64,000 nt of DNA, taken from NCBI GenBank assembly GCA_013360915.1, contig JABWAT010000001.1:594981-658980 (forward strand), in the 5' to 3' direction. The notes under the pieces are model-generated. The model had not been told where the DNA came from. It saw only the letters and a list, made by a program, of their open reading frames with translations, and did no database searches. This document shows, piece by piece, positions 1 to 64,000 of the stretch. The number at the start of each line of letters is the position of its first letter. The first letter of the stretch is position 1. The position numbers were made by a program, and so were the translations under genes. The stretch comes from Bacteroidota bacterium. GTDB taxonomy: Bacteria > Bacteroidota > JABWAT01.

Positions 1-316
1 GCCCACCCTTGACATCAATATCGAGAATGACGTGCATTCCCTGATCGATCATGTCGCGCACATGTGAAAGAAGCGTCCCGTACAGATTGCCGAAAACTTC
101 TTCCCATTCAATAAATTCCTGATCTGATACCCGTTTCATGAACTGATCACGGGTCAGAAAAAAATAATCAACTCCATCCGCTTCCATGGGACGGGCAGGA
201 CGTGTGGTTGCCGAGACGGAAAAATGCAAGGACGGAATGGCTTTCTGAACCGCCCGGGCTATCGTGGTCTTTCCGGCCCCGCTCGGGGCACAGAACACAA
301 CAATTTTTCCGGTCAT
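1..316 (-). CDS. gmk: Guanylate kinase, N-terminal part (cut by window edge)
   Basis: Phosphorylates GMP to GDP with ATP in the cytoplasm. Only the first 105 residues are present; the gene runs off the left edge. The translation starts MTGKIVVFCAPSGAGKTT, which contains the P-loop (GxxGxGK[ST]-type APSGAGKTT), followed by the SATTRPAR-type GMP-binding segment and VILDIDVKGG, where the conserved DIDVQG motif of guanylate kinases is expected. The ATG is 2 nt downstream of the yicC stop, so the two are probably co-transcribed; yicC-gmk is a common bacterial gene order. The identification is secure even though the protein is incomplete. Confidence 0.95.
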   Translation of the reverse strand, partial: MTGKIVVFCAPSGAGKTTIARAVQKAIPSLHFSVSATTRPARPMEADGVDYFFLTRDQFMKRVSDQEFIEWEEVFGNLYGTLLSHVRDMIDQGMHVILDIDVKGG

Positions 317-318
317 GA

Positions 319-1197
319 TCACTCCAGATTCTGCAGTTGTTCTCTGATTCGCTCGAGCTCTTCCTTCATCAAGACCACCAATTGGGAAATATCGGCACTG
401 GCCGACTTAGATCCGATGGTATTGATCTCCCGGTTTATTTCCTGCACAAGGAAGTTCAGTTTTCTTCCCACCGATTCATGACCATCAAGGGCCGTCAGGA
501 AATAGGCCAGGTGGCTTTTTAACCGTACCTGTTCTTCGGTTATATCCATCCGGTCGGCCAACAATACAATTTCAAGTTCAAGACGGTCCGGATTGATTTT
601 TTCCTCACCAATCAATTGGGCCACCCGATCATGCAGCTTTTGTCTTTCAACAGGCAGGCGCTCATCAGTGAGCACCCTGACCTGCTCGGAAATAGACCCA
701 ATCGACTCAATGCGTGAACGCAGATCACCGGTCAGGGTCTCCCCTTCCCGTTTTCTCATTTCTTTCAGCCGGGAGATGGCCTGCAGCAACGCAGGCTGAA
801 CGGCTCTCCATTCCGGCTCACCGGAATCTCCGGTTTCGGGTGCTTTAAAAATTTCACTGAACCGCAGCAGGTGATCCATCCGGATGGGTTCCTGAATTCC
901 CGCCTTTTCCCTGACTTTTTCAAGCGTTGACAAGACCGACGACAAGGCCTGTTCATCAACCGTCAGTGCCGTTTCAGGTGAGGATTCCCGCTCAATCACC
1001 ACGGTCAGCTGAATTTTACCGCGCTGAAGTTCCCGGCGGAGAATATCCTTTATTTCTGCTTCACGGTTTTGAATGGATTTCGGCAACCGGCTGTTCAGTT
1101 CAACAAACCGGTTATTCAGCGACCGGATTTCAACCATGGCATTGATTCCATCGGACCAGTGTGTTCCGGTCCCAAATCCGGTCATTGATTCAAGCAT
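319..1197 (-). CDS. yicC: YicC family endoribonuclease
   Basis: About 292 residues, the usual size for YicC, a family now regarded as endoribonucleases acting on small RNAs and mRNA. The N-terminus MLESMTGFGTG matches the family signature (M-x-S-M-T-G-F/Y-G), and the C-terminus contains the conserved region KLNFLVQEINREINTIGSKS followed by a coiled LKEELERIREQ-type helix. An upstream in-frame start at 1224 is rejected because it falls inside the predicted -7 promoter box (1222-1229) and would add residues before the family start; the ATG at 1197 has an AGG-containing leader. It is the first gene of a yicC-gmk unit and is divergent from pabC. Confidence 0.93.
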   Translation of the reverse strand: MLESMTGFGTGTHWSDGINAMVEIRSLNNRFVELNSRLPKSIQNREAEIKDILRRELQRGKIQLTVVIERESSPETALTVDEQALSSVLSTLEKVREKAGIQEPIRMDHLLRFSEIFKAPETGDSGEPEWRAVQPALLQAISRLKEMRKREGETLTGDLRSRIESIGSISEQVRVLTDERLPVERQKLHDRVAQLIGEEKINPDRLELEIVLLADRMDITEEQVRLKSHLAYFLTALDGHESVGRKLNFLVQEINREINTIGSKSASADISQLVVLMKEELERIREQLQNLE

Positions 1198-1208
1198 AAA
1201 ACCTGCAT

Positions 1209-1240
1209 TTGAAGAAACCTGCAAAAGTACGTTATATTCG
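1209..1240 (+). promoter_or_regulatory. Candidate promoter for pabC-pabB, overlapping the yicC promoter
   Basis: Plus strand: TTG at 1209-1211, a 21-nt spacer, then TATATTCG at 1233-1240, a near match to TAnnTTTG (C in place of the third T). The predicted start is near 1244, about 8 nt before the pabC ATG at 1252. The -7 box of the divergent yicC promoter lies inside this promoter's spacer. Confidence 0.5.
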
Positions 1241-1252
1241 GTCTGAATTCAA
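1222..1252 (-). promoter_or_regulatory. Bacteroidota-type promoter for yicC-gmk
   Basis: Read on the minus strand: TTG at 1252-1250, a 20-nt spacer, then TACTTTTG at 1229-1222. This fits the Bacteroidota consensus TTG-N19..21-TAnnTTTG exactly. Transcription would start near 1218, leaving a leader of about 20 nt before the yicC ATG at 1197. The -33 triplet overlaps the first base of the divergent pabC start codon. Confidence 0.7.
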
Positions 1253-2022
1253 TGACTGACATCAACTTAAGCCGTCTGCACCGCTGGGGTGAAGGGATCT
1301 TCACCACCCTTCTCATTCAATCGGGCCATCCCGTCAACCTGGATGCCCATCTGGTCCGCCTGAAACAGGCTGGTCAGCTCATTGGCCTGACCCCTGCTCT
1401 GGACCGCGAATTTTTTTTGCAGCAGATATCCCGGCTGTCTCATGGAACCAATTGTGTCATCCGTTTGGAATTCAGTGTTCCAGATGATCTCACAGACCCA
1501 CCTCAGGTGTCCTTATCGGCCCGTCCATTACCAAAAGAGTGGTCTCAGTTACCCGAAACTGGTGTTTCACTGGTGGAATCAGCCATCAGCTATTCGCCTC
1601 CGTTTCCCGATGTCGGCTGGATAAAATGGAATGCCTGGCAACCCTGGGCCATCCTCAGACGCCAGCTTCAGTCAGAATGGGATGTCATCGTCACCGATGG
1701 TTCTGAATGGCTGGAGACCACCCGGGCAGGTCTGGTTGCTGTGAGAAATGATGAGTGGTTTACCAATCAATCCGGCGGCCGGTGCCTGAAGAGCACCGCC
1801 ATCGCGGCTGTTAAAATCTGGAGGGAAACTCTGGGCCTGACGGTGCAGGAAACTGTATTCACCCGTGAATTCTGCAACGAGGTCAGCCAGTGGTTTGTGG
1901 CCAATGCAGTGATTGGTCTGGTTCCTGTGGTTTCCATCACCCTGCGTGACGGGTTGGTCCGGTCGTTTCCGCCTGCAAACGGCCCGGCTCATGAGTTCCG
2001 GACATGGTACCTGAACCGTTGA
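1252..2022 (+). CDS. pabC: Class IV aminotransferase fold protein, probable 4-amino-4-deoxychorismate lyase
   Basis: 256 residues. The start (W-G-E-G-I-F-T-T-L near residue 12) and the DAHLVRLKQ segment match class IV PLP enzymes (PabC, IlvE, D-amino-acid transaminase). The lysine in VGWIKWNAW (about residue 124) is the likely PLP Schiff-base residue, and LETTRAGLVAV matches the later E-x-x-x-x-N/G-x-F strand. The next gene overlaps by 19 nt and is pabB-like, so the likely job is release of pyruvate from aminodeoxychorismate to give p-aminobenzoate for folate. A branched-chain or D-amino-acid aminotransferase cannot be excluded from motifs alone; the context decides the call. Confidence 0.75.
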   Translation: MTDINLSRLHRWGEGIFTTLLIQSGHPVNLDAHLVRLKQAGQLIGLTPALDREFFLQQISRLSHGTNCVIRLEFSVPDDLTDPPQVSLSARPLPKEWSQLPETGVSLVESAISYSPPFPDVGWIKWNAWQPWAILRRQLQSEWDVIVTDGSEWLETTRAGLVAVRNDEWFTNQSGGRCLKSTAIAAVKIWRETLGLTVQETVFTREFCNEVSQWFVANAVIGLVPVVSITLRDGLVRSFPPANGPAHEFRTWYLNR

Positions 2023-3380
2023 ATCTGAACAGGCGTCCCCGGTTGACGGAAATCAATCCGGCCGGAATACCCTTCGGTACTTCGCCGTCTTTCTACCTTT
2101 TCTCAGCCAATCATCAGGATCCGCGCAGCCGTTTTCACTGGATCGCCGCCCATCCGACCCGGTGGATTTTCCTGTATCCAACCCATATTGAAACCGAATC
2201 GGGAATCCTTCCCGTCCGGCATCCCTCAGACATCCGGCATTTTCTGAAATCAGTCTGGCAGGTGCCTCCTTCCCATTCACCCTGGCTTTCCGGGTGGTTT
2301 TTCCTGCTTGGGTATGAACTTTCCTGGTATCTGCAAGAAACCAACCTGCAACCGCCGGCTCTTCCCGATGATCACTGCCTGGGTGTGCTCATGCAGCCGG
2401 GAACCCTGCTCCGGTCCCCAAGCAGCAACCCTGACTGGACCGGGCACCTGGCTCATTCATCCATACAGGTACCTGCAGATCATCCTCTTCCAACGAACCC
2501 TGGAGTTCTTTCCGGCTCAACCGGACTTTCGTATGCTGATTATGAATCAGCCATCAGGCGTATTCTTTCACACATACGCGACGGTCAAACCTATGAAGTG
2601 AATTTCTGCTATCCGGTTCATCTCACCGGACTAAAGGAAAGCGACCAGATTTTGTTCAACCGGTTGGTTACCACAGCCGGGTCCTCCTTTACCGCCTACG
2701 TCAATCTTGGCAATCGAAGCATTCTTTCCGGCTCCCCAGAGCGGTTTTTCAGCCTTTCTGACAACCAGATCACGGTTCAGCCCATGAAGGGAACCCGCAA
2801 ACGATTATCCGATCCTGTGCTCGACAGGAAGTTGCGGCAGGAATTGAAAGCATCAGAAAAGGACAGGGCCGAAAATCTGATGATCGTCGATCTGATGAGA
2901 AATGATCTCGGCCGAATCTGCCGTGCGGGTTCGGTGCAGACCACAGGGTTGTTCGAAATCGAAAGTTACCCGACTGTTCATCAGATGATTTCGACCGTTT
3001 CAGGCACAGTTGAACCTTCCGTCACCTTTTACGATATCCTTTCTGCACTTTTTCCGCCGGGTTCCATGACCGGTGCACCCAAACGAAAAACCATGGAGCT
3101 GATTCACGATCTGGAGGCTTGGCCCCGGGGTTTTTATTCCGGGATACTGGGATACTGGGATGGTTGTTCCGAAGCCGAAACCTCGGTACTGATCAGGTGC
3201 ATGGACAGGCAGGGTGAAAAAGCGACGATTCAGGTTGGGGGAGGTATTGTTGCAGACAGCAAGCCGGAAGAGGAATACGGGGAAACGCTGATTAAACTGA
3301 AGAGTACATTAAATGCGTTGGGAGCCGGATCCGATGCCATTCATGGAATCGGACCCGGTTGGGTTGAAAATCTCAGGTAG
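2004..3380 (+). CDS. pabB: Aminodeoxychorismate synthase component I
   Basis: 458 residues of the chorismate-binding (TrpE/PabB) family. It converts chorismate to 4-amino-4-deoxychorismate using ammonia from a PabA partner. The signature MKGTRKR, in place of the PIAGT of anthranilate synthase, carries the lysine typical of PabB. Also seen are DLMRNDLGRIC, FPPGSMTGAPK, SGILGYWD and the C-terminal GGGIVADSKPEEEYGE motif that binds magnesium and chorismate. It overlaps pabC by 19 nt, consistent with translational coupling. Its end overlaps the convergent DUF5668-like gene by 8 nt. No pabA amidotransferase gene is in the window. The ATG at 2004 lacks a strong Shine-Dalgarno, so the start is less certain. 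Confidence 0.88.
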   Translation: MVPEPLNLNRRPRLTEINPAGIPFGTSPSFYLFSANHQDPRSRFHWIAAHPTRWIFLYPTHIETESGILPVRHPSDIRHFLKSVWQVPPSHSPWLSGWFFLLGYELSWYLQETNLQPPALPDDHCLGVLMQPGTLLRSPSSNPDWTGHLAHSSIQVPADHPLPTNPGVLSGSTGLSYADYESAIRRILSHIRDGQTYEVNFCYPVHLTGLKESDQILFNRLVTTAGSSFTAYVNLGNRSILSGSPERFFSLSDNQITVQPMKGTRKRLSDPVLDRKLRQELKASEKDRAENLMIVDLMRNDLGRICRAGSVQTTGLFEIESYPTVHQMISTVSGTVEPSVTFYDILSALFPPGSMTGAPKRKTMELIHDLEAWPRGFYSGILGYWDGCSEAETSVLIRCMDRQGEKATIQVGGGIVADSKPEEEYGETLIKLKSTLNALGAGSDAIHGIGPGWVENLR

Positions 3381-3738
3381 GATCAGATTTTTTTCGTTTT
3401 TCAAACGATTTGAACAAAATGTGAACGCCAAGCCAGATAATCAGAAGCGGCCAGTAGGTCCTGATTGCCTCGTTTACTTCGGGCCAGTTCACTTGTTTCC
3501 ACCAGTCAGGAATCAGGAAAATCACGCCAAGAATCACCAGCAGTGCTCCGTTGATAACTCCTCCTGCCTTTCCATCCCGTATACCATATAAAATGACCAG
3601 CAGTCCCTGAACGGCGGAAATGGCACCACCCAGTTGCCACCAGGTCAGGTATAACACTCCGGTGCGGTCGAGCAGCAGATCCGTTCCTGCCAGAATCAGA
3701 ATGACCGCAATCAGCGGTATGGTCGGCAACGACTTCAT
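3373..3738 (-). CDS. Small membrane protein, DUF5668/LiaF-type transmembrane domain
   Basis: 121 residues with about four hydrophobic segments (IPLIAVILILAGTDLLL, a central WWQLGGAISAVQGLLVILYG, GALLVILGVIFLIPDWW, and YWPLLIIWLGVHILF) and a basic tail FEKRKKSDPT. The pattern of short paired helices with a WPLLLI-type segment is typical of DUF5668-like membrane domains that accompany PspC proteins. It starts 4 nt inside the end of the upstream PspC gene (ATGA-type overlap), so the two are probably co-translated and may act in the same envelope-stress complex. The function is unknown. Confidence 0.7.
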   Translation of the reverse strand: MKSLPTIPLIAVILILAGTDLLLDRTGVLYLTWWQLGGAISAVQGLLVILYGIRDGKAGGVINGALLVILGVIFLIPDWWKQVNWPEVNEAIRTYWPLLIIWLGVHILFKSFEKRKKSDPT

Positions 3739-4382
3739 ATAATATTATCCTCCTTTGGCGTCATCAGTGCAAGGATCAGATAGATCACCACAGAAGCCCC
3801 CAGACTGATAAAGGCGCTGATGATGAAACCGATTCTGACCAGCACAGGATCAATGTTAAAATAGAGGCCCAGCCCACCGCATACGCCGGCAATCCATTTG
3901 TCCTTACGGGTCCGGATCAGACGTCTGGGGTTCTCATTTTGTGCTGTTTCCATGGTATCCTCTTTCTTTTTCCTGTTAAAGGAGTAATATAAAATGGCGG
4001 TTCCGGCCAGAATCAGAATAACCGGAAACCGGTATGGATCGATGGTTTCGAAAAACTGGTCCACATAATAAAGCTCAAGATTTTCAATGAACCATATCAC
4101 CCCGATTCCGACCAGAAACAATCCGGCAATTTGCTGAACCACCGAATAATCTCTCGAAACCGGCACCTGAACCTGATCGGGATCCGGATTGACCGGAACG
4201 ATAATCCACAGGATCAGATAGGCGATAATTCCAACACCTGAAAAGGCAAGTAAAATGATAATCACCCGCCAGAGTACGACATCCAATCCGGTATAGTCTG
4301 CCAGACCCGCTCCCACTCCTCCCAGGACCGAGTGTTTTTTATTGCGGTAAAAGCGTTTTGGCATGTTCGTGGCGGTTTCCAT
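3735..4382 (-). CDS. Double PspC-domain membrane protein
   Basis: 215 residues with two PspC-type domains. The first (about 8-63) has RFYRNKKHSVLGGVGAGLA and a following hydrophobic stretch; the second (about 153-209) has RRLIRTRKDKWIAGVCGGLG and FIISAFISLGASVVIYLIL. A DUF5668-like pair of helices with a basic linker lies between them. PspC domains occur in envelope-stress regulators. The ATG at 4382 has a strong GGAG site. The same GAGGATACC-ATG-GAAAC string recurs inside the gene at the second domain, with an internal ATG at 3953 that would give a 72-residue single-domain protein. This suggests either a fusion of two genes or an internal start. Confidence 0.82.
   Translation of the reverse strand: METATNMPKRFYRNKKHSVLGGVGAGLADYTGLDVVLWRVIIILLAFSGVGIIAYLILWIIVPVNPDPDQVQVPVSRDYSVVQQIAGLFLVGIGVIWFIENLELYYVDQFFETIDPYRFPVILILAGTAILYYSFNRKKKEDTMETAQNENPRRLIRTRKDKWIAGVCGGLGLYFNIDPVLVRIGFIISAFISLGASVVIYLILALMTPKEDNII
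3946..3962 (-). repeat. Internal copy of the pspC start signal (17-bp direct repeat)
   Basis: The 17 bases GAGGATACCATGGAAAC, read on the minus strand, occur here within the double-PspC gene and again at 4375-4391 at its real start. The internal copy keeps the Shine-Dalgarno-like GAGG, spacing and in-frame ATG, and it sits exactly at the start of the second PspC domain. Confidence 0.85.
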
Positions 4383-4391
4383 GGTATCCTC
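4375..4391 (-). repeat. Start-signal copy of the 17-bp repeat (ribosome binding site of the PspC gene)
   Basis: Partner of the copy at 3946-3962. Here it includes the GGAG ribosome binding site and the ATG at 4382 that begins the double-PspC protein. Confidence 0.85.
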
Positions 4392-4430
4392 CGTTTTGCA
4401 GAGGTTTACGCAGAAAGTAATGACCGTGTT

Positions 4431-5186
4431 TCAATGAACATGCAGGAAGGTTCCGATGAACCAGAAGAGGATCATCCCCCCGAAAAGAGTGAGCGAGACC
4501 TTGCGGTTACTGGCATGGTTGACTTCAGGAACCAGGTCTGTGGCACCGATGTACAAAGCCACTCCGCCAGCCAACCCCATCATCATTGCCGAGAGTTCCG
4601 GGTTGATTTCGGTAATAAATAGGGTGATCAGCAATCCGACCAGACTGGCGCTGGAAAGGACCAAAACCATTTTTTTTGCAGACCGGATGGGGGTATCGCC
4701 AGCGATGGCCACTGAGGCAATGGTAAATCCCTCGGGAAATTTATGAAGAAGAACCCCGAAAAAGGTCAAAAGCCCAATGGCCGGATCGTGCAGATAGAAA
4801 ACGGAAAGGGTGAGTCCATCAAACATGGAATGCACATACAATCCGATGAGGGTTCCCCAGACCAATTGTTTTCCTCTGGTATGAATATGATGATGTTCTT
4901 CCCCGAAATGCATGTGCCGACTGACGGTATGTTCCATAAAATGGAGCATACCAAATCCGATGATGACATAGAGCGGCGCGTTATGACTCATCTCCAGCGC
5001 TTCAGGAATCAGATTCCCGATAACGAGAGTGATCAGAAATCCGGCGGATAAAGCCAGAAAGTAATGCTGGTATTTTTTTATCCAGGGACTACCTGCAAGG
5101 GCCAGGTAACCACCTGCCAGTTGGGTAAGTACCAGTACCAAAACCAGTAAAATCAGGGTGGGAAGTTGTTCAGTCTGAAATGTCAT
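4431..5186 (-). CDS. ZIP family divalent metal transporter
   Basis: 251 residues with about eight hydrophobic helices. Metal-site motifs of the ZIP family are visible: HSMFDGLTL in one helix and HKFPEG in the next, corresponding to the paired H-x-x-x-E/D and HxxPEG motifs that bind zinc or iron. A histidine-rich cytoplasmic loop (HMHFGEEHHHIHTRGK) lies between helices 3 and 4, as in other ZIP proteins. It probably imports zinc or a related cation across the inner membrane. It overlaps the upstream TPR gene by 4 nt. Substrate choice cannot be read from the sequence. Confidence 0.9.
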   Translation of the reverse strand: MTFQTEQLPTLILLVLVLVLTQLAGGYLALAGSPWIKKYQHYFLALSAGFLITLVIGNLIPEALEMSHNAPLYVIIGFGMLHFMEHTVSRHMHFGEEHHHIHTRGKQLVWGTLIGLYVHSMFDGLTLSVFYLHDPAIGLLTFFGVLLHKFPEGFTIASVAIAGDTPIRSAKKMVLVLSSASLVGLLITLFITEINPELSAMMMGLAGGVALYIGATDLVPEVNHASNRKVSLTLFGGMILFWFIGTFLHVH

Positions 5187-6319
5187 TGGGCGAAGCTTTC
5201 TTTTTGCCGTTTTAACAGAGAGATGGCTTCCTCGCGCAGGGACCCTGAGGCTTCATCAGCCACTTGTTCCCAGAGCAGGACGGCCTCATTTTGATGGCCT
5301 TTCAATGTCAGGTACCGGCCGGTTTCGAGCATGGACCGGAGGTACCAGGTCTTCATTGGCAGTTGGGGTCTGTTTTTGTACAAGTTCATCGATTTTGAAA
5401 AAGATTGAATGGCCTCTGACCAGGCCCCATCGGCTTGCAGAACCATTCCATACTCATACCAGAACCGCGGCGACAGAAAAGACTGATACCATCCGGGGCT
5501 TGCTGCAAGCCGGATCATTTCTGCGAACATGGCACGACTTTCTGATAGTTTCCTGTTTTTACCCAGGGTAATGGCATGTTGCTGATGAAACAATGGATTC
5601 GAGGGAAACCGCCTGAAAAGTGAATCGCTCAGAATTAAGGCCTTTTTGGGATCGGGTTGCCAATCCATGTAAATCTGTAGTAAAAAATAGGAGGCCTCAA
5701 ACTGAGTGAGGGTTCCCTCTCTGGCTGCAATGGTCAGGTCGCTGAGTCCCCGTTCCCGATCGGCAGGAGGAAGAAAAAACAGAAACCGGCTCAGAAAAGG
5801 AAATCGTTCAGGAACCCACGATGCATAATACAGAAAAATGCCGGTACCAAGGCGTGCATCCGGAAAAGGGGTGGACTGAAGCAAATCAGTAAGAATAGGA
5901 TAGGCGTGCAAACCGTTGGTCGCAGCCTCAATCCACTCCTCTTTCTGTGCAGCCAGCCTGGCCTTAAATCCATAACATCCTGCCAGATAAAACCGGATGG
6001 AAGCTTCCTTGTCGGGATTTAACTCCATCAGTCGCTCTAGTTGAGCGATGGTCTGATCCATTTCATCAAGAAAGGTCTGATCCCATTCACCGGTCTGTCT
6101 GGAAAGAAGAACCTTCCACCAGAACACCATGGATTCCATGAAATATCCTTCAGGCTGGTCGGGATGGTTTTTCTGATAGGTTTGAAAGATCTGGCGGGCC
6201 TCATTGAACCGGGTCTGATAGATCAGATCCGCCCCCGTCTGTAATTGACCGAGATCTGGTGGCCGGTGAACTGCCGGCATGACCATTCCCGCAATCAGGA
6301 GGAGAGTGACCGCAACCAT
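5183..6319 (-). CDS. TPR-repeat protein, predicted exported
   Basis: 378 residues. A hydrophobic N-terminus (VTLLLIAGMVMPAV) looks like a signal peptide or membrane anchor, followed by degenerate TPR-like helical pairs, for example RFNEARQIFQTYQKNHPDQPEGYF near residue 37, GAWSEAIQSFSKSMNLY near residue 310 and HQNEAVLLWEQV near the end. Such proteins act as scaffolds, and no catalytic motif is seen. It overlaps the upstream CPBP gene by 25 nt and the downstream ZIP gene by 4 nt, placing all three in one transcript. No specific function can be assigned. Confidence 0.72.
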   Translation of the reverse strand: MVAVTLLLIAGMVMPAVHRPPDLGQLQTGADLIYQTRFNEARQIFQTYQKNHPDQPEGYFMESMVFWWKVLLSRQTGEWDQTFLDEMDQTIAQLERLMELNPDKEASIRFYLAGCYGFKARLAAQKEEWIEAATNGLHAYPILTDLLQSTPFPDARLGTGIFLYYASWVPERFPFLSRFLFFLPPADRERGLSDLTIAAREGTLTQFEASYFLLQIYMDWQPDPKKALILSDSLFRRFPSNPLFHQQHAITLGKNRKLSESRAMFAEMIRLAASPGWYQSFLSPRFWYEYGMVLQADGAWSEAIQSFSKSMNLYKNRPQLPMKTWYLRSMLETGRYLTLKGHQNEAVLLWEQVADEASGSLREEAISLLKRQKESFAQ

Positions 6320-7149
6320 CGGGTTCTTTCATAACTGATCAGCAGAATGATGAGAATGGTGGTCATCACGGACCCCTCAATACCACTGTCATTACCTGCC
6401 AACCATGAAGAATTGCCCATGACGGTAACGGGAAACAGCGACCAGAGGGCCTCATCTGACCAGACACCGGAGTAACCAAAAATCAATGTTTGGGACAGGT
6501 TCCAGCCAGTATGCAGCCCCACCGAGTACCACAAGGTTCCTGCAGCGAGGGTGGCATAGGATAACCACAATCCCATGAGGAAAATGTTTATGTAGGAAAG
6601 CCAGAAATACCCGGGATTGCCGGAATGAAGCAGAACATACACAACCGACAGAACGACCAGCCAGGACTCGGGGTAGGGCTTTCTGGTCATGGATTGAATC
6701 GGAAAACCTCGAAGCAGCAGTCCTTCGATGGCAGCGGTCAGAAAAATCACCGAGGCGGTATAGACAGAATAAAAGGCAGTTGTTGGCGGGCTGAAGGAAC
6801 CAAACTGAATCAATCCGGCCGCATAAATCAGCAGAACCAACAGTACCACGGCCCCGGCCGAAAGCAAACCACCTGAGACGCCTTTAAGCCAGCGATGGTT
6901 TTTAAATCCCAGGGTCACCGAGCCGGCATCGTCACCGTACCAGAGCCAGGCCAGAAAGGTAGCCGCAATAAATCCGAGGAAAATGGCACACAGACCCGCC
7001 CACATGGCAAAGCGGGTTTGCCCGGACACCAGGAATGGAGTCAGGAGCATCCCTGTAAAAGCAAGTCCTGCCAACAGGCTCAGAAACCAGTAGATCAGAA
7101 CCCGGACAACAGGGTGGGACGTTTGTAATAATTTGGAAAGCCAGGACAT
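6295..7149 (-). CDS. CPBP/CAAX-type intramembrane metalloprotease homologue
   Basis: About 284 residues and roughly eight membrane helices. The CPBP (Abi) motifs are present but altered. Motif 1, normally EExxxR, reads EGLLLRG, keeping the first glutamate and losing the second. Motif 2, normally FxxxH, reads YVLLH. A later HTGWN fits the HxxxN motif. The family includes Rce1-like prenyl-protein proteases and bacterial immunity proteins. The ATG at 7149 is preferred over a TTG at 7167 because AAGG lies upstream of it. It overlaps the following TPR gene by 25 nt. Activity is plausible, as the first glutamate and the histidine remain, but unproven. Confidence 0.8.
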   Translation of the reverse strand: MSWLSKLLQTSHPVVRVLIYWFLSLLAGLAFTGMLLTPFLVSGQTRFAMWAGLCAIFLGFIAATFLAWLWYGDDAGSVTLGFKNHRWLKGVSGGLLSAGAVVLLVLLIYAAGLIQFGSFSPPTTAFYSVYTASVIFLTAAIEGLLLRGFPIQSMTRKPYPESWLVVLSVVYVLLHSGNPGYFWLSYINIFLMGLWLSYATLAAGTLWYSVGLHTGWNLSQTLIFGYSGVWSDEALWSLFPVTVMGNSSWLAGNDSGIEGSVMTTILIILLISYERTRWLRSLSS

Positions 7150-7188
7150 GCAGACCTTAAGATACAAAGGACCAATCGCAGAATTAAG

Positions 7189-7560
7189 TCAGATTGATAA
7201 AATTGTCTCGGGAACAGAAGACAGACGGGTTTCGGTAAACAACCGGATTTCGGGAAAGGACGCCTTTTCAAGGATCAGGATCCATTCTGACGTCAGCGAA
7301 GCCAGTTCACGAACATCGCTCCGGTTGGATAACCCGGGAATGGATTGAAATTTAGTGAGGGCTTTCCGTGCCTGACTGATGGCTCCAGAAGGATGATTAT
7401 TCAGCGCATGATATGCAGAAACCGACAGTTGGATCATCGCCTGCCAGAACATCCGCCGGTTTCCTGACATCTCCTGCCAGGCTTCTTCCCACTGATCATG
7501 GGCCTCGAAGAAATCCTGGTTTTTAAAGAGGTCCCAGCCGGAAAGGATCAGGTCTTGCAT
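7189..7560 (-). CDS. DUF309 family protein
   Basis: About 123 residues. The segment GWDLFKNQDFFEAHDQWEEAW near the N-terminus is the hallmark of DUF309 (F-E-A-H-E-x-W-E-x-x-W), followed by the helical FWQAMIQLSVSAYHALNNHPSGA region. DUF309 proteins are small all-helical proteins of unknown function. The start is placed at the ATG at 7560, because the longer in-frame version would read through the terminator hairpin immediately upstream. The terminator implies that this gene needs read-through or its own promoter. Confidence 0.82.
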   Translation of the reverse strand: MQDLILSGWDLFKNQDFFEAHDQWEEAWQEMSGNRRMFWQAMIQLSVSAYHALNNHPSGAISQARKALTKFQSIPGLSNRSDVRELASLTSEWILILEKASFPEIRLFTETRLSSVPETILSI

Positions 7561-7594
7561 AAAACAAAAAAGTCCCGGTTTTGGCCGGGACTTT
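7561..7594 (-). terminator. Rho-independent terminator of the small lipoprotein gene
   Basis: On the minus strand a 10-bp stem (AAAGTCCCGG with CCGGGACTTT, arms at 7585-7594 and 7569-7578, 6-nt loop) is followed by TTTTTGTTTT. It lies 24 nt after the lipoprotein stop and directly abuts the DUF309 start codon. Confidence 0.88.
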
Positions 7595-7617
7595 CTCACA
7601 ACACACCAGTAAAAAAA

Positions 7618-7782
7618 TTACTTTGTGGTATCAGCAGCAGCAGAGTCAACAACGGCAGCAGCGGAATCAACCGTTACAGCAGTAGAATCAACAGTAGCAG
7701 CTTCTTCAGCTTTAGGAGCACAAGCAACAACACCCATGGTCAGTGCAAGAGCGAACATGATAACAACGACGAGATTTTTCAT
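7618..7782 (-). CDS. Small alanine/valine-rich lipoprotein (54 residues)
   Basis: The translation begins MKNLVVVIMFALALTMGVVA and then Cys21, giving a signal peptide with lipobox VVAC. The mature part is only about 34 residues, starts CAPKAEEAA and consists of near-repeats of V-D-S-x-A (VDSTA, VDSAAA, VDSAAA) ending DTTK. A good ribosome site (AAGGG, about 8 nt before the ATG) and a strong terminator after the stop show that it is a real, separately transcribed gene. It resembles the short lysine- or alanine-rich lipoproteins common in Gram-negative envelopes. It is probably abundant, but its role is unknown. Confidence 0.85.
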   Translation of the reverse strand: MKNLVVVIMFALALTMGVVACAPKAEEAATVDSTAVTVDSAAAVVDSAAADTTK

Positions 7783-7976
7783 TTGGATTACCCTTTTGTG
7801 TTTAATTTTTTGACTGTCCTGAAGACAGTTCCCTATTAAACAACTTCTGTGCCAATTTTATTTCCATGGAATATCGCGGATTATTTCGTGATGAAAAATG
7901 GAAAAAGATTCAATCTTCGCGTACTTCGATCATAATATAGACGAATAGAACCGCTTCCAACTGTCTACTATTCTGA
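7783..7976. other. Longest intergenic gap (194 nt)
   Basis: Lies between the lipoprotein start and the methyltransferase stop, so it should hold the lipoprotein promoter. A short hairpin (CTGTC-CTGAA-GACAG, 7811-7825) sits in the presumed lipoprotein leader and has no T-tract. I found no convincing TTG/TAnnTTTG pair here and no further ORF. Confidence 0.5.
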
Positions 7977-9143
7977 TCAGTGTTCTTTTCTGAATCCAGT
8001 CAAATAGAATCCATCGGCATCCACATGCGGAATGGACTCGAACCGGTAATCGGGCTGGTCGACCAAAGGAAGTCCGTGAAAGTCAATGGCCGCCTTGAAA
8101 GAGGTTGCAGAAAAGCCTGGTGATTCCTGAAGGAATTTCTGCCGGACTGATTCATTTTCTGACTGAAACACCGAGCACGTTGAATAAAACAGGAAACCAC
8201 CGGGTTTCACAAAAGCAGAATAGGTTTTGAGCAGGTCGAGCTGAACAACCGAGCTTCTGTCGATCTGTTCCCGGTTCATCCGGTAAATCAGATCCGGGTT
8301 CCGCCGGATGGTTCCTGATCCTGAGCAGGGGGCATCGACCCAGACCTGATCAAACAAACCAGCTTCCAATGATCCGGGATTGGTGATGAACCGAATGTTA
8401 CTGAACCGGTTTTTTCTTGCCCGTTGTCTTGAGTTAGCCGCCTCTCGTTCATTCACCGATAAAGCGGTGATCCATCCGCGGTTTCTCATTAATCCGGCCA
8501 GAGTCATGGTTTTTCCGCCTGAGCCGGAACAGGCATCCAGAACCTTAAAGGTGGGTTTTGGATTGACAAGCAGGGAGGCCAGCTGACCCGATAAATCCTG
8601 CACTTCGAAGCCACCTGCTTTAAACCAGGGTTCACCGAAATCTCTGATTTCTGATTCCCATACAAGTGCACCTGGAATGCCCTTAACCGGCTTGGTTCCG
8701 GGAGGAATGGGTTGGGCCGGATTGAGTTGCCTGAGAAACACTGGCCTTTGCTGAACCGACCGGTACAGAAAGGATGGACTGGTTACTGCCCCCGGTTGCC
8801 ACCAATCACTTTTATAAACCGGCGGCAAACCAAACTGACCGGGATCGTGAGGACCCATAATCGGGAGAGCAAGCAGACTGCCTGCGAGTTCTTCAAAGTC
8901 GGTGGTTTTCAGAATCCGGTTAATCTCGGGTAACGGAGGTTTCCCGGAAAAAATATCCAGGCCGCGCCTGGCAGCGGCCACAGGAAACAAACGGACCATC
9001 CGGTAGACTTCATCGGTAATGGCCCCCTTCTGGTCCACCGGTATGCGTCCCCGTTTAAATGTCTGATGAATCAGCCAGTCCAGCCGGTCGCCGGTTTTAA
9101 AAAATTCTGAGGTAATGGTCAGGCTAAGCGGATTTCTGGTCAT
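7977..9143 (-). CDS. NSUN/RsmB-type RNA m5C methyltransferase
   Basis: 388 residues of the NOL1/NOP2/Sun family, which methylates C5 of cytosine in rRNA or tRNA using S-adenosylmethionine. Visible motifs are VLDACSGSGGKTM (SAM-binding motif I), VDAPCSGSGTIRRNPD (with the release cysteine in the PCSGSG motif) and FYSTCSVFQSENE (the catalytic TC motif). The N-terminal 150 residues look like a RsmB-type helical RNA-binding region (KRGRIPVDQKGAITDEVYRM). It overlaps the upstream thioesterase gene by 20 nt and is the last gene of the long purF-led run. The exact target base cannot be read from the sequence. Confidence 0.88.
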   Translation of the reverse strand: MTRNPLSLTITSEFFKTGDRLDWLIHQTFKRGRIPVDQKGAITDEVYRMVRLFPVAAARRGLDIFSGKPPLPEINRILKTTDFEELAGSLLALPIMGPHDPGQFGLPPVYKSDWWQPGAVTSPSFLYRSVQQRPVFLRQLNPAQPIPPGTKPVKGIPGALVWESEIRDFGEPWFKAGGFEVQDLSGQLASLLVNPKPTFKVLDACSGSGGKTMTLAGLMRNRGWITALSVNEREAANSRQRARKNRFSNIRFITNPGSLEAGLFDQVWVDAPCSGSGTIRRNPDLIYRMNREQIDRSSVVQLDLLKTYSAFVKPGGFLFYSTCSVFQSENESVRQKFLQESPGFSATSFKAAIDFHGLPLVDQPDYRFESIPHVDADGFYLTGFRKEH

Positions 9144-9600
9144 GGGACTCCAGTTGAATATGAATTCTCGTTTTCATGACGGCAGCAATGACTCCGTCTT
9201 CCAGGACCATCCGGCTTTCATGCCAGACATCATACCGGCCGTCCCTGTCAAGGCCGGCAAAGGCATTTTCAAGGTCGGTTTCGGTTAAGCAATAGTGAAT
9301 GGTACAATCCGATCGGGCCGGAACACGATATCGGATGGAGGCTTCTTTCAACCACACCCTGACATGCCGGTTCCGGTGACGGATGGCCTGCCAGTACATG
9401 AGGGCAAGGACCGGATCGCCTGCACTGAAAAGACTTCCGCCAAAAACGGATCCCTGAAAATTTCGGTTCAGCAATGAATGGCGGATTTTAACCGTTGCGG
9501 TCATAAAATCATGCCCAATGGAAACGACACGGATCCGGTTGATTAAAAATGGAGGAAATCCATTCAGCAGCCATTTCAGCTGCCAGGGTCGGAGTTTCAT
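9124..9600 (-). CDS. Hotdog-fold thioesterase-like protein (DUF4442)
   Basis: 158 residues. GSVFGGSLFSAGDPVLALMYW matches the central hotdog helix of the DUF4442/PaaI-like group, in which a G-G-x-x-x-x-x-D segment lines the acyl-CoA site, and WLKEASIRYRVPARSDCTIHY matches the following strands. These proteins hydrolyse or bind acyl-CoA or acyl-ACP, but substrates are rarely known. It lies 19 nt after thyX and overlaps the methyltransferase gene, so it belongs to the same transcript. Confidence 0.78.
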   Translation of the reverse strand: MKLRPWQLKWLLNGFPPFLINRIRVVSIGHDFMTATVKIRHSLLNRNFQGSVFGGSLFSAGDPVLALMYWQAIRHRNRHVRVWLKEASIRYRVPARSDCTIHYCLTETDLENAFAGLDRDGRYDVWHESRMVLEDGVIAAVMKTRIHIQLESHDQKSA

Positions 9601-9619
9601 AAGGCCGATATCTGACCGG

Positions 9620-11155
9620 TCAGATCAGACGATGATAATCTTTCCTGTCCAGAGTCCAGACTCTGATTCCACAAAAGCGATCCCCTTCCGGACAGACGGG
9701 TCTGGTCTTACTGAGGATTCTTTGAGAACAGGGGGGTAATAAATAGTTTCCCAGACGAGGGTGTATATCCGAAATCTGTAATGCTTCATCCAGCGAGGCT
9801 CGCCAGATTTCTTCCTGGGCATTGTAGCACAACCGCATCTGATGTTTATGATGCAGATTCAAAAGATCTGCCGATTCGGTAAAACGGACCGAGACGGCAT
9901 TCGGCAACAAATAATCTGCAGCTTCCTGACTGGCACCAGCGCTGATCAGCGCGGCTCGTGCTGTCCATGCCAGGTCCATGGCTTCTTTGTACAGTTTTTC
10001 GGACGTTTGATCTTCAAGCACAATGGCAGGTGTGATATAATCCGGGTCATCCGTCAGATGGGTGGCCAGAATGGGCCTGGAACCTGGTGTCATCCGGTGC
10101 CGCTGATCCTGTGAATCGGCTGCATGACTGATTTTCTTCCGGAAAGTGTAATGGGCATGAACCATGGCCCGGGACACTTTTGAATGGGTGGTCAGATTCA
10201 GGTTTTCACCAAAAAGGGAATTCTTTGCCGGATTCATTACAAGGTCAATGGCATCATCATCGGAAAGGTAATCTGATGTGGCGCCATACACTTCCCTGAC
10301 CGAATCGGCAACGACGGCCTCGGCATTCTGGGTCCAGGAAACCAGTTTTGAAACCTTCCCTTCCAGAGAGGTATCGAAGGAACGGATAAAACCAGATCCA
10401 CCGGACCGTTTTGAATCGAGCAGATTCAGGTGCATGAATTCGGGGGTTTCTTCCGGCAGAAGCGGCTCCTGAATGATTTCTCCAAATTCAGGATCATGAT
10501 CCAGAAGCAGTCTTACCATGGCCTCGGTCAGGTCACGGGTTTCTGCCGGTGTATCAAACTGCCGGCAATATCTCCAGTAACGAAGCAGCGTGACTCCGCT
10601 GACCGTGTGATAGAGATAAGCAAACGTGGAAACCGGCAGGACGTAACGGGCAATTTCCTGTGTTTTTTTCTTAACATCCCGCTCTATCTTTTTCTCGTCC
10701 TTTTTACGCGCCGGGAAACGGTCCAGATAGGCACGGGTGGTTACGCCGGTCAGACTTTCATTGATCCGGTGATAGTAGTCCATCAGCCGGTCATGTGCCT
10801 TCAGATAAATGTCGAGTTGTGCGGCGTTCAGATCGGGAATATGAAACGTACCGGGTTTCACTTCAACATATCGCTGACTAACCTGTTCAGAGTTGTAAAA
10901 CGGATGGCTGTGAAGGAAACTCCAGATTGCATGACGGGATAAATCGGTGATGGCAAACTGGAAATAGGCATGCTGAAGGGTCGTATGATGACCGGCCTGA
11001 TAGGTGGAATGCGCAATATGAAAATGCTTTTCAGACACATCGCGGTCGGTTATGATACCCTTTGAAGAATAGCAGGTCCGGGCCGTGGCAATGGCATTCC
11101 GGAATGGCTGATCGAAGGATTTCATCAGACTGACTTTGGGAACCGTCCGGTGCAT
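9620..11155 (-). CDS. thyX: Double-length FAD-dependent thymidylate synthase
   Basis: 511 residues, about twice a standard ThyX. The enzyme makes dTMP from dUMP with methylene-tetrahydrofolate and FAD. Both halves show the ThyX pattern. Half 1 (about 1-210) has SRHAIWSFLHSHPFYNSEQVS and QRYVEV; its RHR motif is degenerate (LHSH) but its SQRY is kept. Half 2 (about 315-455) has DSQDQRHRMTPGSRP, with an intact RHR, and the closing RLCYNAQEEIWRA helix. A C-terminal tail has four cysteines (PPCSQR, then PVCPEGDRFCG, plus C443) that could bind metal. Long ThyX forms are known, for example in chlamydiae. It is coupled by a 1-nt overlap to the upstream ferredoxin. Confidence 0.88.
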   Translation of the reverse strand: MHRTVPKVSLMKSFDQPFRNAIATARTCYSSKGIITDRDVSEKHFHIAHSTYQAGHHTTLQHAYFQFAITDLSRHAIWSFLHSHPFYNSEQVSQRYVEVKPGTFHIPDLNAAQLDIYLKAHDRLMDYYHRINESLTGVTTRAYLDRFPARKKDEKKIERDVKKKTQEIARYVLPVSTFAYLYHTVSGVTLLRYWRYCRQFDTPAETRDLTEAMVRLLLDHDPEFGEIIQEPLLPEETPEFMHLNLLDSKRSGGSGFIRSFDTSLEGKVSKLVSWTQNAEAVVADSVREVYGATSDYLSDDDAIDLVMNPAKNSLFGENLNLTTHSKVSRAMVHAHYTFRKKISHAADSQDQRHRMTPGSRPILATHLTDDPDYITPAIVLEDQTSEKLYKEAMDLAWTARAALISAGASQEAADYLLPNAVSVRFTESADLLNLHHKHQMRLCYNAQEEIWRASLDEALQISDIHPRLGNYLLPPCSQRILSKTRPVCPEGDRFCGIRVWTLDRKDYHRLI

Positions 11156-11484
11156 CAGGCTTTCTCCGTATTCAGAAGCAAACGGGATACCACTTCACCG
11201 CCATCAATATGAGACACCATGATTTCCCTGATGTCATCAGCCGTGCGCGGTGCATACCAGACACCTTCAGGATAAATCACCATGCAGGGGCCTTGTTCGC
11301 AGTAATCGAGACAACCGGCTTTATTGGCTCTGATGATCCCTTTAAGGTCTCTGGCGGCAATCTCACTGCTGAGAGCAGCACGCAGATCGGGACTTCCCTT
11401 CTCTGCACAGGAGCCGCGCGGGTGTCCCGGTTCGCGCAGATTTTCACAAACAAAAATATGATGGCGGTACCCGGGAAGGGACAT
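11155..11484 (-). CDS. Thioredoxin-like [2Fe-2S] ferredoxin
   Basis: 109 residues. It starts MSLPGYRHHIFVCENLREPG and has four candidate cluster cysteines in the order typical of the thioredoxin-fold 2Fe-2S family: FVC and GSC near residues 13 and 26, then KAGCLDYCEQGPC near residue 60. The VIYPEGVWYAPRTADDI segment is also typical (YPEGVWY). It is a one-electron carrier. Its TGA overlaps the thyX ATG as TGATG, so the two proteins are made together. That suggests, but does not show, that it could reduce the flavin of ThyX. It lies 2 nt after the M28 peptidase gene. Confidence 0.88.
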   Translation of the reverse strand: MSLPGYRHHIFVCENLREPGHPRGSCAEKGSPDLRAALSSEIAARDLKGIIRANKAGCLDYCEQGPCMVIYPEGVWYAPRTADDIREIMVSHIDGGEVVSRLLLNTEKA

Positions 11485-11486
11485 GC

Positions 11487-13277
11487 TTAATTCCTTTTCT
11501 CGGGAGTAATAACCGACCGGATTTCCTCGCTGCCGCGCTTGTAAATCAGTTCAACCGTTCGGCCGGGTGTCAGTTCACTGAGGGCACGTGTATAGTCATA
11601 AATATCGGCCACTTCAAAAGGTCCTACTTTCAGAATCACATCGCCTGGTTTCAAGCCTGCTCTTTCTGCAGGAGAACCGGCATTCACCCCGGTGAGTTTT
11701 AAGCCTTTTTCTGTGCTTGCATAGTTTGGAATGGTTCCGAAATATACATTAAAGGCCATGGCACGTGAACTTTCGGGCCGGGCCATCTGAATGTAGGCAG
11801 GTCGTTCGGGTAAACCGGCAACGGTAAGCACCGTTTTAAGGGACAACTGAAGCAGGTTGGTCATGCCCTGATAGTTCAATGTTTCTGCATCATCGGTCGG
11901 ACGATGGTAATCAGAATGCAATCCCGTGTGGAAAAAGAGGACAGGAATTCCTTTGGAATAAAAGACGGAATGATCGCTGGGACCGTATCCTTCCGGCTTG
12001 TGAGTAAGCACCAGACCGGTTCCCGAATTGAGGGAGTCCAGCATAGATGAGAAACCAGGAGAAGTCCCCGTTCCATAAATCACCACCTGACCAAGGGAAT
12101 CGAGGCGGCCAATCATGTCGAAATTAAACATGGCCACCACCTGATTCAGCGGAACCGGAAAGGAATCAACCAGCGCCGTGCTTCCCAGCAATCCCAACTC
12201 TTCCCCACTGAATGCAGCTGCAATTATCGACCGTTTTGGCAGGTTTTTTCCGCCAGCAATGGCCTGAATCAGTTCAATCAGACCGGCCGTTCCAGATGCA
12301 TTGTCATCGGCCCCGTTGTGAATCTGAGGTTCCGGTCCACGATAAAGGGAGCCTTGCCCGCCCATGCCGAGGTGATCATAATGTGCACCAATCACCACGT
12401 ACTCATTTTTTAAAACCGGATCGGTCCCTTCAATCAGTCCAACCACATTGACAGCTGGTTTCTTCACCAAAACAGCTGAAACATTCACATCCAGCCGGAC
12501 TCCGGGCACAGATATGACTTTTCCCGGTTTGGAAGGGGTGATCTGTTTTTCAAGTGTTTCCAGACCTGGCTTTCCGGCGGTTTTCAGCCAGCTGTCTACC
12601 ACGGACCTTTTGATGTAAACCACCGGTATATCCACCATGGCACCACGGTCATAAACCGGTGCAGGTAACTGATCAGAGAGATTATCCGGGTTAAACGGAT
12701 TGACCACCAACAACGCTGCGGCACCTTTGGCATCTGCTGTTCTGGCCTTCACACGAACCGATGAGGATGAAGAGGAAGCAAACAGGGAATGCGGATTCGA
12801 TTTATCGGGATTTCCTGAAAAAACCACCACGGCTTTACCAGTAACCGGTTCACCGCCATATTCTGAATAGGATCCGTCGGGCAGATCGAGCCCGAAACCG
12901 GCAAAAGCCACTTCAAGATCACGCAGGGAAGCGGAACCGGAAAACGCAGCCGGCTGAAAATCGGCCGGTCTCAAAAGGGCTGTTCCGTTTGCAACCACCG
13001 CGGTGGAAGGTTTCATTTCCACACCTGATACAAATGGCCAGGACCTGAAATAACTGCCGGAATCGCCCAGAGGAACCAGGCCGGCCTCAGAGAAACGATC
13101 CGAAATCCAGGCAGCTGCTTCCTGAAGCTGATCGCTGCCGGTTGCCCGGCCCAGCAGAGAATCACTTGCAAGGAATCCGACCGATGTCTGCAGATCTGCC
13201 TCGGTTATTTCAGGATTGTATTTCATGCAGCCGGTAAAAAATCCGGCCAGTAAGATCAGGGAAAGGGCAGGTTTCAT
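11487..13277 (-). CDS. M28-family zinc aminopeptidase lipoprotein with PA and PDZ domains
   Basis: 596 residues. A lipobox (FFTGC, Cys17) marks it as a lipoprotein. A PA-type insert (roughly residues 120-240) precedes the M28 catalytic core, which shows VIGAHYDHLG, HNGADDNASGTAGL, AFSGEELGLLGS, NFDMIGRL and SDYHRPTDD, giving the H-D-E-D-H set expected to bind two zinc ions. A PDZ domain closes the protein (SPAERAGLKPGDVILKVG). It is probably an envelope-anchored peptidase releasing N-terminal residues. It overlaps the DUF4340 gene by 4 nt and so is coupled to the Gld-like ABC module. Confidence 0.92.
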   Translation of the reverse strand: MKPALSLILLAGFFTGCMKYNPEITEADLQTSVGFLASDSLLGRATGSDQLQEAAAWISDRFSEAGLVPLGDSGSYFRSWPFVSGVEMKPSTAVVANGTALLRPADFQPAAFSGSASLRDLEVAFAGFGLDLPDGSYSEYGGEPVTGKAVVVFSGNPDKSNPHSLFASSSSSSVRVKARTADAKGAAALLVVNPFNPDNLSDQLPAPVYDRGAMVDIPVVYIKRSVVDSWLKTAGKPGLETLEKQITPSKPGKVISVPGVRLDVNVSAVLVKKPAVNVVGLIEGTDPVLKNEYVVIGAHYDHLGMGGQGSLYRGPEPQIHNGADDNASGTAGLIELIQAIAGGKNLPKRSIIAAAFSGEELGLLGSTALVDSFPVPLNQVVAMFNFDMIGRLDSLGQVVIYGTGTSPGFSSMLDSLNSGTGLVLTHKPEGYGPSDHSVFYSKGIPVLFFHTGLHSDYHRPTDDAETLNYQGMTNLLQLSLKTVLTVAGLPERPAYIQMARPESSRAMAFNVYFGTIPNYASTEKGLKLTGVNAGSPAERAGLKPGDVILKVGPFEVADIYDYTRALSELTPGRTVELIYKRGSEEIRSVITPEKRN

Positions 13278-14173
13278 GGTTCAGTCCAATAAGATGCAGG
13301 TTTAATAAACCGATCAACCAGATAATCGTTCACGCTCAAAATTTTTGCTGATCCTTCCACCACCGCCGCGTACGATAACTGTTCGGGTATTTTGTAGAAA
13401 GAAACGGCTACCTGTCCGTCTGGGCCTGTTGCGGTCACTTTAACCGATTGCGGCCAGGTTGCCGGTATGGTGGTTACTGTATCCAGAATGGAAAAACCAT
13501 CTAATCTGGACAGATTCTGGCTGAAGGGCAGAAACACATCCTCCTTCACTTTTTTTCCAGACAGAAACCAGCCGGTTGAATCACGGTTAAAGGTAAGGCT
13601 TTCGCTGATTGATTCCACCCTGACTGCTGACAGGGTATTCACCTTCAGCCGGAAGATGGATTTATCACGGTAATCATTCACAGTTCCAATCAGATTGGAT
13701 ATCAGACCTGCCACCGACCAGACTTCCTGAACCGATTCGTTCTGAATAAATGTGGAAGCATAATCCGGGCCTGTCTTTCCGATCCTGAGTGAAGTGGTTT
13801 CATCCTGAGCGGTCAAGCGGATAGTTCCGGAAAGTGAATCGAGTCCGAACAAATGAAATTTGGCGGGATTTCTGCTGACCGGTGCCAGCAGTCGGGCCTC
13901 ACCAAACACGCGGAAAAAGGCATCGAGTTTATCCTGATCCACGCGGTCTATTACAGGAGAAACCAGGTTCCAGACGGAATCGGTCCGTTCAAGCCGGAAA
14001 GTTCCTTTGTCCGAGTTCATTTCAATGGCGGTCAGATCATTACGATCGGGTCCGACCAGATTTCCGGCTTCAAAAGTTCCGGATACCGGCCGTGTGAAAA
14101 ACCAGATCAATAATCCAATAAAAAGGATCAAGGCCCCAAAAAGCCCAAGAAAAAGCAAGGTCCGTTTGTTCAT
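13274..14173 (-). CDS. DUF4340 membrane-anchored protein
   Basis: About 299 residues. It starts MNKRTLLFLGLFGALILFIG, a single N-terminal membrane helix, followed by a beta-rich extracytoplasmic part with repeated patterns of the type VWNLVSPVIDRVDQDKLDAFF and GWFLSGKKV, typical of DUF4340. The ATG at 14173 is chosen because of the GGAG site 6 nt upstream; a longer in-frame start at 14230 overlaps the upstream gene and lacks one. DUF4340 genes very often follow GldG-like genes, as here, so it probably belongs to the same envelope complex. The function is unknown. Confidence 0.83.
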   Translation of the reverse strand: MNKRTLLFLGLFGALILFIGLLIWFFTRPVSGTFEAGNLVGPDRNDLTAIEMNSDKGTFRLERTDSVWNLVSPVIDRVDQDKLDAFFRVFGEARLLAPVSRNPAKFHLFGLDSLSGTIRLTAQDETTSLRIGKTGPDYASTFIQNESVQEVWSVAGLISNLIGTVNDYRDKSIFRLKVNTLSAVRVESISESLTFNRDSTGWFLSGKKVKEDVFLPFSQNLSRLDGFSILDTVTTIPATWPQSVKVTATGPDGQVAVSFYKIPEQLSYAAVVEGSAKILSVNDYLVDRFIKPASYWTEP

Positions 14174-14181
14174 GTTGCTCC

Positions 14182-15678
14182 TCAGGATTCTGCTAACCGT
14201 TTCCGTTGTCTCCAGCGCAAAACTCCCCATACCAGTACAAGAACCGGCGGAATCAGCAGATTGGAGTATTTCAGAATTTGTTTCAATGCCGGTGATAGTT
14301 CAGGAAGCGGAACCATGAAGTCCTTCTTCGATGGAATAGCCAGCAAGCCATCATCGGGAGAAATCCAGTAAATCACATTCAGGAAAAACGGAATGCTTGC
14401 ACCATTCTGAATGTACTGATCAGAGACAAATTCACCATCGGTCATCAGAAGCAACCGTCCGCTTTCAGGACCATTTCCAAACCGGCCTTCCAGAGTCACA
14501 GCCACGGGCAATTCCTTGTCGGTGAAGGAATCGGGCACATATTCCTGAAAAGGATCCAGATTATAGTACCCCTCGGTCCGCCGGGATTTTGAACTGGTTT
14601 TCAGCAGTTCCACCACGTTGAATGAATCGGCCACCGATGTCAGCGAAATTTCTGAGGCGAAAATCGGTGTCACCACGTTGACTCCTCTGGCCAACGGAGA
14701 ACCATCCGGAAAGGAGGAAATAACCGGCAACCAGGGAAATTCCACCTGATTGTTGATGGTAATAAAACCCAGATTCTGAGGAACACTGATCGAGGCACAT
14801 TGAAGGTCCTGTACCAGATTATCCGAAATGGTAACTCCATATCGTGCAAACAAGCTATCGAGTCCACTTTCGACCGGCTGAGCCGACTGCATTTGCGGAT
14901 TCACGCGGACACGGTCAAAAAACCAGGCCAGGCGGCCACCCCGGGCAAGGAACGCCTGAATCACCGAATCGGCCCGGGAAGACACTTTCGAAGAGGGAGT
15001 AAACAGAATCAGACTGCTTACCGAATCAGGCACCGGATTTTCAATGGAAAGGGTGGTTAGCTGGTACTGCTTCTCAAGATATTTCTGAAGCCCCTGTTTA
15101 TCACTCCAGCCAGGCATGCCGAAATCGGTGGAAGTTGCCAGCACCGGCAATTTTTTATTTACCATCCGGTTGATGGTGGTGGCCAGATCAAACTCAAAGT
15201 TATCGAGCTGCTGAAGAACAGGAAGGCTTTCGGACTGATTTTCATAAAGAACTACCAACCCCATGTAGGCTTTCTTTACTTCCATCCGCTCATTTTCGAA
15301 TACCTGTACCTGAAGTGCGGGTATCTGGTACTGCTCCGTTTCGGCCAGAAAGGTTTCATTTTCAGACGGATCAATCATCTGGAAATTGAGCATCCCATCC
15401 GACAGCGAACTTAATTCTTCCAGCTGATCCTGAATGTAGGTTCGGTTGGTTGAATAAGGGGCCGGCAGATTATCGGTAAAATAAACCTTGATCGTCACCA
15501 GATCATCCAGCCGGCTGATCATAGATTTGGTGGCGGGTGAAATGGTAAAGATTCCATTTCTGGTAAGATCCAGACGGAAAAATGCCAGAGAAGCGAGGAG
15601 ATTAACCAGCACCAGTCCGAGAATAATCAGGACGGCCGTCTGTACGGCAGTAAGGGATTTCAGAAGTTTGGTGATCAT
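14182..15678 (-). CDS. GldG-like ABC transporter auxiliary protein
   Basis: 498 residues. One N-terminal membrane helix (AVLIILGLVLVNLLASLAFF) is followed by LDLTRNGIFTISPATKSMI, the signature of the GldG/ABC_transp_aux family, then a large extracytoplasmic domain and a C-terminal helix (LLIPPVLVLVWGVLRWRQRKR). In Flavobacterium the GldA-GldF-GldG trio is needed for gliding, but related modules are widespread in non-gliding bacteria. It overlaps the permease gene by 4 nt. Calling this a gliding gene would go beyond the evidence. Confidence 0.85.
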   Translation of the reverse strand: MITKLLKSLTAVQTAVLIILGLVLVNLLASLAFFRLDLTRNGIFTISPATKSMISRLDDLVTIKVYFTDNLPAPYSTNRTYIQDQLEELSSLSDGMLNFQMIDPSENETFLAETEQYQIPALQVQVFENERMEVKKAYMGLVVLYENQSESLPVLQQLDNFEFDLATTINRMVNKKLPVLATSTDFGMPGWSDKQGLQKYLEKQYQLTTLSIENPVPDSVSSLILFTPSSKVSSRADSVIQAFLARGGRLAWFFDRVRVNPQMQSAQPVESGLDSLFARYGVTISDNLVQDLQCASISVPQNLGFITINNQVEFPWLPVISSFPDGSPLARGVNVVTPIFASEISLTSVADSFNVVELLKTSSKSRRTEGYYNLDPFQEYVPDSFTDKELPVAVTLEGRFGNGPESGRLLLMTDGEFVSDQYIQNGASIPFFLNVIYWISPDDGLLAIPSKKDFMVPLPELSPALKQILKYSNLLIPPVLVLVWGVLRWRQRKRLAES

Positions 15679-16388
15679 TTTTCCCTCCGGTGAGTCAGAA
15701 CCATCCAGGCCAGGGTCAGAAAGGTGGTTACCATGCTGATTGCATAGACGAGATCGCGTGTATCGACCACACCCCGCAAAATGCCCCGGATGTGATTATC
15801 GATGGAAAGAAAATCGGTGATCATCGCCAGCGGTTGCGGCAGGAACATTGAAAAATTACCGGCAATGTAAAACAAAAACGAAATAACAAAACCGGTGATG
15901 AAGGCAATGATCTGGTTATCGGTCAGGGTCGATGCAAAAATGCCGATGGATGCGTAGATGGAAGCGAGCAGAATCATTCCGAGATAGCCTCCTGCTACCG
16001 GACCCCAATCGAGCGGAGCCAGGGATGAGACCAGGACGACACAAAGCAGGGTCGGTGCCAGGAAAACAGCCACCACTGTTAAAGTAGCCAGAAACTTACC
16101 GGTGATAATTCCGGTGAGCGATACCGGCTTGGAAATCATCAGATCATAGGTGCCCGATCGCAGTTCATCCGCAAAAACCTTCATGGTCAGTGCCGGCACA
16201 AAAAACAGAAAGGCAAACGGGGTGACTTCAAAAAGGGTCCGCACCGTAGCGGCATTCTGAAGAAAAAAGGTGGAATTGAAAAACCATCCTACAAAGAGCA
16301 GGAAAATGATGGTGGCGATAAAGGCAACCGGTGTATTGAAATACAACCTGATTTCACGCCGGTATATTGCCAGCATGGCCGAATACAT
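15675..16388 (-). CDS. ABC-2 type permease, GldF-like
   Basis: 237 residues and six predicted helices. It begins IYRREIRLYFNTPVAFIATIIF, a typical ABC-2/GldF start, then FFVPALTMKVFADELRSGTYDL, TGIITGKFLA and two late helices (IGIFASTLTDNQIIAFITGF; FLSIDNHIRGILRGVVDTRDL). The R-S-G-T-x-E/D-x-L-x-S/T motif matches the coupling segment of GldF-type permeases. It forms the transport unit with the ATPase 20 nt upstream and the GldG-like protein that overlaps its stop. The substrate is unknown. Confidence 0.87.
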   Translation of the reverse strand: MYSAMLAIYRREIRLYFNTPVAFIATIIFLLFVGWFFNSTFFLQNAATVRTLFEVTPFAFLFFVPALTMKVFADELRSGTYDLMISKPVSLTGIITGKFLATLTVVAVFLAPTLLCVVLVSSLAPLDWGPVAGGYLGMILLASIYASIGIFASTLTDNQIIAFITGFVISFLFYIAGNFSMFLPQPLAMITDFLSIDNHIRGILRGVVDTRDLVYAISMVTTFLTLAWMVLTHRREK

Positions 16389-16408
16389 GGGTCCTCCGGA
16401 AAGTAGAA

Positions 16409-17353
16409 TTAGTTGGGGGAAACGGTTAACTGTCTGAAGATGTCTTCCAGGTTGGTATCCTGACGGTACAACTGAAGAACATCAATCTGCTGATCAGCAC
16501 AAAAGCGGAACAGACGCTGACTGAACCGGTGATCATTGATCGTGGTGAATTTGATCGTGTTGGGCAGGTCTTCTTGCCCTACTGACAGTACCTCCATTGG
16601 CACTTCGGGAAAAACAGACCTGAATTTCACCTGAAAGCCTTCAAGCGAACCCAAGAACTCGAGAAGGAAGCTGGTGCCTCCCTGAAAGCGGATCTGAAGT
16701 TCGCCAGGGGTCCCGTCGGCAACCAGGTTTCCATTGTTAATGATCAGAACCCGGTTACAGATCGCTTCCACTTCCTGAAGGATGTGAGTGGAAAGCAAAA
16801 CAGTCTTTTCCTTGCCCAGTTCTCTGATCAGGTCCCTGATTTCCTGAATCTGGTTCGGATCGAGACCTGTGGTTGGTTCGTCAAGAATCAGGACCGCCGG
16901 ATCATGAATGAGACTCTGGGCCAGTCCGACCCGTTGCCGGTATCCCTTCGAAAGGGTACCGATGGGTTTTCTGAAAACTGCGGAGAGACCACAGACATCG
17001 ATCATGTCTGAAAGCCGGCTGGTGATCTTTTCCTTTGGAACACCGGTGACCTCGGCCGAGTAAGCCAGATATTCGGTCACCGTCAGGTCGGTATACAGCG
17101 GATTGTTTTCGGGCAGAAAGCCGATCAGTTGCCTGACCCGGTCGGTCTCGGACAGTAAATCGGCACCGTTGATGGTGGCCGATCCGGCCGATGGTTTCAG
17201 TATACCGGTCAGCATTTTCATGGTGGTGGTCTTCCCTGCTCCGTTCGGTCCGAGGAACCCGACCACTTCACCAGTGCGGATTTCAAAAGAAACCGATTTT
17301 ACAGCTTCAAACTCACCATATTTCTTAGTCAGATGGGTGGCAATAATACTCAT
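16409..17353 (-). CDS. ABC transporter ATPase, GldA-like
   Basis: 314 residues. Walker A is GPNGAGKTTTM near residue 35, the Q-loop region is GFLPENNPLY, the signature is LSKGYRQRVGLAQ (LSxGxxQR), Walker B is AVLILDEPTTGLDP and the switch histidine is in LLSTHILQEVE. The roughly 90-residue C-terminal extension after the core is typical of GldA/CcmA-type ATPases with a DUF4162-like tail. It energises the permease encoded just downstream. The start lies 3 nt after the kinase-like gene. Confidence 0.92.
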   Translation of the reverse strand: MSIIATHLTKKYGEFEAVKSVSFEIRTGEVVGFLGPNGAGKTTTMKMLTGILKPSAGSATINGADLLSETDRVRQLIGFLPENNPLYTDLTVTEYLAYSAEVTGVPKEKITSRLSDMIDVCGLSAVFRKPIGTLSKGYRQRVGLAQSLIHDPAVLILDEPTTGLDPNQIQEIRDLIRELGKEKTVLLSTHILQEVEAICNRVLIINNGNLVADGTPGELQIRFQGGTSFLLEFLGSLEGFQVKFRSVFPEVPMEVLSVGQEDLPNTIKFTTINDHRFSQRLFRFCADQQIDVLQLYRQDTNLEDIFRQLTVSPN

Positions 17354-17356
17354 GTT

Positions 17357-18355
17357 TCAGGCGGTTTTCTGGATAATGATTTCAAAAAAGCGCTGTTCGG
17401 ACGTTTCTGAATAGCGGATGGTTCCAGCGGCAGAATCAAGAAGAATTTTTGCCAGACTTAAGCCAATCCCTTCATCCTTGCCCTTGCTGCGAGTGGTAAA
17501 AAACGGATCATACATCCGCGATTGGGTTTCCACAGAGGGACCGGGAGATGACTGAATGAACCGGATACGCAGAAACTCGCCCCGGTTCAGTTCAAAATAC
17601 GGTAAGGCATAATAATAGGGCTGACTGATCTGATCGAACCGGATCGTCAGTTCAGAAGCCGGATCATTTTCCCAGACATTTTTTAGCAGGCTGTTAAACA
17701 GATCGCGTACTGATTCTTCAAAAAAGGCCACCTTGGACTGATAGTCACCGTTCACATGTATGGACAGGCCAGGAAATTTTTCATGCGCCTCAGATATCAC
17801 CTCGTTCACATAGGGTGCCAGATCAAAAAAGCGGATCATCGATCGGGGTGAACGGCAAATGCTGGCCACCAGATTGGCATAGGCATTCAGTCCATCCATC
17901 CCTTTCATAGAAGCTGAAATATATTTATGATTTTTTGCTTCGGGTGAACTGAACATCTGTGCCGCTTCCATGTTGGGCAACAACACCGTCAGGTGATTGT
18001 TAAAATCATGCAGAAAGGTGCTGAGCACCTTACGGATCGATGGAATCTTGTAGTCATCGATCAGGTAATCCTGATAATCGGGCAGGGATATCAAAGGCAG
18101 AATGGTAACCTGCTTTTGTGCAGGGATAAACCGGGCCAGGTAAAAACGGGTGATCAGATTGGTGGAGAACTTCAGATTCCACTCAAAGGGTTGTCCCTTG
18201 TCATGTTCCTGAATAAAGTCGCCGAGATCGGAGGAATGCACCCAGCTCTGAATGTCTGCCGTTTTTCCGAAGCCGGCAAGTATTCCTGACCACCAACTGG
18301 TGGGTTCACAAATAAAGGTATCCTGATAGCTCATTACCGGAAAAACCGAATGCAT
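17357..18355 (-). CDS. Soluble sensor-kinase-like protein with degenerate ATP-binding domain
   Basis: 332 residues with no membrane helix. The first 105 residues may form a PAS-like sensor (WNLKFSTNLITRFYLARFIP). His116 sits in an NtrB-like H-box, FLHDFNNHLTVL. The HATPase part has an N-box-like region (LFNSLLKNVWEND), an F-box (MYDPFFTTRSKG) and a G2 box (EGIGLSLAK). However, the G1 box, normally D-x-G-x-G, reads IQSSPGPSV, so the adenine-contacting aspartate is missing. No response regulator is adjacent. It lies 3 nt from both neighbours (plsC and the ABC ATPase). It may be a weak kinase or a non-catalytic binding protein. Confidence 0.8.
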   Translation of the reverse strand: MHSVFPVMSYQDTFICEPTSWWSGILAGFGKTADIQSWVHSSDLGDFIQEHDKGQPFEWNLKFSTNLITRFYLARFIPAQKQVTILPLISLPDYQDYLIDDYKIPSIRKVLSTFLHDFNNHLTVLLPNMEAAQMFSSPEAKNHKYISASMKGMDGLNAYANLVASICRSPRSMIRFFDLAPYVNEVISEAHEKFPGLSIHVNGDYQSKVAFFEESVRDLFNSLLKNVWENDPASELTIRFDQISQPYYYALPYFELNRGEFLRIRFIQSSPGPSVETQSRMYDPFFTTRSKGKDEGIGLSLAKILLDSAAGTIRYSETSEQRFFEIIIQKTA

Positions 18356-18358
18356 GAT

Positions 18359-19072
18359 TCACCTCGTTTCCAGACAGGTTTTCATCTGTTGCCAGACCTG
18401 TTGATTAATCTGATCCCGGTCATCATAAGTTTTGCCAGCCACTGAAACCGGTGGCAGAATCCTGACCCGTACCGGGTGCGATGGATCAATATGGATCGAT
18501 CCTTTTTTCATGACCTGATGCGTACCGGAAATCACAACCGGTAAAATATCAAGCTGATGGTCGATAGCCAGTACAAATGCACCTTTTTTAAATGGAAGCA
18601 GGTTCCCGTCTGCAGAACGGGTTCCTTCCGGAAATATAAACATGCTGACACCCTGTTTAATAATTTCCCGGGTCAATTCCAATGCACGGATGGCCGCTTT
18701 CGAATTTCCGCGGAAGATCGGTATGAATTTTCCATGATGGAGAAACCGGCCGAAAACAGGTATTCTGAATAATTTATCTTTGGCTGCGATTCTGAACGGA
18801 ACCGGAATGGAGTAAAAAACCACCGGTATATCCATCTGACTCTGATGATTGGCCACAATCATATATACACGGTTCTTTTCGATGTGCTCCAGCCCTTCCA
18901 CGTGCACCTGAAGACCCCAGTAACCAATCATTTCATCAAAAAATTCATGAATGATCCGGTTTTGGGACACCAGGTTGTTGGTCAGGATAAAACTCCAGCC
19001 CCGGCGGGCCATTTTCAGGGATCCTACTGTAAAGATCCAATAATCCCGCAGTTTAGAAACAAAGGAATTCAC
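18359..19072 (-). CDS. plsC: 1-acyl-sn-glycerol-3-phosphate acyltransferase
   Basis: 237 residues of the PlsC family, which adds the second acyl chain to lysophosphatidic acid at the inner membrane. The catalytic motif NHQSQMD (N-H-x4-D) follows VYMIVA near residue 75, and FPEGTRS, the glycerol-phosphate-binding motif, is near residue 150. An N-terminal hydrophobic/amphipathic stretch and the VVISGTHQVM region fit the family. It lies 30 nt after rimO. With pgsA and ubiA upstream it makes this stretch rich in membrane-lipid genes. Confidence 0.92.
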   Translation of the reverse strand: MNSFVSKLRDYWIFTVGSLKMARRGWSFILTNNLVSQNRIIHEFFDEMIGYWGLQVHVEGLEHIEKNRVYMIVANHQSQMDIPVVFYSIPVPFRIAAKDKLFRIPVFGRFLHHGKFIPIFRGNSKAAIRALELTREIIKQGVSMFIFPEGTRSADGNLLPFKKGAFVLAIDHQLDILPVVISGTHQVMKKGSIHIDPSHPVRVRILPPVSVAGKTYDDRDQINQQVWQQMKTCLETR

Positions 19073-19102
19073 CGCTTATTCCATCCTGTTCATCCGGCCG
19101 GA

Positions 19103-20425
19103 TCAGCTAACCACCTGACCGAACAGATCAAAATCTTCAGCATCGGTTATTTCCACCTGGTAAAAGTGACCTGGGGTCAGTCCTTCTCCCTCCACAATGA
19201 CCTCATTATCCACTTCGGGGGCATCCGCCTCTGTGCGGCCAATGTAGAACCCGCCTTCCTGCCTGTCAATGATTACCCGCTGAACCGTTCCGATTTTATC
19301 TTCGTTTTTTGCCCGCGAGATCTGCTGCTGAAGACTCATGATCCGTTGCTGCCGCTCTTCCTTCACACTGGCAGGAACCGGATCACCCAATGGCACTGCG
19401 GTGGTATTTTCTTCAAGGGAATAGGTAAACGTTCCCAACCGGTCAAACTTCAATTCCTGAATGCCTTCTTCAAGTTCACGGAATTCGGCCTCTCCCTCGG
19501 TCGGAAAGCCGACAATCAATGTGGTTCTCAGGGTAATTCCGGGAACCGCCTTCCTGACCTCTTCAATCAACTTTACCGTTCTTTCCCGGGTGATGCCACG
19601 GCGCATGTCTTTCAGAACCGATGATGAGAGGTGCTGGATTGGCATATCGAGATAATTGCAGATTTTAGACTCGGTGGCCATGACCTCGAGAACCTCCATC
19701 GGGAAATGATTCGGGTAGGCATAATTCAGGCGGATCCATTCAATTCCATCCACACCGGCCAATTGTCTTAACAGGGAGGCCAATGACCGCTTCCCATCCA
19801 GATCCATTCCATAATAAGTCAGATCCTGAGCAATCAGGCTGATTTCACGTACTCCCTGTTCAGCCAGAAAGCGAGCTTCCTTCACCAACTGGCTGGCTGG
19901 TTTGGAAACATGTTTTCCCCGCATCAGCGGAATGGCACAGAATGAACAGGGGTGATCACAACCCTCAGATATTTTCAAGTAGGCATAATGAGAGGGTGTC
20001 GTCAGCCGTCGTTCACCCACCAGTTCCTTTTTATAAACCGCTCCCAACTCTTCCAGAACGGCATTCAACTGATTGGTACCAAAAAACCGGTCTACTTCTG
20101 GAATTTCCTTCTCGAGGTCTTTCTGATACCGTTCGATCAGACAACCGGTCACCAGAACTTTCCGGACCGATCCTTCTTCCTTCAGCCCCACCGCATCGAG
20201 AATGGTGTTGATCGATTCCTCTTTTGCGGCATCAATAAACCCGCAGGTATTGATGATAATCACGTCGGCCTTTTCGGGTTGATCACTGATCCTGAAATGA
20301 TTGCCCTGAAACTGACGCATCATTTCTTCCGAATCCACCAGGTTTTTCGAACAGCCCATGGTGATGACCGAAACGGTCGGGGTTTTCCCCTGCTTGATTT
20401 TCTTTTTAATCGAGGTGGTTTCCAT
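19103..20425 (-). CDS. rimO: Ribosomal protein S12 methylthiotransferase
   Basis: 440 residues. This radical-SAM enzyme adds a methylthio group to an aspartate of ribosomal protein S12. The N-terminal MTTase domain has MGCSKNLVDSEEM (the RimO form, C-S-K-N-x-V-D-S-E) and later cysteines in NTCGFID and TGCLIERY for the auxiliary cluster. The radical-SAM motif is CDHPCSFC (CxxxCxxC) near residue 155. A C-terminal TRAM domain (about 375-440) ends in DLFGQVV. The CSKN sequence argues for RimO over MiaB. Its ATG overlaps the ftsY stop as TGATG. Confidence 0.95.
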   Translation of the reverse strand: METTSIKKKIKQGKTPTVSVITMGCSKNLVDSEEMMRQFQGNHFRISDQPEKADVIIINTCGFIDAAKEESINTILDAVGLKEEGSVRKVLVTGCLIERYQKDLEKEIPEVDRFFGTNQLNAVLEELGAVYKKELVGERRLTTPSHYAYLKISEGCDHPCSFCAIPLMRGKHVSKPASQLVKEARFLAEQGVREISLIAQDLTYYGMDLDGKRSLASLLRQLAGVDGIEWIRLNYAYPNHFPMEVLEVMATESKICNYLDMPIQHLSSSVLKDMRRGITRERTVKLIEEVRKAVPGITLRTTLIVGFPTEGEAEFRELEEGIQELKFDRLGTFTYSLEENTTAVPLGDPVPASVKEERQQRIMSLQQQISRAKNEDKIGTVQRVIIDRQEGGFYIGRTEADAPEVDNEVIVEGEGLTPGHFYQVEITDAEDFDLFGQVVS

Positions 20426-21402
20426 CAGCGTGCATTCTCCAGTCCGTCGAAAAGCGCCGACACAAACACATCCGGATCAAACGGACGTAAATCATCCATT
20501 TTTTCACCGATTCCGATAAACCGGACCGGTGTTTTCAGCTCATGACAAACCGACAGCACAATCCCCCCTTTAGCCGTTCCATCCAGTTTGGTCAGAACCA
20601 GACCGGTTAAACGCGTCACTTTTGAAAACTCCCGGGCCTGTACCATCGCATTCTGTCCGGTGGAGGCATCGAGTACCAGCCAGACATCGTGCGGAGCCGA
20701 AGGAATCACTTTTGAAATACTTCGTTCTATTTTATTTAATTCTTCCATCAGGTGGGTTTTGTTATGCAGCCGTCCGGCAGTATCAATCAGGACCACGTCC
20801 TCTCCCTGAGCCACCGCTGACTGAACCGTATCGAAGGCCACAGCGGCAGGATCTGCACCATCCTGATGGGTGATAAAGCGGGCAGAGGAACGGGTCGCCC
20901 AGATGGCCAGTTGTTCAGAGGCAGCCGCCCGGAATGTATCCGCTGCACCAATAACCACCTTAGACCCCGCCGATTTAAAATGAGCCGCCAGTTTTCCGAT
21001 GGTGGTGGTTTTTCCCACCCCGTTCACACCCACAATCAGAATCACATGGGGTTTGTTCACACTGGCCCGTTCCATCCAGGCCGAGGTTGAATCCACTGCA
21101 GATTTGTCTGCGGAAAGCAATCCGGCGGTTACCATGTGCAAATGGGAAAATAACTCTCCGTCTGTGGAAAAGGTTTCCTTTGCCACCCGTGTCTTCAGAC
21201 GATCAATAATATCAAGACTGGTTTTTACACCGACGTCTCCGGCAATGAGGATTTCTTCCAGTTCATCCAGAAACGCATCATCAACCGTTCGTTTGCCCAA
21301 TAAAAAGGAGTGCAGGCGGCCAAACATCGATTGACGGGTTTTTTCCAGACCCTGTTCCAGACGTTTTGACTCATCGGTTTTGTTCCACCAGGCTTTCATC
21401 AT
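20425..21402 (-). CDS. ftsY: Signal recognition particle receptor FtsY
   Basis: 325 residues. This SRP receptor GTPase docks ribosome-nascent chain complexes at the membrane. The NG domain shows GVNGVGKTTTIGKLA (P-loop, about residue 125), DTFRAAASEQL (the insertion-box hallmark), VLIDTAGRLHNK and VLTKLDGTAKGG. The A domain is short and only mildly charged (MKAWWNKTDESKRLEQGLEKT), as in many non-enteric bacteria. The start overlaps the pgsA stop by 4 nt; a second in-frame ATG directly follows and would change the product by one residue. Confidence 0.96.
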   Translation of the reverse strand: MMKAWWNKTDESKRLEQGLEKTRQSMFGRLHSFLLGKRTVDDAFLDELEEILIAGDVGVKTSLDIIDRLKTRVAKETFSTDGELFSHLHMVTAGLLSADKSAVDSTSAWMERASVNKPHVILIVGVNGVGKTTTIGKLAAHFKSAGSKVVIGAADTFRAAASEQLAIWATRSSARFITHQDGADPAAVAFDTVQSAVAQGEDVVLIDTAGRLHNKTHLMEELNKIERSISKVIPSAPHDVWLVLDASTGQNAMVQAREFSKVTRLTGLVLTKLDGTAKGGIVLSVCHELKTPVRFIGIGEKMDDLRPFDPDVFVSALFDGLENAR

Positions 21403-21935
21403 CTGAGGGCCGCCATCATCCGTTTTGCATAATCAATCAGTGAAGCCACCACAAAAATGGTGCTGATCACCATTCCCCACTGTAAACCAGCCTCCCATTG
21501 CAGGGTTGCGAAAATCAGCGTGATCCCCATGACCGTGACAGCCACTTTCCCTACCCAACTCGACACAGGAATGGTTTGCAGGCGGGCTGTCATGAGAGTG
21601 GCCGCTATAAAAATGGCAACGTCCCTGAAAACCAGCAGAATCAGAAACCAGAGAGGAATATCGCCGGTGACGTACAAAGCCACCACGGCCAGTGCCACCG
21701 ATACTTTATCGGCAAACGGATCGATCACTTTTCCCCATTCCGAAACCTGATTCAGCCATCTTGCTATCATCCCGTCGACGGCATCGGTCAGGGCGGCAAG
21801 GACAAACCAGAGGGTGGCCCAGAGTCTGGCATGTTCACCAGTCTGAAACAGCCACCAGATTCCGGGAAGCACAACGAATACCCGTGATAAACTGATGATA
21901 TTTGATAAAGTCCAGAACCGCCCGCCAATCTGCAT
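21399..21935 (-). CDS. pgsA: CDP-alcohol phosphatidyltransferase, probable phosphatidylglycerophosphate synthase
   Basis: 178 residues with about five membrane helices. The family motif D-G-x2-A-R-x8-G-x3-D-x3-D is complete in DGMIARWLN through WGKVIDPFADK. The enzyme joins CDP-diacylglycerol with glycerol-3-phosphate in the first step to phosphatidylglycerol. The length and the start (WTLSNIISLSRVFVVLP) fit PgsA, but related enzymes using other alcohols share these motifs. It lies 1 nt after ubiA and overlaps ftsY by 4 nt. Confidence 0.88.
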   Translation of the reverse strand: MQIGGRFWTLSNIISLSRVFVVLPGIWWLFQTGEHARLWATLWFVLAALTDAVDGMIARWLNQVSEWGKVIDPFADKVSVALAVVALYVTGDIPLWFLILLVFRDVAIFIAATLMTARLQTIPVSSWVGKVAVTVMGITLIFATLQWEAGLQWGMVISTIFVVASLIDYAKRMMAALR

Positions 21936-21936
21936 A

Positions 21937-22908
21937 TCAGTTTCCAGCCTCCAGATTGGGATAGTTCAGTCCAAACCGGTAGTGATAATATAATTTCAGC
22001 AACAAGCCGTTCACCACCAGCAAAAGTGCAAATACCGGAATCCAGAGCGCAACTACCAGACCCAGCGTCAGGAAGGACCATTTCACCGGTCCGAAAAGGT
22101 ACAATCGTCCCTTTTTAAGAATCAGCAGATAAAAAGGAAGGACCGGAAGAAAAGCCAGAAGAAAAGGGACGGATGGTACAAAGGCGGCAACCACACCGGC
22201 TGAAACAATTAACCAGACCCCCACATGAAGAGCCGGTTTCTCACCCCAGGCCACTGCCGGGGAGCGTTTTCCGGTTTCCCGGTCGCCGGCCGAGTCGGCC
22301 ACCGAAACCAGGGTATATACCCCAGCCCAAGCCAGGGCATAAGGAACCGCCTGAATCAGCAAATCCTGAGAAAAAGGTACCAGGGCCAATGCGCCAGACA
22401 TAAAACAGGCCCCGCCGCCGATCACATGAACCAGCAAGGCCATAACGGGCTGGTCTTTCCATCTGGCAGGCGGAAAACTGTATGCAACTCCGATCAGGCC
22501 GCAGATAAGGAAAAGAGTCAGGATGGATTTGCCCAGAAACACCCCGGTTGCAAGGGTGGCAGCTCCCAGCAAATGACCCCAGAGAATGGCTTCGGAGGGT
22601 TTTACAAGTCCCATCGGAATGATGAGGAGTTTGTTGTTCATCCGGTCGGTGGTTGCATCAGCGACCTGATTGTAAATAAAAACGGCCCCGCTTCCCATGG
22701 AAACAGCCAGCAGGGTTAACCAGAAAGTCTGATTAAAAAAATGCGTGAAGGATGGAACCGGAGTCTGACTAGCCAGCATAGACCCATAGCCGGCAGCCAG
22801 TGTGGCCCAGATCGGGAAAAATTGGGACGGTCGCATCAGTGCAACCAGATCGGCGGCAAACCAGGAACGGCTTCTTTCTGCAGAAACGCTCACGTTCGGT
22901 GTATTCAT
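21937..22908 (-). CDS. UbiA-family prenyltransferase
   Basis: 323 residues and eight to nine membrane helices. The first Asp-rich motif reads YNQVADATTDRMNNK (N-x3-D-x3-D) and the second reads DSAGDRETGKR (D-x3-D), both expected to bind the magnesium-prenyl diphosphate. The family attaches prenyl chains to aromatic rings, glycerol phosphates or heme, or condenses tetrapyrroles and sugars. The divergent N-terminus and the phospholipid genes nearby do not settle the acceptor. It starts 6 nt after the purF stop. Confidence 0.85.
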   Translation of the reverse strand: MNTPNVSVSAERSRSWFAADLVALMRPSQFFPIWATLAAGYGSMLASQTPVPSFTHFFNQTFWLTLLAVSMGSGAVFIYNQVADATTDRMNNKLLIIPMGLVKPSEAILWGHLLGAATLATGVFLGKSILTLFLICGLIGVAYSFPPARWKDQPVMALLVHVIGGGACFMSGALALVPFSQDLLIQAVPYALAWAGVYTLVSVADSAGDRETGKRSPAVAWGEKPALHVGVWLIVSAGVVAAFVPSVPFLLAFLPVLPFYLLILKKGRLYLFGPVKWSFLTLGLVVALWIPVFALLLVVNGLLLKLYYHYRFGLNYPNLEAGN

Positions 22909-22914
22909 ACCGGG

Positions 22915-24396
22915 TTAGTCGTTCTCATCCTTGCTGGTGTTTTCTTCGACGGGCACCGGATACTTTCCACTGAAACAGGCTGTGCAAAATCCCGATTTTT
23001 CAACCGGACCTTCAAAGCCGCAGGCTGATACCATGCCTTCAAGTGAAAGATAGGCCAGTGAATCCACCCCGATTTCGCGGGCAATTTTGTCAATATCTCC
23101 CCCGCACTCATTGGCAATCAGTTTTTCAGGATCCGGAAAGTCCAGACCGTAATGGCAGGGGTACTTGATGGGTGGCGAGGAAACCCTGAAATGCATCTCA
23201 CGTGGTTTGGCTTCCCTGATCAGTTTCATCAGGTTTTTCGAGGTGGTCCCTCTGACGATGGAGTCATCCACAATCACCACCCGGCGGTTTTCGATCACAC
23301 CCCGGACCGGATTGAATTTCGTCCGAACTTTCAGTCCGCGGTTCACTTCATCGGGATGAATGAAGGTACGGCCCACATAGTGATTTCTGATCAGTCCCAG
23401 CTCGAAACGGGCCGCAATGCCCAGTTTCTGACTTTCGGTCACGTAGCCGAGCGTCGCGGTGTTCGATGAATCGGGAACCGCAACCACCACGGCCTTGTCA
23501 TTTTCCTGTCCCGGAACCGGGTGCTCGGTTGCCAGGTTTTTACCCAGTTTCCGTCTGACTTTATCAACCGATTCCCCGAAGATCCGGCTGTCCGGACGGG
23601 CAAAATAGACAAATTCAAAAATACATTTGGATGTCTGAGAGGGTCTTGGCAGAAAGTAAGAAGTCAGCCGGACCGACCCATTTTCATCCTTGTCGATCAC
23701 GAGCATTTCACCATGCTCAATTTCTCTGACGTACTCGGCCCCAATGATATCAAAGGCGCAGGTTTCACTGGCCACAACCCACGAATCACCCAATTTACCA
23801 AGATTCAGCGGACGGAACCCATTGGGATCGCGGACGGCGACCAGCTTGTCCTCGGTCAGCATGACCAGGCAAAAGGCTCCGCGTGTCTGTAAAAGGGCTG
23901 ACCGGATCTGAGAAACCGGGTCGTTTTCGAGGGAACGAGCAATGAGATGAAGAAAAATTTCGGAATCGGTGGTGGACTGGAAGATGGTTCCTTCCTGAAT
24001 CAGCCGGTTTCTGAGTTCACGGGCATTGGATAGGTTTCCGTTGTGCCCCAACGCCAGCTGACCTGATCGGTAATTGACCTGAAAGGGCTGAATGTTCGAC
24101 AGGCGGTTCGAACTGCCGGTGGTTGAATACCGGTTGTGCCCGATGGCCATGTCCCCCTTCAGCATTTCTTCAAAAATTTTCGGATTCCGGAAGACGTCGG
24201 TTACCAGTCCCAGGCCTTTGTAGGCATTCATCACCGGCTTTTTCCGTTCGGTATCCTTTTGAACAGTCACAATTCCGGCTGCTTCCTGTCCGCGGTGCTG
24301 AAGCGCATGGATGCCATAATAGGTCATGACGGCGGCGGTGGGATGATTGAAAATCCCAAAAATTCCGCAATATTCCCGTGGTTTATCTGTCGCCAT
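22915..24396 (-). CDS. purF: Amidophosphoribosyltransferase (Fe-S, Bacillus type)
   Basis: 493 residues. It commits PRPP to purine synthesis by making phosphoribosylamine from glutamine. A nine-residue propeptide (MATDKPREY) precedes the nucleophile in CGIFGIF. The PRPP-binding motif is VVIVDDSIVRGTTSKNL. Cysteines in TSKCIFEF, YPCHYGL and GFCTACF match the four ligands of the Bacillus-type 4Fe-4S cluster, so this is the propeptide- and cluster-bearing class. A 109-nt gap upstream of the start makes it the likely first gene of the run to 7977, but I could not pick a firm promoter. Confidence 0.97.
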   Translation of the reverse strand: MATDKPREYCGIFGIFNHPTAAVMTYYGIHALQHRGQEAAGIVTVQKDTERKKPVMNAYKGLGLVTDVFRNPKIFEEMLKGDMAIGHNRYSTTGSSNRLSNIQPFQVNYRSGQLALGHNGNLSNARELRNRLIQEGTIFQSTTDSEIFLHLIARSLENDPVSQIRSALLQTRGAFCLVMLTEDKLVAVRDPNGFRPLNLGKLGDSWVVASETCAFDIIGAEYVREIEHGEMLVIDKDENGSVRLTSYFLPRPSQTSKCIFEFVYFARPDSRIFGESVDKVRRKLGKNLATEHPVPGQENDKAVVVAVPDSSNTATLGYVTESQKLGIAARFELGLIRNHYVGRTFIHPDEVNRGLKVRTKFNPVRGVIENRRVVIVDDSIVRGTTSKNLMKLIREAKPREMHFRVSSPPIKYPCHYGLDFPDPEKLIANECGGDIDKIAREIGVDSLAYLSLEGMVSACGFEGPVEKSGFCTACFSGKYPVPVEENTSKDEND

Positions 24397-24505
24397 AGTC
24401 CCTGTCCCTGCGTCTGAAGGCTGGTGGTTCTTGAGTAAAATTTAAAATCCCCGAAGATACGATCTGGCACCAAGGTTTAAAAAGCCGATGCCCGGTCCCA
24501 CCGGT

Positions 24506-25552
24506 TTAAAGAAGGGTGATCGGATTGCTGTAAATCCAGCCGGTATCGTTAAACCATACCACCGAACGGTAAACGCCCGGTCCCGCTGCCGGCAAGGTGA
24601 GGTGATCGGTATCGGTGACCCGCGCAATTTCCACCCCATCCTTCAGAAGCGTGATGGTTCTGATTTCAGGGGAAAAGATTTTGAACACGCCGGGTTGGAA
24701 AGCCTGACGGTCACCCATCTGCAGCTCTGATCCGCTCATTTCATACCAGAAACGGAATCCCTTGCCAGATCCGCGGTAATAGTTGACAAAGAAACAACGA
24801 CCGGTCCTGAGGGCCTCGAGTATTTTTGCTTCTGAGGTGGCAAACGGATCGGTCGGACTGAGAGGTGTTTCGAGTAAAACAGTGGTCCTGATGGCCCTGA
24901 AAGCCACTTTGTAGGGAAACACCTGTACTTTTACACCCAGAATTTCCTGTTCAAAGGCATGGCAATCCGAACCGCCAATTCCCACCACCAGCCGTTCACG
25001 GTTCAGTTCATCCCATTTGGCAAGGGTTTCATCGGGAGGGATGGTCAGTGATTTTAACGGGTGAATGAACCGCTGATATTTATTCTCTTCAGTCAATCCC
25101 TCCATCCAGCTCGACATATGATTCCATATCTCCATGCCGGTGAAGTCGCGGCTTTCCCATGCCTTCCAGGGATAAGGAGGATATTGGGGTAACTGATCCC
25201 GTTTTTCATGAGGATGGGCCAGGAAGCAAATGCCGCCGCGATCCACCACCTCGGTCACATATTCGGTGGCCGGTTTGTTCTTTGCGGCCAGTTCATCGAT
25301 TCCCATGGCCAGCAGATGATTTTCATCATTCCGGTCATTGATCTCCATCCCGATAATGGCCAAAACCGATCCATACCATCCTTCCCACCCATCCTTGAGT
25401 GGTTTAAGCGTGTTATGATCGGTGAAAATGATAAAATCGAGCTGCTGATCAGCAGCGTCTTTCATGATATCGGGAATCTCACCGCTCCCATCGGAATACT
25501 TGGTGTGCAGGTGAATAATGCCATCGGCATCGAAAAAGGGCTGATGGCTCAT
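24506..25552 (-). CDS. PHP-domain metal-dependent phosphoesterase-like protein
   Basis: 348 residues. The PHP core begins IIHLHTKYSDGSG (HxH near residue 14), followed by IFTDHNTL and IIGMEIND, FLAHPHEKRDQ and GGSDCHAFE, which together supply the histidine and acidic ligands of a trinuclear metal site. The C-terminal ~100 residues look beta-rich (FEIFSPEIRT-like strands, VYRSVVWFNDTGW). Relatives hydrolyse nucleoside or histidinol phosphates or act as nucleases, and the substrate cannot be told here. Its start overlaps the YfiM-like gene by 4 nt. Confidence 0.83.
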   Translation of the reverse strand: MSHQPFFDADGIIHLHTKYSDGSGEIPDIMKDAADQQLDFIIFTDHNTLKPLKDGWEGWYGSVLAIIGMEINDRNDENHLLAMGIDELAAKNKPATEYVTEVVDRGGICFLAHPHEKRDQLPQYPPYPWKAWESRDFTGMEIWNHMSSWMEGLTEENKYQRFIHPLKSLTIPPDETLAKWDELNRERLVVGIGGSDCHAFEQEILGVKVQVFPYKVAFRAIRTTVLLETPLSPTDPFATSEAKILEALRTGRCFFVNYYRGSGKGFRFWYEMSGSELQMGDRQAFQPGVFKIFSPEIRTITLLKDGVEIARVTDTDHLTLPAAGPGVYRSVVWFNDTGWIYSNPITLL

Positions 25553-25881
25553 GGATATACCACCAGAAGCATAAGAGTCACACCAACCAGATCAGCCGTC
25601 AGATCTTTCCAGGAGAAATAACCGCCGGGCTTGGCCGTGTCGGCCAGTTCTTTACCCAGACCAATGAGAATAACCGATGGAATCACCACTTCCCGTGCCC
25701 GGGAAGAAGACCCGGTCTGGTGCGAGGCCACCAGCAATCCGGCACCTGTCAGCCAGGCACTGACCGCCGCATGCTTCAGTTTGTCCTCTCCGAGCCATGA
25801 ATCGGTTGAATCGGCCTGACCTGCAGCAAAAAGATTACCACAGAGCAACAGGCTGACCAGACAAAGAATCCATTTACCCAT
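25549..25881 (-). CDS. YfiM-like small exported protein
   Basis: 110 residues. A signal peptide (MGKWILCLVSLLLCGNLFAAG) is followed by WLGEDKLKHAAVSAWLTGAG and KELADTAKPGGYFSWKDLTAD. The D-K-x-x-H and E-x-x-D-x-x-x-x-G-x-x-S-x-x-D-x-x-x-D spacing resembles the YfiM/DUF2279 family, which has conserved His, Glu and Asp residues in a membrane setting. It overlaps the CorC-like gene by 8 nt and the PHP gene by 4 nt. The function is unknown. Confidence 0.7.
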   Translation of the reverse strand: MGKWILCLVSLLLCGNLFAAGQADSTDSWLGEDKLKHAAVSAWLTGAGLLVASHQTGSSSRAREVVIPSVILIGLGKELADTAKPGGYFSWKDLTADLVGVTLMLLVVYP

Positions 25882-27139
25882 TCAACACCGCAATCCGTAC
25901 ACCGGCAATCCGTCTTCCGTCCATCTGTTCAATGGTAAATTCGAATCCATCCCGCCTGAGGGTGGCCTTTTCTTTTGGGATGGCGCCGATGGCGTTCAGC
26001 AGGTAACCTGCCAGTGTTTCAAAATCTCCGTCAAGTGACAGATTGCTTTCCAACTCGGCTTCCAGTTCACCAATGGGAATTTTTCCATCTGCATACCATT
26101 GGCCTGCGGCAGTCTTTCTGATAAGGGGTTCTGCGGCGGGCTGATCTTCCTGATAGTCACCAATGATTTCGCCAATCACATCATCCATGGTTACCAGACC
26201 GGCCGTTCCTCCATACTCATCTGCCACAATGCCGATGTGCATCCGCTGTGACTGAAATTCCTTCAGCAAATCGTAAATCCGCTTCCCTTCCGGAATGTAC
26301 AGGGGCTGTCTGACCAGTTTCGTGAGGTCGAAAGCAGTGACCATCGGACCGGCCTGAAGAAAAGGGATCAGGTCCTTGGCATACAGGATCCCCGAAATGT
26401 TATCAAGTGATTCATGATAAACAGGAATTCTGGAATGTCCGCTTTCCCGCACAATGGCAAGCACGTCATTAAAATCTGCATCATCCGGTATAGCGACCAT
26501 GTCCATACGCGCCACCATGATTTCACGAACCGTCCGTTCAGAAAAACCGGCCAGTGAGGTGATCATTTCCCGTTCCTTCTCCTCCAGCACATCGTGATCA
26601 TGAGCCACATCCGCCAGGGTTTTCATATCCTCACCCGACATGGCGGACCGGTCACCCAGTGAAACTTTCAACCAGGAGGTGCTCAGAATAATTCCTTTCA
26701 CCAACCATCCGGTCAGCAGGTAAATCACATAGAGAAAAGGGGCGGCCACCGCGGCAAACCGGACCGACAGATGAGCTCCGATAATTTTTGGAGTGATTTC
26801 GGTCAGCACCAGAAGAACAAAAGTCAGCACCACCGACATGATCAGAAAAACGGCCCAGGGTTCGATTGGGAAATAATCCAGATAGGAAGCCGTCAGGGTG
26901 GCGGCAATAATCGAGGCGGTGACATTCACCACATTGTTCATTAGCAGAATGGTGACCAGCAACCGGCGGGAATCATCCATCAGTTTGGTGATAAGCCGCT
27001 CGGTGAAATCGGATGATTTGCTCATCCGTTTCAACTGCTCTGGTTTCAGTGAGAAAAAGGCGACTTCCGTTCCGCTGAAAAAGAAAGAAAGTGCCAGACA
27101 GGAAAAGAAAATAAACAGCTGAGGTAGGTAACTATCCAA
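25874..27139 (-). CDS. CNNM/CorC-family membrane protein with CBS domains
   Basis: 421 residues. An N-terminal CNNM (DUF21) membrane domain (about 1-190, with SFFFSGTEVAFFSLKPEQL and LVLTEITPKIIGAH) is followed by two CBS domains (REIMVARMDMVAIPDD and FDLTKLVRQPLYIPEGKR with GIVADEYGGTAGLVTMDDV), then a CorC_HlyC transporter-associated domain (about 340-421). Such proteins handle magnesium or cobalt export or sensing. A -7-like box lies about 36 nt upstream of the start, directly after the ssb terminator. Confidence 0.9.
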   Translation of the reverse strand: MDSYLPQLFIFFSCLALSFFFSGTEVAFFSLKPEQLKRMSKSSDFTERLITKLMDDSRRLLVTILLMNNVVNVTASIIAATLTASYLDYFPIEPWAVFLIMSVVLTFVLLVLTEITPKIIGAHLSVRFAAVAAPFLYVIYLLTGWLVKGIILSTSWLKVSLGDRSAMSGEDMKTLADVAHDHDVLEEKEREMITSLAGFSERTVREIMVARMDMVAIPDDADFNDVLAIVRESGHSRIPVYHESLDNISGILYAKDLIPFLQAGPMVTAFDLTKLVRQPLYIPEGKRIYDLLKEFQSQRMHIGIVADEYGGTAGLVTMDDVIGEIIGDYQEDQPAAEPLIRKTAAGQWYADGKIPIGELEAELESNLSLDGDFETLAGYLLNAIGAIPKEKATLRRDGFEFTIEQMDGRRIAGVRIAVLNG

Positions 27140-27174
27140 CGATGGGATATCCGGACTGGTAAAACATAATGGCG

Positions 27175-27205
27175 CAAAGGTAGATAAAAAACAACGGGAA
27201 GCCCA
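27175..27205 (-). promoter_or_regulatory. Candidate promoter for the CorC-like gene
   Basis: Minus strand: TACCTTTG at 27182-27175 matches TAnnTTTG fully. At a 20-nt spacer the -33 triplet is TGG (27205-27203), one base off TTG. The box starts 2 nt after the T-tract of the ssb terminator, so the upstream element overlaps the terminator stem. The predicted leader is about 30 nt. Confidence 0.5.
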
Positions 27206-27233
27206 CTTCCTGACAGAAGCGCCGGCTTCCCGT
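27184..27233 (-). terminator. Rho-independent terminator after ssb
   Basis: On the minus strand the arms ACGGGAAGCC (27233-27224) and GGCTTCCCGT (27203-27194) enclose a 20-nt loop that can itself pair (CTTC/GAAG), followed by TGTTTTTTATC. It lies 10 nt after the ssb stop and separates ssb from the CorC-like gene. Confidence 0.85.
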
Positions 27234-27243
27234 CTGTACCGTT

Positions 27244-27687
27244 TCAGAACGGAAGGTCATCGTCCTCGGCCACGTTGTAGGTCGGTTCCGCCGCATATTC
27301 CGATTTAGGAACCTGATTACCGGCCGGCACGTCTCCTTCACCGCCCCCTGCCTTGGGAGTCAGCAGCATCAGATCGGTAACCACGATTTCGGTCTTAAAA
27401 CGCTTCTGATTGGTTTCCTTATCATCCCATGAACGGGTCTGAATGCGGCCTTCCACATACAGACGATTGCCCTTTTTTACATAATCACGAACGATTTCGG
27501 CTGTCTTCCCCCAGAAAACCAGGTTGTGCCATTCGGTTTTTTCAACCGTCTGACCACCCGCATCCTTGTAAGAATCGGTGGTGGCCAGCGTCAGATTGGC
27601 AACCACTGCACTCGATGGGGTGTACCGGACTTCCGGATCTTTTCCAGCGTTTCCGATCAGCATCACTTTGTTTAAACTTCTTGCCAT
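27244..27687 (-). CDS. ssb: Single-stranded DNA-binding protein
   Basis: 147 residues. The OB-fold starts MARSLNKVMLIGNAGKDPEV with R-Y-T-P and later EWHNLVFWGKTAEIVRDYV and RLYVEGRIQTRSWDDK, as in bacterial SSB. After a Gly-rich linker the C-terminus is EDDDLPF, the acidic tip that recruits replication and repair proteins. A strong AAAGGAG site precedes the ATG, and a terminator follows the stop. It is likely the last gene of a def-fmt-ssb unit. Confidence 0.97.
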   Translation of the reverse strand: MARSLNKVMLIGNAGKDPEVRYTPSSAVVANLTLATTDSYKDAGGQTVEKTEWHNLVFWGKTAEIVRDYVKKGNRLYVEGRIQTRSWDDKETNQKRFKTEIVVTDLMLLTPKAGGGEGDVPAGNQVPKSEYAAEPTYNVAEDDDLPF

Positions 27688-27708
27688 GGTGAACTCCTTT
27701 TTTTCAAT

Positions 27709-28644
27709 TTACTCGATTTGTTTCGGAAAACTCAATGGATATCCATTGAGAAAATTGCTGACGGAAAGTCGCTTTTTTCCTTCTAACTGTAAATAACGGA
27801 CCCGAAGGACTCCGTCCCTTACAGCAATGATAATGTGGTTGTCTGTATACCCGGTGATCAATCCGAAAGCAGTTTGAGGATACGAAGATCCTTTTTCAAA
27901 ATCAACCTGAAAGAGTTTTAATACTTTGCCATCCAGCAGGCACCACGCACCCGGTGAATCCTCAAAGGCACGGATCCGGTTACGGATGGCATCACCGGGT
28001 TCATCCCATCGGATCCGGGAATCTTCACGAGTGATTTTCCGGGCCGGTGTTGCCAGCGTATCATCCTGCGGCACAGTCCGGACGGTTCCGGTATCGATCT
28101 GTCTGACAGTTTCCACCACCAGTTCGGCTCCCAGTTCGGAAAGGGACCGGTATAATTCCGTACCGGTCATGGTTTCGGGGATGGACAGTTTTTTCTGACC
28201 AATCACCGAGCCTGTATCGACCGATTTCTGCAGGAAGAAGGTGGTTACGCCGGTTTCGTTGTCCCCATTGATCAGGCACCACTGAATGGGAGCAGCTCCC
28301 CGGTACCGGGGTAAAAGGCTGGCATGCAGATTGAACGTTCCTTTTGAAGGAAAGGAAAACAGGCGTTCGGGAAGAATTCTGAACGCCACGACCACCAACA
28401 GATCGGGACGCAGCTCACGAATCTGGCTGAACAACTCATCTGAAGTAGGTGAATCGGTTTCTATTATCGTTTCGATGCCAAGTTCAATTGCTTTTTGCTT
28501 GACGGGGGTAAATGAGAGCTGCTGACCACGGCCCCGTGGTTTATCGGGGCCCGTCACCACGGCCACAGGCAAAAAACCAGCCTGAGCCAATGCAGTCAGG
28601 GAAGGAACCGCAAAATCGGGGGTTCCCATAAAAATCAGTCGCAT
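27709..28644 (-). CDS. fmt: Methionyl-tRNA formyltransferase
   Basis: 311 residues. It formylates initiator Met-tRNA using 10-formyl-tetrahydrofolate. It starts MRLIFMGTPDFAVPSLTAL, the family signature, with the RGRGQQLSFTPVKQKA loop that contacts the tRNA acceptor. The catalytic core NLHASLLPRYRGAAPIQW and the later GVTTF are present (Asn-His-Asp set). The C-terminal ~100 residues form the OB-like tRNA-binding domain. It lies between def and ssb, a usual order for def-fmt. Confidence 0.96.
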   Translation of the reverse strand: MRLIFMGTPDFAVPSLTALAQAGFLPVAVVTGPDKPRGRGQQLSFTPVKQKAIELGIETIIETDSPTSDELFSQIRELRPDLLVVVAFRILPERLFSFPSKGTFNLHASLLPRYRGAAPIQWCLINGDNETGVTTFFLQKSVDTGSVIGQKKLSIPETMTGTELYRSLSELGAELVVETVRQIDTGTVRTVPQDDTLATPARKITREDSRIRWDEPGDAIRNRIRAFEDSPGAWCLLDGKVLKLFQVDFEKGSSYPQTAFGLITGYTDNHIIIAVRDGVLRVRYLQLEGKKRLSVSNFLNGYPLSFPKQIE

Positions 28645-28688
28645 GTCAGTAATTGTAAGCCGGTTTGGTTGGAATGGTATCCGGTGAA

Positions 28689-29237
28689 TCAGACACCGGT
28701 TTTGTCGGCAATGACGTAATCAACATCGACATTGCCTTTTTGTATGTTTCGGAATTTCCCTTTCAGCATGGTTTTTCTGAAAGCCGAGAGGTAATCAACA
28801 AAGAGGGTTCCGCGTAAATGATCATATTCATGCTGAATGACCCGGGCCAGCATGCCATCAAAAGTGGCGGTCCGCTCACGGAACTGGTCATCCAGATATC
28901 GCAGGGTAATGATCTCGGGCCGTTCCACCAGGTCATTGATTCCGGGAACCGACAGGCAGCCTTCTTCCATGGAACAGGAACCCTGTTTATCCAGAAATAC
29001 CGGATTGATAATGGCCATGGGGTCGGTTCCTTCCCCATCTTCCAGCATGGAAATATCCAGGACCAGCAGATTGATGGATTTTCCCACCTGAGGGGCCGCC
29101 AGACCAATTCCATCGGCCTGATACATGGTTTCAAACATGTTTTTGATCAGCACATCGGTTTCGGGTGTGCGTTCATGCAGATCCACCGCTTCCCGGCGAA
29201 GCACCTCATCTCCCATGGTGTAAATCGGCAAAATCAT
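28689..29237 (-). CDS. def: Peptide deformylase
   Basis: 182 residues. It removes the N-formyl group from new proteins. All three family motifs are visible: GIGLAAPQVG, EEGCLSVPG and QHEYDHLRG, which supply the Cys and two His metal ligands and the catalytic Glu. It pairs functionally with the fmt gene 44 nt downstream. A -7-like TACCTTTG lies about 34 nt upstream of the start, so transcription probably begins here. Confidence 0.97.
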   Translation of the reverse strand: MILPIYTMGDEVLRREAVDLHERTPETDVLIKNMFETMYQADGIGLAAPQVGKSINLLVLDISMLEDGEGTDPMAIINPVFLDKQGSCSMEEGCLSVPGINDLVERPEIITLRYLDDQFRERTATFDGMLARVIQHEYDHLRGTLFVDYLSAFRKTMLKGKFRNIQKGNVDVDYVIADKTGV

Positions 29238-29270
29238 TCAATCTCTCTCATTTTTTCACGATAACAACTG

Positions 29271-29301
29271 CAAAGGTAGGAACATTCCGGATGAAGGAGA
29301 A
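29271..29301 (-). promoter_or_regulatory. Candidate promoter for def-fmt-ssb
   Basis: Minus strand: TACCTTTG at 29278-29271 is a full match to TAnnTTTG. At a 20-nt spacer the -33 triplet is TTC (29301-29299), one base off TTG. The predicted leader before the def ATG (29237) is about 30 nt. Confidence 0.5.
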
Positions 29302-29321
29302 ACGCGGGAACGGGTGGTGGA

Positions 29322-29735
29322 TCAGCGGACCTGCCGGTCCAGAAAACTTTGCAAAATTTCGGCGGCTGCCCAGGAATCGACCTTCCCCTTCTCTTCCCGT
29401 TTTTTCTTTGGCATCCCCGATTCCCTGATTTTCTGTCCGGCTATCACGGTTGTGAACCGTTCATCTACCATGTGGATGGGTAAATCGGGAAAGGCTACCC
29501 TGATTTTTTCCACCATCGTTTCCACCCATTGGGCTTTCTGGGCCGTTTCTCCCTTCAGATTCACCGGGTGACCGATCACAAGCCCCTTGCAGGCTGGAAG
29601 GTGGGTACGGATGGCCGATTCAAGTTCGCGTATGGGAACAAACGGAAGCGGTGTTGCAAATAACCCGAGCGGATCCGATTTGGCAAGTCCGACCCGGACG
29701 TCGCCCAGATCGAGTGCCAGATAATAACCGGTCAT
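29322..29735 (-). CDS. ruvX: Putative pre-16S rRNA nuclease / Holliday junction resolvase homologue
   Basis: 137 residues of the YqgF/RuvX family (RNase H-like fold). It starts YYLALDLGDVRVGLAKSDPL, with the first catalytic Asp, and continues with LVIGHPVNLKGE, VDERFTTVIA and VDSWAAAEILQSFLD, the last providing the closing acidic residue. E. coli YqgF matures the 16S rRNA 5' end, while other members cleave branched DNA. It overlaps the HU/IHF-like gene by 4 nt. Confidence 0.93.
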   Translation of the reverse strand: MTGYYLALDLGDVRVGLAKSDPLGLFATPLPFVPIRELESAIRTHLPACKGLVIGHPVNLKGETAQKAQWVETMVEKIRVAFPDLPIHMVDERFTTVIAGQKIRESGMPKKKREEKGKVDSWAAAEILQSFLDRQVR

Positions 29736-30082
29736 TCCTCTTCCATGATTTCACGGACCTCGGTATCGGTCAGTGGTTGCTGCAGGCTTTCCCTGATGAG
29801 TTTACTTGGTTTAAAGTGGGTTTTTTTCCGCCAGGGTATATAAACCGTATCGCCGGTTTTCGGATTTCTTGCTTTGGGTTTCGGCCGAGTGAGCTTCACC
29901 TCGAACACACCAAAATCCCTGATCTCGATTCTGATTTCTTCCTGACTGTTCAGCATCATATCCCGCAGAGCCGTGAAAGTGGCATCGACCCACCGGGTGG
30001 TATGGTACAACCGTTCATCGTGGTCATCGGCCACCTTTTTTGCCACATCTTTTTTCGTCAGTGTCCGAACTCTGGGTTTCAT
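29732..30082 (-). CDS. HU/IHF-family DNA-binding protein
   Basis: 116 residues. It has the family layout: an N-terminal helical pair (LTKKDVAKKVADDHDE and WVDATFTALRDMML), then EIRIEIRDFGVFEVKLTRPKPKARNPKTGD, in which the F-G-x-F and R-N-P-x-T-G motifs form the DNA-intercalating arm. A C-terminal tail of about 20 acidic-leaning residues extends beyond the usual 90-95. A strong GGGAGG site precedes the ATG. It lies between rel and ruvX. Confidence 0.92.
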   Translation of the reverse strand: MKPRVRTLTKKDVAKKVADDHDERLYHTTRWVDATFTALRDMMLNSQEEIRIEIRDFGVFEVKLTRPKPKARNPKTGDTVYIPWRKKTHFKPSKLIRESLQQPLTDTEVREIMEEE

Positions 30083-30099
30083 GACAGTCCTCCCGATGA

Positions 30100-32292
30100 T
30101 TACTCTTCTAACCGGGACAGGTTTTTCACCCCGGGCACCCGTCTGATCCGGTCCATCAGACGCTGCAGGTGATCGATATCCTTCACATAGACAATGATGG
30201 AGCCATCAAAAACGCCGTCACGGGTATTGAAATTGAGTCCACGGATGTTGGTATTCATCGAGGAAATCAGTTGGGTCACATCCGAGACCAACCCTTTCCG
30301 GTCATCTCCGGCAATTCTGATTCCGGCCATAAATTCATCTTCTCTGCGGATGGGCCAGTCCACTTCGACCAGCCGGTTCACATCGGCCCCACCGGCCACG
30401 GTCACGTTCCGGCAGGTCTTACGGTGAACCTTAATGCCTTCTCCGACAGTCACATAGCCGATGATGTCATCACCGGGAACCGGTGAACAGCATTTGGCAT
30501 AAGTCATCTGAATGTTGGCAGACTGTCCTTCAACCATCACCGAACGGGTCTGCTGCCGTGTTCGCTTCAGAAAATCGGGTAAGGATCCGAATTCGGGTTT
30601 TTCCTCTTCCTTCTCCTTCTTAGGTGCACTCAGCCGCGCCTGCAGTTTTTCGACGAAGTCATCCACATTAATCTGATTGTCACCAATGGCATAGAAAAAG
30701 GAGGATTGATTGGAATACCGCATTTCCTGAATGATTTTATTGAACTCCAATTCATTCAGTTTCAGGCGGGCCTTCTTCAGACGCTTTTCCCACAGGTCTT
30801 TTCCCAGATCGGTCAGATTCCGGCGCTCTTCATTCAACCAGGCTCTGATTTTGCTTTTGGCTTTGTGGGTGACCGCAAACTTTTCCCAGGCCGGATTCGG
30901 TTTCTGGTTCTTCGAGGTGATGATTTCGACCTGCTGACCATTCTCAATTTTTGTGTTCAACTGAACAATTTTGCCGTTGATCTTGGCCCCAATGCAATGA
31001 TTCCCCACATCGGTGTGAATTTCATAGGCAAAATCGACGGGAGTGGCTCCGATGGGTAAGATTTTGAGATCCCCTTTGGGAGTAAAGACAAAAATTTCAT
31101 CCTGAAACAAATTCAGTTTGAAATCCTCGATAAACTGATTGGGATTATCGGTGGAATCGGCCTGTTCGAATATTTCGCGCACCCAGGAAATCCATTCCTC
31201 ATTGTCAGAGGCAACCGATCCGTTGTTTTCCTTGTAGGACCAGTGGGCGGCCACACCCTTTTCAGCAATTTCGTGCATCTGACGGGTTCTGATCTGGACT
31301 TCCACCATTTTTCCCTGCGGTCCGAAAACGGTGGTATGAATACTCTGATAGCCATTGTGCTTGGGAACCGAGATGTAATCTTTAAACCGGACCGGTACAG
31401 GAAAGTAGATATCGGAAACAATCCCATAAACAGTAAAGCAGTCATATGCCTTGTCGGTATCGAGAATGATTCTGACCGCAAACAGATCATAAATTTCCTC
31501 GAAAGGCTTGTTCCGTTTGACCATCTTATTGTAGATGGAATAAAAATGCTTGGGACGCCCGCTGAGTTCGAACCGGAATCCTCCAGCCTTCAGACGCTCA
31601 ACAATGGGTTGGGAGAAGTTCTGAATGTACGATTCACGTTCTTCGCGGCGGGTATTCACCTTCCGGTAAATGTCTTCATAACTCTCGGGATGGAGGAATT
31701 TAAAACTGAGGTCTTCGAATTCCCATTTAATCTGCCAGAGTCCGAACCGGTGGGCCAGCGGGGCATAGATATCCATGGTTTCGCCTGCCATTTTCCGCTG
31801 TTTGGCTGGCGGCAGGTATTCCAGCGTACGCATGTTGTGCAGACGGTCGGCGAATTTGACCAGAATCACCCTGATATCCTTGATCATGAACAGCATCAGT
31901 TTCCTGAAACTTTCCGCCTCGGTCACCTCATGGCTTTTAAACATGTCGGTGATTTTCGTCGCACCATCCACCAGATTGGCAACGGTGGGGCCAAACTCGG
32001 CCACCATGGTATCGAAATCGTAATCGGTGTCTTCGAGGATATCATGCAGAAGCGCGGCTGCAACCGAGATATCATCCAGAATCAATTCCTCTGCAAGAAT
32101 GGTGGCTACCGCCAACGGATGAACAAAATAGGGTTCTCCACTGGCACGCTTGATATTCTGATGGGCCTGCAGGGAAAAATGATAGGCCTTCCGGATCATG
32201 TTGTCATCAACCGATTTCAGATTCCGGTGACAAACATCCAGCAAGTTCTTTAGTTGCTGATCATCGTCCGTTTGTGGGTGAGCGTCCTGCAT
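30100..32292 (-). CDS. rel: Bifunctional (p)ppGpp synthetase/hydrolase
   Basis: 730 residues with the full long RSH layout. The HD hydrolase region (about 40-190) has LLHDILEDT with the metal-binding HD. The synthetase (about 240-370) has RFKDYISVPKHNGYQSIHT, the basic form typical of bifunctional enzymes. A TGS domain (about 400-460) has IFVFTPKGDLKILP, and a C-terminal ACT domain follows a zinc-finger-like CC region (YAKCCSPVPGDDIIGY). Both activities look intact, so it should control the stringent response alone. HU/IHF and ruvX follow. Confidence 0.95.
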   Translation of the reverse strand: MQDAHPQTDDDQQLKNLLDVCHRNLKSVDDNMIRKAYHFSLQAHQNIKRASGEPYFVHPLAVATILAEELILDDISVAAALLHDILEDTDYDFDTMVAEFGPTVANLVDGATKITDMFKSHEVTEAESFRKLMLFMIKDIRVILVKFADRLHNMRTLEYLPPAKQRKMAGETMDIYAPLAHRFGLWQIKWEFEDLSFKFLHPESYEDIYRKVNTRREERESYIQNFSQPIVERLKAGGFRFELSGRPKHFYSIYNKMVKRNKPFEEIYDLFAVRIILDTDKAYDCFTVYGIVSDIYFPVPVRFKDYISVPKHNGYQSIHTTVFGPQGKMVEVQIRTRQMHEIAEKGVAAHWSYKENNGSVASDNEEWISWVREIFEQADSTDNPNQFIEDFKLNLFQDEIFVFTPKGDLKILPIGATPVDFAYEIHTDVGNHCIGAKINGKIVQLNTKIENGQQVEIITSKNQKPNPAWEKFAVTHKAKSKIRAWLNEERRNLTDLGKDLWEKRLKKARLKLNELEFNKIIQEMRYSNQSSFFYAIGDNQINVDDFVEKLQARLSAPKKEKEEEKPEFGSLPDFLKRTRQQTRSVMVEGQSANIQMTYAKCCSPVPGDDIIGYVTVGEGIKVHRKTCRNVTVAGGADVNRLVEVDWPIRREDEFMAGIRIAGDDRKGLVSDVTQLISSMNTNIRGLNFNTRDGVFDGSIIVYVKDIDHLQRLMDRIRRVPGVKNLSRLEE

Positions 32293-32321
32293 GGTTCCGG
32301 TTTTTTTTTAACAAGCCTCAT

Positions 32322-32351
32322 GTAATTTACAAAGAAAATCATACTTTGCAA
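32322..32351 (-). promoter_or_regulatory. Candidate promoter for rel
   Basis: Minus strand: TTG at 32351-32349, a 19-nt spacer, then TAAATTAC at 32329-32322, which matches TAnnTTTG only in its first six positions. The predicted leader is about 25 nt before the rel ATG at 32292. Confidence 0.35.
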
Positions 32352-32440
32352 ATAGTTTAAAATCATGGACTTGTGAAAAATCCGACCAACGCTAAATGGT
32401 ATTCCGGTGTTGAATCAACCCATGGTTATTCAGTTTTTTC

Positions 32441-34144
32441 TCACCGGACCGGAATGGCGGCACCACCTCCGCGGTGATCTGCCGATCCGGAAAACGTCCC
32501 GCCTTCAAGCCGGATCAGTTTGGTTCTTCCGTAGGCAAAGGGTTGCGGATCTGCCACTTTCCAGCCCCAGGCTTTCAGCCGGGCAATGACTGAATCGGGA
32601 AGGGCACCCGGTTCGAGAATCACCTCATCAGGAATCCACTGATAGTGAATTCTGGGATGGTTAACGGCCTCATGGGGTGACAGGTCAAGAAGAATGGAAT
32701 TGATCAGAACCTGACTCACACCGGTCGGAATGCGTGATCCGCCAGGTCCTCCGGCAATAAGCCATGGCTTACCATTGCGTAATACGATCGTTGGAGTCAT
32801 CGAACTTAACATCCGCTTTCCGGGAGCGATGGAATTGGCCCGGGACCCGATCAGGCCATACAGGTTTCCGACTCCGGGACGGGTTGCAAAATCATCCATT
32901 TGGTTGTTGAGCAAAAAGCCGGCCCCATCAACCACCAGACAGGATCCGAATCCGCCATTCAGTGTGTAAGTTACCGAAATGGCATTTCCAAGCGAGTCAA
33001 CAATACCAAAATGGGTGGTTTCTCCTGGTTCATATCCGCTGATCATTCCCGGTCCAACTTCTTCGGAAGACGGATGACGATCGGATGGAATGGAACTCCA
33101 TCTTTTCCTCCAATAGGATTCAGACAGCAGGGTGTCCCAGGGAATGGTAACGAATCCGGGGTCCCCCAGCCAGGCCGACCGGTCGGCATAGGCCAGTTGC
33201 CAGGTGGTCAGTAACCCGTGAACAAAAGCTGGATGGTTCCACCCGATACTATCCGGGGAGGTTGCATTGAGAAAGTGCAGGGTCTGTGCCAGTATCATTC
33301 CACCCGATGAGGGGAGACTCATGGTAATAAGCTGCAAATCACGCCAGGGCAGTTTCAGAGGTTCCCTCCAGACTGGCTGGTAACCGGCAAGATCTGCTTC
33401 CCCAATCCATCCACCATGTTTTTTCATGGTTTGCAGAATGAATCGCGCGGTCTCTCCCAGATAAAAATCTTCAGGGCCACGGTCACGGAGCCTTTCGAGT
33501 GTACGGGCAAGATCGGGTTGAAACAAGGTATCACCTGGTTGCCATCCGTCCGATGAATCCTTCACGTAAATGACTGCGGTTTCGGGATATCTGGATAGCG
33601 ATTCCCTGGAAGCATTTAATTGTCTGGCACCCGATGGGGTTAACCGATGAGCCTTAGCCAGACGAACAGCCGGTTCAGCCAACCGACTCCAGGATTGGGT
33701 ACCGAACCGGCTTCGCAAAGCCTCAAGCCCTCTGATGGTACCGGGAACCCCAACAGACAAAGCCCCGAACACCGACGCCTGATTCTGAACCATGCTGTCA
33801 GCCATGAACATGTCCCGAGTTGCCTTACCCGGGGCCGTTTCTCTGAAATCGAGTGTAAATTGCCGTCCATCGGCCAAATGAATCACCGCAAAACCACCGC
33901 CTCCAATGTTTCCGGCCGAGGGATGTACCGATTGAAGAGCCAACCCCACCGCCACTGCAGCATCGAAGGCATTTCCTCCTTCTCTCAGAATCTGAATACC
34001 GGCCTGAGAGGCCAGCGGATGAACCGAAACCACCATTCCGCCACGACCGGATGCAGACAGTTTGTCCTGTGCAACGGTTTGTGCTGAAATGACCGGAGCA
34101 AAAAGGCAGATTAAAATCAGAAACAGAAGCAACGTGCGGATCAT
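32441..34144 (-). CDS. ggt: Gamma-glutamyltranspeptidase, exported
   Basis: 567 residues. A signal peptide (LLLFLILICLFAPVISAQ) sends it to the periplasm. The N-terminal half has GRGGMVVSVHPLASQAG and EGGNAFDAAVAV, then NIGGGGFAVIHL and LDFRETAPG, with the Arg that binds the gamma-glutamate. The autocleavage site is the Thr of TTHFGIVDS, followed by NQMDDF and the late GGPGGSRIPTG motif. It degrades glutathione or transfers its glutamyl group. A 172-nt gap separates it from the upstream barrel gene. Confidence 0.95.
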   Translation of the reverse strand: MIRTLLLFLILICLFAPVISAQTVAQDKLSASGRGGMVVSVHPLASQAGIQILREGGNAFDAAVAVGLALQSVHPSAGNIGGGGFAVIHLADGRQFTLDFRETAPGKATRDMFMADSMVQNQASVFGALSVGVPGTIRGLEALRSRFGTQSWSRLAEPAVRLAKAHRLTPSGARQLNASRESLSRYPETAVIYVKDSSDGWQPGDTLFQPDLARTLERLRDRGPEDFYLGETARFILQTMKKHGGWIGEADLAGYQPVWREPLKLPWRDLQLITMSLPSSGGMILAQTLHFLNATSPDSIGWNHPAFVHGLLTTWQLAYADRSAWLGDPGFVTIPWDTLLSESYWRKRWSSIPSDRHPSSEEVGPGMISGYEPGETTHFGIVDSLGNAISVTYTLNGGFGSCLVVDGAGFLLNNQMDDFATRPGVGNLYGLIGSRANSIAPGKRMLSSMTPTIVLRNGKPWLIAGGPGGSRIPTGVSQVLINSILLDLSPHEAVNHPRIHYQWIPDEVILEPGALPDSVIARLKAWGWKVADPQPFAYGRTKLIRLEGGTFSGSADHRGGGAAIPVR

Positions 34145-34316
34145 GCTAATTAACTTGAGAATTCATTGGGAGGGGCAGGAATGGAATAGGCAGCAGGGAT
34201 TCCGGCTTTCGCCGGAAATTCCCTGAACCAGACATTTCCAATTTTACAGAGTGGTTATCCCGGGTGTGAACCGGAACATGATCCTGTCCGGGGAAAAGAC
34301 AGGTCATTCTTGCCGT

Positions 34317-35618
34317 TTACCTGAAATTCAGCGGGACAATTTCAAAGCGGATGGGCTTGTCACCTTTCGGGAAGGTCCAGCGGGTGACTTCGCTCATCAT
34401 ACACTCTTCCAACTGCGGACCGAAGGCAGAGTCGAAGGTGGAAACCACAATCTTATGATCGCCAACAGTGCCATCCTCTTTCACAACAAAATCGACATAG
34501 AGGGTCCCCTGCAGGGATTCATCATACCGGCGGGCGGCTTTAAAGCAGGAATACAGATCCCGGTAATATTCGAGTTCAATCTTGGTCAGAATATCATCGC
34601 GGCGCAGATCGGTGGTATAATCTTCTTTTTTAACACGATCGTAGTTATAAACGGCCGTTTCATAACCCATCCATCCATTCACGATATCCGACAGGTTCAA
34701 GTTAAAACCAACCTGAATAAAGAAGGGGCTGTAATTCATGGCACTGGTGGTCGGCTGAGGATAACCGTACAGGGCGCCTTTGGTATAATCGGTTTCATCG
34801 GTATATCCCAGCAACAGAAGATCAGCACTGGCTCTGAGTTCCCACAGGTCAAACCGATAGCTTACTCCCCCGTTCAGATAGGCATAGGATTCACGCGAAT
34901 AAATGATCGGGTCTGGTTGTTTGAAAAATTGTTCGCCCCACAATTCACCCGAAAACTTCCAGGCACCAAACGGATACTGGTAACCCAGCATGTATTTGAT
35001 TCCAACCGACCGGCCCGGGATCTCGTAGGAAGTGGTGTTATTTGAATATTCCAACTGATTTTCATTATGGGTGATCATCCCGATATTCAGGTGAACACTC
35101 TCACTTTGTTTGATCAGTTCGGTATTGAAATAGTAGGACCAGTAATTCCAGAGTCCAAATTCGAGTGCGCCAGAGTAATAAGGATTAAAAAGGATGTTAT
35201 TCTGCTTGCCAACCGAAAAAGTAGATGTAATTAAAAAGCCGGTTCTAAGTGCAGAATTCATAAACTCAATGTTACCCAGTTTAACCGAAAAGGTAACCGG
35301 TCCCAGTCCCGTGGTGGCTTCATCAACAAACCGGTTCATCTGGAAAACATTAAACCCGAAAGTGGTCATTGCAAAGTCAGAAATGGCATAATCAAACAGC
35401 AGGTAATTCGAGGTGATGGGTCCGTTGCTGAGTGATTTATCGGTGTAAGTCACGGGAACAAAGGAGGAGAATGACTCGATACCAAGAAAGTAATTTCCCT
35501 GCGGTGGCATAAACGAGGTCACGGTATGCGACAGTTTACCATGTCCGCCATAGATCTGGGAAAAGGCAGCAGGGCTGACCGTGGTAAGAAGAAGGGCAAT
35601 TATCCAGATTTTTTTCAT
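34317..35618 (-). CDS. Predicted outer-membrane beta-barrel with TonB-like C-terminal domain
   Basis: 433 residues. A signal peptide (MKKIWIIALLLTTVSPAAFS) is followed by about 330 residues of alternating aromatic/hydrophobic strands (for example YFLGIESFSSFVPVTYTD, VGIKYMLGYQYPFGAWKFSG), which look like a transmembrane barrel. The last ~75 residues (LQGTLYVDFVVKEDGTVGDH, then LEECMMSEVTRWTFP) match the TonB/AgmX-PglI C-terminal pattern G-x-V-x-V-x-F-x-I-x-x-D-G. This domain normally sits on inner-membrane-anchored proteins, so its place on a barrel is unusual. It starts about 40 nt after the mlaD-like gene. No family name can be given for the barrel. Confidence 0.7.
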   Translation of the reverse strand: MKKIWIIALLLTTVSPAAFSQIYGGHGKLSHTVTSFMPPQGNYFLGIESFSSFVPVTYTDKSLSNGPITSNYLLFDYAISDFAMTTFGFNVFQMNRFVDEATTGLGPVTFSVKLGNIEFMNSALRTGFLITSTFSVGKQNNILFNPYYSGALEFGLWNYWSYYFNTELIKQSESVHLNIGMITHNENQLEYSNNTTSYEIPGRSVGIKYMLGYQYPFGAWKFSGELWGEQFFKQPDPIIYSRESYAYLNGGVSYRFDLWELRASADLLLLGYTDETDYTKGALYGYPQPTTSAMNYSPFFIQVGFNLNLSDIVNGWMGYETAVYNYDRVKKEDYTTDLRRDDILTKIELEYYRDLYSCFKAARRYDESLQGTLYVDFVVKEDGTVGDHKIVVSTFDSAFGPQLEECMMSEVTRWTFPKGDKPIRFEIVPLNFR

Positions 35619-35658
35619 TCAAGTCCTCCGGGCATCAGGCTGAGACCCCATCCGGTTT

Positions 35659-36552
35659 TCACCAGATGTCGATATCCAGCTTTACGGGTTTGGTTCTGAT
35701 GTGGTTTAAAAAGTGGTTCAGTGTATCGACAGTTGCTGTAAATTTGGTTGCAAAGGCCGGATCGTAAATCAGTTTTGAAGCCAGTGACTGATTGTTTTGC
35801 AGTGTTTCAAGATTGTTGCTCAGTTTCAAAACGGCTTCATTCAGTGTGCGCATGGTCAGGGTGGTGGCCTCAAGTGTGGTTCCTGCTTTCGGAGTTATTT
35901 CGGTCACGGCCTGATTCAGTGTGGTACTCAGCAAGGTCAGTTGTCCGATCAGTTTTCCGAATGAATCACTGTTATCATTCAGCTTGGTGGTCATATCGGC
36001 CAGATTGGTGCTGGTCACAGCCAGCTGATCCACCAGTTTGCGGCTGTTCTGCTGAAATTCCTTGTCAGTCAGGATGGAGTTGAGTCCTTCCAGCGTTTTA
36101 TTCATGCTTCTGATCAGGGTTTTCAGGTCATCACTGACTTCATTCACCTGACTGAGCATAACCGGTATGTCAGCTCCGATGGATCCGCGGATCACACCGC
36201 CTTCCGCAAGATCGATTCCGCTGATGCCGGGAATCAGATCAACCTTTTTTCCCGTCAGAATTTCAAGCATGCCGATTTTTGCAGACGCATCGGTGTAAAC
36301 CGGCACATCGGTTTCGACCGATAGTCTGACCGATACATGATCAGGGGTGACTTCAATCCGATCCACTTTCCCAACCTTCACGCCACGGACAAAAACCGGA
36401 TCGCCTTCCAATAAACCAATGGTATCGGCGAATTCGGCCACATAGACACGTGAATCCCGTGAAAATGACCAATCCTTCAGCCACATTAAGCCGCCTATCA
36501 GAATCACAAAACTGAGGAAAACAACGAGGCCGACTTTTAAATCTTTGGTCAT
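35659..36552 (-). CDS. MlaD/MCE-domain lipid transport protein
   Basis: 297 residues. One N-terminal helix (VGLVVFLSFVILIGGLMWL) is followed by an MCE domain (about 36-115) with YVAEFADTIGLLEGDPVFVRG and VGKVDRIEVT and the closing GMLEILTGKKVDLIPG. The remaining ~150 residues are predicted helical, suited to a tunnel or shuttle across the periplasm. MlaD-type proteins carry phospholipids between membranes with an MlaE/MlaF ABC pair, but neither is nearby. It sits directly upstream of the predicted barrel gene, suggesting a shared pathway. Confidence 0.88.
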   Translation of the reverse strand: MTKDLKVGLVVFLSFVILIGGLMWLKDWSFSRDSRVYVAEFADTIGLLEGDPVFVRGVKVGKVDRIEVTPDHVSVRLSVETDVPVYTDASAKIGMLEILTGKKVDLIPGISGIDLAEGGVIRGSIGADIPVMLSQVNEVSDDLKTLIRSMNKTLEGLNSILTDKEFQQNSRKLVDQLAVTSTNLADMTTKLNDNSDSFGKLIGQLTLLSTTLNQAVTEITPKAGTTLEATTLTMRTLNEAVLKLSNNLETLQNNQSLASKLIYDPAFATKFTATVDTLNHFLNHIRTKPVKLDIDIW

Positions 36553-36639
36553 GAAGTTAAAAATAAATTATAAAAATACATCTGCCGGGCCCGAAAAGAA
36601 ACCGGTTCCGGATGCATGAAGCCATTTTTTGGTTACCGG

Positions 36640-37572
36640 TCACATGCCGGAACTCCGCGGATGAAACTGCCGGTGGATTTCTGTGAGGTATTGCCGGTCG
36701 AGATGGGTATAAATCTGGGTGGTTGAAATGTCTGCATGACCCAGCATTTCCTGGACGGCACGCAGATCGGCACCACCTTCAAGCAGATGGGTGGCAAAGG
36801 AATGTCTGAATGTGTGAGGAGTGACTTCCTTATGTATACCAGCGAGTCCGGCATAGGTTTTTACCAGAGTCAGAATGGTCATGCGGCTGAGTCCGGTTCC
36901 CCGCTGATTCAGAAACAGGGTGTCTTTGCTCTTTCCAAACCGGGCATGAATCGTTCTTGTTCCTGTCTGATAACGACGGACATAGTGAATGGCACCTTCA
37001 CCTGCGGGCACCAGACGTTCTTTACTGCCCTTTCCGAATACCCTGACCAGACTCAGGTCGAAGAACAACTGAGACTGTTTCAGGCTGATCAGTTCGCCCA
37101 CCCGCATGCCGGTGGCGTACAGGAGTTCCAGAATGGCACGGTCCCGCAATCCGATCGGATGCTCCGGATTGGCCATGGAGAGCAGTCTGAGCATTTCATC
37201 CACGGTCAGAATGTCGGGGAGTTTCCTGGGAAGCCGGATGGAATCAATCAGCTCGGTGGGGTCTGAACCAGTGACCGACTCGGCCACCAGAAACTTGTGA
37301 AATCCTCTGAGAGTGGAAATATTACGGGCCATGCTGGCCGGAGCAAGTCCCACATCGTGCAACTGTCCCATAAAGGATTCAAGATCGGCAAGGGTAATCT
37401 GGCTGAGGCTTTGTATGCCGGAATCGGACAGCCAGGCCGCGTAACGGATCAGATCGAGCCGGTAGGCATCCAATGAATGATCAGAAAGGTTTTTTTCGAT
37501 CTGCAGGTATTGCAGATACTTTTTAAAAATGACCGGAAAAACCCGGAATGGGGTCAGATTGATCATGGTCAT
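36640..37572 (-). CDS. xerD: XerC/XerD-family tyrosine recombinase
   Basis: 310 residues, the usual size for chromosomal Xer proteins. The N-terminal core-binding domain (LQIEKNLSDHSLDAYRLDL) precedes the catalytic set: Arg in GMRVGELIS, Lys in FGKGSKERLVP, HTFRHSFATH (His-x-x-Arg), LGHADISTT and Tyr in QIYTHLDRQYL. The enzyme resolves chromosome dimers at dif. Length, context and the absence of phage genes point to a housekeeping recombinase rather than an integrase; XerC and XerD cannot be separated safely here. It starts 16 nt after the symporter stop. Confidence 0.88.
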   Translation of the reverse strand: MTMINLTPFRVFPVIFKKYLQYLQIEKNLSDHSLDAYRLDLIRYAAWLSDSGIQSLSQITLADLESFMGQLHDVGLAPASMARNISTLRGFHKFLVAESVTGSDPTELIDSIRLPRKLPDILTVDEMLRLLSMANPEHPIGLRDRAILELLYATGMRVGELISLKQSQLFFDLSLVRVFGKGSKERLVPAGEGAIHYVRRYQTGTRTIHARFGKSKDTLFLNQRGTGLSRMTILTLVKTYAGLAGIHKEVTPHTFRHSFATHLLEGGADLRAVQEMLGHADISTTQIYTHLDRQYLTEIHRQFHPRSSGM

Positions 37573-37588
37573 TTAAACATCCGACCGG

Positions 37589-39349
37589 TCACTGATCCCA
37601 GAAACTCCATCCGTGTGAATCGTAATCCATTTTAAGAAGACCGGCAGCCACTCCAACCAGACCGGTAAAGGCAATGGCCAGATCATACCGGTTGAAAATA
37701 AAGCAGGCAATGGCGAACAAGGTACCGTAAATAACCGTGATACCCAGAATCCACAACTTAAACAGTCGGCTGAGCGGAATGCCCACTCCTTCCAGGTTCA
37801 GTTCATTTCTGAAACGGGTCCAGCCCGGGCCCAGCGGACGGGTTTTCCGATAAAAGGCGGTCAGATGCTGATGGTTAACCGGTGGTGAAATCAGCGTCAC
37901 CAGAATCCATGAAAGCGTGGTTACGGCTGTGGTGACCAGGGTGGTGTACGGAAATTCCAATTGAAAACCCAGGGTCAGAATCGGGTAAACCACCAGCGGG
38001 GTCAGCATAGCCGCCAGTTCTGACCACGCATTGATCCTCCACCAATACCAGCGAAGAATCAGTACCAGCCCCATTCCGGCCCCGCAGTCGATGATAAATT
38101 GCCAGGCCCCGGCAATGGTTGACATAACGTTAAAGGTCATCCAGAATGAGATCAGCATGATGACCACCGTCACCAGCCGGGAATACCAGACCAATCGCCG
38201 GTCGGATTTATTGGGCACCACAAACCTTTTCAGCATGTCATTGACGACATAACTGGCTCCCCAGTTCAGATGGGTCGATATGGTGCTCATGTAAGCAGCC
38301 AGGAAGGCCGCCAGTAAAAACCCATACCAGCCGGAGGGAAGAACTTCCTTCATCACCATGACAAATCCCTTTCCCTGATCCGATTCGGGAAGACCGGGAA
38401 ACATCACCAGCGAGACAAGAGCCACGAGGATCCATGGCCAGGGACGAAGGCAATAATGGGCGATATTGAACCACAAAGTGGAAACAAGGGCGTGGGTCTC
38501 ATTTTTCGCCGACATCATCCGCTGAGCGATGTATCCGCCTCCGCCAGGCTCATTTCCCGGATACCAGCTGGACCACCAGATCACGCCGATGTAGGTAAAA
38601 AAGGCAGCCAGACTCAGACTCAGAACCCCCGACACCGATGTATCGGTTATCCGGGGCACCATTTCGAACGTAGACGACAACAGATTGGATTGCAACCCTT
38701 CAATTCCTCCGATTGAGGGATGGTCAAGTGCAAACCAGGCCAGAACCACACAACCGGTCATGGCAAGAACAAACTGGAACGTATCGGTAACCGCCACACC
38801 CCACTGGCCGGACAGCGAGGAATAAATAGCCACAAAGACCATGGCTCCCAGGATAAAGCCTTCCGGGGAAAGACCGGGAAGCACCACGGTCACAATTTTT
38901 ACCATGGCCAGATTGACCCACCCGATGATCACCGCATTCATGAACAAACCGAGATAAACCGCGCGGAAACCGCGAAGAAAGGCCGCAGCCGGTCCGTCAT
39001 AGCGAAGTTCCGTAAACTCCAGATCGGTGAGCACCCCGGCACGGCGCCAAAGCGGAGCAAAGAAGAAAACTGTCATCATCCCGCCTATGGCCATGGACCA
39101 CCACAGCCAGTTACCCGAAATACCATCCCGGGCAACCAGTTCGGTGACTGCAAGAGGCGTATCAGCCGCAAAAGTGGTGGCCACCATGGCCGTTCCTGCA
39201 ATCCACCAGGGTAACTTGCGTCCGGAAAGAAAGTACTCCTCGGTGCTTTTTCCGGCCCGTTTAGAGTACACCAGTCCAATAATCAGGGACAATAACAGAA
39301 AGGATCCGATCATGACCCAGTCAAGGGTCGACAACAATCGCTCATTCAT
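37589..39349 (-). CDS. Sodium:solute symporter family transporter (first of two)
   Basis: 586 residues and about 14 helices. It starts LDWVMIGSFLLLSLIIGLVYSKRAGKS and continues SGRKLPWWIAGTAMVATTFAADTP, the SSS-family start with the sodium-site region, and EFTELRYDGPAAAFLRGFRA, a family signature. A long extra C-terminal part fits the 14-helix subgroup. The solute is unknown. It overlaps the second symporter gene by 8 nt. Confidence 0.87.
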   Translation of the reverse strand: MNERLLSTLDWVMIGSFLLLSLIIGLVYSKRAGKSTEEYFLSGRKLPWWIAGTAMVATTFAADTPLAVTELVARDGISGNWLWWSMAIGGMMTVFFFAPLWRRAGVLTDLEFTELRYDGPAAAFLRGFRAVYLGLFMNAVIIGWVNLAMVKIVTVVLPGLSPEGFILGAMVFVAIYSSLSGQWGVAVTDTFQFVLAMTGCVVLAWFALDHPSIGGIEGLQSNLLSSTFEMVPRITDTSVSGVLSLSLAAFFTYIGVIWWSSWYPGNEPGGGGYIAQRMMSAKNETHALVSTLWFNIAHYCLRPWPWILVALVSLVMFPGLPESDQGKGFVMVMKEVLPSGWYGFLLAAFLAAYMSTISTHLNWGASYVVNDMLKRFVVPNKSDRRLVWYSRLVTVVIMLISFWMTFNVMSTIAGAWQFIIDCGAGMGLVLILRWYWWRINAWSELAAMLTPLVVYPILTLGFQLEFPYTTLVTTAVTTLSWILVTLISPPVNHQHLTAFYRKTRPLGPGWTRFRNELNLEGVGIPLSRLFKLWILGITVIYGTLFAIACFIFNRYDLAIAFTGLVGVAAGLLKMDYDSHGWSFWDQ

Positions 39350-40778
39350 AGGTAAACCGGGTCAGTAATCCGCAGAAGAAGGTGAAAAGTACCAGACCGG
39401 AAGCCGTGAACCAGGTCCAGGCCACCGGAGTGAAAAATACCAGAAAAACCATCGAAACCAGAGACAGCACCAATGAACCAAGCAACACTGGCCACCGGGG
39501 TGTTTTCCCGGTCAGTCCCAGAAGAAACACACCCAGAACCGGCCCGTAGGTGACCGAAGCAATGGCCAGTCCGGTTTCAACCACTTTTTCTTTAAAAATG
39601 CCGCCACCGGCCACCAGAAGAATTGAGACCAGGGTCAGAACCACTCCCCAACCGACACTGACCCACCGGGAGCGGCTGAGTCCGTTATCATGGGTGATGG
39701 GGATCAGTTTCCAGTCGGAAAGCGTTGAGGCTGCCAGTGCATTGATGGAAGAACTGATGGTGCTCATGGCCGCTGCGATCACAGCCGCGATAATCAGACC
39801 TGCAAAACCCGTTGGCAATTGAGTGACAATGAAGCGTGAGAACACTTCATCGGGGCGAAGCGGGGTATCCTGATAAAAGACACCCAGTAAATAACCGATC
39901 GACAGGAAAAGAATAAATTGAAAAAAGACCAGAATTCCCGACAGCGACATGGCCATTCTGGCATCACGGACCGAGGGAGTACACAGTACCCGCTGGACGA
40001 TAATCTGATCGGTCCCATGGCTGGCCATACTGAGTAAAATCCCCCCCAGAATGGCATTCAATGCCAGATAGGGTTCCGTGAAATCCAACCAGGAGCCGGA
40101 ACCGCTGGTCAGGTTGAAAAAAACCATCGGGTGGGACGGCGCCTCTCCGGCAGGAAGCAACCACCAGACCGAAATCAGTGCAAGTATGCCTCCCGATAAA
40201 TAGACCACCCACTGAATCACATCGGTCCAGATCACTGCACGGATTCCACCAAAAACCGTGTAAAGAATAGTGATTACTCCAAGAATGGATAGAACCAACA
40301 CATAGGCCCCGGTTCCGGCAACCGGAATCAGGCCGGTCTGATGCATCAGCAAGACAACCGGGATGGCAGTGGCATACAGCCGCACACCATCTGCAAGCAG
40401 GCGGGTTACCATGAATACACCCGATAAAGACCGCTGGGCCTGACCGCCAAACCGTGCCCCGATCCATTGATACACCGAAAACAAATCCCCCGATGCATAC
40501 CGTGGAATCAGCCAGACCGAAATGATCAGTCTTCCGATGATGTAACCCAGTGCAACCTGCAGAAAACTGAAATTACCGGCTATGGCCAGTCCTGGAATAC
40601 TCAGGAAGGTCAGTGCAGAGGTTTCTGTGGCTACGATCGAAATCGTAACAGCCCAGACCGGCAATTTCCGTTCGCCCGAGAAATAGTCGGTGACAGTGGT
40701 CAGACCCCTTCCGGCAGCAAGACCGGCTGTGACAGAGAGGGCGAGGTAAGCAAATAAAATCAGCCAATCGGGGGACAT
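39342..40778 (-). CDS. Sodium:solute symporter family transporter (second of two)
   Basis: 478 residues and about 13 helices. TTVTDYFSGERKLPVWAVTISIVATETSALTF marks the SSS start. Later segments include IPRYASGDLFSVYQWIGARFGG, GGIRAVIWTDVIQWVVYL (family motif) and AAMSTISSSINALAASTLSDW, the region with the conserved Ser/Thr of the second sodium site. It is only distantly similar to its neighbour, so this is not a recent duplication. The solute is unknown. A hairpin terminator lies just upstream. Confidence 0.87.
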   Translation of the reverse strand: MSPDWLILFAYLALSVTAGLAAGRGLTTVTDYFSGERKLPVWAVTISIVATETSALTFLSIPGLAIAGNFSFLQVALGYIIGRLIISVWLIPRYASGDLFSVYQWIGARFGGQAQRSLSGVFMVTRLLADGVRLYATAIPVVLLMHQTGLIPVAGTGAYVLVLSILGVITILYTVFGGIRAVIWTDVIQWVVYLSGGILALISVWWLLPAGEAPSHPMVFFNLTSGSGSWLDFTEPYLALNAILGGILLSMASHGTDQIIVQRVLCTPSVRDARMAMSLSGILVFFQFILFLSIGYLLGVFYQDTPLRPDEVFSRFIVTQLPTGFAGLIIAAVIAAAMSTISSSINALAASTLSDWKLIPITHDNGLSRSRWVSVGWGVVLTLVSILLVAGGGIFKEKVVETGLAIASVTYGPVLGVFLLGLTGKTPRWPVLLGSLVLSLVSMVFLVFFTPVAWTWFTASGLVLFTFFCGLLTRFTYE

Positions 40779-40802
40779 GGTGGAGTAAAACCTTTGGAAA
40801 AT

Positions 40803-40830
40803 AAAAAAACCGGAGGGAATCCGGTTTTTT
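40803..40830 (-). terminator. Terminator at the end of the ileS-led operon
   Basis: AAAAAACCGGA and TCCGGTTTTTT flank a 5-nt loop; read on the minus strand the stem is followed by TTTTTTTATTTT. It lies 18 nt after the STAS gene stop. The symmetry could also stop plus-strand transcripts. Confidence 0.85.
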
Positions 40831-40847
40831 GTCAGTCAGTGGAAAGT

Positions 40848-41414
40848 TTAACGGCGGCGGGTATAACCGTCATCATCTTCGTCTTCGCCCTCGAATCCCG
40901 ATTCATCTTCATCGGGGAATTCTGAAAGTTCTTCAAATTCATCAGAAAGATCATCATCATCATCATCATCTGCCGATTTGGCTTTCTTCCCGGAACCTTT
41001 TCCTCCGGTCTGAAAATTGTGCAGATCTTCATCATAGAACGGATCGGCTGACGGATCTTCTTCTTCCATCTGAATGGAGACGTCGGTAATTGCATCTTCC
41101 ATGTTATCATACATGAGCAGTACGCGGTCCAGATGGGAGATACCAATGAGTTTCTCAACGGCAGGCTGGGCACCTACGAGACCAAAAATCCCCCCCTTGC
41201 CGGTGGTCATCCGGTGGGCGACCAGAATAGAGGAAAGTCCCGATGAATCGGCAAACTGAACTTCAGATAAATCCAGTAACAGGTTTTGAATGTCATCGGC
41301 CGCCAGAAGGGTCACAAATTCGCTTTTAACCTGTGAGGCGATGGCCGAATCGAGCCGCTGATTTTTCAGTTTGAAAATGGCGACTTCTTCGCGTTTATCC
41401 AGTTCATATTTCAT
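40848..41414 (-). CDS. STAS-domain protein with highly acidic C-terminal tail
   Basis: 188 residues. Residues 1-112 form a STAS (anti-sigma-factor antagonist) domain, with LDSAIASQVKSEFVTLL, LLDLSEVQFADSSGLSS, in which a Ser of the DSSG loop would be the phosphorylation site, and GLVGAQPAVEKLIGIS. Residues 113-188 are strongly acidic, include a run of seven Asp, and end in a basic YTRRR. The Asp run is encoded by a GAT microsatellite. No partner anti-sigma kinase is nearby. It is the last gene of the ileS-led operon. Confidence 0.85.
   Translation of the reverse strand: MKYELDKREEVAIFKLKNQRLDSAIASQVKSEFVTLLAADDIQNLLLDLSEVQFADSSGLSSILVAHRMTTGKGGIFGLVGAQPAVEKLIGISHLDRVLLMYDNMEDAITDVSIQMEEEDPSADPFYDEDLHNFQTGGKGSGKKAKSADDDDDDDLSDEFEELSEFPDEDESGFEGEDEDDDGYTRRR
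40950..40970. repeat. Trinucleotide microsatellite coding poly-Asp
   Basis: Seven perfect copies of ATC (GAT on the coding strand) within the acidic tail of the STAS protein. The copies are in frame, so changes in copy number would alter tail length by one Asp each without a frameshift. Confidence 0.9.
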
Positions 41415-41427
41415 GAGGGCAGATACC

Positions 41428-43981
<2,554 letters not shown>

Positions 43982-44914
43982 CTATTGTGCCTTTTTCACC
44001 GGTCCGTTGATAACCCAGTTCATCATGGAGCCTTCAGTCACCGGTAAGGTCAGCTGTGCCCCATTCAGAAACACTTTGGTATGCTGAACGCGACCAAGCG
44101 TCAATGAAAACTGCCGGCCTGTTCTGGTAAGCGTCTGATTCGGAGGCATGGTCCAGGCCACTGCCTTTTGTCCATCCACCGTCAGGGCAATCCAGGTCGA
44201 ATCCTGACCAGAGACAATGCGCAAAGGAACGGAAACCAGACTATCCATACTGATTGGCCGGACTGCCGGGAGGGGACGGTTGACTGGCTTGGCCAATGTA
44301 TCGGCCGGCTTCTGGCTGGTCCGGATGGCAGAAACCGGTCTCGGAACAACTGAATCGGCTGTAACCGGAGTTTGTTCCACCGCGCGGACGACCTGGTTAA
44401 AATCAAGAGCGGCCACCGGTGGTTCAGGTTTAAGATCATCGCCCAGAAATACATCAATAATAAAAAACAACCCCACCAATGCTGCAAAGGATGCAGCAAT
44501 CACCCATTTGTATTTATGAAACCATTTTTCTGCAGAACCAGCCTGAATGGTTTCTCCTTCTGTGGGAAGGTCTGAACGGAATGGGGTCTCTCTGTCATCA
44601 GGGACAGGTACCGGTTGAGTTTCCGGGTGTGTTTCCCGCACGTCCGTGACGGTTTGCGGATTGAAGTAGCTGTTCACCACATCATCGCGGTCGTAATGCT
44701 GCACAAGAGTGGTCAGTGCAGGTTCTCTGATTCCCAACTCGCGGCAATACGATTTCAGGAAGGATTGAACGTAAACCTTGGGAAGTGCAGAAAACTGATT
44801 ATCCTCAAGCAAACGAAGGGTTTCGAGCGGAATCCGCGTTCGTTCGTAAATTGATTCCAATGGAATACCACGGGACTGCCTGAGTTCCCTCAGCCGGGAT
44901 CCGATAACGGCCAT
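43982..44914 (-). CDS. RodZ-like helix-turn-helix membrane protein
   Basis: 310 residues. An N-terminal HTH_25 domain (SRLRELRQSRGIPLESIYER and TLRLLEDNQFSALP, then SYCRELG) is followed by a linker, one membrane helix (WVIAASFAALVGLFFIIDVFL) and a periplasmic DUF4115-type domain (WIALTVDGQKAVAWTMPPNQ). This is the layout of RodZ, which links MreB to the cell-wall machinery. No mre genes are nearby, so a specific link to shape is inferred only from the family. It lies 2 nt after the methyltransferase gene. Confidence 0.85.
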   Translation of the reverse strand: MAVIGSRLRELRQSRGIPLESIYERTRIPLETLRLLEDNQFSALPKVYVQSFLKSYCRELGIREPALTTLVQHYDRDDVVNSYFNPQTVTDVRETHPETQPVPVPDDRETPFRSDLPTEGETIQAGSAEKWFHKYKWVIAASFAALVGLFFIIDVFLGDDLKPEPPVAALDFNQVVRAVEQTPVTADSVVPRPVSAIRTSQKPADTLAKPVNRPLPAVRPISMDSLVSVPLRIVSGQDSTWIALTVDGQKAVAWTMPPNQTLTRTGRQFSLTLGRVQHTKVFLNGAQLTLPVTEGSMMNWVINGPVKKAQ

Positions 44915-44916
44915 GA

Positions 44917-46098
44917 TTAAAAAACCTGAAAAATGAAGAACTTAAGATAACGGGTTTCACTCATTGATTCCAGAATGGGATGATCCGGAGCCTGCTGTCC
45001 ACGGAAAATCTGCCTCAGATGGCGACCGGTCTGTCTGGATGCATCATGAATGATATCGAGGAAGGTTTCCTCGAAAATGTGTTGTGAACAGCTAGAAGTA
45101 ACCAGAAATCCACCCTGCGGGATCAGTCTGAGCGCCTGACGGTTTATTTCCAGATAACCTTTCTTGGCAGCCGGAACATGTTTTTTTGATTTCGCAAAAC
45201 CGGGCGGATCCAGAATGATTACATCCCATTGTTCCTTCCGGGTACCGGCTTCCTGCAGATACCTGAAAACATCTGCCTGAACAAAGGCGGCATTCAGATT
45301 ATTCACCCGTGCATTTTGGGTGGCACGCCGGATGGCCTCTTCAGATAAATCGACGCCTGTTACAACTGCTGCCCCGGCCTGCGAAGCGTGAAGCGCAAAT
45401 CCGCCCTGATTGCAGAAACAATCCAGAACCCTGGAACCGGCCGAAACGGAATGAATGGCCAGGCGATTGAGTTTCTGGTCAAGAAAATAGCCGGTTTTTT
45501 GTCCGTCCGTCAGCGACAAATCATACCGGATTCCCGATTCACTGATGGTTACAACCTCTGGCACTTCTCCATCCAGCACCCCTTCCCGCTGATCCAATCC
45601 TTCAAGCAACCGGCTGGCAGAGCGGTTCTTTTCAACAATTCCTTTTGTCCCGGGAAGCACGGTTTTCAATACATGCACCACGTCTTCCTTCCACAGTTCC
45701 ATTCCAGCCGATAAAAACTGTACAGACAGATAGTCACCGTACTTATCCACCACCAGACCCGGGAGAAAATCCGATTCTCCGAAGACCACTCTGATGGCTT
45801 CTTCATCGGGAAACAACCGGTTTCGAAGAGCCAGTGCATCCGAAATCCGCTCGGTAAGAAAAGCCCGGGGGTCAGGCAGGCTTTGTGCCCACAGTAACCG
45901 GACAGAAATGAGACTGTGCGGGTTAAAAAAACCGAGTCCGAAAGAGTCGCCGCCAGCGGAAAACACCTCGACCAGACTTCCTGCCGGGAGATGAACCGGA
46001 ACCTGCTTTAATTCGTTGGAAAAGATCCATGGGTGGCCGGTTTTTAATCGGCGCTCCTCACCGGACTTCAGATACAATTTTTCCGGCTGGGTGTTCAT
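44917..46098 (-). CDS. Class I rRNA methyltransferase, RlmI-like
   Basis: 393 residues. An N-terminal PUA domain (LKSGEERRLKTGHPWIFSNELK) precedes a Rossmann methyltransferase (VLDCFCNQGGFALHASQAGA, motif I; VIILDPPGFAKSK, motif IV; FLVTSSCSQHI). The pattern D-P-P-x-F-x-x-S and the C-S-x-H end match RlmI/RlmK-type 23S rRNA cytosine methyltransferases. The exact target cannot be told without alignment. It lies 66 nt after lspA. Confidence 0.88.
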   Translation of the reverse strand: MNTQPEKLYLKSGEERRLKTGHPWIFSNELKQVPVHLPAGSLVEVFSAGGDSFGLGFFNPHSLISVRLLWAQSLPDPRAFLTERISDALALRNRLFPDEEAIRVVFGESDFLPGLVVDKYGDYLSVQFLSAGMELWKEDVVHVLKTVLPGTKGIVEKNRSASRLLEGLDQREGVLDGEVPEVVTISESGIRYDLSLTDGQKTGYFLDQKLNRLAIHSVSAGSRVLDCFCNQGGFALHASQAGAAVVTGVDLSEEAIRRATQNARVNNLNAAFVQADVFRYLQEAGTRKEQWDVIILDPPGFAKSKKHVPAAKKGYLEINRQALRLIPQGGFLVTSSCSQHIFEETFLDIIHDASRQTGRHLRQIFRGQQAPDHPILESMSETRYLKFFIFQVF

Positions 46099-46164
46099 GG
46101 AAGTGTGTATTCAGGTGGCAATCCGTTATCGGGAAAAACGGTATGCATGAAGAAAATGATCCGA

Positions 46165-46725
46165 TCAGGAGACAGGATCGGCAGTCCGGTTTGAATCCGG
46201 ATTGGTTCCATCCGGCTCCTCGGATTTCAAGCCTTTGTTCATAAAAACGATCATGAGGATGACTCCGATGGAAACGGCCATATCTGCCACATTGAAAATG
46301 GGCCAGCGTGACATGTAGATGCCAAGGAAATCAATATCGGGGATATCCACATCGATGTAATCGACCACCCGTCCATGAAACCAACCATCCAGTTGAAACC
46401 AGACCCCGTAAAAAACCCGGTCAATCAGGTTACCAATGGCCCCGCCCAGAATCAGCGCCACCGGAATCCGCTGATAGAGCGATTCCTGACGGATCTGGAA
46501 GAAGTAATAAATCAGACCTATTACAATGGCAATGGTCAGGAGCGTAAAGATGAGCTTGTTACCAGGATCAATACCAAAGGCCATTCCAGGATTTTCGATG
46601 TATTTCAGTCGGATAACATCCCCGAATACAGGAATTTCCTGGAACAGAACCATCTGGATCCTGACCACCTGTTTGATGATCTGATCGAGTAGGGCAATGG
46701 CGAGAATCAGCCAGATCAGGTGCAA
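46165..46725 (-). CDS. lspA: Lipoprotein signal peptidase (signal peptidase II)
   Basis: 186 residues with four helices. GAIGNLIDR and RVVDYIDV carry the first catalytic Asp, and WPIFNVADMAVSIG carries the second (N-x-A-D). A loop of about 15 residues (WFHGRVVDYIDVDIPDIDFLG) is longer than in E. coli, as often seen in Bacteroidota. The start is TTG at 46725; the same frame has the TAA stop of dksA three codons before it, and no ATG precedes the first helix. It cleaves prolipoproteins, such as the two predicted in this window (7618 and 11487). Confidence 0.93.
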   Translation of the reverse strand: MHLIWLILAIALLDQIIKQVVRIQMVLFQEIPVFGDVIRLKYIENPGMAFGIDPGNKLIFTLLTIAIVIGLIYYFFQIRQESLYQRIPVALILGGAIGNLIDRVFYGVWFQLDGWFHGRVVDYIDVDIPDIDFLGIYMSRWPIFNVADMAVSIGVILMIVFMNKGLKSEEPDGTNPDSNRTADPVS

Positions 46726-46734
46726 GGCGAACGG

Positions 46735-47136
46735 TTACCCTTGCTTAGATTTACAGGGAACGCAGATCTGCGAGTGAGGGACGGCCTCTAAACGACCTTT
46801 TTCCATGGGTTTGCCACAGACTTTGCAGTAACCATAAGTACCTTCCTGCAAACGCTGAACAGCCCGCTCGAGGTAGTCGAGAATTTTTCCTTCACGTGAG
46901 GCAAAAAGAAATGTCTTTTCCCGTTCCATGGCATCGGTACCCTGGTCAGCCATGTGAAGCGAGTAGGTTTTATTCTCGTAAGTTCCATCCTGTGACGATT
47001 CGGCCAGTTGTTCGCGCAGGAGATTGAGGTCTTCCAGAATTTCGTCGCGTTTTTTATTGATGACGTTGTAGAAGTGTTGATAATCTTCCAGCGTCCAGTA
47101 GCCTTTCAGGTCGGGTTTGAATGTAATGGTCGACAT
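46735..47136 (-). CDS. DksA/TraR-family zinc-finger protein
   Basis: 133 residues. A helical N-terminal part (YWTLEDYQHFYNVINKKRDEIL and REQLAESSQDGTYENKTYSL) is followed by a C-terminal zinc finger CKVCGKPMEKGR with the second pair in QICVPCKSKQG. DksA-type proteins bind RNA polymerase and act with ppGpp, which the rel gene in this window could supply. The acidic tip differs from E. coli DksA, so the assignment is to the family only. It lies between ileS and lspA. Confidence 0.9.
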   Translation of the reverse strand: MSTITFKPDLKGYWTLEDYQHFYNVINKKRDEILEDLNLLREQLAESSQDGTYENKTYSLHMADQGTDAMEREKTFLFASREGKILDYLERAVQRLQEGTYGYCKVCGKPMEKGRLEAVPHSQICVPCKSKQG

Positions 47137-47153
47137 ACGCGTTCCTCTTCTGG

Positions 47154-50100
47154 TCAGGCTTCATTTTTTTGAAGCGCAAGTTTACAATGTTCACTGTCAA
47201 TTTGCAACTCCCTCAGAATCCCGGTTTCCTCCACCTCGAACAGCAGGGTGGTGGCCAGAGTTTCCTTCATAATCCAGTCCTGACGCGAACGGATGGCACT
47301 GGTCAGACGGTCACTGGCTGAAACCCGGATGGTGATTCGGTCGGTAACTTCGAAACCGGAGTCTTTGCGCATGTTCTGAACCCGGTTAATAAACTCGCGG
47401 GCCAGACCTTCATCGAGCAGGTCAGGAGTCAGTTCGGTGTCAAGAGCCACCGTCAGACGACCTTCAGTTTCCACCAGCCAGCCTTCCACATCCTTCCGGA
47501 CGACTTCGATTTCTGCACTGGTGAGAAGTTCGTTGGTTCCGTTGACCATCACGTTCACTTCTCCACGTTGCTCCAGTTCGGTAAGCTGGGAGGGACTGAG
47601 CGATTTAACCGCCTCGGCCACTGCACCCATGGCCTTTCCGAACCGCGGACCCAGGACTTTGAAATTCGGTTTGGCCGATTTCTGAACAATCCCGGCGTCA
47701 TCTTCAATATAATCAATTTGCTTAACGTTTATTTCGTCCAGAATCACATCACGCACTTTATCCAGTTCCCTGCGCTCATGACGGTCCCGAACAGGAATCA
47801 AAATCCGCTTCAGGGGTTGACGCACGTTGTGACCGATTTTATTTCTCAGACGGAGCACAATGGTTGAAATCGTACGTGCCATCTCCATCCGATGTTCCAG
47901 ATCAGACAAAATCAGGGACTGATCAGCAACCGGAAAGTCGGCCAGATGAACCGATTCCCGCTTACCGGTCAGATTCTGATACAACCAGTCCGATGTGAAC
48001 GGCGACACAGGAGCCATCAGTTTCGTCAGGGTAACCAGACACTCATACAAGGTCTGGTAGGCGGCCTGTTTATCGTGGGTGCTTCCCTCTTTCCAGAACC
48101 GGCGCCGGCTGCGGCGGACATACCAATTAGACAGTTCATCCATGAAAATTTCCATTTCACGGACCGCCCGCGTGGGCTCGTATTCATTAAAGGCCGAATC
48201 GACCACCCCGATAACTGTATTCTTCCTCGAAAGAATCCACTGATCCAACTCGGTCCGCTGGTTTTCCGGAATGCGTGATCCCGTTTCATATCTGAAACCA
48301 TCGATGTTGGCGTACATGGCAAAAAACTGATAGGTATTCAGCAGGGTATTGAAAAACTTCCGCTGGGTTTCCTTGAGTCCGTCCAGATTGAATTTCAGAT
48401 TTTCCCAGGGATTGGAATTTCCGATCATGTACCAGCGTAAGGAATCGGCGCCATGCTGACTGATGATATCGAAGGGATTGACCGTATTTCCCTTGGTTTT
48501 TGACATTTTCTCGCCTTTCGCATCGAGAACCAGTCCGTTGGAAACCACATTTTTAAAAGCGACCCCATCAAACAGCATGGTGCCAAGCGCATGGAGGGTA
48601 TAGAACCACCCCCGGGTCTGATCGACACCTTCAGCAATGAAATCGGCCGGAAAATTCAGTTGAAACGTGTCGGTTTTTTCAAACGGATAGTGCCATTGTG
48701 CAAATGGCATGGCCCCGGAATCGAACCAGACATCGATCAGGTCGGGAACGCGACGCATGGTGCCGCCATCGGGTGCCGGCCAGGTGATCTGGTCAATGTA
48801 TGGCCGGTGAAGATCCAGTTCTTTATCATCGCCAATACCGGCCTTTTTCTTCAGTTCAGCCACCGATCCGATCACTTCCAGATAATCCGGATTTTTGTCA
48901 CTGACCCAGATGGGCAGCGGGGTTCCCCAGAACCGCTGGCGCGAAATGGCCCAATCCACATTGTTTTCAAGCCAGGTTCCAAATCGTCCTGATCCTGTGC
49001 TGGCAGGTTTCCAGTTAATGGTATTGTTCAGTTCAATCATCCGGTCACGAACCGCGGTTGTTCTGATAAACCAGGATTCGACAGGATAGGACATCAGCGG
49101 GGTTCCCTTCCGCCAGTCCATGGGATAGTTGTGAAGGTAGGTTTCATGCCGGTACAGATGGCCCCTTTCCTTCAGATTCCGGGCAATTACCTTATCGGCA
49201 TCCTTAAACCAAAGGCCTTTTACCAAATCGATTTTTTCCTCGAAGCAACCATCCCGGTTGATGGGATTGTACAGAGGAATGCCGTTTTTCTGTGTGACGT
49301 CATAGTCATCCGCACCGTAGGCTGGCGCCTGGTGAACAATTCCGGTTCCGTCTTCGGTGGTCACAAAATCGGCTGCGATGACACGCCAGGCACGTTCCTT
49401 CCCCACTTCTTTCAGTGCGTAATCGAACAGAGGCTGATAGGTTTTACCAACCAAATCAGTCCCCTTAACGGTTTCAATTACCTCATAGTCTTCTTTGATC
49501 ACCGAAAGCCGTGCCGCAGCCAACCAGTATTGCCGGCCATCCTCTTTCAACCGGATTTTCACATAGTCCAGTTTGGGATGAACAGCCAGTGCCATGTTCG
49601 AAATCAGAGTCCAGGGTGTGGTGGTCCAGGCCAGAAAAGACGTGCTTGCATCTTCATCGGTAACAAATGAAATATAGACCGAAGGATCCTGAACTTCCTT
49701 GTAGCCGAGCGAAACTTCATGAGAACTCAGAACCGTTGCAGACCCGGGAGAATACCACTGAATTTTATAGCCTTTGTAAAGCATACCCTTATCAAAAAGG
49801 GTTTTCAGTGCCCACCAGCAGGATTCAATATAGGAATTCTCATAGGTGATATATGGATCGTTCAGATCGACCCAATATCCCATCATATCGGTCAGCTGAT
49901 TCCATTGATCCTTGTATTTCAGAACGGACGATTTGCATCGGGCATTGTAATCGGCAATGCCGTATTTTTCCACCTGAGCACGTCCCTGTAGTCCAAGTTC
50001 CTTTTCCACCTCGATCTCAACCGGAAGACCATGAGTGTCCCATCCGGCCTTACGACCGACTTTAAATCCCTTTTGTGTCTTATACCGGCAAAATAAATCC

Positions 50101-50300
50101 TTCACCGTCCTGGCCATAACATGGTGAATACCAGGCCGGCCATTGGCAGTTGGCGGACCTTCGTAAAAGGTGAAATGAGGCCGGTTCTCACCAGTCCGTA
50201 AGGATTTCCGGAAGGTCTGATCATCGTTCCAGAAGGAAAGGATTTCCTTTTCAATATCGGTAAGCGACAAGCCATCGCTGATTTCGCGGAATTTCATCAT
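47154..50300 (-). CDS. ileS: Isoleucyl-tRNA synthetase, type 2, with GIHH signature
   Basis: 1048 residues. The class I KMSKS loop reads KMSKTKGN (about residue 595). The first signature, normally HIGH, reads GIHH at residues 57-60 (in PTANGRPGIHHVMA), so the first and third positions are swapped (GxHH). The start GRKAGWDTHGLPVE and the editing-domain segments VFVTTEDGTGIVHQAPAYG-like and the large C-terminal region fit the eukaryote-like IleRS2; no C-terminal zinc finger is seen. The GxHH form has been reported in some IleRS2 enzymes and tied to extreme mupirocin resistance. It heads a nine-kb operon. Confidence 0.95.
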   Translation of the reverse strand: MMKFREISDGLSLTDIEKEILSFWNDDQTFRKSLRTGENRPHFTFYEGPPTANGRPGIHHVMARTVKDLFCRYKTQKGFKVGRKAGWDTHGLPVEIEVEKELGLQGRAQVEKYGIADYNARCKSSVLKYKDQWNQLTDMMGYWVDLNDPYITYENSYIESCWWALKTLFDKGMLYKGYKIQWYSPGSATVLSSHEVSLGYKEVQDPSVYISFVTDEDASTSFLAWTTTPWTLISNMALAVHPKLDYVKIRLKEDGRQYWLAAARLSVIKEDYEVIETVKGTDLVGKTYQPLFDYALKEVGKERAWRVIAADFVTTEDGTGIVHQAPAYGADDYDVTQKNGIPLYNPINRDGCFEEKIDLVKGLWFKDADKVIARNLKERGHLYRHETYLHNYPMDWRKGTPLMSYPVESWFIRTTAVRDRMIELNNTINWKPASTGSGRFGTWLENNVDWAISRQRFWGTPLPIWVSDKNPDYLEVIGSVAELKKKAGIGDDKELDLHRPYIDQITWPAPDGGTMRRVPDLIDVWFDSGAMPFAQWHYPFEKTDTFQLNFPADFIAEGVDQTRGWFYTLHALGTMLFDGVAFKNVVSNGLVLDAKGEKMSKTKGNTVNPFDIISQHGADSLRWYMIGNSNPWENLKFNLDGLKETQRKFFNTLLNTYQFFAMYANIDGFRYETGSRIPENQRTELDQWILSRKNTVIGVVDSAFNEYEPTRAVREMEIFMDELSNWYVRRSRRRFWKEGSTHDKQAAYQTLYECLVTLTKLMAPVSPFTSDWLYQNLTGKRESVHLADFPVADQSLILSDLEHRMEMARTISTIVLRLRNKIGHNVRQPLKRILIPVRDRHERRELDKVRDVILDEINVKQIDYIEDDAGIVQKSAKPNFKVLGPRFGKAMGAVAEAVKSLSPSQLTELEQRGEVNVMVNGTNELLTSAEIEVVRKDVEGWLVETEGRLTVALDTELTPDLLDEGLAREFINRVQNMRKDSGFEVTDRITIRVSASDRLTSAIRSRQDWIMKETLATTLLFEVEETGILRELQIDSEHCKLALQKNEA

Positions 50301-50325
50301 ATTCTTGCTGATTTTATAAAGACTG

Positions 50326-50355
50326 CAAAGGTAGGAAAATCACGTCAAAATACCA
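50326..50355 (-). promoter_or_regulatory. Candidate promoter for the ileS-led operon
   Basis: Minus strand: TACCTTTG at 50333-50326 matches TAnnTTTG fully. At a 19-nt spacer the -33 triplet is TGG (50355-50353), one base off TTG. The predicted leader before the ileS ATG (50300) is about 22 nt. It faces away from the thioredoxin gene promoter. Confidence 0.5.
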
Positions 50356-50386
50356 TGATGGTCCCGATTAACCGGTTTCAGCAGGG

Positions 50387-50417
50387 TTGAATCACCGAAG
50401 GGATCCCGCTACTTTTG
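50387..50417 (+). promoter_or_regulatory. Bacteroidota-type promoter, probably giving a leaderless transcript
   Basis: TTG at 50387-50389, a 20-nt spacer and TACTTTTG at 50410-50417 match the consensus exactly. The ATG at 50422 begins only 4 nt after the box, so the expected transcription start (about 50421-50423) falls on or next to the start codon. Confidence 0.72.
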
Positions 50418-50421
50418 CACC

Positions 50422-50916
50422 ATGAAAACAACCTTACTTATTATCCTTCTCGGCTTCCTGAGCCTGCCTCTTGCAGCCCAGCAAACAAAACCAACCATTT
50501 ACAATCCGGCCGCCGATGCAAAGGCAGAGATCGCGCTTGCAGTTTCCCAGGCCAAAGCATCCGGAAAACATGTCTTCATTCAGGTGGGGGGTAACTGGTG
50601 CGGGTGGTGCATCCGGTTTCATAATCTGACCACACAGGACGCACAACTGGATTCTGCTTTTAACGCCAATTTTGTGCGTGTGAAACTGAATTACAGCGAA
50701 GAAAACAGGAATCTGCCTTTACTGGCAGAATACGGTTTCCCTCAGCGGTTCGGATTCCCTGTCTTTCTGGTTCTCGATGGAGATGGAAAACTCATTCATA
50801 CCCAGAACTCGGCCTACCTTGAAGAAGGAAAGGGTCACAGCAAGGCAAAAATCCTCGAATTTATTGCTCATTGGGGGCCGGCTGCCTTTGATCCATCCCG
50901 GTACAAGGATGAATGA
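50422..50916 (+). CDS. Exported thioredoxin-like protein (CGWC)
   Basis: 164 residues. A signal peptide (LLIILLGFLSLPLAAQ) sends it across the inner membrane. The thioredoxin fold shows IQVGGNWCGWCIRFHNLTT, with active-site CGWC near residue 60, and YGFPQRFGFPVFLVLDGDGK, where the cis-Pro region lies. It is of the Thioredoxin_7 (DUF255-like) type and probably a periplasmic disulfide reductant or isomerase. It is the first gene of a three-gene plus-strand unit, overlapping tatD by 4 nt. Confidence 0.88.
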   Translation: MKTTLLIILLGFLSLPLAAQQTKPTIYNPAADAKAEIALAVSQAKASGKHVFIQVGGNWCGWCIRFHNLTTQDAQLDSAFNANFVRVKLNYSEENRNLPLLAEYGFPQRFGFPVFLVLDGDGKLIHTQNSAYLEEGKGHSKAKILEFIAHWGPAAFDPSRYKDE

Positions 50917-51572
50917 GTCCGCTGACGGACGTTCACAGTCATTTTCCTGCGGCCGGATTTAAAGGAATCCGCATTTTTAACTGGAATCCGGAACATTCTT
51001 CCCCATCCGATGGCTGGTTCTCGGCCGGGCTGCACCCGTGGAACGTGGAAAATCCGTCTGCCGGTGACTGGTGGAAATCTGTTTTATCGGTCGTGGTTGA
51101 ACCCCGCTGTCTGGCCATTGGCGAAACCGGCATTGACCGGTACCGGCCTATTCCGGTCCCCCTTCAGACGGAATGGTTTACCAGACATCTTTCGCTGGCC
51201 CGGGAAACCGGAAAGCCCCTGATTGTTCATAATGTCAGGGGACATCAGGATCTGATCCCGTTGCTGAAGAAATCTCCCCATCCGGTGGTCCTTCACGGAT
51301 TCAGGGGAAATGAATCGGTAACGTCACAATGGCTCCGGCTTCCTTCTGTCTGGTTTTCGGCCGGTTCAATCCTTCTGCGAGCGGGTTCCGATCAGCAGGC
51401 CTCTTTCCGGATGATTCCACGACACAGGCTTCTTCTTGAAAGTGACGACCGGCAAACACCCATTGAAGAAACGCTTCTGTGGCTTGCCGGTTGCCGTCAG
51501 GAAAATCCGATCCTGATTCAGGAACAGGTCTATTTTAATTTTATCACCCTTTTTCCTTCGGTGGTTACATGA
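50913..51572 (+). CDS. TatD-family metal-dependent hydrolase (short form)
   Basis: 219 residues. It keeps the metal-binding HxH (DVHSH), IGETGIDRYRPIP, VHNVRGHQDLIPLL and LLESDD, equivalent to the E-x-G-L-D, H-x-R and E-T-D motifs of TatD. It is about 40 residues shorter than E. coli TatD and has a Cys-rich-free C-terminus, as seen in Bacteroidota. TatD proteins are DNases or peptidases with debated roles. It overlaps both neighbours by 4 nt. Confidence 0.82.
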   Translation: MSPLTDVHSHFPAAGFKGIRIFNWNPEHSSPSDGWFSAGLHPWNVENPSAGDWWKSVLSVVVEPRCLAIGETGIDRYRPIPVPLQTEWFTRHLSLARETGKPLIVHNVRGHQDLIPLLKKSPHPVVLHGFRGNESVTSQWLRLPSVWFSAGSILLRAGSDQQASFRMIPRHRLLLESDDRQTPIEETLLWLAGCRQENPILIQEQVYFNFITLFPSVVT

Positions 51573-52351
51573 GTCTGGTTCCGGAATGGCAGACGAGAAC
51601 GGAATTACTGGTCGGTGCAGACACCATTTCCAAACTGGGAAACAAGCATGTTCTGCTGGTTGGTCTGGGCGGAGTGGGTTCCTTTGCTGCCGAGTTTATT
51701 GCCCGCGCCGGTATCGGCCGGATGACCATTGCGGATGGGGACCGCGTGGTTCCATCGAACCGGAACCGGCAGTTGCCTGCTTTGGTCAGCACCACCGGAA
51801 AATTGAAAGCAGACATCATGCGGGACCGGTTGCTCGATATTAATCCAGACCTTCAACTTGAAATCAACACTGAGTATCTGAAGGATGAAAAAATGATTCA
51901 TCTGGTTCAGAAACACCCCTATGATCTGGTTGTGGATTGTATTGATACCCTGGCTCCCAAGGTTTTCTTCATTTATCATGCTATAAATGCCGGCCTGCCA
52001 TTGGTAAGTTCGATGGGAGCAGGGGGAAAAATCGACCCGGCCAGAATCCGGATTTCAGATCTGGCCCATTCATACAATTGCACGCTTGCCCAAATGGTGC
52101 GGAAACGGCTTCACCGGTTGGGTGTCCGGTCCGGATTTCCGGTGGTATTTTCTCCCGAGCCCATTGATAAATCGAAACTGCTTCCGAATCTGACCGATCA
52201 GAATAAAAAGTCTACCATCGGTACGATTTCTTACATGCCCGCTGCCTTTGGAATGTACATCGCCTCTGTAGCCATCAGAAAACTGGCAGATTTACCGGTC
52301 CCCGAGCTGGAAGAGTTGCCGGTAAAGGGAAAGATGAAGGGAAAAGGGTAG
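51569..52351 (+). CDS. tcdA: tRNA threonylcarbamoyladenosine dehydratase
   Basis: 260 residues of the ThiF/E1 fold. HVLLVGLGGVGSFAAEFIARAG is the ATP-binding motif, then ADGDRVVPSNRNRQLPAL, the R-N-R-Q adenylation residues, and VDCIDTLAPKVF. Late segments GTISYMPAAFGMYIASVAI match TcdA (CsdL), which cyclises t6A to ct6A in tRNA. It ends just before the convergent terminator shared with rho. Confidence 0.92.
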   Translation: MSLVPEWQTRTELLVGADTISKLGNKHVLLVGLGGVGSFAAEFIARAGIGRMTIADGDRVVPSNRNRQLPALVSTTGKLKADIMRDRLLDINPDLQLEINTEYLKDEKMIHLVQKHPYDLVVDCIDTLAPKVFFIYHAINAGLPLVSSMGAGGKIDPARIRISDLAHSYNCTLAQMVRKRLHRLGVRSGFPVVFSPEPIDKSKLLPNLTDQNKKSTIGTISYMPAAFGMYIASVAIRKLADLPVPELEELPVKGKMKGKG

Positions 52352-52364
52352 GCTTTCCCACCAA

Positions 52365-52395
52365 CAAAAAAGCCGTCCCGGCAGGACGGCTTTTC
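52365..52395. terminator. Bidirectional terminator between tcdA and rho
   Basis: GCCGTCC (52372-52378) pairs with GGACGGC (52384-52390) around a 5-nt loop, flanked by A and T tracts (AAAAAA before, TTTT after). It can stop tcdA on the plus strand and rho on the minus strand; the longer T-tract (TTTTTTGTT) serves rho. Confidence 0.88.
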
Positions 52396-52416
52396 TGAAT
52401 CAGAACATCCGGGGGT

Positions 52417-53691
52417 TTACCCGTTCATGCTTCGCAGAAATTCGCGGTTGTTTTTTGTTCCGCGCATTTTATCGAGCAGAAATTCCATGGCTTCGATGGG
52501 GTTCATATCAGAAAGAATTTTCCTCAGAATCCAGATCCGGTTCAGATCTTCGGGCGGAATGAGCAATTCTTCCTTCCGTGTACCTGACCGGAGAAGATCG
52601 ATGGCCGGGAAAATCCGTCGGTCGGAAAGACGACGGTCCAGAATGATTTCCATGTTACCGGTTCCCTTGAACTCTTCAAAAATCACATCATCCATCCGGC
52701 TTCCGGTATCGATCAGGGCAGTGGCGATGATGGTAAGCGATCCGCCTTCTTCCACATTCCGGGCTGCACCGAAAAACCGTTTCGGGCGATGTAAGGCATT
52801 GGAATCCAATCCACCAGAAAGAATCTTACCCGAGTGGGGAACCACAACGTTATAGGCGCGGGCCAGACGGGTGATGGAATCGAGCAGAATCACCACATCC
52901 TTCTTTGCCTCAACGAGACGGCGGGCTTTTTCCAGTACCATGTCGGAAACCTGAACGTGGCGCTCGGGTGGCTCATCAAAGGTCGAAGCAATGACTTCGG
53001 CATTGACCGTGCGTTCCATATCGGTCACTTCCTCTGGCCGCTCATCAATAAGCAACACGATCAGGACCACCTCGGGACTGTTCCGCAGAATGGCATTGGC
53101 AATTTTTTGCAGCAACACGGTTTTACCCGTCTTCGGCTGGGCGGTGATCAATCCCCGCTGACCTTTCCCAACTGGTGTGAACAAATCCATGATCCGAAGT
53201 GAATAATCGCCGGGAGCCGACTCAAGGGAGAGTCTTTTTTCCGCATAGAGAGGCGTTAAGTTATCGAAAAGCACACGGTCACGGGTACGGTCCGGATCAA
53301 GATCATTGACCTTATCTACCCGGAGCAGGGCAAAAAAGCGTTCGCCTTCCTTCGGGGGACGAACCTGTCCCAGCACGGTATCACCGGTACGAAGGTTGAA
53401 ACGTTTAATCTGCGAGGGGGAAACATAAATGTCATCCGGACTCGGCAGATAGTTATAATCTGGACTGCGAAGGAAGCCATATCCGTCAGGAAGAGTTTCC
53501 AGAACCCCTGAGTTGAGAATGACACCCGTTTCCTGATTTTCAGTATCTTTTTTCGATTGTTGTTCAACAATCTTAAAGATCAGTTCCTGTTTGCGAAGGT
53601 CATTATAATTCTGCAGGCCAAGTGATTTGGCAATTTCATGCAGTTCAGTGATTTTTTTTAATTTGAGGACGTTAATATCCATTGTGGACAT
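52417..53691 (-). CDS. rho: Transcription termination factor Rho
   Basis: 424 residues. The N-terminal Rho_N region ([20 protein letters not shown]) is followed by the RNA-binding cold-shock-like domain ([21 protein letters not shown]), then the RecA-like motor: [13 protein letters not shown] (P-loop), [18 protein letters not shown] (Walker B), [36 protein letters not shown] (R-finger region). It lacks the long basic insert seen in many Bacteroidetes Rho proteins. A leader of about 150 nt precedes the start. Confidence 0.96.
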
Positions 53692-53846
53692 GGAACAGAC
53701 TCCTGTGTCGGCGGAAGGTGATTAGATCGGAAAAGAAATCAATCGTGGTAAAAAAAATTGTAAGTGAGCCGGAAGTTTGATCAGGTAAAAACCTTTGGTG
53801 TAGCGTTGCTGGAGAAACCTCTCGGTACAGAACTTGAATGGTGGTC

Positions 53847-53876
53847 GAAAATTATACATTACTGATAAATAGTCAA
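53847..53876 (-). promoter_or_regulatory. Candidate rho promoter inside the folC end
   Basis: Minus strand: TTG at 53876-53874, a 19-nt spacer, TAATTTTC at 53854-53847 (one base off TAnnTTTG). Predicted start near 53843, giving a ~150-nt leader before the rho ATG at 53691. The -33 triplet lies inside the folC coding end. Confidence 0.4.
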
Positions 53877-55097
53877 GCCTGAGGGCGATTTTTTTACCCA
53901 TCCGGCCGTTTCCAGGGCCGAAAATACGTTCCCCAACAGGTACAGACTGCCGGCAACCAGAACGGGTCTCCGATCCTGCCGGTCAGCAAGTGCATGGATT
54001 GCCCCCATGGCGTTTTGATGAGACCGGAAAGAAAAACCATGTGTGGTTGCTTCTTCGGACAGGCGTTCAGCCGTCATTCCACGTGCTGGTTCGGGAACCA
54101 GCAGGTCCAGGGAAGTCACCCATCCCTTCAGGCCTTCCAACATATCAGAAACCGATTTGTCCCCCACACACCCAAACAGAAAAACAGGTTCTGTATGAGG
54201 AAACTCATGGTTCCATGCCTTTTGCAGGGCTTTGATCCCATCCGGATTGTGGGCGGCATCGAAAATCCAGGTTTTATGGTTAACCGGTATGGTATGAAAC
54301 CGTCCCTCCAGGCCAGTGAGAGTGGTAAACCGGTCCAGATGATCCCTGAATCCGACGGGAAGCGGTATCTGTCTTCCGGCAAACCACCCATGCAGGATAT
54401 GTTCGGCCAAACGACGGTTTTTCAGCAGAAAGGGGTCATCGGATTCTTCCATGACCTGCAAATGGGCCTCTTTTTCACGGGCCACCTCGGTGATAACATC
54501 AAGTGCTTCCCGGGGCACAGGTCCGCAGAAAACAGGCTTCCCTGTTTTAATAATCCCGGCTTTTTCCCTGGCAATGGCAGCAATGGTAGTTCCCAGGTAT
54601 TGCTGATGATCGAGGCCGATCGAGGTGATCACCGAACAATCCGGATCAACCACATTGGTCGCATCCAGACGGCCACCCATTCCGGTTTCAAGCACAACCA
54701 CATCGACCTGTTTTTGGGCAAACCACCAGAAGGCCACAGCGGTGACTGTTTCAAAGAAGGTCAGATTCAGCCGCAGGGCCAGCGGTTCAACATGAGCCAA
54801 TCCTTCCAGAAATTCCTCATCCGGAATCATGGAGGCATTCAGGCGGATCCGCTCATTCAGGTAGCGGATGTGGGGAGACGTATATAAACCGACTTTCAGA
54901 CCTGCACTCTGCAAACCGGCCGACAGATAACTACAGGTACTTCCCTTCCCATTGGTTCCGGCAACATGAATCACCGGATAGGCACGCTCCGGATAACCAA
55001 GTTCTGACAGGATGGAATGCATGCCCTCCAATCCGGGTTTGATACCAAACCAGATCCGGTCCCGCAGAAACCCGATCAGGTGGTCACGGTTCACCAT
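53859..55097 (-). CDS. folC: Folylpolyglutamate / dihydrofolate synthase
   Basis: 412 residues. HVAGTNGKGSTCSYLSAGLQ is the ATP-binding loop, then YTSPHIRYLNERIRLN, ETGMGGRLDATNVVDPD and ITSIGLDHQQYLGTT (the second ATP-site and Mg ligands), and WIFDAAHNPDGIKALQKAW in the C-terminal domain. It adds glutamate to dihydropteroate and folates. It complements the pabB/pabC pair of this window in the folate pathway. It overlaps the TPR gene by 7 nt. Confidence 0.96.
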   Translation of the reverse strand: MVNRDHLIGFLRDRIWFGIKPGLEGMHSILSELGYPERAYPVIHVAGTNGKGSTCSYLSAGLQSAGLKVGLYTSPHIRYLNERIRLNASMIPDEEFLEGLAHVEPLALRLNLTFFETVTAVAFWWFAQKQVDVVVLETGMGGRLDATNVVDPDCSVITSIGLDHQQYLGTTIAAIAREKAGIIKTGKPVFCGPVPREALDVITEVAREKEAHLQVMEESDDPFLLKNRRLAEHILHGWFAGRQIPLPVGFRDHLDRFTTLTGLEGRFHTIPVNHKTWIFDAAHNPDGIKALQKAWNHEFPHTEPVFLFGCVGDKSVSDMLEGLKGWVTSLDLLVPEPARGMTAERLSEEATTHGFSFRSHQNAMGAIHALADRQDRRPVLVAGSLYLLGNVFSALETAGWVKKSPSGLTIYQ

Positions 55098-57511
55098 AGA
55101 ACGGACAGTTTGGGCTGACGTTTAAATCGTGGAGGCAAATTGGTAAATACCGTAAAAACCACTTCTTCTTTTTTCGTTCCGCCATCTTTAACCTGTTGTT
55201 CTTCCGGCCTGGCGGAGGTCACCTGTGGTGTTTCGGCATTTTTTCCGGTGGTTGCAGGAGCTACTTTGGCCGCATCGGCCATTTGTTTTTTCAGAGTTAC
55301 AGCAATATCAGATTTCGGATAGGAAGCCAGTATCCGTTTATAATAACTCATGGCCAGATCGGTGTTCTGACGGTAATACTCCTGAAAATAACCCGATGCA
55401 TACAGAAGCCGTGGAAAATAATTGGCAGTGGTATCGGCGGATTGAAGTGATTGGAGCAAATTCCAGGAAGAATCGGCCTGACCTGCCATCATCATAGAAA
55501 TCGCCTCATTCAGCCGTGTTTCCTCTGCCTTTCTGATCAGCCCGATTGAATCGGTCATGCCAAGCCGAATCCTGGCTTCCTTTCCGTATTCAGTATCGGG
55601 AAACTGATTCATCAGCGACGTCAGGGTGGTCCGGTAACCGGTCGTGTCATTTTTCCGGAATTGTGAAGCAGAACGGGCATACAATAACCTGGGCAATCGG
55701 GGCGAACCGGCATACAACCGCTCGGCAAGGGCCACTCTGGTAATGACAGAATCGTCTTCCATGGTTCTGAAATAGGCCATTTCGATGAGTTGTTCAATGA
55801 CCGTGAGACGGTTTTCCAACAGTTTGGCAAAAGAAGCAGAATCAGAAGCCTGAGAAAACCGGTTTTTACGTTTGTTTCTGATCAGAAACTTGCTGTATTC
55901 TTTTTCAGAAAACGGATCGGGTTTTTCAACCATCTGAGACCGTTGATTCGATTGACCACCGGCATTCCCTGACCGCTGAGAGGGCTGGCTTCGTCGCTGA
56001 ATCTGTTTATCCGTGGTAACCTGCCCGGAGGTGGACGATCCGGCAAAAGGATCTGGTTCGGGCACAGGAACCGGTTCGGGTTGCTGAAACAGTCCCGTTT
56101 CATCATTGGTCGGAGGAAGAATGGGTGGGGGAACCGGCACAGATTGCTCTTGCTGAAAAAACATGTTCTCTTCTGATTCAGCATCCGCAATCACCGGATC
56201 CATCTTTTCGGAAACCTTTACGGAATCGGATTTCAGGCTATCGGGCAACTCAACCGGTTTTATCAGAATACCAAGTGAAAGAACCGAATCCAGTTCCTGA
56301 AAATCGTAATTTAATTCCAGATACTCCTGTATCCGCGACGCCCGGTTTCTGGAGACGGTAATGGTGGTATCGCCGGGTTGAGCATTCCCCGAACTTCCCT
56401 TTTCATAAAAATAACGCGACAGTTCAAGGTCCTTGATGGTCGTTTCATAGATCTCACCGACTTCCTGCCAGGCTTTCGGGATCAGGGTTGAGGCCGGATT
56501 GTCGGTAATAAACGTCCGGTATTGAGCAACCGCCGAAGGAATGTTGCCTCCGGCCCGATCGATCCTGGCTTGCTCCAATACCATCAGTGGATGGTAATTA
56601 CCCAAATCATCATCATCAAGTAACCGGTCAAGAGCATTTTGGGCCCCTTCGACATCGCCCGATTGAAGAAAACATTCCACTTCACGGATACCGGCCCAAT
56701 ACCAGGCTGCAGGCAGTGACGATTGGGAGGCGGACCGCCGGAACCATTCACGGGCACTGGTATAGTCCCCCTGATTCTGCCTGGATCGGCCAAGAAGATA
56801 ACTGGCCCGTGACAATGCTTCCTGATCATCATACAGGAGAATACCGGCTTCAAGGTAAGTGACTGCCAGCTTATACTCACCCACCTGAAAAAACCGATCA
56901 GCCAGCAGAAGGTTTGCTTCGCCTTTGATCGGATCTGGTATATCCGGCCGGTCGATGATTCCTTCCATCAGGATGATGGCTTCCTCTGTTTTCATTTGCT
57001 CCAGATAGGTCCGGGCCAGGAACAGGGTGGCTTCAAAGACCACATCGGGATCATGATAATTCGAAATGACTTCCTTGAATTTTCGTTCAGCCGGTGAGAA
57101 GTCTCCCATGAAATAATAGCTTTTGCCCATCATCAGAAGGGCATCGTCCACCAGATCACTCCCTTCTGCATTCTGTACAATACTCAGGGTTTTCTGCACA
57201 ACCTTTTGTAATTCGCCCCGCCCCACACTTCCCTTTTTAAACACGGGAAATACCGAGACAATATCACCCCCGGTTTTCAGATTCTGTTCATAAAATCCTC
57301 TGATTACCTTCTGATAAAGGCGGTCTGCGTTATAATAGGCATTAAAGTAGGCGGTAAAATTATACCACCATCTTTCATAAACGGGAAGGGGGGTCTTCTT
57401 TTCTTCGGTCCCGGTGGTTTCCTGGGCCAGAACCGAAGAAACTTGCGGAAAAAGAATCAGACTGGCAAAAATGAGAAACTTACCTGGTTTCAAACTGTTT
57501 CCTGATTTCAT
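55091..57511 (-). CDS. SprE/PorW-like TPR protein, exported
   Basis: About 806 residues. A signal peptide (FLIFASLILFPQVSSVLAQ) follows the ATG at 57511; an upstream ATG (57553) is less likely because it would bury it. The mature start WWYNFTAYFNAYYNADRLYQ and VFPVFKKG resemble SprE/PorW, the TPR lipoprotein tied to type IX secretion and gliding in Bacteroidota. TPR-like repeats fill 100-380, a Pro/Glu/Gln-rich linker covers about 460-540, then further repeats. No lipobox cysteine is obvious. It overlaps the sirtuin by 32 nt and folC by 7. No other T9SS core gene is seen. Confidence 0.7.
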   Translation of the reverse strand: MKSGNSLKPGKFLIFASLILFPQVSSVLAQETTGTEEKKTPLPVYERWWYNFTAYFNAYYNADRLYQKVIRGFYEQNLKTGGDIVSVFPVFKKGSVGRGELQKVVQKTLSIVQNAEGSDLVDDALLMMGKSYYFMGDFSPAERKFKEVISNYHDPDVVFEATLFLARTYLEQMKTEEAIILMEGIIDRPDIPDPIKGEANLLLADRFFQVGEYKLAVTYLEAGILLYDDQEALSRASYLLGRSRQNQGDYTSAREWFRRSASQSSLPAAWYWAGIREVECFLQSGDVEGAQNALDRLLDDDDLGNYHPLMVLEQARIDRAGGNIPSAVAQYRTFITDNPASTLIPKAWQEVGEIYETTIKDLELSRYFYEKGSSGNAQPGDTTITVSRNRASRIQEYLELNYDFQELDSVLSLGILIKPVELPDSLKSDSVKVSEKMDPVIADAESEENMFFQQEQSVPVPPPILPPTNDETGLFQQPEPVPVPEPDPFAGSSTSGQVTTDKQIQRRSQPSQRSGNAGGQSNQRSQMVEKPDPFSEKEYSKFLIRNKRKNRFSQASDSASFAKLLENRLTVIEQLIEMAYFRTMEDDSVITRVALAERLYAGSPRLPRLLYARSASQFRKNDTTGYRTTLTSLMNQFPDTEYGKEARIRLGMTDSIGLIRKAEETRLNEAISMMMAGQADSSWNLLQSLQSADTTANYFPRLLYASGYFQEYYRQNTDLAMSYYKRILASYPKSDIAVTLKKQMADAAKVAPATTGKNAETPQVTSARPEEQQVKDGGTKKEEVVFTVFTNLPPRFKRQPKLSVLW

Positions 57512-58229
57512 TGACCAGCAACGGAAGGAATTCACCTGACCGCGCAAAAACATGGTATCCAGACAGGACCGATACCGGAGTTTCCTCTGGATTGATCACC
57601 ATGACCAGTTTTCCCTGTCTGGCGGCATCAAAAGGCAGTCTTGCTGCAGGATAGACTTCTGCAGAGGTGCCAATTACCATAAAAATCGTACATTCATCGG
57701 TTTTGCGAAAGGCATTTTCGAGCACACCCACCGGCAACTGTTCGCCAAACCAGACCACATCGGGACGAACCAGCCCGCCGCACCGGTCACACCGGGGAGG
57801 AAGCTCCGTGATTTCCTCCTTTCCAGTTCCGCAGGAAATACAATAATTCCGTTCAATGTTTCCGTGTAACTCCAGAACCCTGGTGGAACCTGCACGCTGG
57901 TGAAGATTATCAATATTCTGCGTCACCAGGGTAAAGTCTCCGAACAATTTTTGCATTTCAACCAGTGCAAAATGACCTGCATTCGGCAGGACCGATTGGA
58001 TGGTATCCTTTCTGAACTGATACCACTGCCACACCAATTCCGGATCCCGCAGAAAGGCCGTAAAATCAGCAAGATCTTTCGGATTAAACTTTGACCACAA
58101 GCCCGTTGTCTTGTCACGGAAGGTGGCAATTCCGCTTTCAGCCGACACACCGGCGCCGGTGAGAACCACCACTTTCGAGTCGGGTGTGAAGCGGGCGGCC
58201 AGTTCAGCCGGAGTTGGATTAATGATCAT
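57480..58229 (-). CDS. cobB: NAD-dependent deacylase (sirtuin), SIRT5-like
   Basis: 249 residues. LTGAGVSAESGIATFRD is the NAD motif, TQNIDNLHQRAGS carries the core residues, HGNIE the catalytic His, and CISCGTGKEE with CDRCGG forms the zinc site. WQWYQFRKDTI has the Tyr and Arg (Y-x-x-R) that in SIRT5 and CobB recognise acidic acyl groups, so it probably removes succinyl or malonyl as well as acetyl groups from lysines. It starts about 130 nt after atpC. Confidence 0.93.
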   Translation of the reverse strand: MIINPTPAELAARFTPDSKVVVLTGAGVSAESGIATFRDKTTGLWSKFNPKDLADFTAFLRDPELVWQWYQFRKDTIQSVLPNAGHFALVEMQKLFGDFTLVTQNIDNLHQRAGSTRVLELHGNIERNYCISCGTGKEEITELPPRCDRCGGLVRPDVVWFGEQLPVGVLENAFRKTDECTIFMVIGTSAEVYPAARLPFDAARQGKLVMVINPEETPVSVLSGYHVFARSGEFLPLLVNEIRKQFETR

Positions 58230-58360
58230 GAAGGGTCAGCAGAAGACGACTCTTGCCAGAGGGAACAGAAACCAATGCAACAGGAATGAAAACCGCGCAG
58301 GGAATTTCAACGGGTGTCCGGGAGGGGGCGGAGTCAATCAGACGCCTCTCACCCCTGAAA

Positions 58361-58771
58361 TCAGGACGATTTTCCCGATACCCGGATCCGGGCGATGGCT
58401 CTTAAAAGAGCCAGACGGGCGCGAGCATCATCCATGTCGGCCTTGCGTTGACGAAGACGGTCTTCGGCACGCTTTTTAGAAGCTTCAGCACGCTGAATAT
58501 CAATTTCTTCGGCCCGCTCAGCGGTCTCAGCCAGCAGAATCACTTCGTTCCGGTGCACTTCGAGAAATCCACCGCTGACTGCATAATACTGAGTCATGCC
58601 ATCCACTGTGATCACTTTCACTTCACCGGGATGAAGTTCCGAAATGAAATCGGCGTGATTGGGAAGGATGGTGAAACTACCATTCACACCGGGAGCAGTG
58701 ACCTGAACCACCTCACCGGCGAACATGGACCTGACCGGCGACACCATGCTCAGATGAAGACGTTTTTCCAT
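58361..58771 (-). CDS. atpC: ATP synthase F1 epsilon subunit
   Basis: 136 residues. LHLSMVSPVRSMFAGEVVQVTAPGVNGSFTILPNHADF is the N-terminal beta-sandwich start, and the C-terminal two-helix part (IQRAEASKKRAEDRLRQRKA) is predicted as the inhibitory hairpin. It lies 4 nt after atpD, and the pair stands apart from the other F-type subunits, which are not in the window. Confidence 0.93.
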   Translation of the reverse strand: MEKRLHLSMVSPVRSMFAGEVVQVTAPGVNGSFTILPNHADFISELHPGEVKVITVDGMTQYYAVSGGFLEVHRNEVILLAETAERAEEIDIQRAEASKKRAEDRLRQRKADMDDARARLALLRAIARIRVSGKSS

Positions 58772-58775
58772 GGTA

Positions 58776-60366
<1,591 letters not shown>

Positions 60367-60389
60367 GTACTGATTGCAATAAAAGTCTG

Positions 60390-60420
60390 CGAATTTAATC
60401 TCAGCAGGGGCCTAAATCAA
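60390..60420 (-). promoter_or_regulatory. Candidate promoter for tRNA-Thr and atpDC
   Basis: Minus strand: TTG at 60420-60418, a 20-nt spacer, then TAAATTCG at 60397-60390, a near match to TAnnTTTG. The predicted start is about 20 nt before the tRNA 5' end. No terminator is visible between the tRNA and atpD. Confidence 0.5.
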
Positions 60421-60520
60421 AAACTTGCGCATTGCATTTGATACGGACAATCGGTCATTTTTCCGTCAATTCTGCGCCACATCAGAACAAAAACGAAAGA
60501 ATCGCCGAGGGGGTGCCTTT

Positions 60521-60979
60521 TCAGTCGGTTTCTACGATTAATTCAATCTCGACAGGGGCATTTTTCGGAAGCTCTGCAACACCGACTGCCGACCGGGCAT
60601 GCTGCCCGGCAGGACCGAACAGCTCGAGAAGCAGGTCACTGGCGCCATTGATCACCGCCGGTTGGTTGGTGAAACCAGGAGCAGATGCAACGAATCCAAC
60701 CACCTTCACCACCTTTTTAACCGAGTCCAGATTGCCTGTGAGGGTATGCACGGCTGCCAGCGCATTCAGAATGCAGATCTGAGCACACCGGCGGGCTTCT
60801 TCCTCACTGACGGTTTCACCCACTTTTCCGGTTGCGGCCAGCACACCATTCACCGTTGGTAACTGGCCCGAGGTATAGACCAGATTGCCGGTCCGGACCG
60901 CCGGTACATAGGATGCCAATGGTGCAGCTACCTGTGGCAACTGGAGGTTCAGACCGGCAAGCTTTTTCATGACAGACAT
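60521..60979 (-). CDS. RidA/YjgF-family protein
   Basis: 152 residues. GNLVYTSGQLPTVNGVL is the family start, and HARSAVGVAELPKNAPVEIE carries the Arg (as R105 of RidA) that binds the carboxylate of imine substrates. It belongs to the longer RidA-like group rather than strict RidA, so deaminase activity on enamine/imine intermediates is likely but not certain. A GGATAAAT leader precedes the ATG at 60979. It lies 3 nt after the threonine aldolase gene. Confidence 0.85.
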   Translation of the reverse strand: MSVMKKLAGLNLQLPQVAAPLASYVPAVRTGNLVYTSGQLPTVNGVLAATGKVGETVSEEEARRCAQICILNALAAVHTLTGNLDSVKKVVKVVGFVASAPGFTNQPAVINGASDLLLELFGPAGQHARSAVGVAELPKNAPVEIELIVETD

Positions 60980-60982
60980 GAT

Positions 60983-62008
60983 TTATCCTTTCACGGTTTG
61001 AATAATTTCACAAGCTTTATCGATGTCAGTTTCAGACAGATCCCGATGGGTTACCATCCGGACGTGTCGGCTGGAAAAGGGCGAGGCCAGCACTCCGTTT
61101 TCCTTTAATAGCTGAACCCATTCGGGCGCGGAACGACCTGTCTGGCCCACATCCACAATCAGGATATTGGTGCGGACGGTTTCAGGATCGATTCCGACTC
61201 CCGGAATATCGGTCCAGATCCCGGCCAGTCGCCTGATACGGTCGTGATCTTTTTTAAGGTCTTTCAGGTGGTGATCAAGTGCATAGATACAGGCAGCAGC
61301 CAGGATTCCAGCCTGCCGCATTCCCCCTCCCCACATTTTGCGCAGTCGGTGAGCCTTCGTGATAAATTCCTTTGTCCCGGCAATCACCGACCCAACCGGA
61401 GCTCCCAGTCCTTTCGAAAAGCAGAGAGACACCGAATCGACCAGGGCGGTGTAATCATGAACAGGCACGCCGGTTGCAATGTGAGCATTCCACAAACGGG
61501 CGCCATCGAGGTGAATCTGTATGCCGGCCTGCCTTGAGAAGGCATACAGATCCTTCATCGTTTCGATCGGATAGATGGTTCCTCCAGCTTTGTTCACAGT
61601 ATTTTCGAGGGCAATCAGGCGGGTCCAGGGATTCCAGTAAGCCCGGTCACGTATTGCAGAAGCAACCAGATCGGTGGTCAGGATGCCATGACGGCCCCTG
61701 AGCGGATGCAGCTGGACCTGAGATAAATTGCCTGCCGCACCCGATTCGTAATTAAATATGTGCGCAGAATAGTCACAGATTACCTCATCACCGGGTTGTG
61801 TATGGGTCCGCAGACACAACTGATTTCCCATGGTTCCGCTTGGAACGAACAATGCGGCTTCTTTACCAGTCAGACGGGCCACCCGGTCCTGCAGCTCATT
61901 GACAGTTGGATCCTCACCATACACATCATCGCCCACAGCCGCACTCATCATGGCGGCGATCATACCCGGGGTTGGTTTGGTGACAGTATCGGAACGGAGA
62001 TCAATCAT
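60983..62008 (-). CDS. ltaE: Low-specificity L-threonine aldolase
   Basis: 341 residues of the PLP-dependent beta-eliminating family. [16 protein letters not shown] and [14 protein letters not shown] are family signatures, [15 protein letters not shown] contains the Asp and Arg that hold the cofactor, and [14 protein letters not shown] the PLP-lysine. It splits threonine or allo-threonine to glycine and acetaldehyde. It shares a transcript with the RidA-like gene, which may clear reactive by-products, an inference from context. Confidence 0.92.
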
Positions 62009-62135
62009 AATTCAAAGACATTCATTTTCAACCATTTAAAGGAACTCTGACTGAGTCCTGGTTCTTTAAAAAAACCGGATGGTGCTATTGTCACCAAATA
62101 AGAGCAAAGTGTCAATCTGGCCGATGTTAAAATTG

Positions 62136-63065
62136 CTAATCCAACTCGGGATGCGTCTCATGAAATCCGGCCGTTCTGCGGGTTCCGTCGGCCAGCACCT
62201 CGACCGGATCGACATGAACAAAGGCCTTGGCAATCTCAGGTATGGTTTGCAAAGCGGCCTCCACATCGTCCGAAATCTGGTGCGATTCCCGTGTGGTCAG
62301 CCGGTAATCCACTTCGATATGAATTTCAACGTGTATTTTATTTCCCACATAGTGACTCCGGAGGGTATTCAAAGCGAGCACACCCCGGACCGACAGCGCT
62401 TTCAATCGGATGGTCCTGATCAGGTCCTCATCGGCGGTTTTTCCCATGAGGTAGTCAATGTTTTCAACACCGATTTCATACCCTCCCTTGAAGATAAATC
62501 CGGCTACAATCAGACTCGCAAAGGCATCAAACCAGATCAGACCTGTGCCAGCCAGAGCCACACCCACCAGAGCCACAATGGTTGCAGCCACATCATTTCT
62601 TGAATCAATGGCCAACGCACGAATGGAAGGTGAATGAAGTTTCTTGGACAGTTTTCTGAAATACCAGCTCATCACCAGTTTCACAACCACCGTGATTCCC
62701 AAGGCAATAAGGGCCACCCCGGCCAGAATCTCCCGGTCGCCCGAAAACATCTGAATCACAGCTTTCTGGGCCACCTCGAAAGCCAGGATCCCGGCAATTA
62801 CTGCAATTATCAGAGCTGCAATGGGTTCGGCCCTGTGGTGCCCGAAGGGATGCTCTTTATCCGCAGATTGGCTCCCGATTTTTACCCCGACCGCAATCAC
62901 CGCCGAGGCAATCACATCCATCATCGAATGAAGAGCATCAGAAATCACCGCAAGCGACCCTGAATAGATCCCCAGCGCCAATTTGAGAATCAATAAAAAC
63001 CCATTACCGATGAGGGCCACGGCACTGGCCCGTTTAACCGACCTGTTCACTACCTGATTGGTCAT
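62136..63065 (-). CDS. Cation diffusion facilitator family transporter
   Basis: 309 residues and six helices. SDALHSMMDVIASAV carries the H-x3-D metal site of helix 2, and FDAFASLIVAGFI the D of helix 5. A HPFGHHRAEPIAAL loop is present, as is a C-terminal cytoplasmic ferredoxin-like domain (KIHVEIHIEVDYRLT, HVDPVE). It exports zinc, iron or manganese in exchange for protons. It overlaps the uvrC end by 32 nt. Confidence 0.93.
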   Translation of the reverse strand: MTNQVVNRSVKRASAVALIGNGFLLILKLALGIYSGSLAVISDALHSMMDVIASAVIAVGVKIGSQSADKEHPFGHHRAEPIAALIIAVIAGILAFEVAQKAVIQMFSGDREILAGVALIALGITVVVKLVMSWYFRKLSKKLHSPSIRALAIDSRNDVAATIVALVGVALAGTGLIWFDAFASLIVAGFIFKGGYEIGVENIDYLMGKTADEDLIRTIRLKALSVRGVLALNTLRSHYVGNKIHVEIHIEVDYRLTTRESHQISDDVEAALQTIPEIAKAFVHVDPVEVLADGTRRTAGFHETHPELD

Positions 63066-64000
63066 CCGGTTTCTCCTGATGTTTTAAATGGTTGCGGATT
63101 ATTTCCGCCTTTTTCTTTCCGACCAGGCCCACGAGTGCCTCATCCGATGCTTCCCTGACTCCCTTCACCGATCCAAAGGTTGTCAGCAGGCTGGCAGTCA
63201 GCGTTTTGCCTATTCCCGGAATGGTGAGTAATTCTGAAGTGAGGGTACGTTTAGATCGTTTTTCCCGGTGATAGGTAATGGCAAACCGGTGAGCTTCATC
63301 CCGGACCTGCTGTAAAAGCCGAAGTCCCGAGGAGGTCTTTGGCAGCGAGTAGGGGTCTTTATCGCCCGGCAGGTATACTTCCTCCAGCTTTTTCGCCAAT
63401 CCGATCACCATCACCGATGCTGCAGTGGTTTGTTTTAAAACAGCCACGGCATGGGACAATTGACCTTTCCCTCCATCAATCACAATCAGGTCTGGCAGCG
63501 GGAGCTCAGTTGAAAGAGATCCGTTGTACCTTCTCGACATGATTTCGGCCATGGTGGCAAAATCATCGGCACCCACCACGGTTTTTACAGAAAATTTCCG
63601 GTAATCCGATTTTTTTGGTTTGCCATCCACGAAACAGACCATGGAGGAAACAGGATCTAAACCCTGAATATTGCTGTTATCAAAACATTCGATCCGGCGG
63701 GGAAGTCCCGGTAATCTCAGGTCACGCTGAAGGGCCCGGACCGATCCTGGTACAAATTCTTCAATTTTTTTCTGTTTCTGAAGCATCAGATCGCTGAGGA
63801 GGTGACCGGCATTTTTGCGGGCCATGTCGAGCAGTTTAAGTTTTTCGCCAATTCTCGGGATCACTACCGATACTTTCCTGTCAGAAAGCGTACGCAGGGC
63901 CGCAGCCAGTCCTGAATAATCGGTATCTGGAAGCGGGGCCACCACCACTTCCTGCGGGATAAAGGCCACGGTTTTATAGTGACGGAACAGGAACGCTTCG
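63034..64000 (-). CDS. uvrC: Excinuclease ABC subunit C, C-terminal part (cut by window edge)
   Basis: The reading frame stays open to the right edge (EAFLFRHYKT before the apparent start), so this is the C-terminal ~321 residues. RRIECFDNSNIQG, VVGADDFATMAEIMSRR and LIVIDGGKGQLS match the RNase H-like endonuclease domain with its catalytic Asp residues, and LLTIPGIGKTLTASLLTTFGS is the terminal helix-hairpin-helix. The protein cuts on both sides of lesions marked by UvrAB. The window holds no uvrA or uvrB. Confidence 0.96.
   Translation of the reverse strand, partial: EAFLFRHYKTVAFIPQEVVVAPLPDTDYSGLAAALRTLSDRKVSVVIPRIGEKLKLLDMARKNAGHLLSDLMLQKQKKIEEFVPGSVRALQRDLRLPGLPRRIECFDNSNIQGLDPVSSMVCFVDGKPKKSDYRKFSVKTVVGADDFATMAEIMSRRYNGSLSTELPLPDLIVIDGGKGQLSHAVAVLKQTTAASVMVIGLAKKLEEVYLPGDKDPYSLPKTSSGLRLLQQVRDEAHRFAITYHREKRSKRTLTSELLTIPGIGKTLTASLLTTFGSVKGVREASDEALVGLVGKKKAEIIRNHLKHQEKPDDQSGSEQVG

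Follow-up and report, generated by a model that had tools for sequence, protein, structure and literature searches.

A double-length thyX gene with two predicted ThyX folds

The window, a 64,000-nucleotide stretch of a Bacteroidota bacterium genome, contains at positions 9620–11155 on the minus strand a single open reading frame of 511 amino acids with its ATG at 11155. The Pfam profile PF02511 (Thy1) matches the predicted protein in two stretches with a total of 161.1 bits (cut-off 24.8), and TIGR02170 (thyX) also matches in two stretches with 93.5 bits (cut-off 87.9). PF02511 is the sole Pfam match, the ThyA profile PF00303 is not matched, and within the organism's own genome both Thy1 matches lie above the cut-off. 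Long ThyX proteins carry the name ThyX in profile libraries.

The features of the locus are given below with their equivalents in M. tuberculosis (Mtb) or T. maritima ThyX, mapped from published residues by HMMER alignments and a MAFFT alignment of halves and single-chain proteins. Counts refer to the window class, an alignment of 81 sequences consisting of the window protein and the best 80 of 290 relatives.

9620..11155, minus strand: double-length ThyX gene, 511 residues plus stop (open reading frame, PF02511, TIGR02170)
10436..11155, minus strand: half 1, residues 1–240, predicted ThyX fold with the subunit-C residue set (model, structure match, alignment)
10934..10936, minus strand: R74, at the Mtb R87 position (dUMP), 81/81 (alignment)
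10868..10894, minus strand: residues 88–96, NSEQVSQRY, in which S93, R95 and Y96 correspond to Mtb S105, R107 and Y108, 81/81 (alignment)
10646..10648, minus strand: R170, at the Mtb R172 position, 81/81 (alignment)
10370..10435, minus strand: linker joining the halves, approximately residues 241–262 (secondary structure of the model)
9746..10369, minus strand: half 2, approximately residues 263–470, predicted ThyX fold with the subunit-A residue set (models, structure match, alignment)
10094..10102, minus strand: R352-H353-R354, RHR motif touching FAD and dUMP, 81/81 (alignment)
9833..9835, minus strand: R441, corresponding to Mtb R199 and T. maritima R174 (dUMP activation), 81/81 (alignment)
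9827..9829, minus strand: C443, the first of four invariant cysteines (alignment)
9623..9745, minus strand: C-terminal tail with C476, C488 and C495 (PPC...PVCPEGDRFCG) (alignment)
11155..11484, minus strand: 109-residue 2Fe-2S thioredoxin-like ferredoxin, a neighbour outside the finding (open reading frame and profile)

The stop codon of the ferredoxin-like gene and the start codon of thyX share one base (ATGA), and the ferredoxin-like product scores 99.7 bits against NF041612, under the cut-off of 150. Of 80 related loci, just 2 have the ferredoxin gene next to thyX, and the same count holds for the adjacent thioesterase-like, M28 and DUF4340 genes; no operon is therefore conserved outside the window's own family, and the ferredoxin was rejected as a general electron-donor partner on the same count.

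An AlphaFold2 model of the full-length protein (58-row alignment; mean pLDDT 88.9, pTM 0.88) contains two ThyX-like sets of elements in succession. In this predicted model half 1 (residues 3–237) matches T. maritima ThyX (1o27_D) with a Z score of 15.8 over 194 residues at 3.1 Å, and half 2, modelled separately as residues 245–511 (pLDDT 87.1, pTM 0.87), gives a predicted structure matching M. tuberculosis ThyX (2gq2_B) with a Z score of 15.1 over 190 residues at 2.3 Å. Because both halves match solved ThyX structures, the single chain is predicted to contain two ThyX folds. The initial annotation had proposed a ThyX fold for each half and had named structure prediction as the means of telling one fold from two; the prediction returned two. 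Two Thy1 matches over the cut-off, a predicted ThyX fold in both halves, and motifs that are invariant in 81 sequences together place the observation beyond chance.

Division of the active-site residues between the halves

According to a published review (PMC6514825), one active site of M. tuberculosis ThyX is formed by RHR95–97 and Arg199 from subunit A, Ser71 and Arg190 from subunit B, and Arg87, the Gln103 backbone, Ser105, Arg107 and Tyr108 from subunit C; in T. maritima numbering the catalytic residues are given as R174, S88, R90 and Y91 (PMC8316439). In the window protein, SEQVSQRY is present in half 1 and S83-H84-P85 occupies the position of RHR, and half 2 contains R352-H353-R354 and has no SxRY. 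This division holds throughout the window class. In half 1 the R87, Q103, S105, R107, Y108 and R172 positions are kept in all 81 sequences; R95 is replaced by S, A or Q, R97 by P or Q, and R199 mostly by C, A, S or V. In half 2, R95, H96, R97 and R199 are kept in 81/81, the R87 position is histidine in every sequence, R172 is lost from all 81, and S105, R107 and Y108 are lost in the 18 rows aligned there. The signature of RHR followed by SxRY inside one domain is absent from both halves of the 81 sequences, and the window class is not ordinary ThyX, since half 1 lacks RHR and half 2 lacks SxRY.

As judged by alignment, the putative A-role residues are in half 2 and the putative C-role residues are in half 1. 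The initial annotation had read half 1 as retaining S-Q-R-Y without RHR and half 2 as retaining RHR, and both readings extend to all 81 aligned sequences; the divided labour that it proposed for the halves agrees with the subunit roles described in PMC6514825.

The eight universal residues (R95, H96, R97, S105, R107, Y108, R172 and R199) form a complete set only when the two halves are combined, and in 74 single-chain ThyX proteins all eight lie within one domain. These proteins were chosen by a motif containing RHR and SxRY, such that the conservation of those residues is partly by construction; R172 and R199 were outside the selection filter and are present in 74/74. The same split is seen in 24 double-length proteins of other classes (L133, L139, L142, L159 and L194–L213), with S105, R107, Y108 and R172 in half 1 of 24/24 and R95, H96, R97 and R199 in half 2 of 24/24. 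R87 is not universal, being arginine in 33/74 single-chain proteins and in 6/24 half-1 rows of the other double classes. Neither half of the window class has Arg190, the FAD residue of subunit B (V188 and L432 stand in its place), which means that FAD must be bound in a partly different way; this position is arginine in 33 of the 74 single-chain proteins and is therefore not universal either. By our own arithmetic, with three or four independent motif units a split would arise by chance alone in about 1 in 4 to 1 in 8 cases, and the argument consequently rests on the invariance of the residues and their published roles.

Distribution, genomic context and a four-cysteine set

Scanning genome contigs gave 290 confirmed relatives, of which the best 80 are 52–75 percent identical over almost the full length and span at least a dozen phyla. 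The records of these 80 include Bacteroidetes, Acidobacteria, Ignavibacteriales, Planctomycetota, Nitrospirota, Myxococcales, Marinimicrobia, Sumerlaeota, Chloroflexi-type bacteria (Ardenticatenaceae, Anaerolineae), Verrucomicrobia, Omnitrophota and others. Within the organism's own phylum, PF02511 is found in 164 of 394 sampled genomes, and 13 genomes with two matches were inspected, yielding 11 double open reading frames and two singles with an insert. In the phylum of genome G427, 61 genomes were sampled; 50 of these match PF02511, 21 of them twice within a single long open frame. G427 is itself one of these 21 doubles, included by choice, and the sequences of 20/21 were retrieved. The initial annotation was right that long ThyX proteins are known in some lineages, and the genome samples show that they are common, not rare. 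Bacterial double ThyX enzymes with the split form a large group that is widely distributed and has been little described.

No window-class relatives were found in viral contigs, and a nucleotide search of phages gave no match. The phage double L133 has no viral relatives and the L142 class has one, which is too few to draw a history. The thymidylate synthase of Microcystis phage LMM01 (BFVD A0A7D4, 491 aa) aligns along the whole of the double model, and judging from this predicted structure it is likely to be another phage double. Two candidate doubles, L145 and L146 (genomes G089 and G156), were rejected as single ThyX proteins with an insert; the insert is intein-like with an HNH-like stretch and is located between RHR and SxRY. 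A further ThyX-like open reading frame (L125, genome G179) has KHV replacing RHR and extra residues ahead of SGRY.

In a tree of the halves, the 42 half-2 rows make up a single clade (support 0.945), but half 1 splits into two groups, 18 rows from the window class and 24 from the other classes. Because half 1 splits in this way, and because half-2 rows may be drawn together by the motif losses they share, the fusion may have arisen once or more than once.

At 3.65 Mb and 99.35 percent completeness, the organism's genome contains a thymidine kinase but no second ThyX open reading frame and no match to ThyA or DHFR_1 (PF00186). For genomes with a double ThyX more generally, 60 rows were drawn via 50 of the 80 named loci, with one genome probably counted twice, and PF00303 was matched in one of the 60 rows, with a partial match of 26 bits. 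Of the 50 genomes reached via named loci, 47 show no Thy1 hits beyond the pair within the double itself; the other three have, respectively, a third hit below the cut-off, an extra single ThyX, and an extra fragmented ThyX. As ThyA is absent from the host and all but absent from genomes of this kind, the double ThyX is very probably the de novo thymidylate synthase, a reading drawn from gene content.

The initial annotation had pointed to a cysteine tail and to a family survey as its check. The tail cysteines C476, C488 and C495 are indeed conserved in 81/81 sequences of the window class, but the set was incomplete, as C443, which had been missed, is equally invariant. The four-cysteine set, an LC..AQWE motif plus a three-cysteine tail, is also found in single-chain ThyX proteins of a Desulfovibrio phage, gut phages, a Geoalkalibacter plasmid, Acetoanaerobium and several genomes of the G427 phylum, and is thus not a feature of the fusion. 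Among the 74 single-chain proteins and 24 doubles of other classes, the tail triple is present in 14 of the 15 that have the first cysteine and in none of the 83 that do not (Fisher p 5e-16, with shared descent ignored); 23 of the 24 doubles of other classes are without the set. This all-or-none pattern suggests that the four cysteines form one site, most likely for a metal.

Proposed arrangement of the sites and comparison with other ThyX proteins

We consider it highly probable that the window protein is a flavin-dependent thymidylate synthase composed of two fused, complementarily degenerated ThyX domains that form composite sites. Two fused chains would pair as a pseudo-tetramer with two composite and two degenerate sites. 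In each productive site half 2 would act as subunit A, with RHR holding FAD and touching dUMP and with R441 activating dUMP, and half 1 would act as subunit C, with R74, S93 and R95 binding dUMP and Y96 serving as a lid. By homology with ordinary ThyX, the methylene group would pass from CH2-THF to the flavin N5 and on to dUMP. The other two sites would be without both residue sets, such that the normal reaction should not be possible there. C443, C476, C488 and C495 are the probable ligands of a structural metal beside half 2.

It is very improbable that half 2 does the catalysis by itself, with S359-R360 substituting for SxRY, and that half 1 serves just as a scaffold. R360 is found in 81/81 sequences shortly after RHR, and residue 359 is serine in 79 and threonine in two, as such a substitution would predict; however, half 2 has no equivalent of Tyr108, and half 1 keeps S105, R107, Y108 and R172 in 81/81 sequences and in 24/24 other doubles, which a scaffold would not need. 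We give equally little credence to a neofunctionalised C5-methylase that is not a thymidylate synthase. There is a parallel in Streptomyces, where, according to one report (PMC5954106), the ThyX paralogue PolB methylates UMP and dUMP, but ThyA is nearly always missing where a double ThyX is present (1/60 rows) and a further ThyX is rare, so that dTMP would be left with no known de novo source if the double did not make it.

The composite-site reading leaves room for a use of the degenerate pair, for example in binding NADPH, folate or a regulatory nucleotide through residues of its own (H82 and H84 in half 1; H344, S359 and R360 in half 2), an idea that adds to the composite-site reading and does not replace it, and that we hold only tentatively. 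H82, H84, H344, R360 and P361 are found in 81/81 sequences of the window class at the presumed degenerate site, in the places expected for subunit-A residues in half 1 and subunit-C residues in half 2, and a dead site does not account for the invariance of H82, H84, H344 and R360. This invariance may nevertheless be structural, and H84 is not common to the other double classes, in which the H96 column of half 1 contains S, E, N and other residues. As to the cysteines, an Fe-S cluster or redox disulfides in place of structural zinc is conceivable but the less favoured assignment: the four cysteines co-occur all-or-none, and in the window's own family the gene overlapping the start of thyX encodes a 2Fe-2S ferredoxin, but only two related loci of the 80 (L011 and L012) have that neighbour. 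A fuller history is offered as a speculative extension that we regard as rather doubtful as a whole. In it, the double ThyX enzymes of many phyla would be obligately composite-site: an ancient duplication would have turned a homotetramer of four sites into an assembly with two complete sites and two free to take on another function, which selection would maintain in the window class (H84, H344, R360), and half 2 would have a four-cysteine metal site at its side.

Many bacteria cannot do without ThyX, which is also a drug target. As a natural, testable case of a homo-oligomeric enzyme that has degenerated in complementary fashion, this large class, whose active site would have to be put together from two unlike halves, offers a clean route to asking whether ThyX sites act independently or in pairs. 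For annotation, a long ThyX should not be taken as a gene-calling error, and the motif alone is insufficient to call either half inactive. The four-cysteine set, with its all-or-none occurrence, indicates a possible metal site in ThyX.

Our literature search covered mainly open-access papers, and within that scope we found no description of a divided active site in ThyX or of the four-cysteine set. ThyX itself is known, and the divided form, apparently undescribed, is well supported by sequence together with the predicted fold. Griffin and co-workers reportedly provided a biochemical precedent in 2005 with the ThyX of Chlamydia trachomatis, which may be double.

The window protein shares its fold, and across its two halves the same universal residues, with the single-chain homotetrameric ThyX/FDTS enzymes such as T. 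maritima TM0449 and M. tuberculosis ThyX. It differs from them in having two domains per chain, in the division of the site residues and in the loss of Arg190, and two canonical sites are expected per assembly, compared with four in the single-chain enzymes. The other double-length classes (L139, L142, L159 and L194–L213) have the same order of halves and the same residue split, but where measured (L010) the identity to the window protein is 27 percent, and their half 1 lies apart from that of the window class in the tree. A double from a human gut phage (L133:445-1854, MT835736.1) resembles the window protein in having both the split and all four cysteines, but it is shorter, with an open frame of 470 aa, and only 24 percent identical. 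Single-chain four-cysteine ThyX proteins (L131 from a Desulfovibrio phage, L160 from a Geoalkalibacter plasmid, L164 and others) share the LC..AQWE motif and the three-cysteine tail, but unlike the window protein have RHR and SxRY in one domain. The Thermus thermophilus ThyX (6j61), which has an extra C-terminal domain, is likewise an extended ThyX, but at 270 aa it is too short for a duplication.

Follow-up and report, generated by a model that had tools for sequence, protein, structure and literature searches.

A swapped class I signature in the single-copy type 2 isoleucyl-tRNA synthetase of a Bacteroidota bacterium and its near-fixation in the phylum

In the window considered here, namely, a stretch of 64,000 nucleotides from a Bacteroidota bacterium, the gene encoding isoleucyl-tRNA synthetase (IleRS) specifies GIHH where the class I signature HIGH is expected. 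This raises the question of whether the gene is an acquired mupirocin resistance determinant, a faulty or degenerate copy, or the housekeeping ileS of its lineage. As detailed below, the evidence points to a sole housekeeping ileS encoding a GxHH type 2 enzyme (IleRS2) inherited from the phylum ancestor, a reading to which a probability of about 95% is assigned. The present analysis established the motif and its place, assigned the enzyme to its type, found one gene copy in a conserved order and showed the swap to be near-fixed in the phylum.

The swapped motif and the type of the enzyme

The gene and the regions of its product relevant to this question are as follows:

47154..50300, minus strand: ileS2, encoding isoleucyl-tRNA synthetase type 2 of 1048 amino acids (TIGR00392, Pfam and structure matches)
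50121..50132, minus strand: GIHH, codons 57-60, class I signature in swapped form, tip of helix alpha1 (motif scan, alignment, predicted helix 58-76)
48495..48509, minus strand: KMSKT, codons 598-602, the second class I signature, a KMSKS variant (motif scan; common to 21 of 93 relatives)
49122..49709, minus strand: CP1 post-transfer editing domain, residues ~198-393 (match to the solved editing domains 1wk8 and 1wny; motifs)
47166..47750, minus strand: DUF5915, the C-terminal domain typical of IleRS2, residues 851-1045 (Pfam E 2.3e-62; control genomes)

In the translated ORF, GIHH occupies residues 57-60 in the context PTANGRPGIHHVMA. In an alignment of 21 sequences, these residues fall without gaps on HIGH of Escherichia coli IleRS1 and of Paenibacillus IleRS2, the aligned blocks reading GPPTANGRPGIHHVM in the window enzyme, GPPTANGAPHIGHVL in Paenibacillus IleRS2 and GPPYANGSIHIGHSV in E. 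coli IleRS1. G57, H59 and H60 do not vary across 23 homologues. The proposal of the preliminary description that GIHH replaces the class I signature proper is thus confirmed, and the enzyme carries the G/AxHH form by which GxHH-type IleRS2 is defined. A motif scan of the entire protein for an alternative H-x-G-H that could occupy the active site returned none, KMSKT at residue 598 being the only other signature motif detected. Among 93 relatives, the last position of this second motif varies (S in 54, T in 21, R in 14 and H in three). In an AlphaFold model (mean pLDDT 88.5; ligand-free and poor at residues 526-534), the helix beginning at the swapped motif spans residues 58-76, as expected for alpha1. 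The editing-domain signatures TTTPWT and GTGIVH are intact, and the alignment shows the EG motif (AEGVDQ) to be kept.

Several lines of evidence establish that the window enzyme is a type 2 IleRS. The protein matches the NCBIfam ileS model TIGR00392 (E 7e-297) and comprises the Pfam domains tRNA-synt_1, Anticodon_1 and DUF5915, corresponding to the class Ia core, the anticodon-binding domain and the C-terminal domain, respectively. DUF5915 was found in 8 of 14 genomes of a control panel, including those of Thermus, Deinobacterium, Bacteroides, Corynebacterium and archaea. The catalytic domain contains HYPFE, an IleRS2 signature (PMC4861432) that E. coli IleRS1 lacks. Conversely, hallmarks of IleRS1 are missing, namely, NKIL, Tyr-59 (the window enzyme reading PTANG and the E. 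coli enzyme PYANG) and the CxxC zinc site, represented in E. coli IleRS1 by CPRC and CGRC near the C terminus. Among solved structures, the top sequence match is 8c8w, a GVHH mutant of Priestia IleRS2 (958 bits, as compared to 398 bits for the best IleRS1), and the top folds are those of Priestia megaterium IleRS2 (8c8v, 8c9d, 8c8w and 8c8u), which outrank IleRS1. The Priestia enzyme (8c8u, 8c8v; GVHH mutant 8c8w) shares fold and domains with the window enzyme at 42% identity, yet naturally carries HVGH and exists alongside an IleRS1.

Copy number, gene order and distribution of the motif

Whether this is the only IleRS of the cell was addressed in the 3.65 Mb genome, which is 99.35% complete. 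A single IleRS-level match was obtained, both with the window IleRS and with E. coli IleRS1 as query. The remaining matches were pieces of 25-41% identity in long frames of ~500 to 910 amino acids, consistent with related class I synthetases, and DUF5915 occurred once. Downstream of ileS, two genes complete a block:

46735..47136, minus strand: gene for a TraR/DksA-type zinc-finger protein, second in the block (PF01258)
46165..46725, minus strand: lspA, encoding signal peptidase II, third in the block (PF01252)

Gene order was compared across 80 named loci together with three of the same family, counting those with enough downstream sequence. Of 77 related loci, 56 had traR on the downstream side of ileS at a distance of at most 800 bases; for lspA, with a limit of 1600 bases, the count was 56 of 75. 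A search of Rfam gave no match near ileS. Single copy and conserved ileS-traR/dksA-lspA order together identify the window gene as the native housekeeping ileS. As such, the earlier suggestion that this ileS, seemingly the only one of the window and at the head of an operon, probably encodes the housekeeping enzyme holds, given the whole-genome search with both query types and the conserved block led by the gene. A record assigned to Parabacteroides distasonis 'plasmid 22' (NZ_OY725767.1) contains the same ileS-traR-lspA block with GIHH. By its label this appeared to be a mobile ileS copy, a view set aside since block order and GIHH favor chromosomal DNA mislabelled as plasmid, which the record probably is.

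The frequency of the swap was determined in 395 genomes of the phylum, taken from named tree neighbors to be Bacteroidota in the broad GTDB sense. The degenerate pattern x-N-G-x-P-[G/A]-x-H-H was matched in 392 of these, including all 371 genomes that reached 90% completeness with contamination of 5% or less, and in each of the 171 genera sampled; the reversed-pattern control gave a mere handful of matches. By contrast, canonical HxGH in the context A-N-G-x-P was found in 0 of 395 genomes, a count to be read with the blindness of this narrow pattern wherever A is replaced, another residue (V in the relatives read) preceding N in about one third of the genomes. A broader pattern for canonical IleRS, A-N-G-x-x-H-x-G-H, matched E. 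coli ileS, and the phylum matches listed were mostly of the form A-N-G-P/K-x-H-x-G-H, which we take to be methionyl-tRNA synthetase (MetRS). That scan is hence uninformative on a second IleRS, for which the protein searches serve instead. In one genome (G114), two GxHH-pattern sites were seen (G114:C1:44012-44038 and G114:C10:603-629), possibly reflecting a second IleRS2 copy.

Each of 93 related IleRS whose frame is clean likewise carries GxHH (81 GIHH, nine GVHH, two GLHH and one GMHH), these having been chosen with a pattern accepting either motif form and including relatives from Balneolota, Rhodothermota, Ignavibacteriota, Cloacimonadota, Zixibacteria, Calditrichota and Gemmatimonadota. 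Among relatives with a motif region readable in frame, only one locus (L085) departs, a frameshift garbling its reading. GxHH is thus the normal, near-fixed state of the phylum. The motif had earlier been described as a rarity, a view that does not stand, given that G/AxHH is the majority form, with 86 of 163 IleRS2, in the published set (Brkic et al., 2023; Nat Commun 14:5498; PMC10485003) and the counts given above. Whereas that study sampled 379 IleRS, the state was here counted over one phylum, in which it is essentially fixed.

Origin of the swap

Other origins of the swapped motif were weighed against these observations. MupA and MupB, encoded by plasmid-borne ileS2 of staphylococci, are also IleRS2 and confer mupirocin resistance, and the window protein scores 889 bits with the MupA model and 860 bits with the MupB model, as would befit a horizontally transferred resistance enzyme protecting the lineage against mupirocin. 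Such scores are, however, expected because all IleRS2 are related, and they lie far below the cut-offs of 1900 bits. MupA and MupB are, moreover, acquired second copies, whereas the window gene, whose product is 41% identical to MupA and falls under the family cut-off, is native, single and set in a conserved gene order, and its product groups in the tree with its own family and then with Balneolota. Acquisition of a MupA/MupB-like gene is therefore extremely improbable.

Equally negligible is the prospect that GIHH arose by chance or assembly error or marks a degenerate, inactive paralogue, since the swapped motif recurs throughout the phylum sample and in every related IleRS with a readable frame, while the window frame is open, all domains are present and the editing and KMSKS-type motifs are intact. 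A recent swap within the window lineage under mupirocin selection draws on the proposal of antibiotic pressure as a general driver of the exchange (Brkic et al., 2023; PMC10485003). Still, this too is highly unlikely, if marginally less so, since a motif near-fixed across the phylum and common to relatives in Ignavibacteriota, Cloacimonadota, Zixibacteria, Calditrichota and Gemmatimonadota implies that the swap is ancient here. Inheritance of a housekeeping GxHH IleRS2 from the phylum ancestor accordingly remains the preferred reading.

Expected mupirocin resistance and a possible transfer beyond the phylum

The preliminary description had linked GxHH to extreme mupirocin resistance, a link well established for other IleRS2. 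Exchange of the motif in both directions showed G/AxHH to raise the mupirocin Ki ~200- to 800-fold, with the Ki of 6.6 mM of the ALHH Deinococcus IleRS2 falling to 8.1 uM once the motif was made HVGH; structurally, a shifted helix tip in IleRS2 lets the third-position histidine replace the first, and this same histidine clashes with mupirocin (PMC10485003). IleRS2 can, furthermore, be the sole housekeeping IleRS (PMC10485003). The G/AxHH enzymes of that study, often the only IleRS of the cell, likewise have HIGH positions one and three swapped, and no structural difference from the window enzyme was seen.

By analogy with Brkic et al. (2023), the source for both the part played by H59 in catalysis and the expected strength of resistance, the window enzyme would charge tRNA-Ile via the usual two steps, with the tip of helix alpha1 shifted and H59 supplying the imidazole normally given by the first histidine of HIGH. 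Since H59 would clash with mupirocin, hyper-resistance is expected, with a Ki around mM. Streptomyces griseus IleRS2, from a different phylum, also carries GxHH, shows a Ki of 10 mM and rescues E. coli with its own IleRS blocked (PMC4861432). That enzyme is, however, described as lacking the glycine contact of the EG motif, a loss suggested to add to its resistance (PMC4861432), whereas the window enzyme keeps EG, such that its exact Ki could be lower. A literature search found no mupirocin assay of any enzyme from the window lineage and nothing usable on mupirocin MICs of Bacteroidota. On grounds of homology, an enzyme resistant to mupirocin is predicted for the lineage, as the preliminary description had foreseen, but as a feature shared across the phylum by inheritance.

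Publication of the motif, its mechanism and the associated resistance dates from 2023, and the window case is ordinary. What the present counts usefully add is numerical: nearly all of the phylum carries the swap, so that these bacteria are predicted to have inherited a mupirocin-resistant enzyme, and surveys listing these ileS sequences as mupirocin resistance genes list a normal housekeeping gene. Given near-fixation across the phylum, it is conceivable, if rather doubtful, that mupirocin is not what maintains the swap, and that the phylum shares the lack of tRNA-stimulated AMP formation observed for S. griseus IleRS2, in which case all of it would depend solely on post-transfer editing.

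The same GxHH IleRS2 was also observed at nine gammaproteobacterial loci (L056, L059, L060, L062, L063, L067, L075, L080 and L086) from Salinisphaera, Oceanococcus, Abyssibacter and metagenome-assembled genomes. IleRS1 was not found in the corresponding genomes, where the best match to E. coli IleRS1 was 30-32% identical in frames of 1065-1139 amino acids, values in keeping with a match to the IleRS2 just described and not to an IleRS1. In a quick tree that includes several compositionally biased taxa, the nine proteins form one group (SH-aLRT 92) within a Rhodothermota set of 100% support. This suggests, as a lead, that a single ancient ileS2 transfer from Rhodothermota-like donors may have replaced IleRS1 in Salinisphaera-type Gammaproteobacteria.
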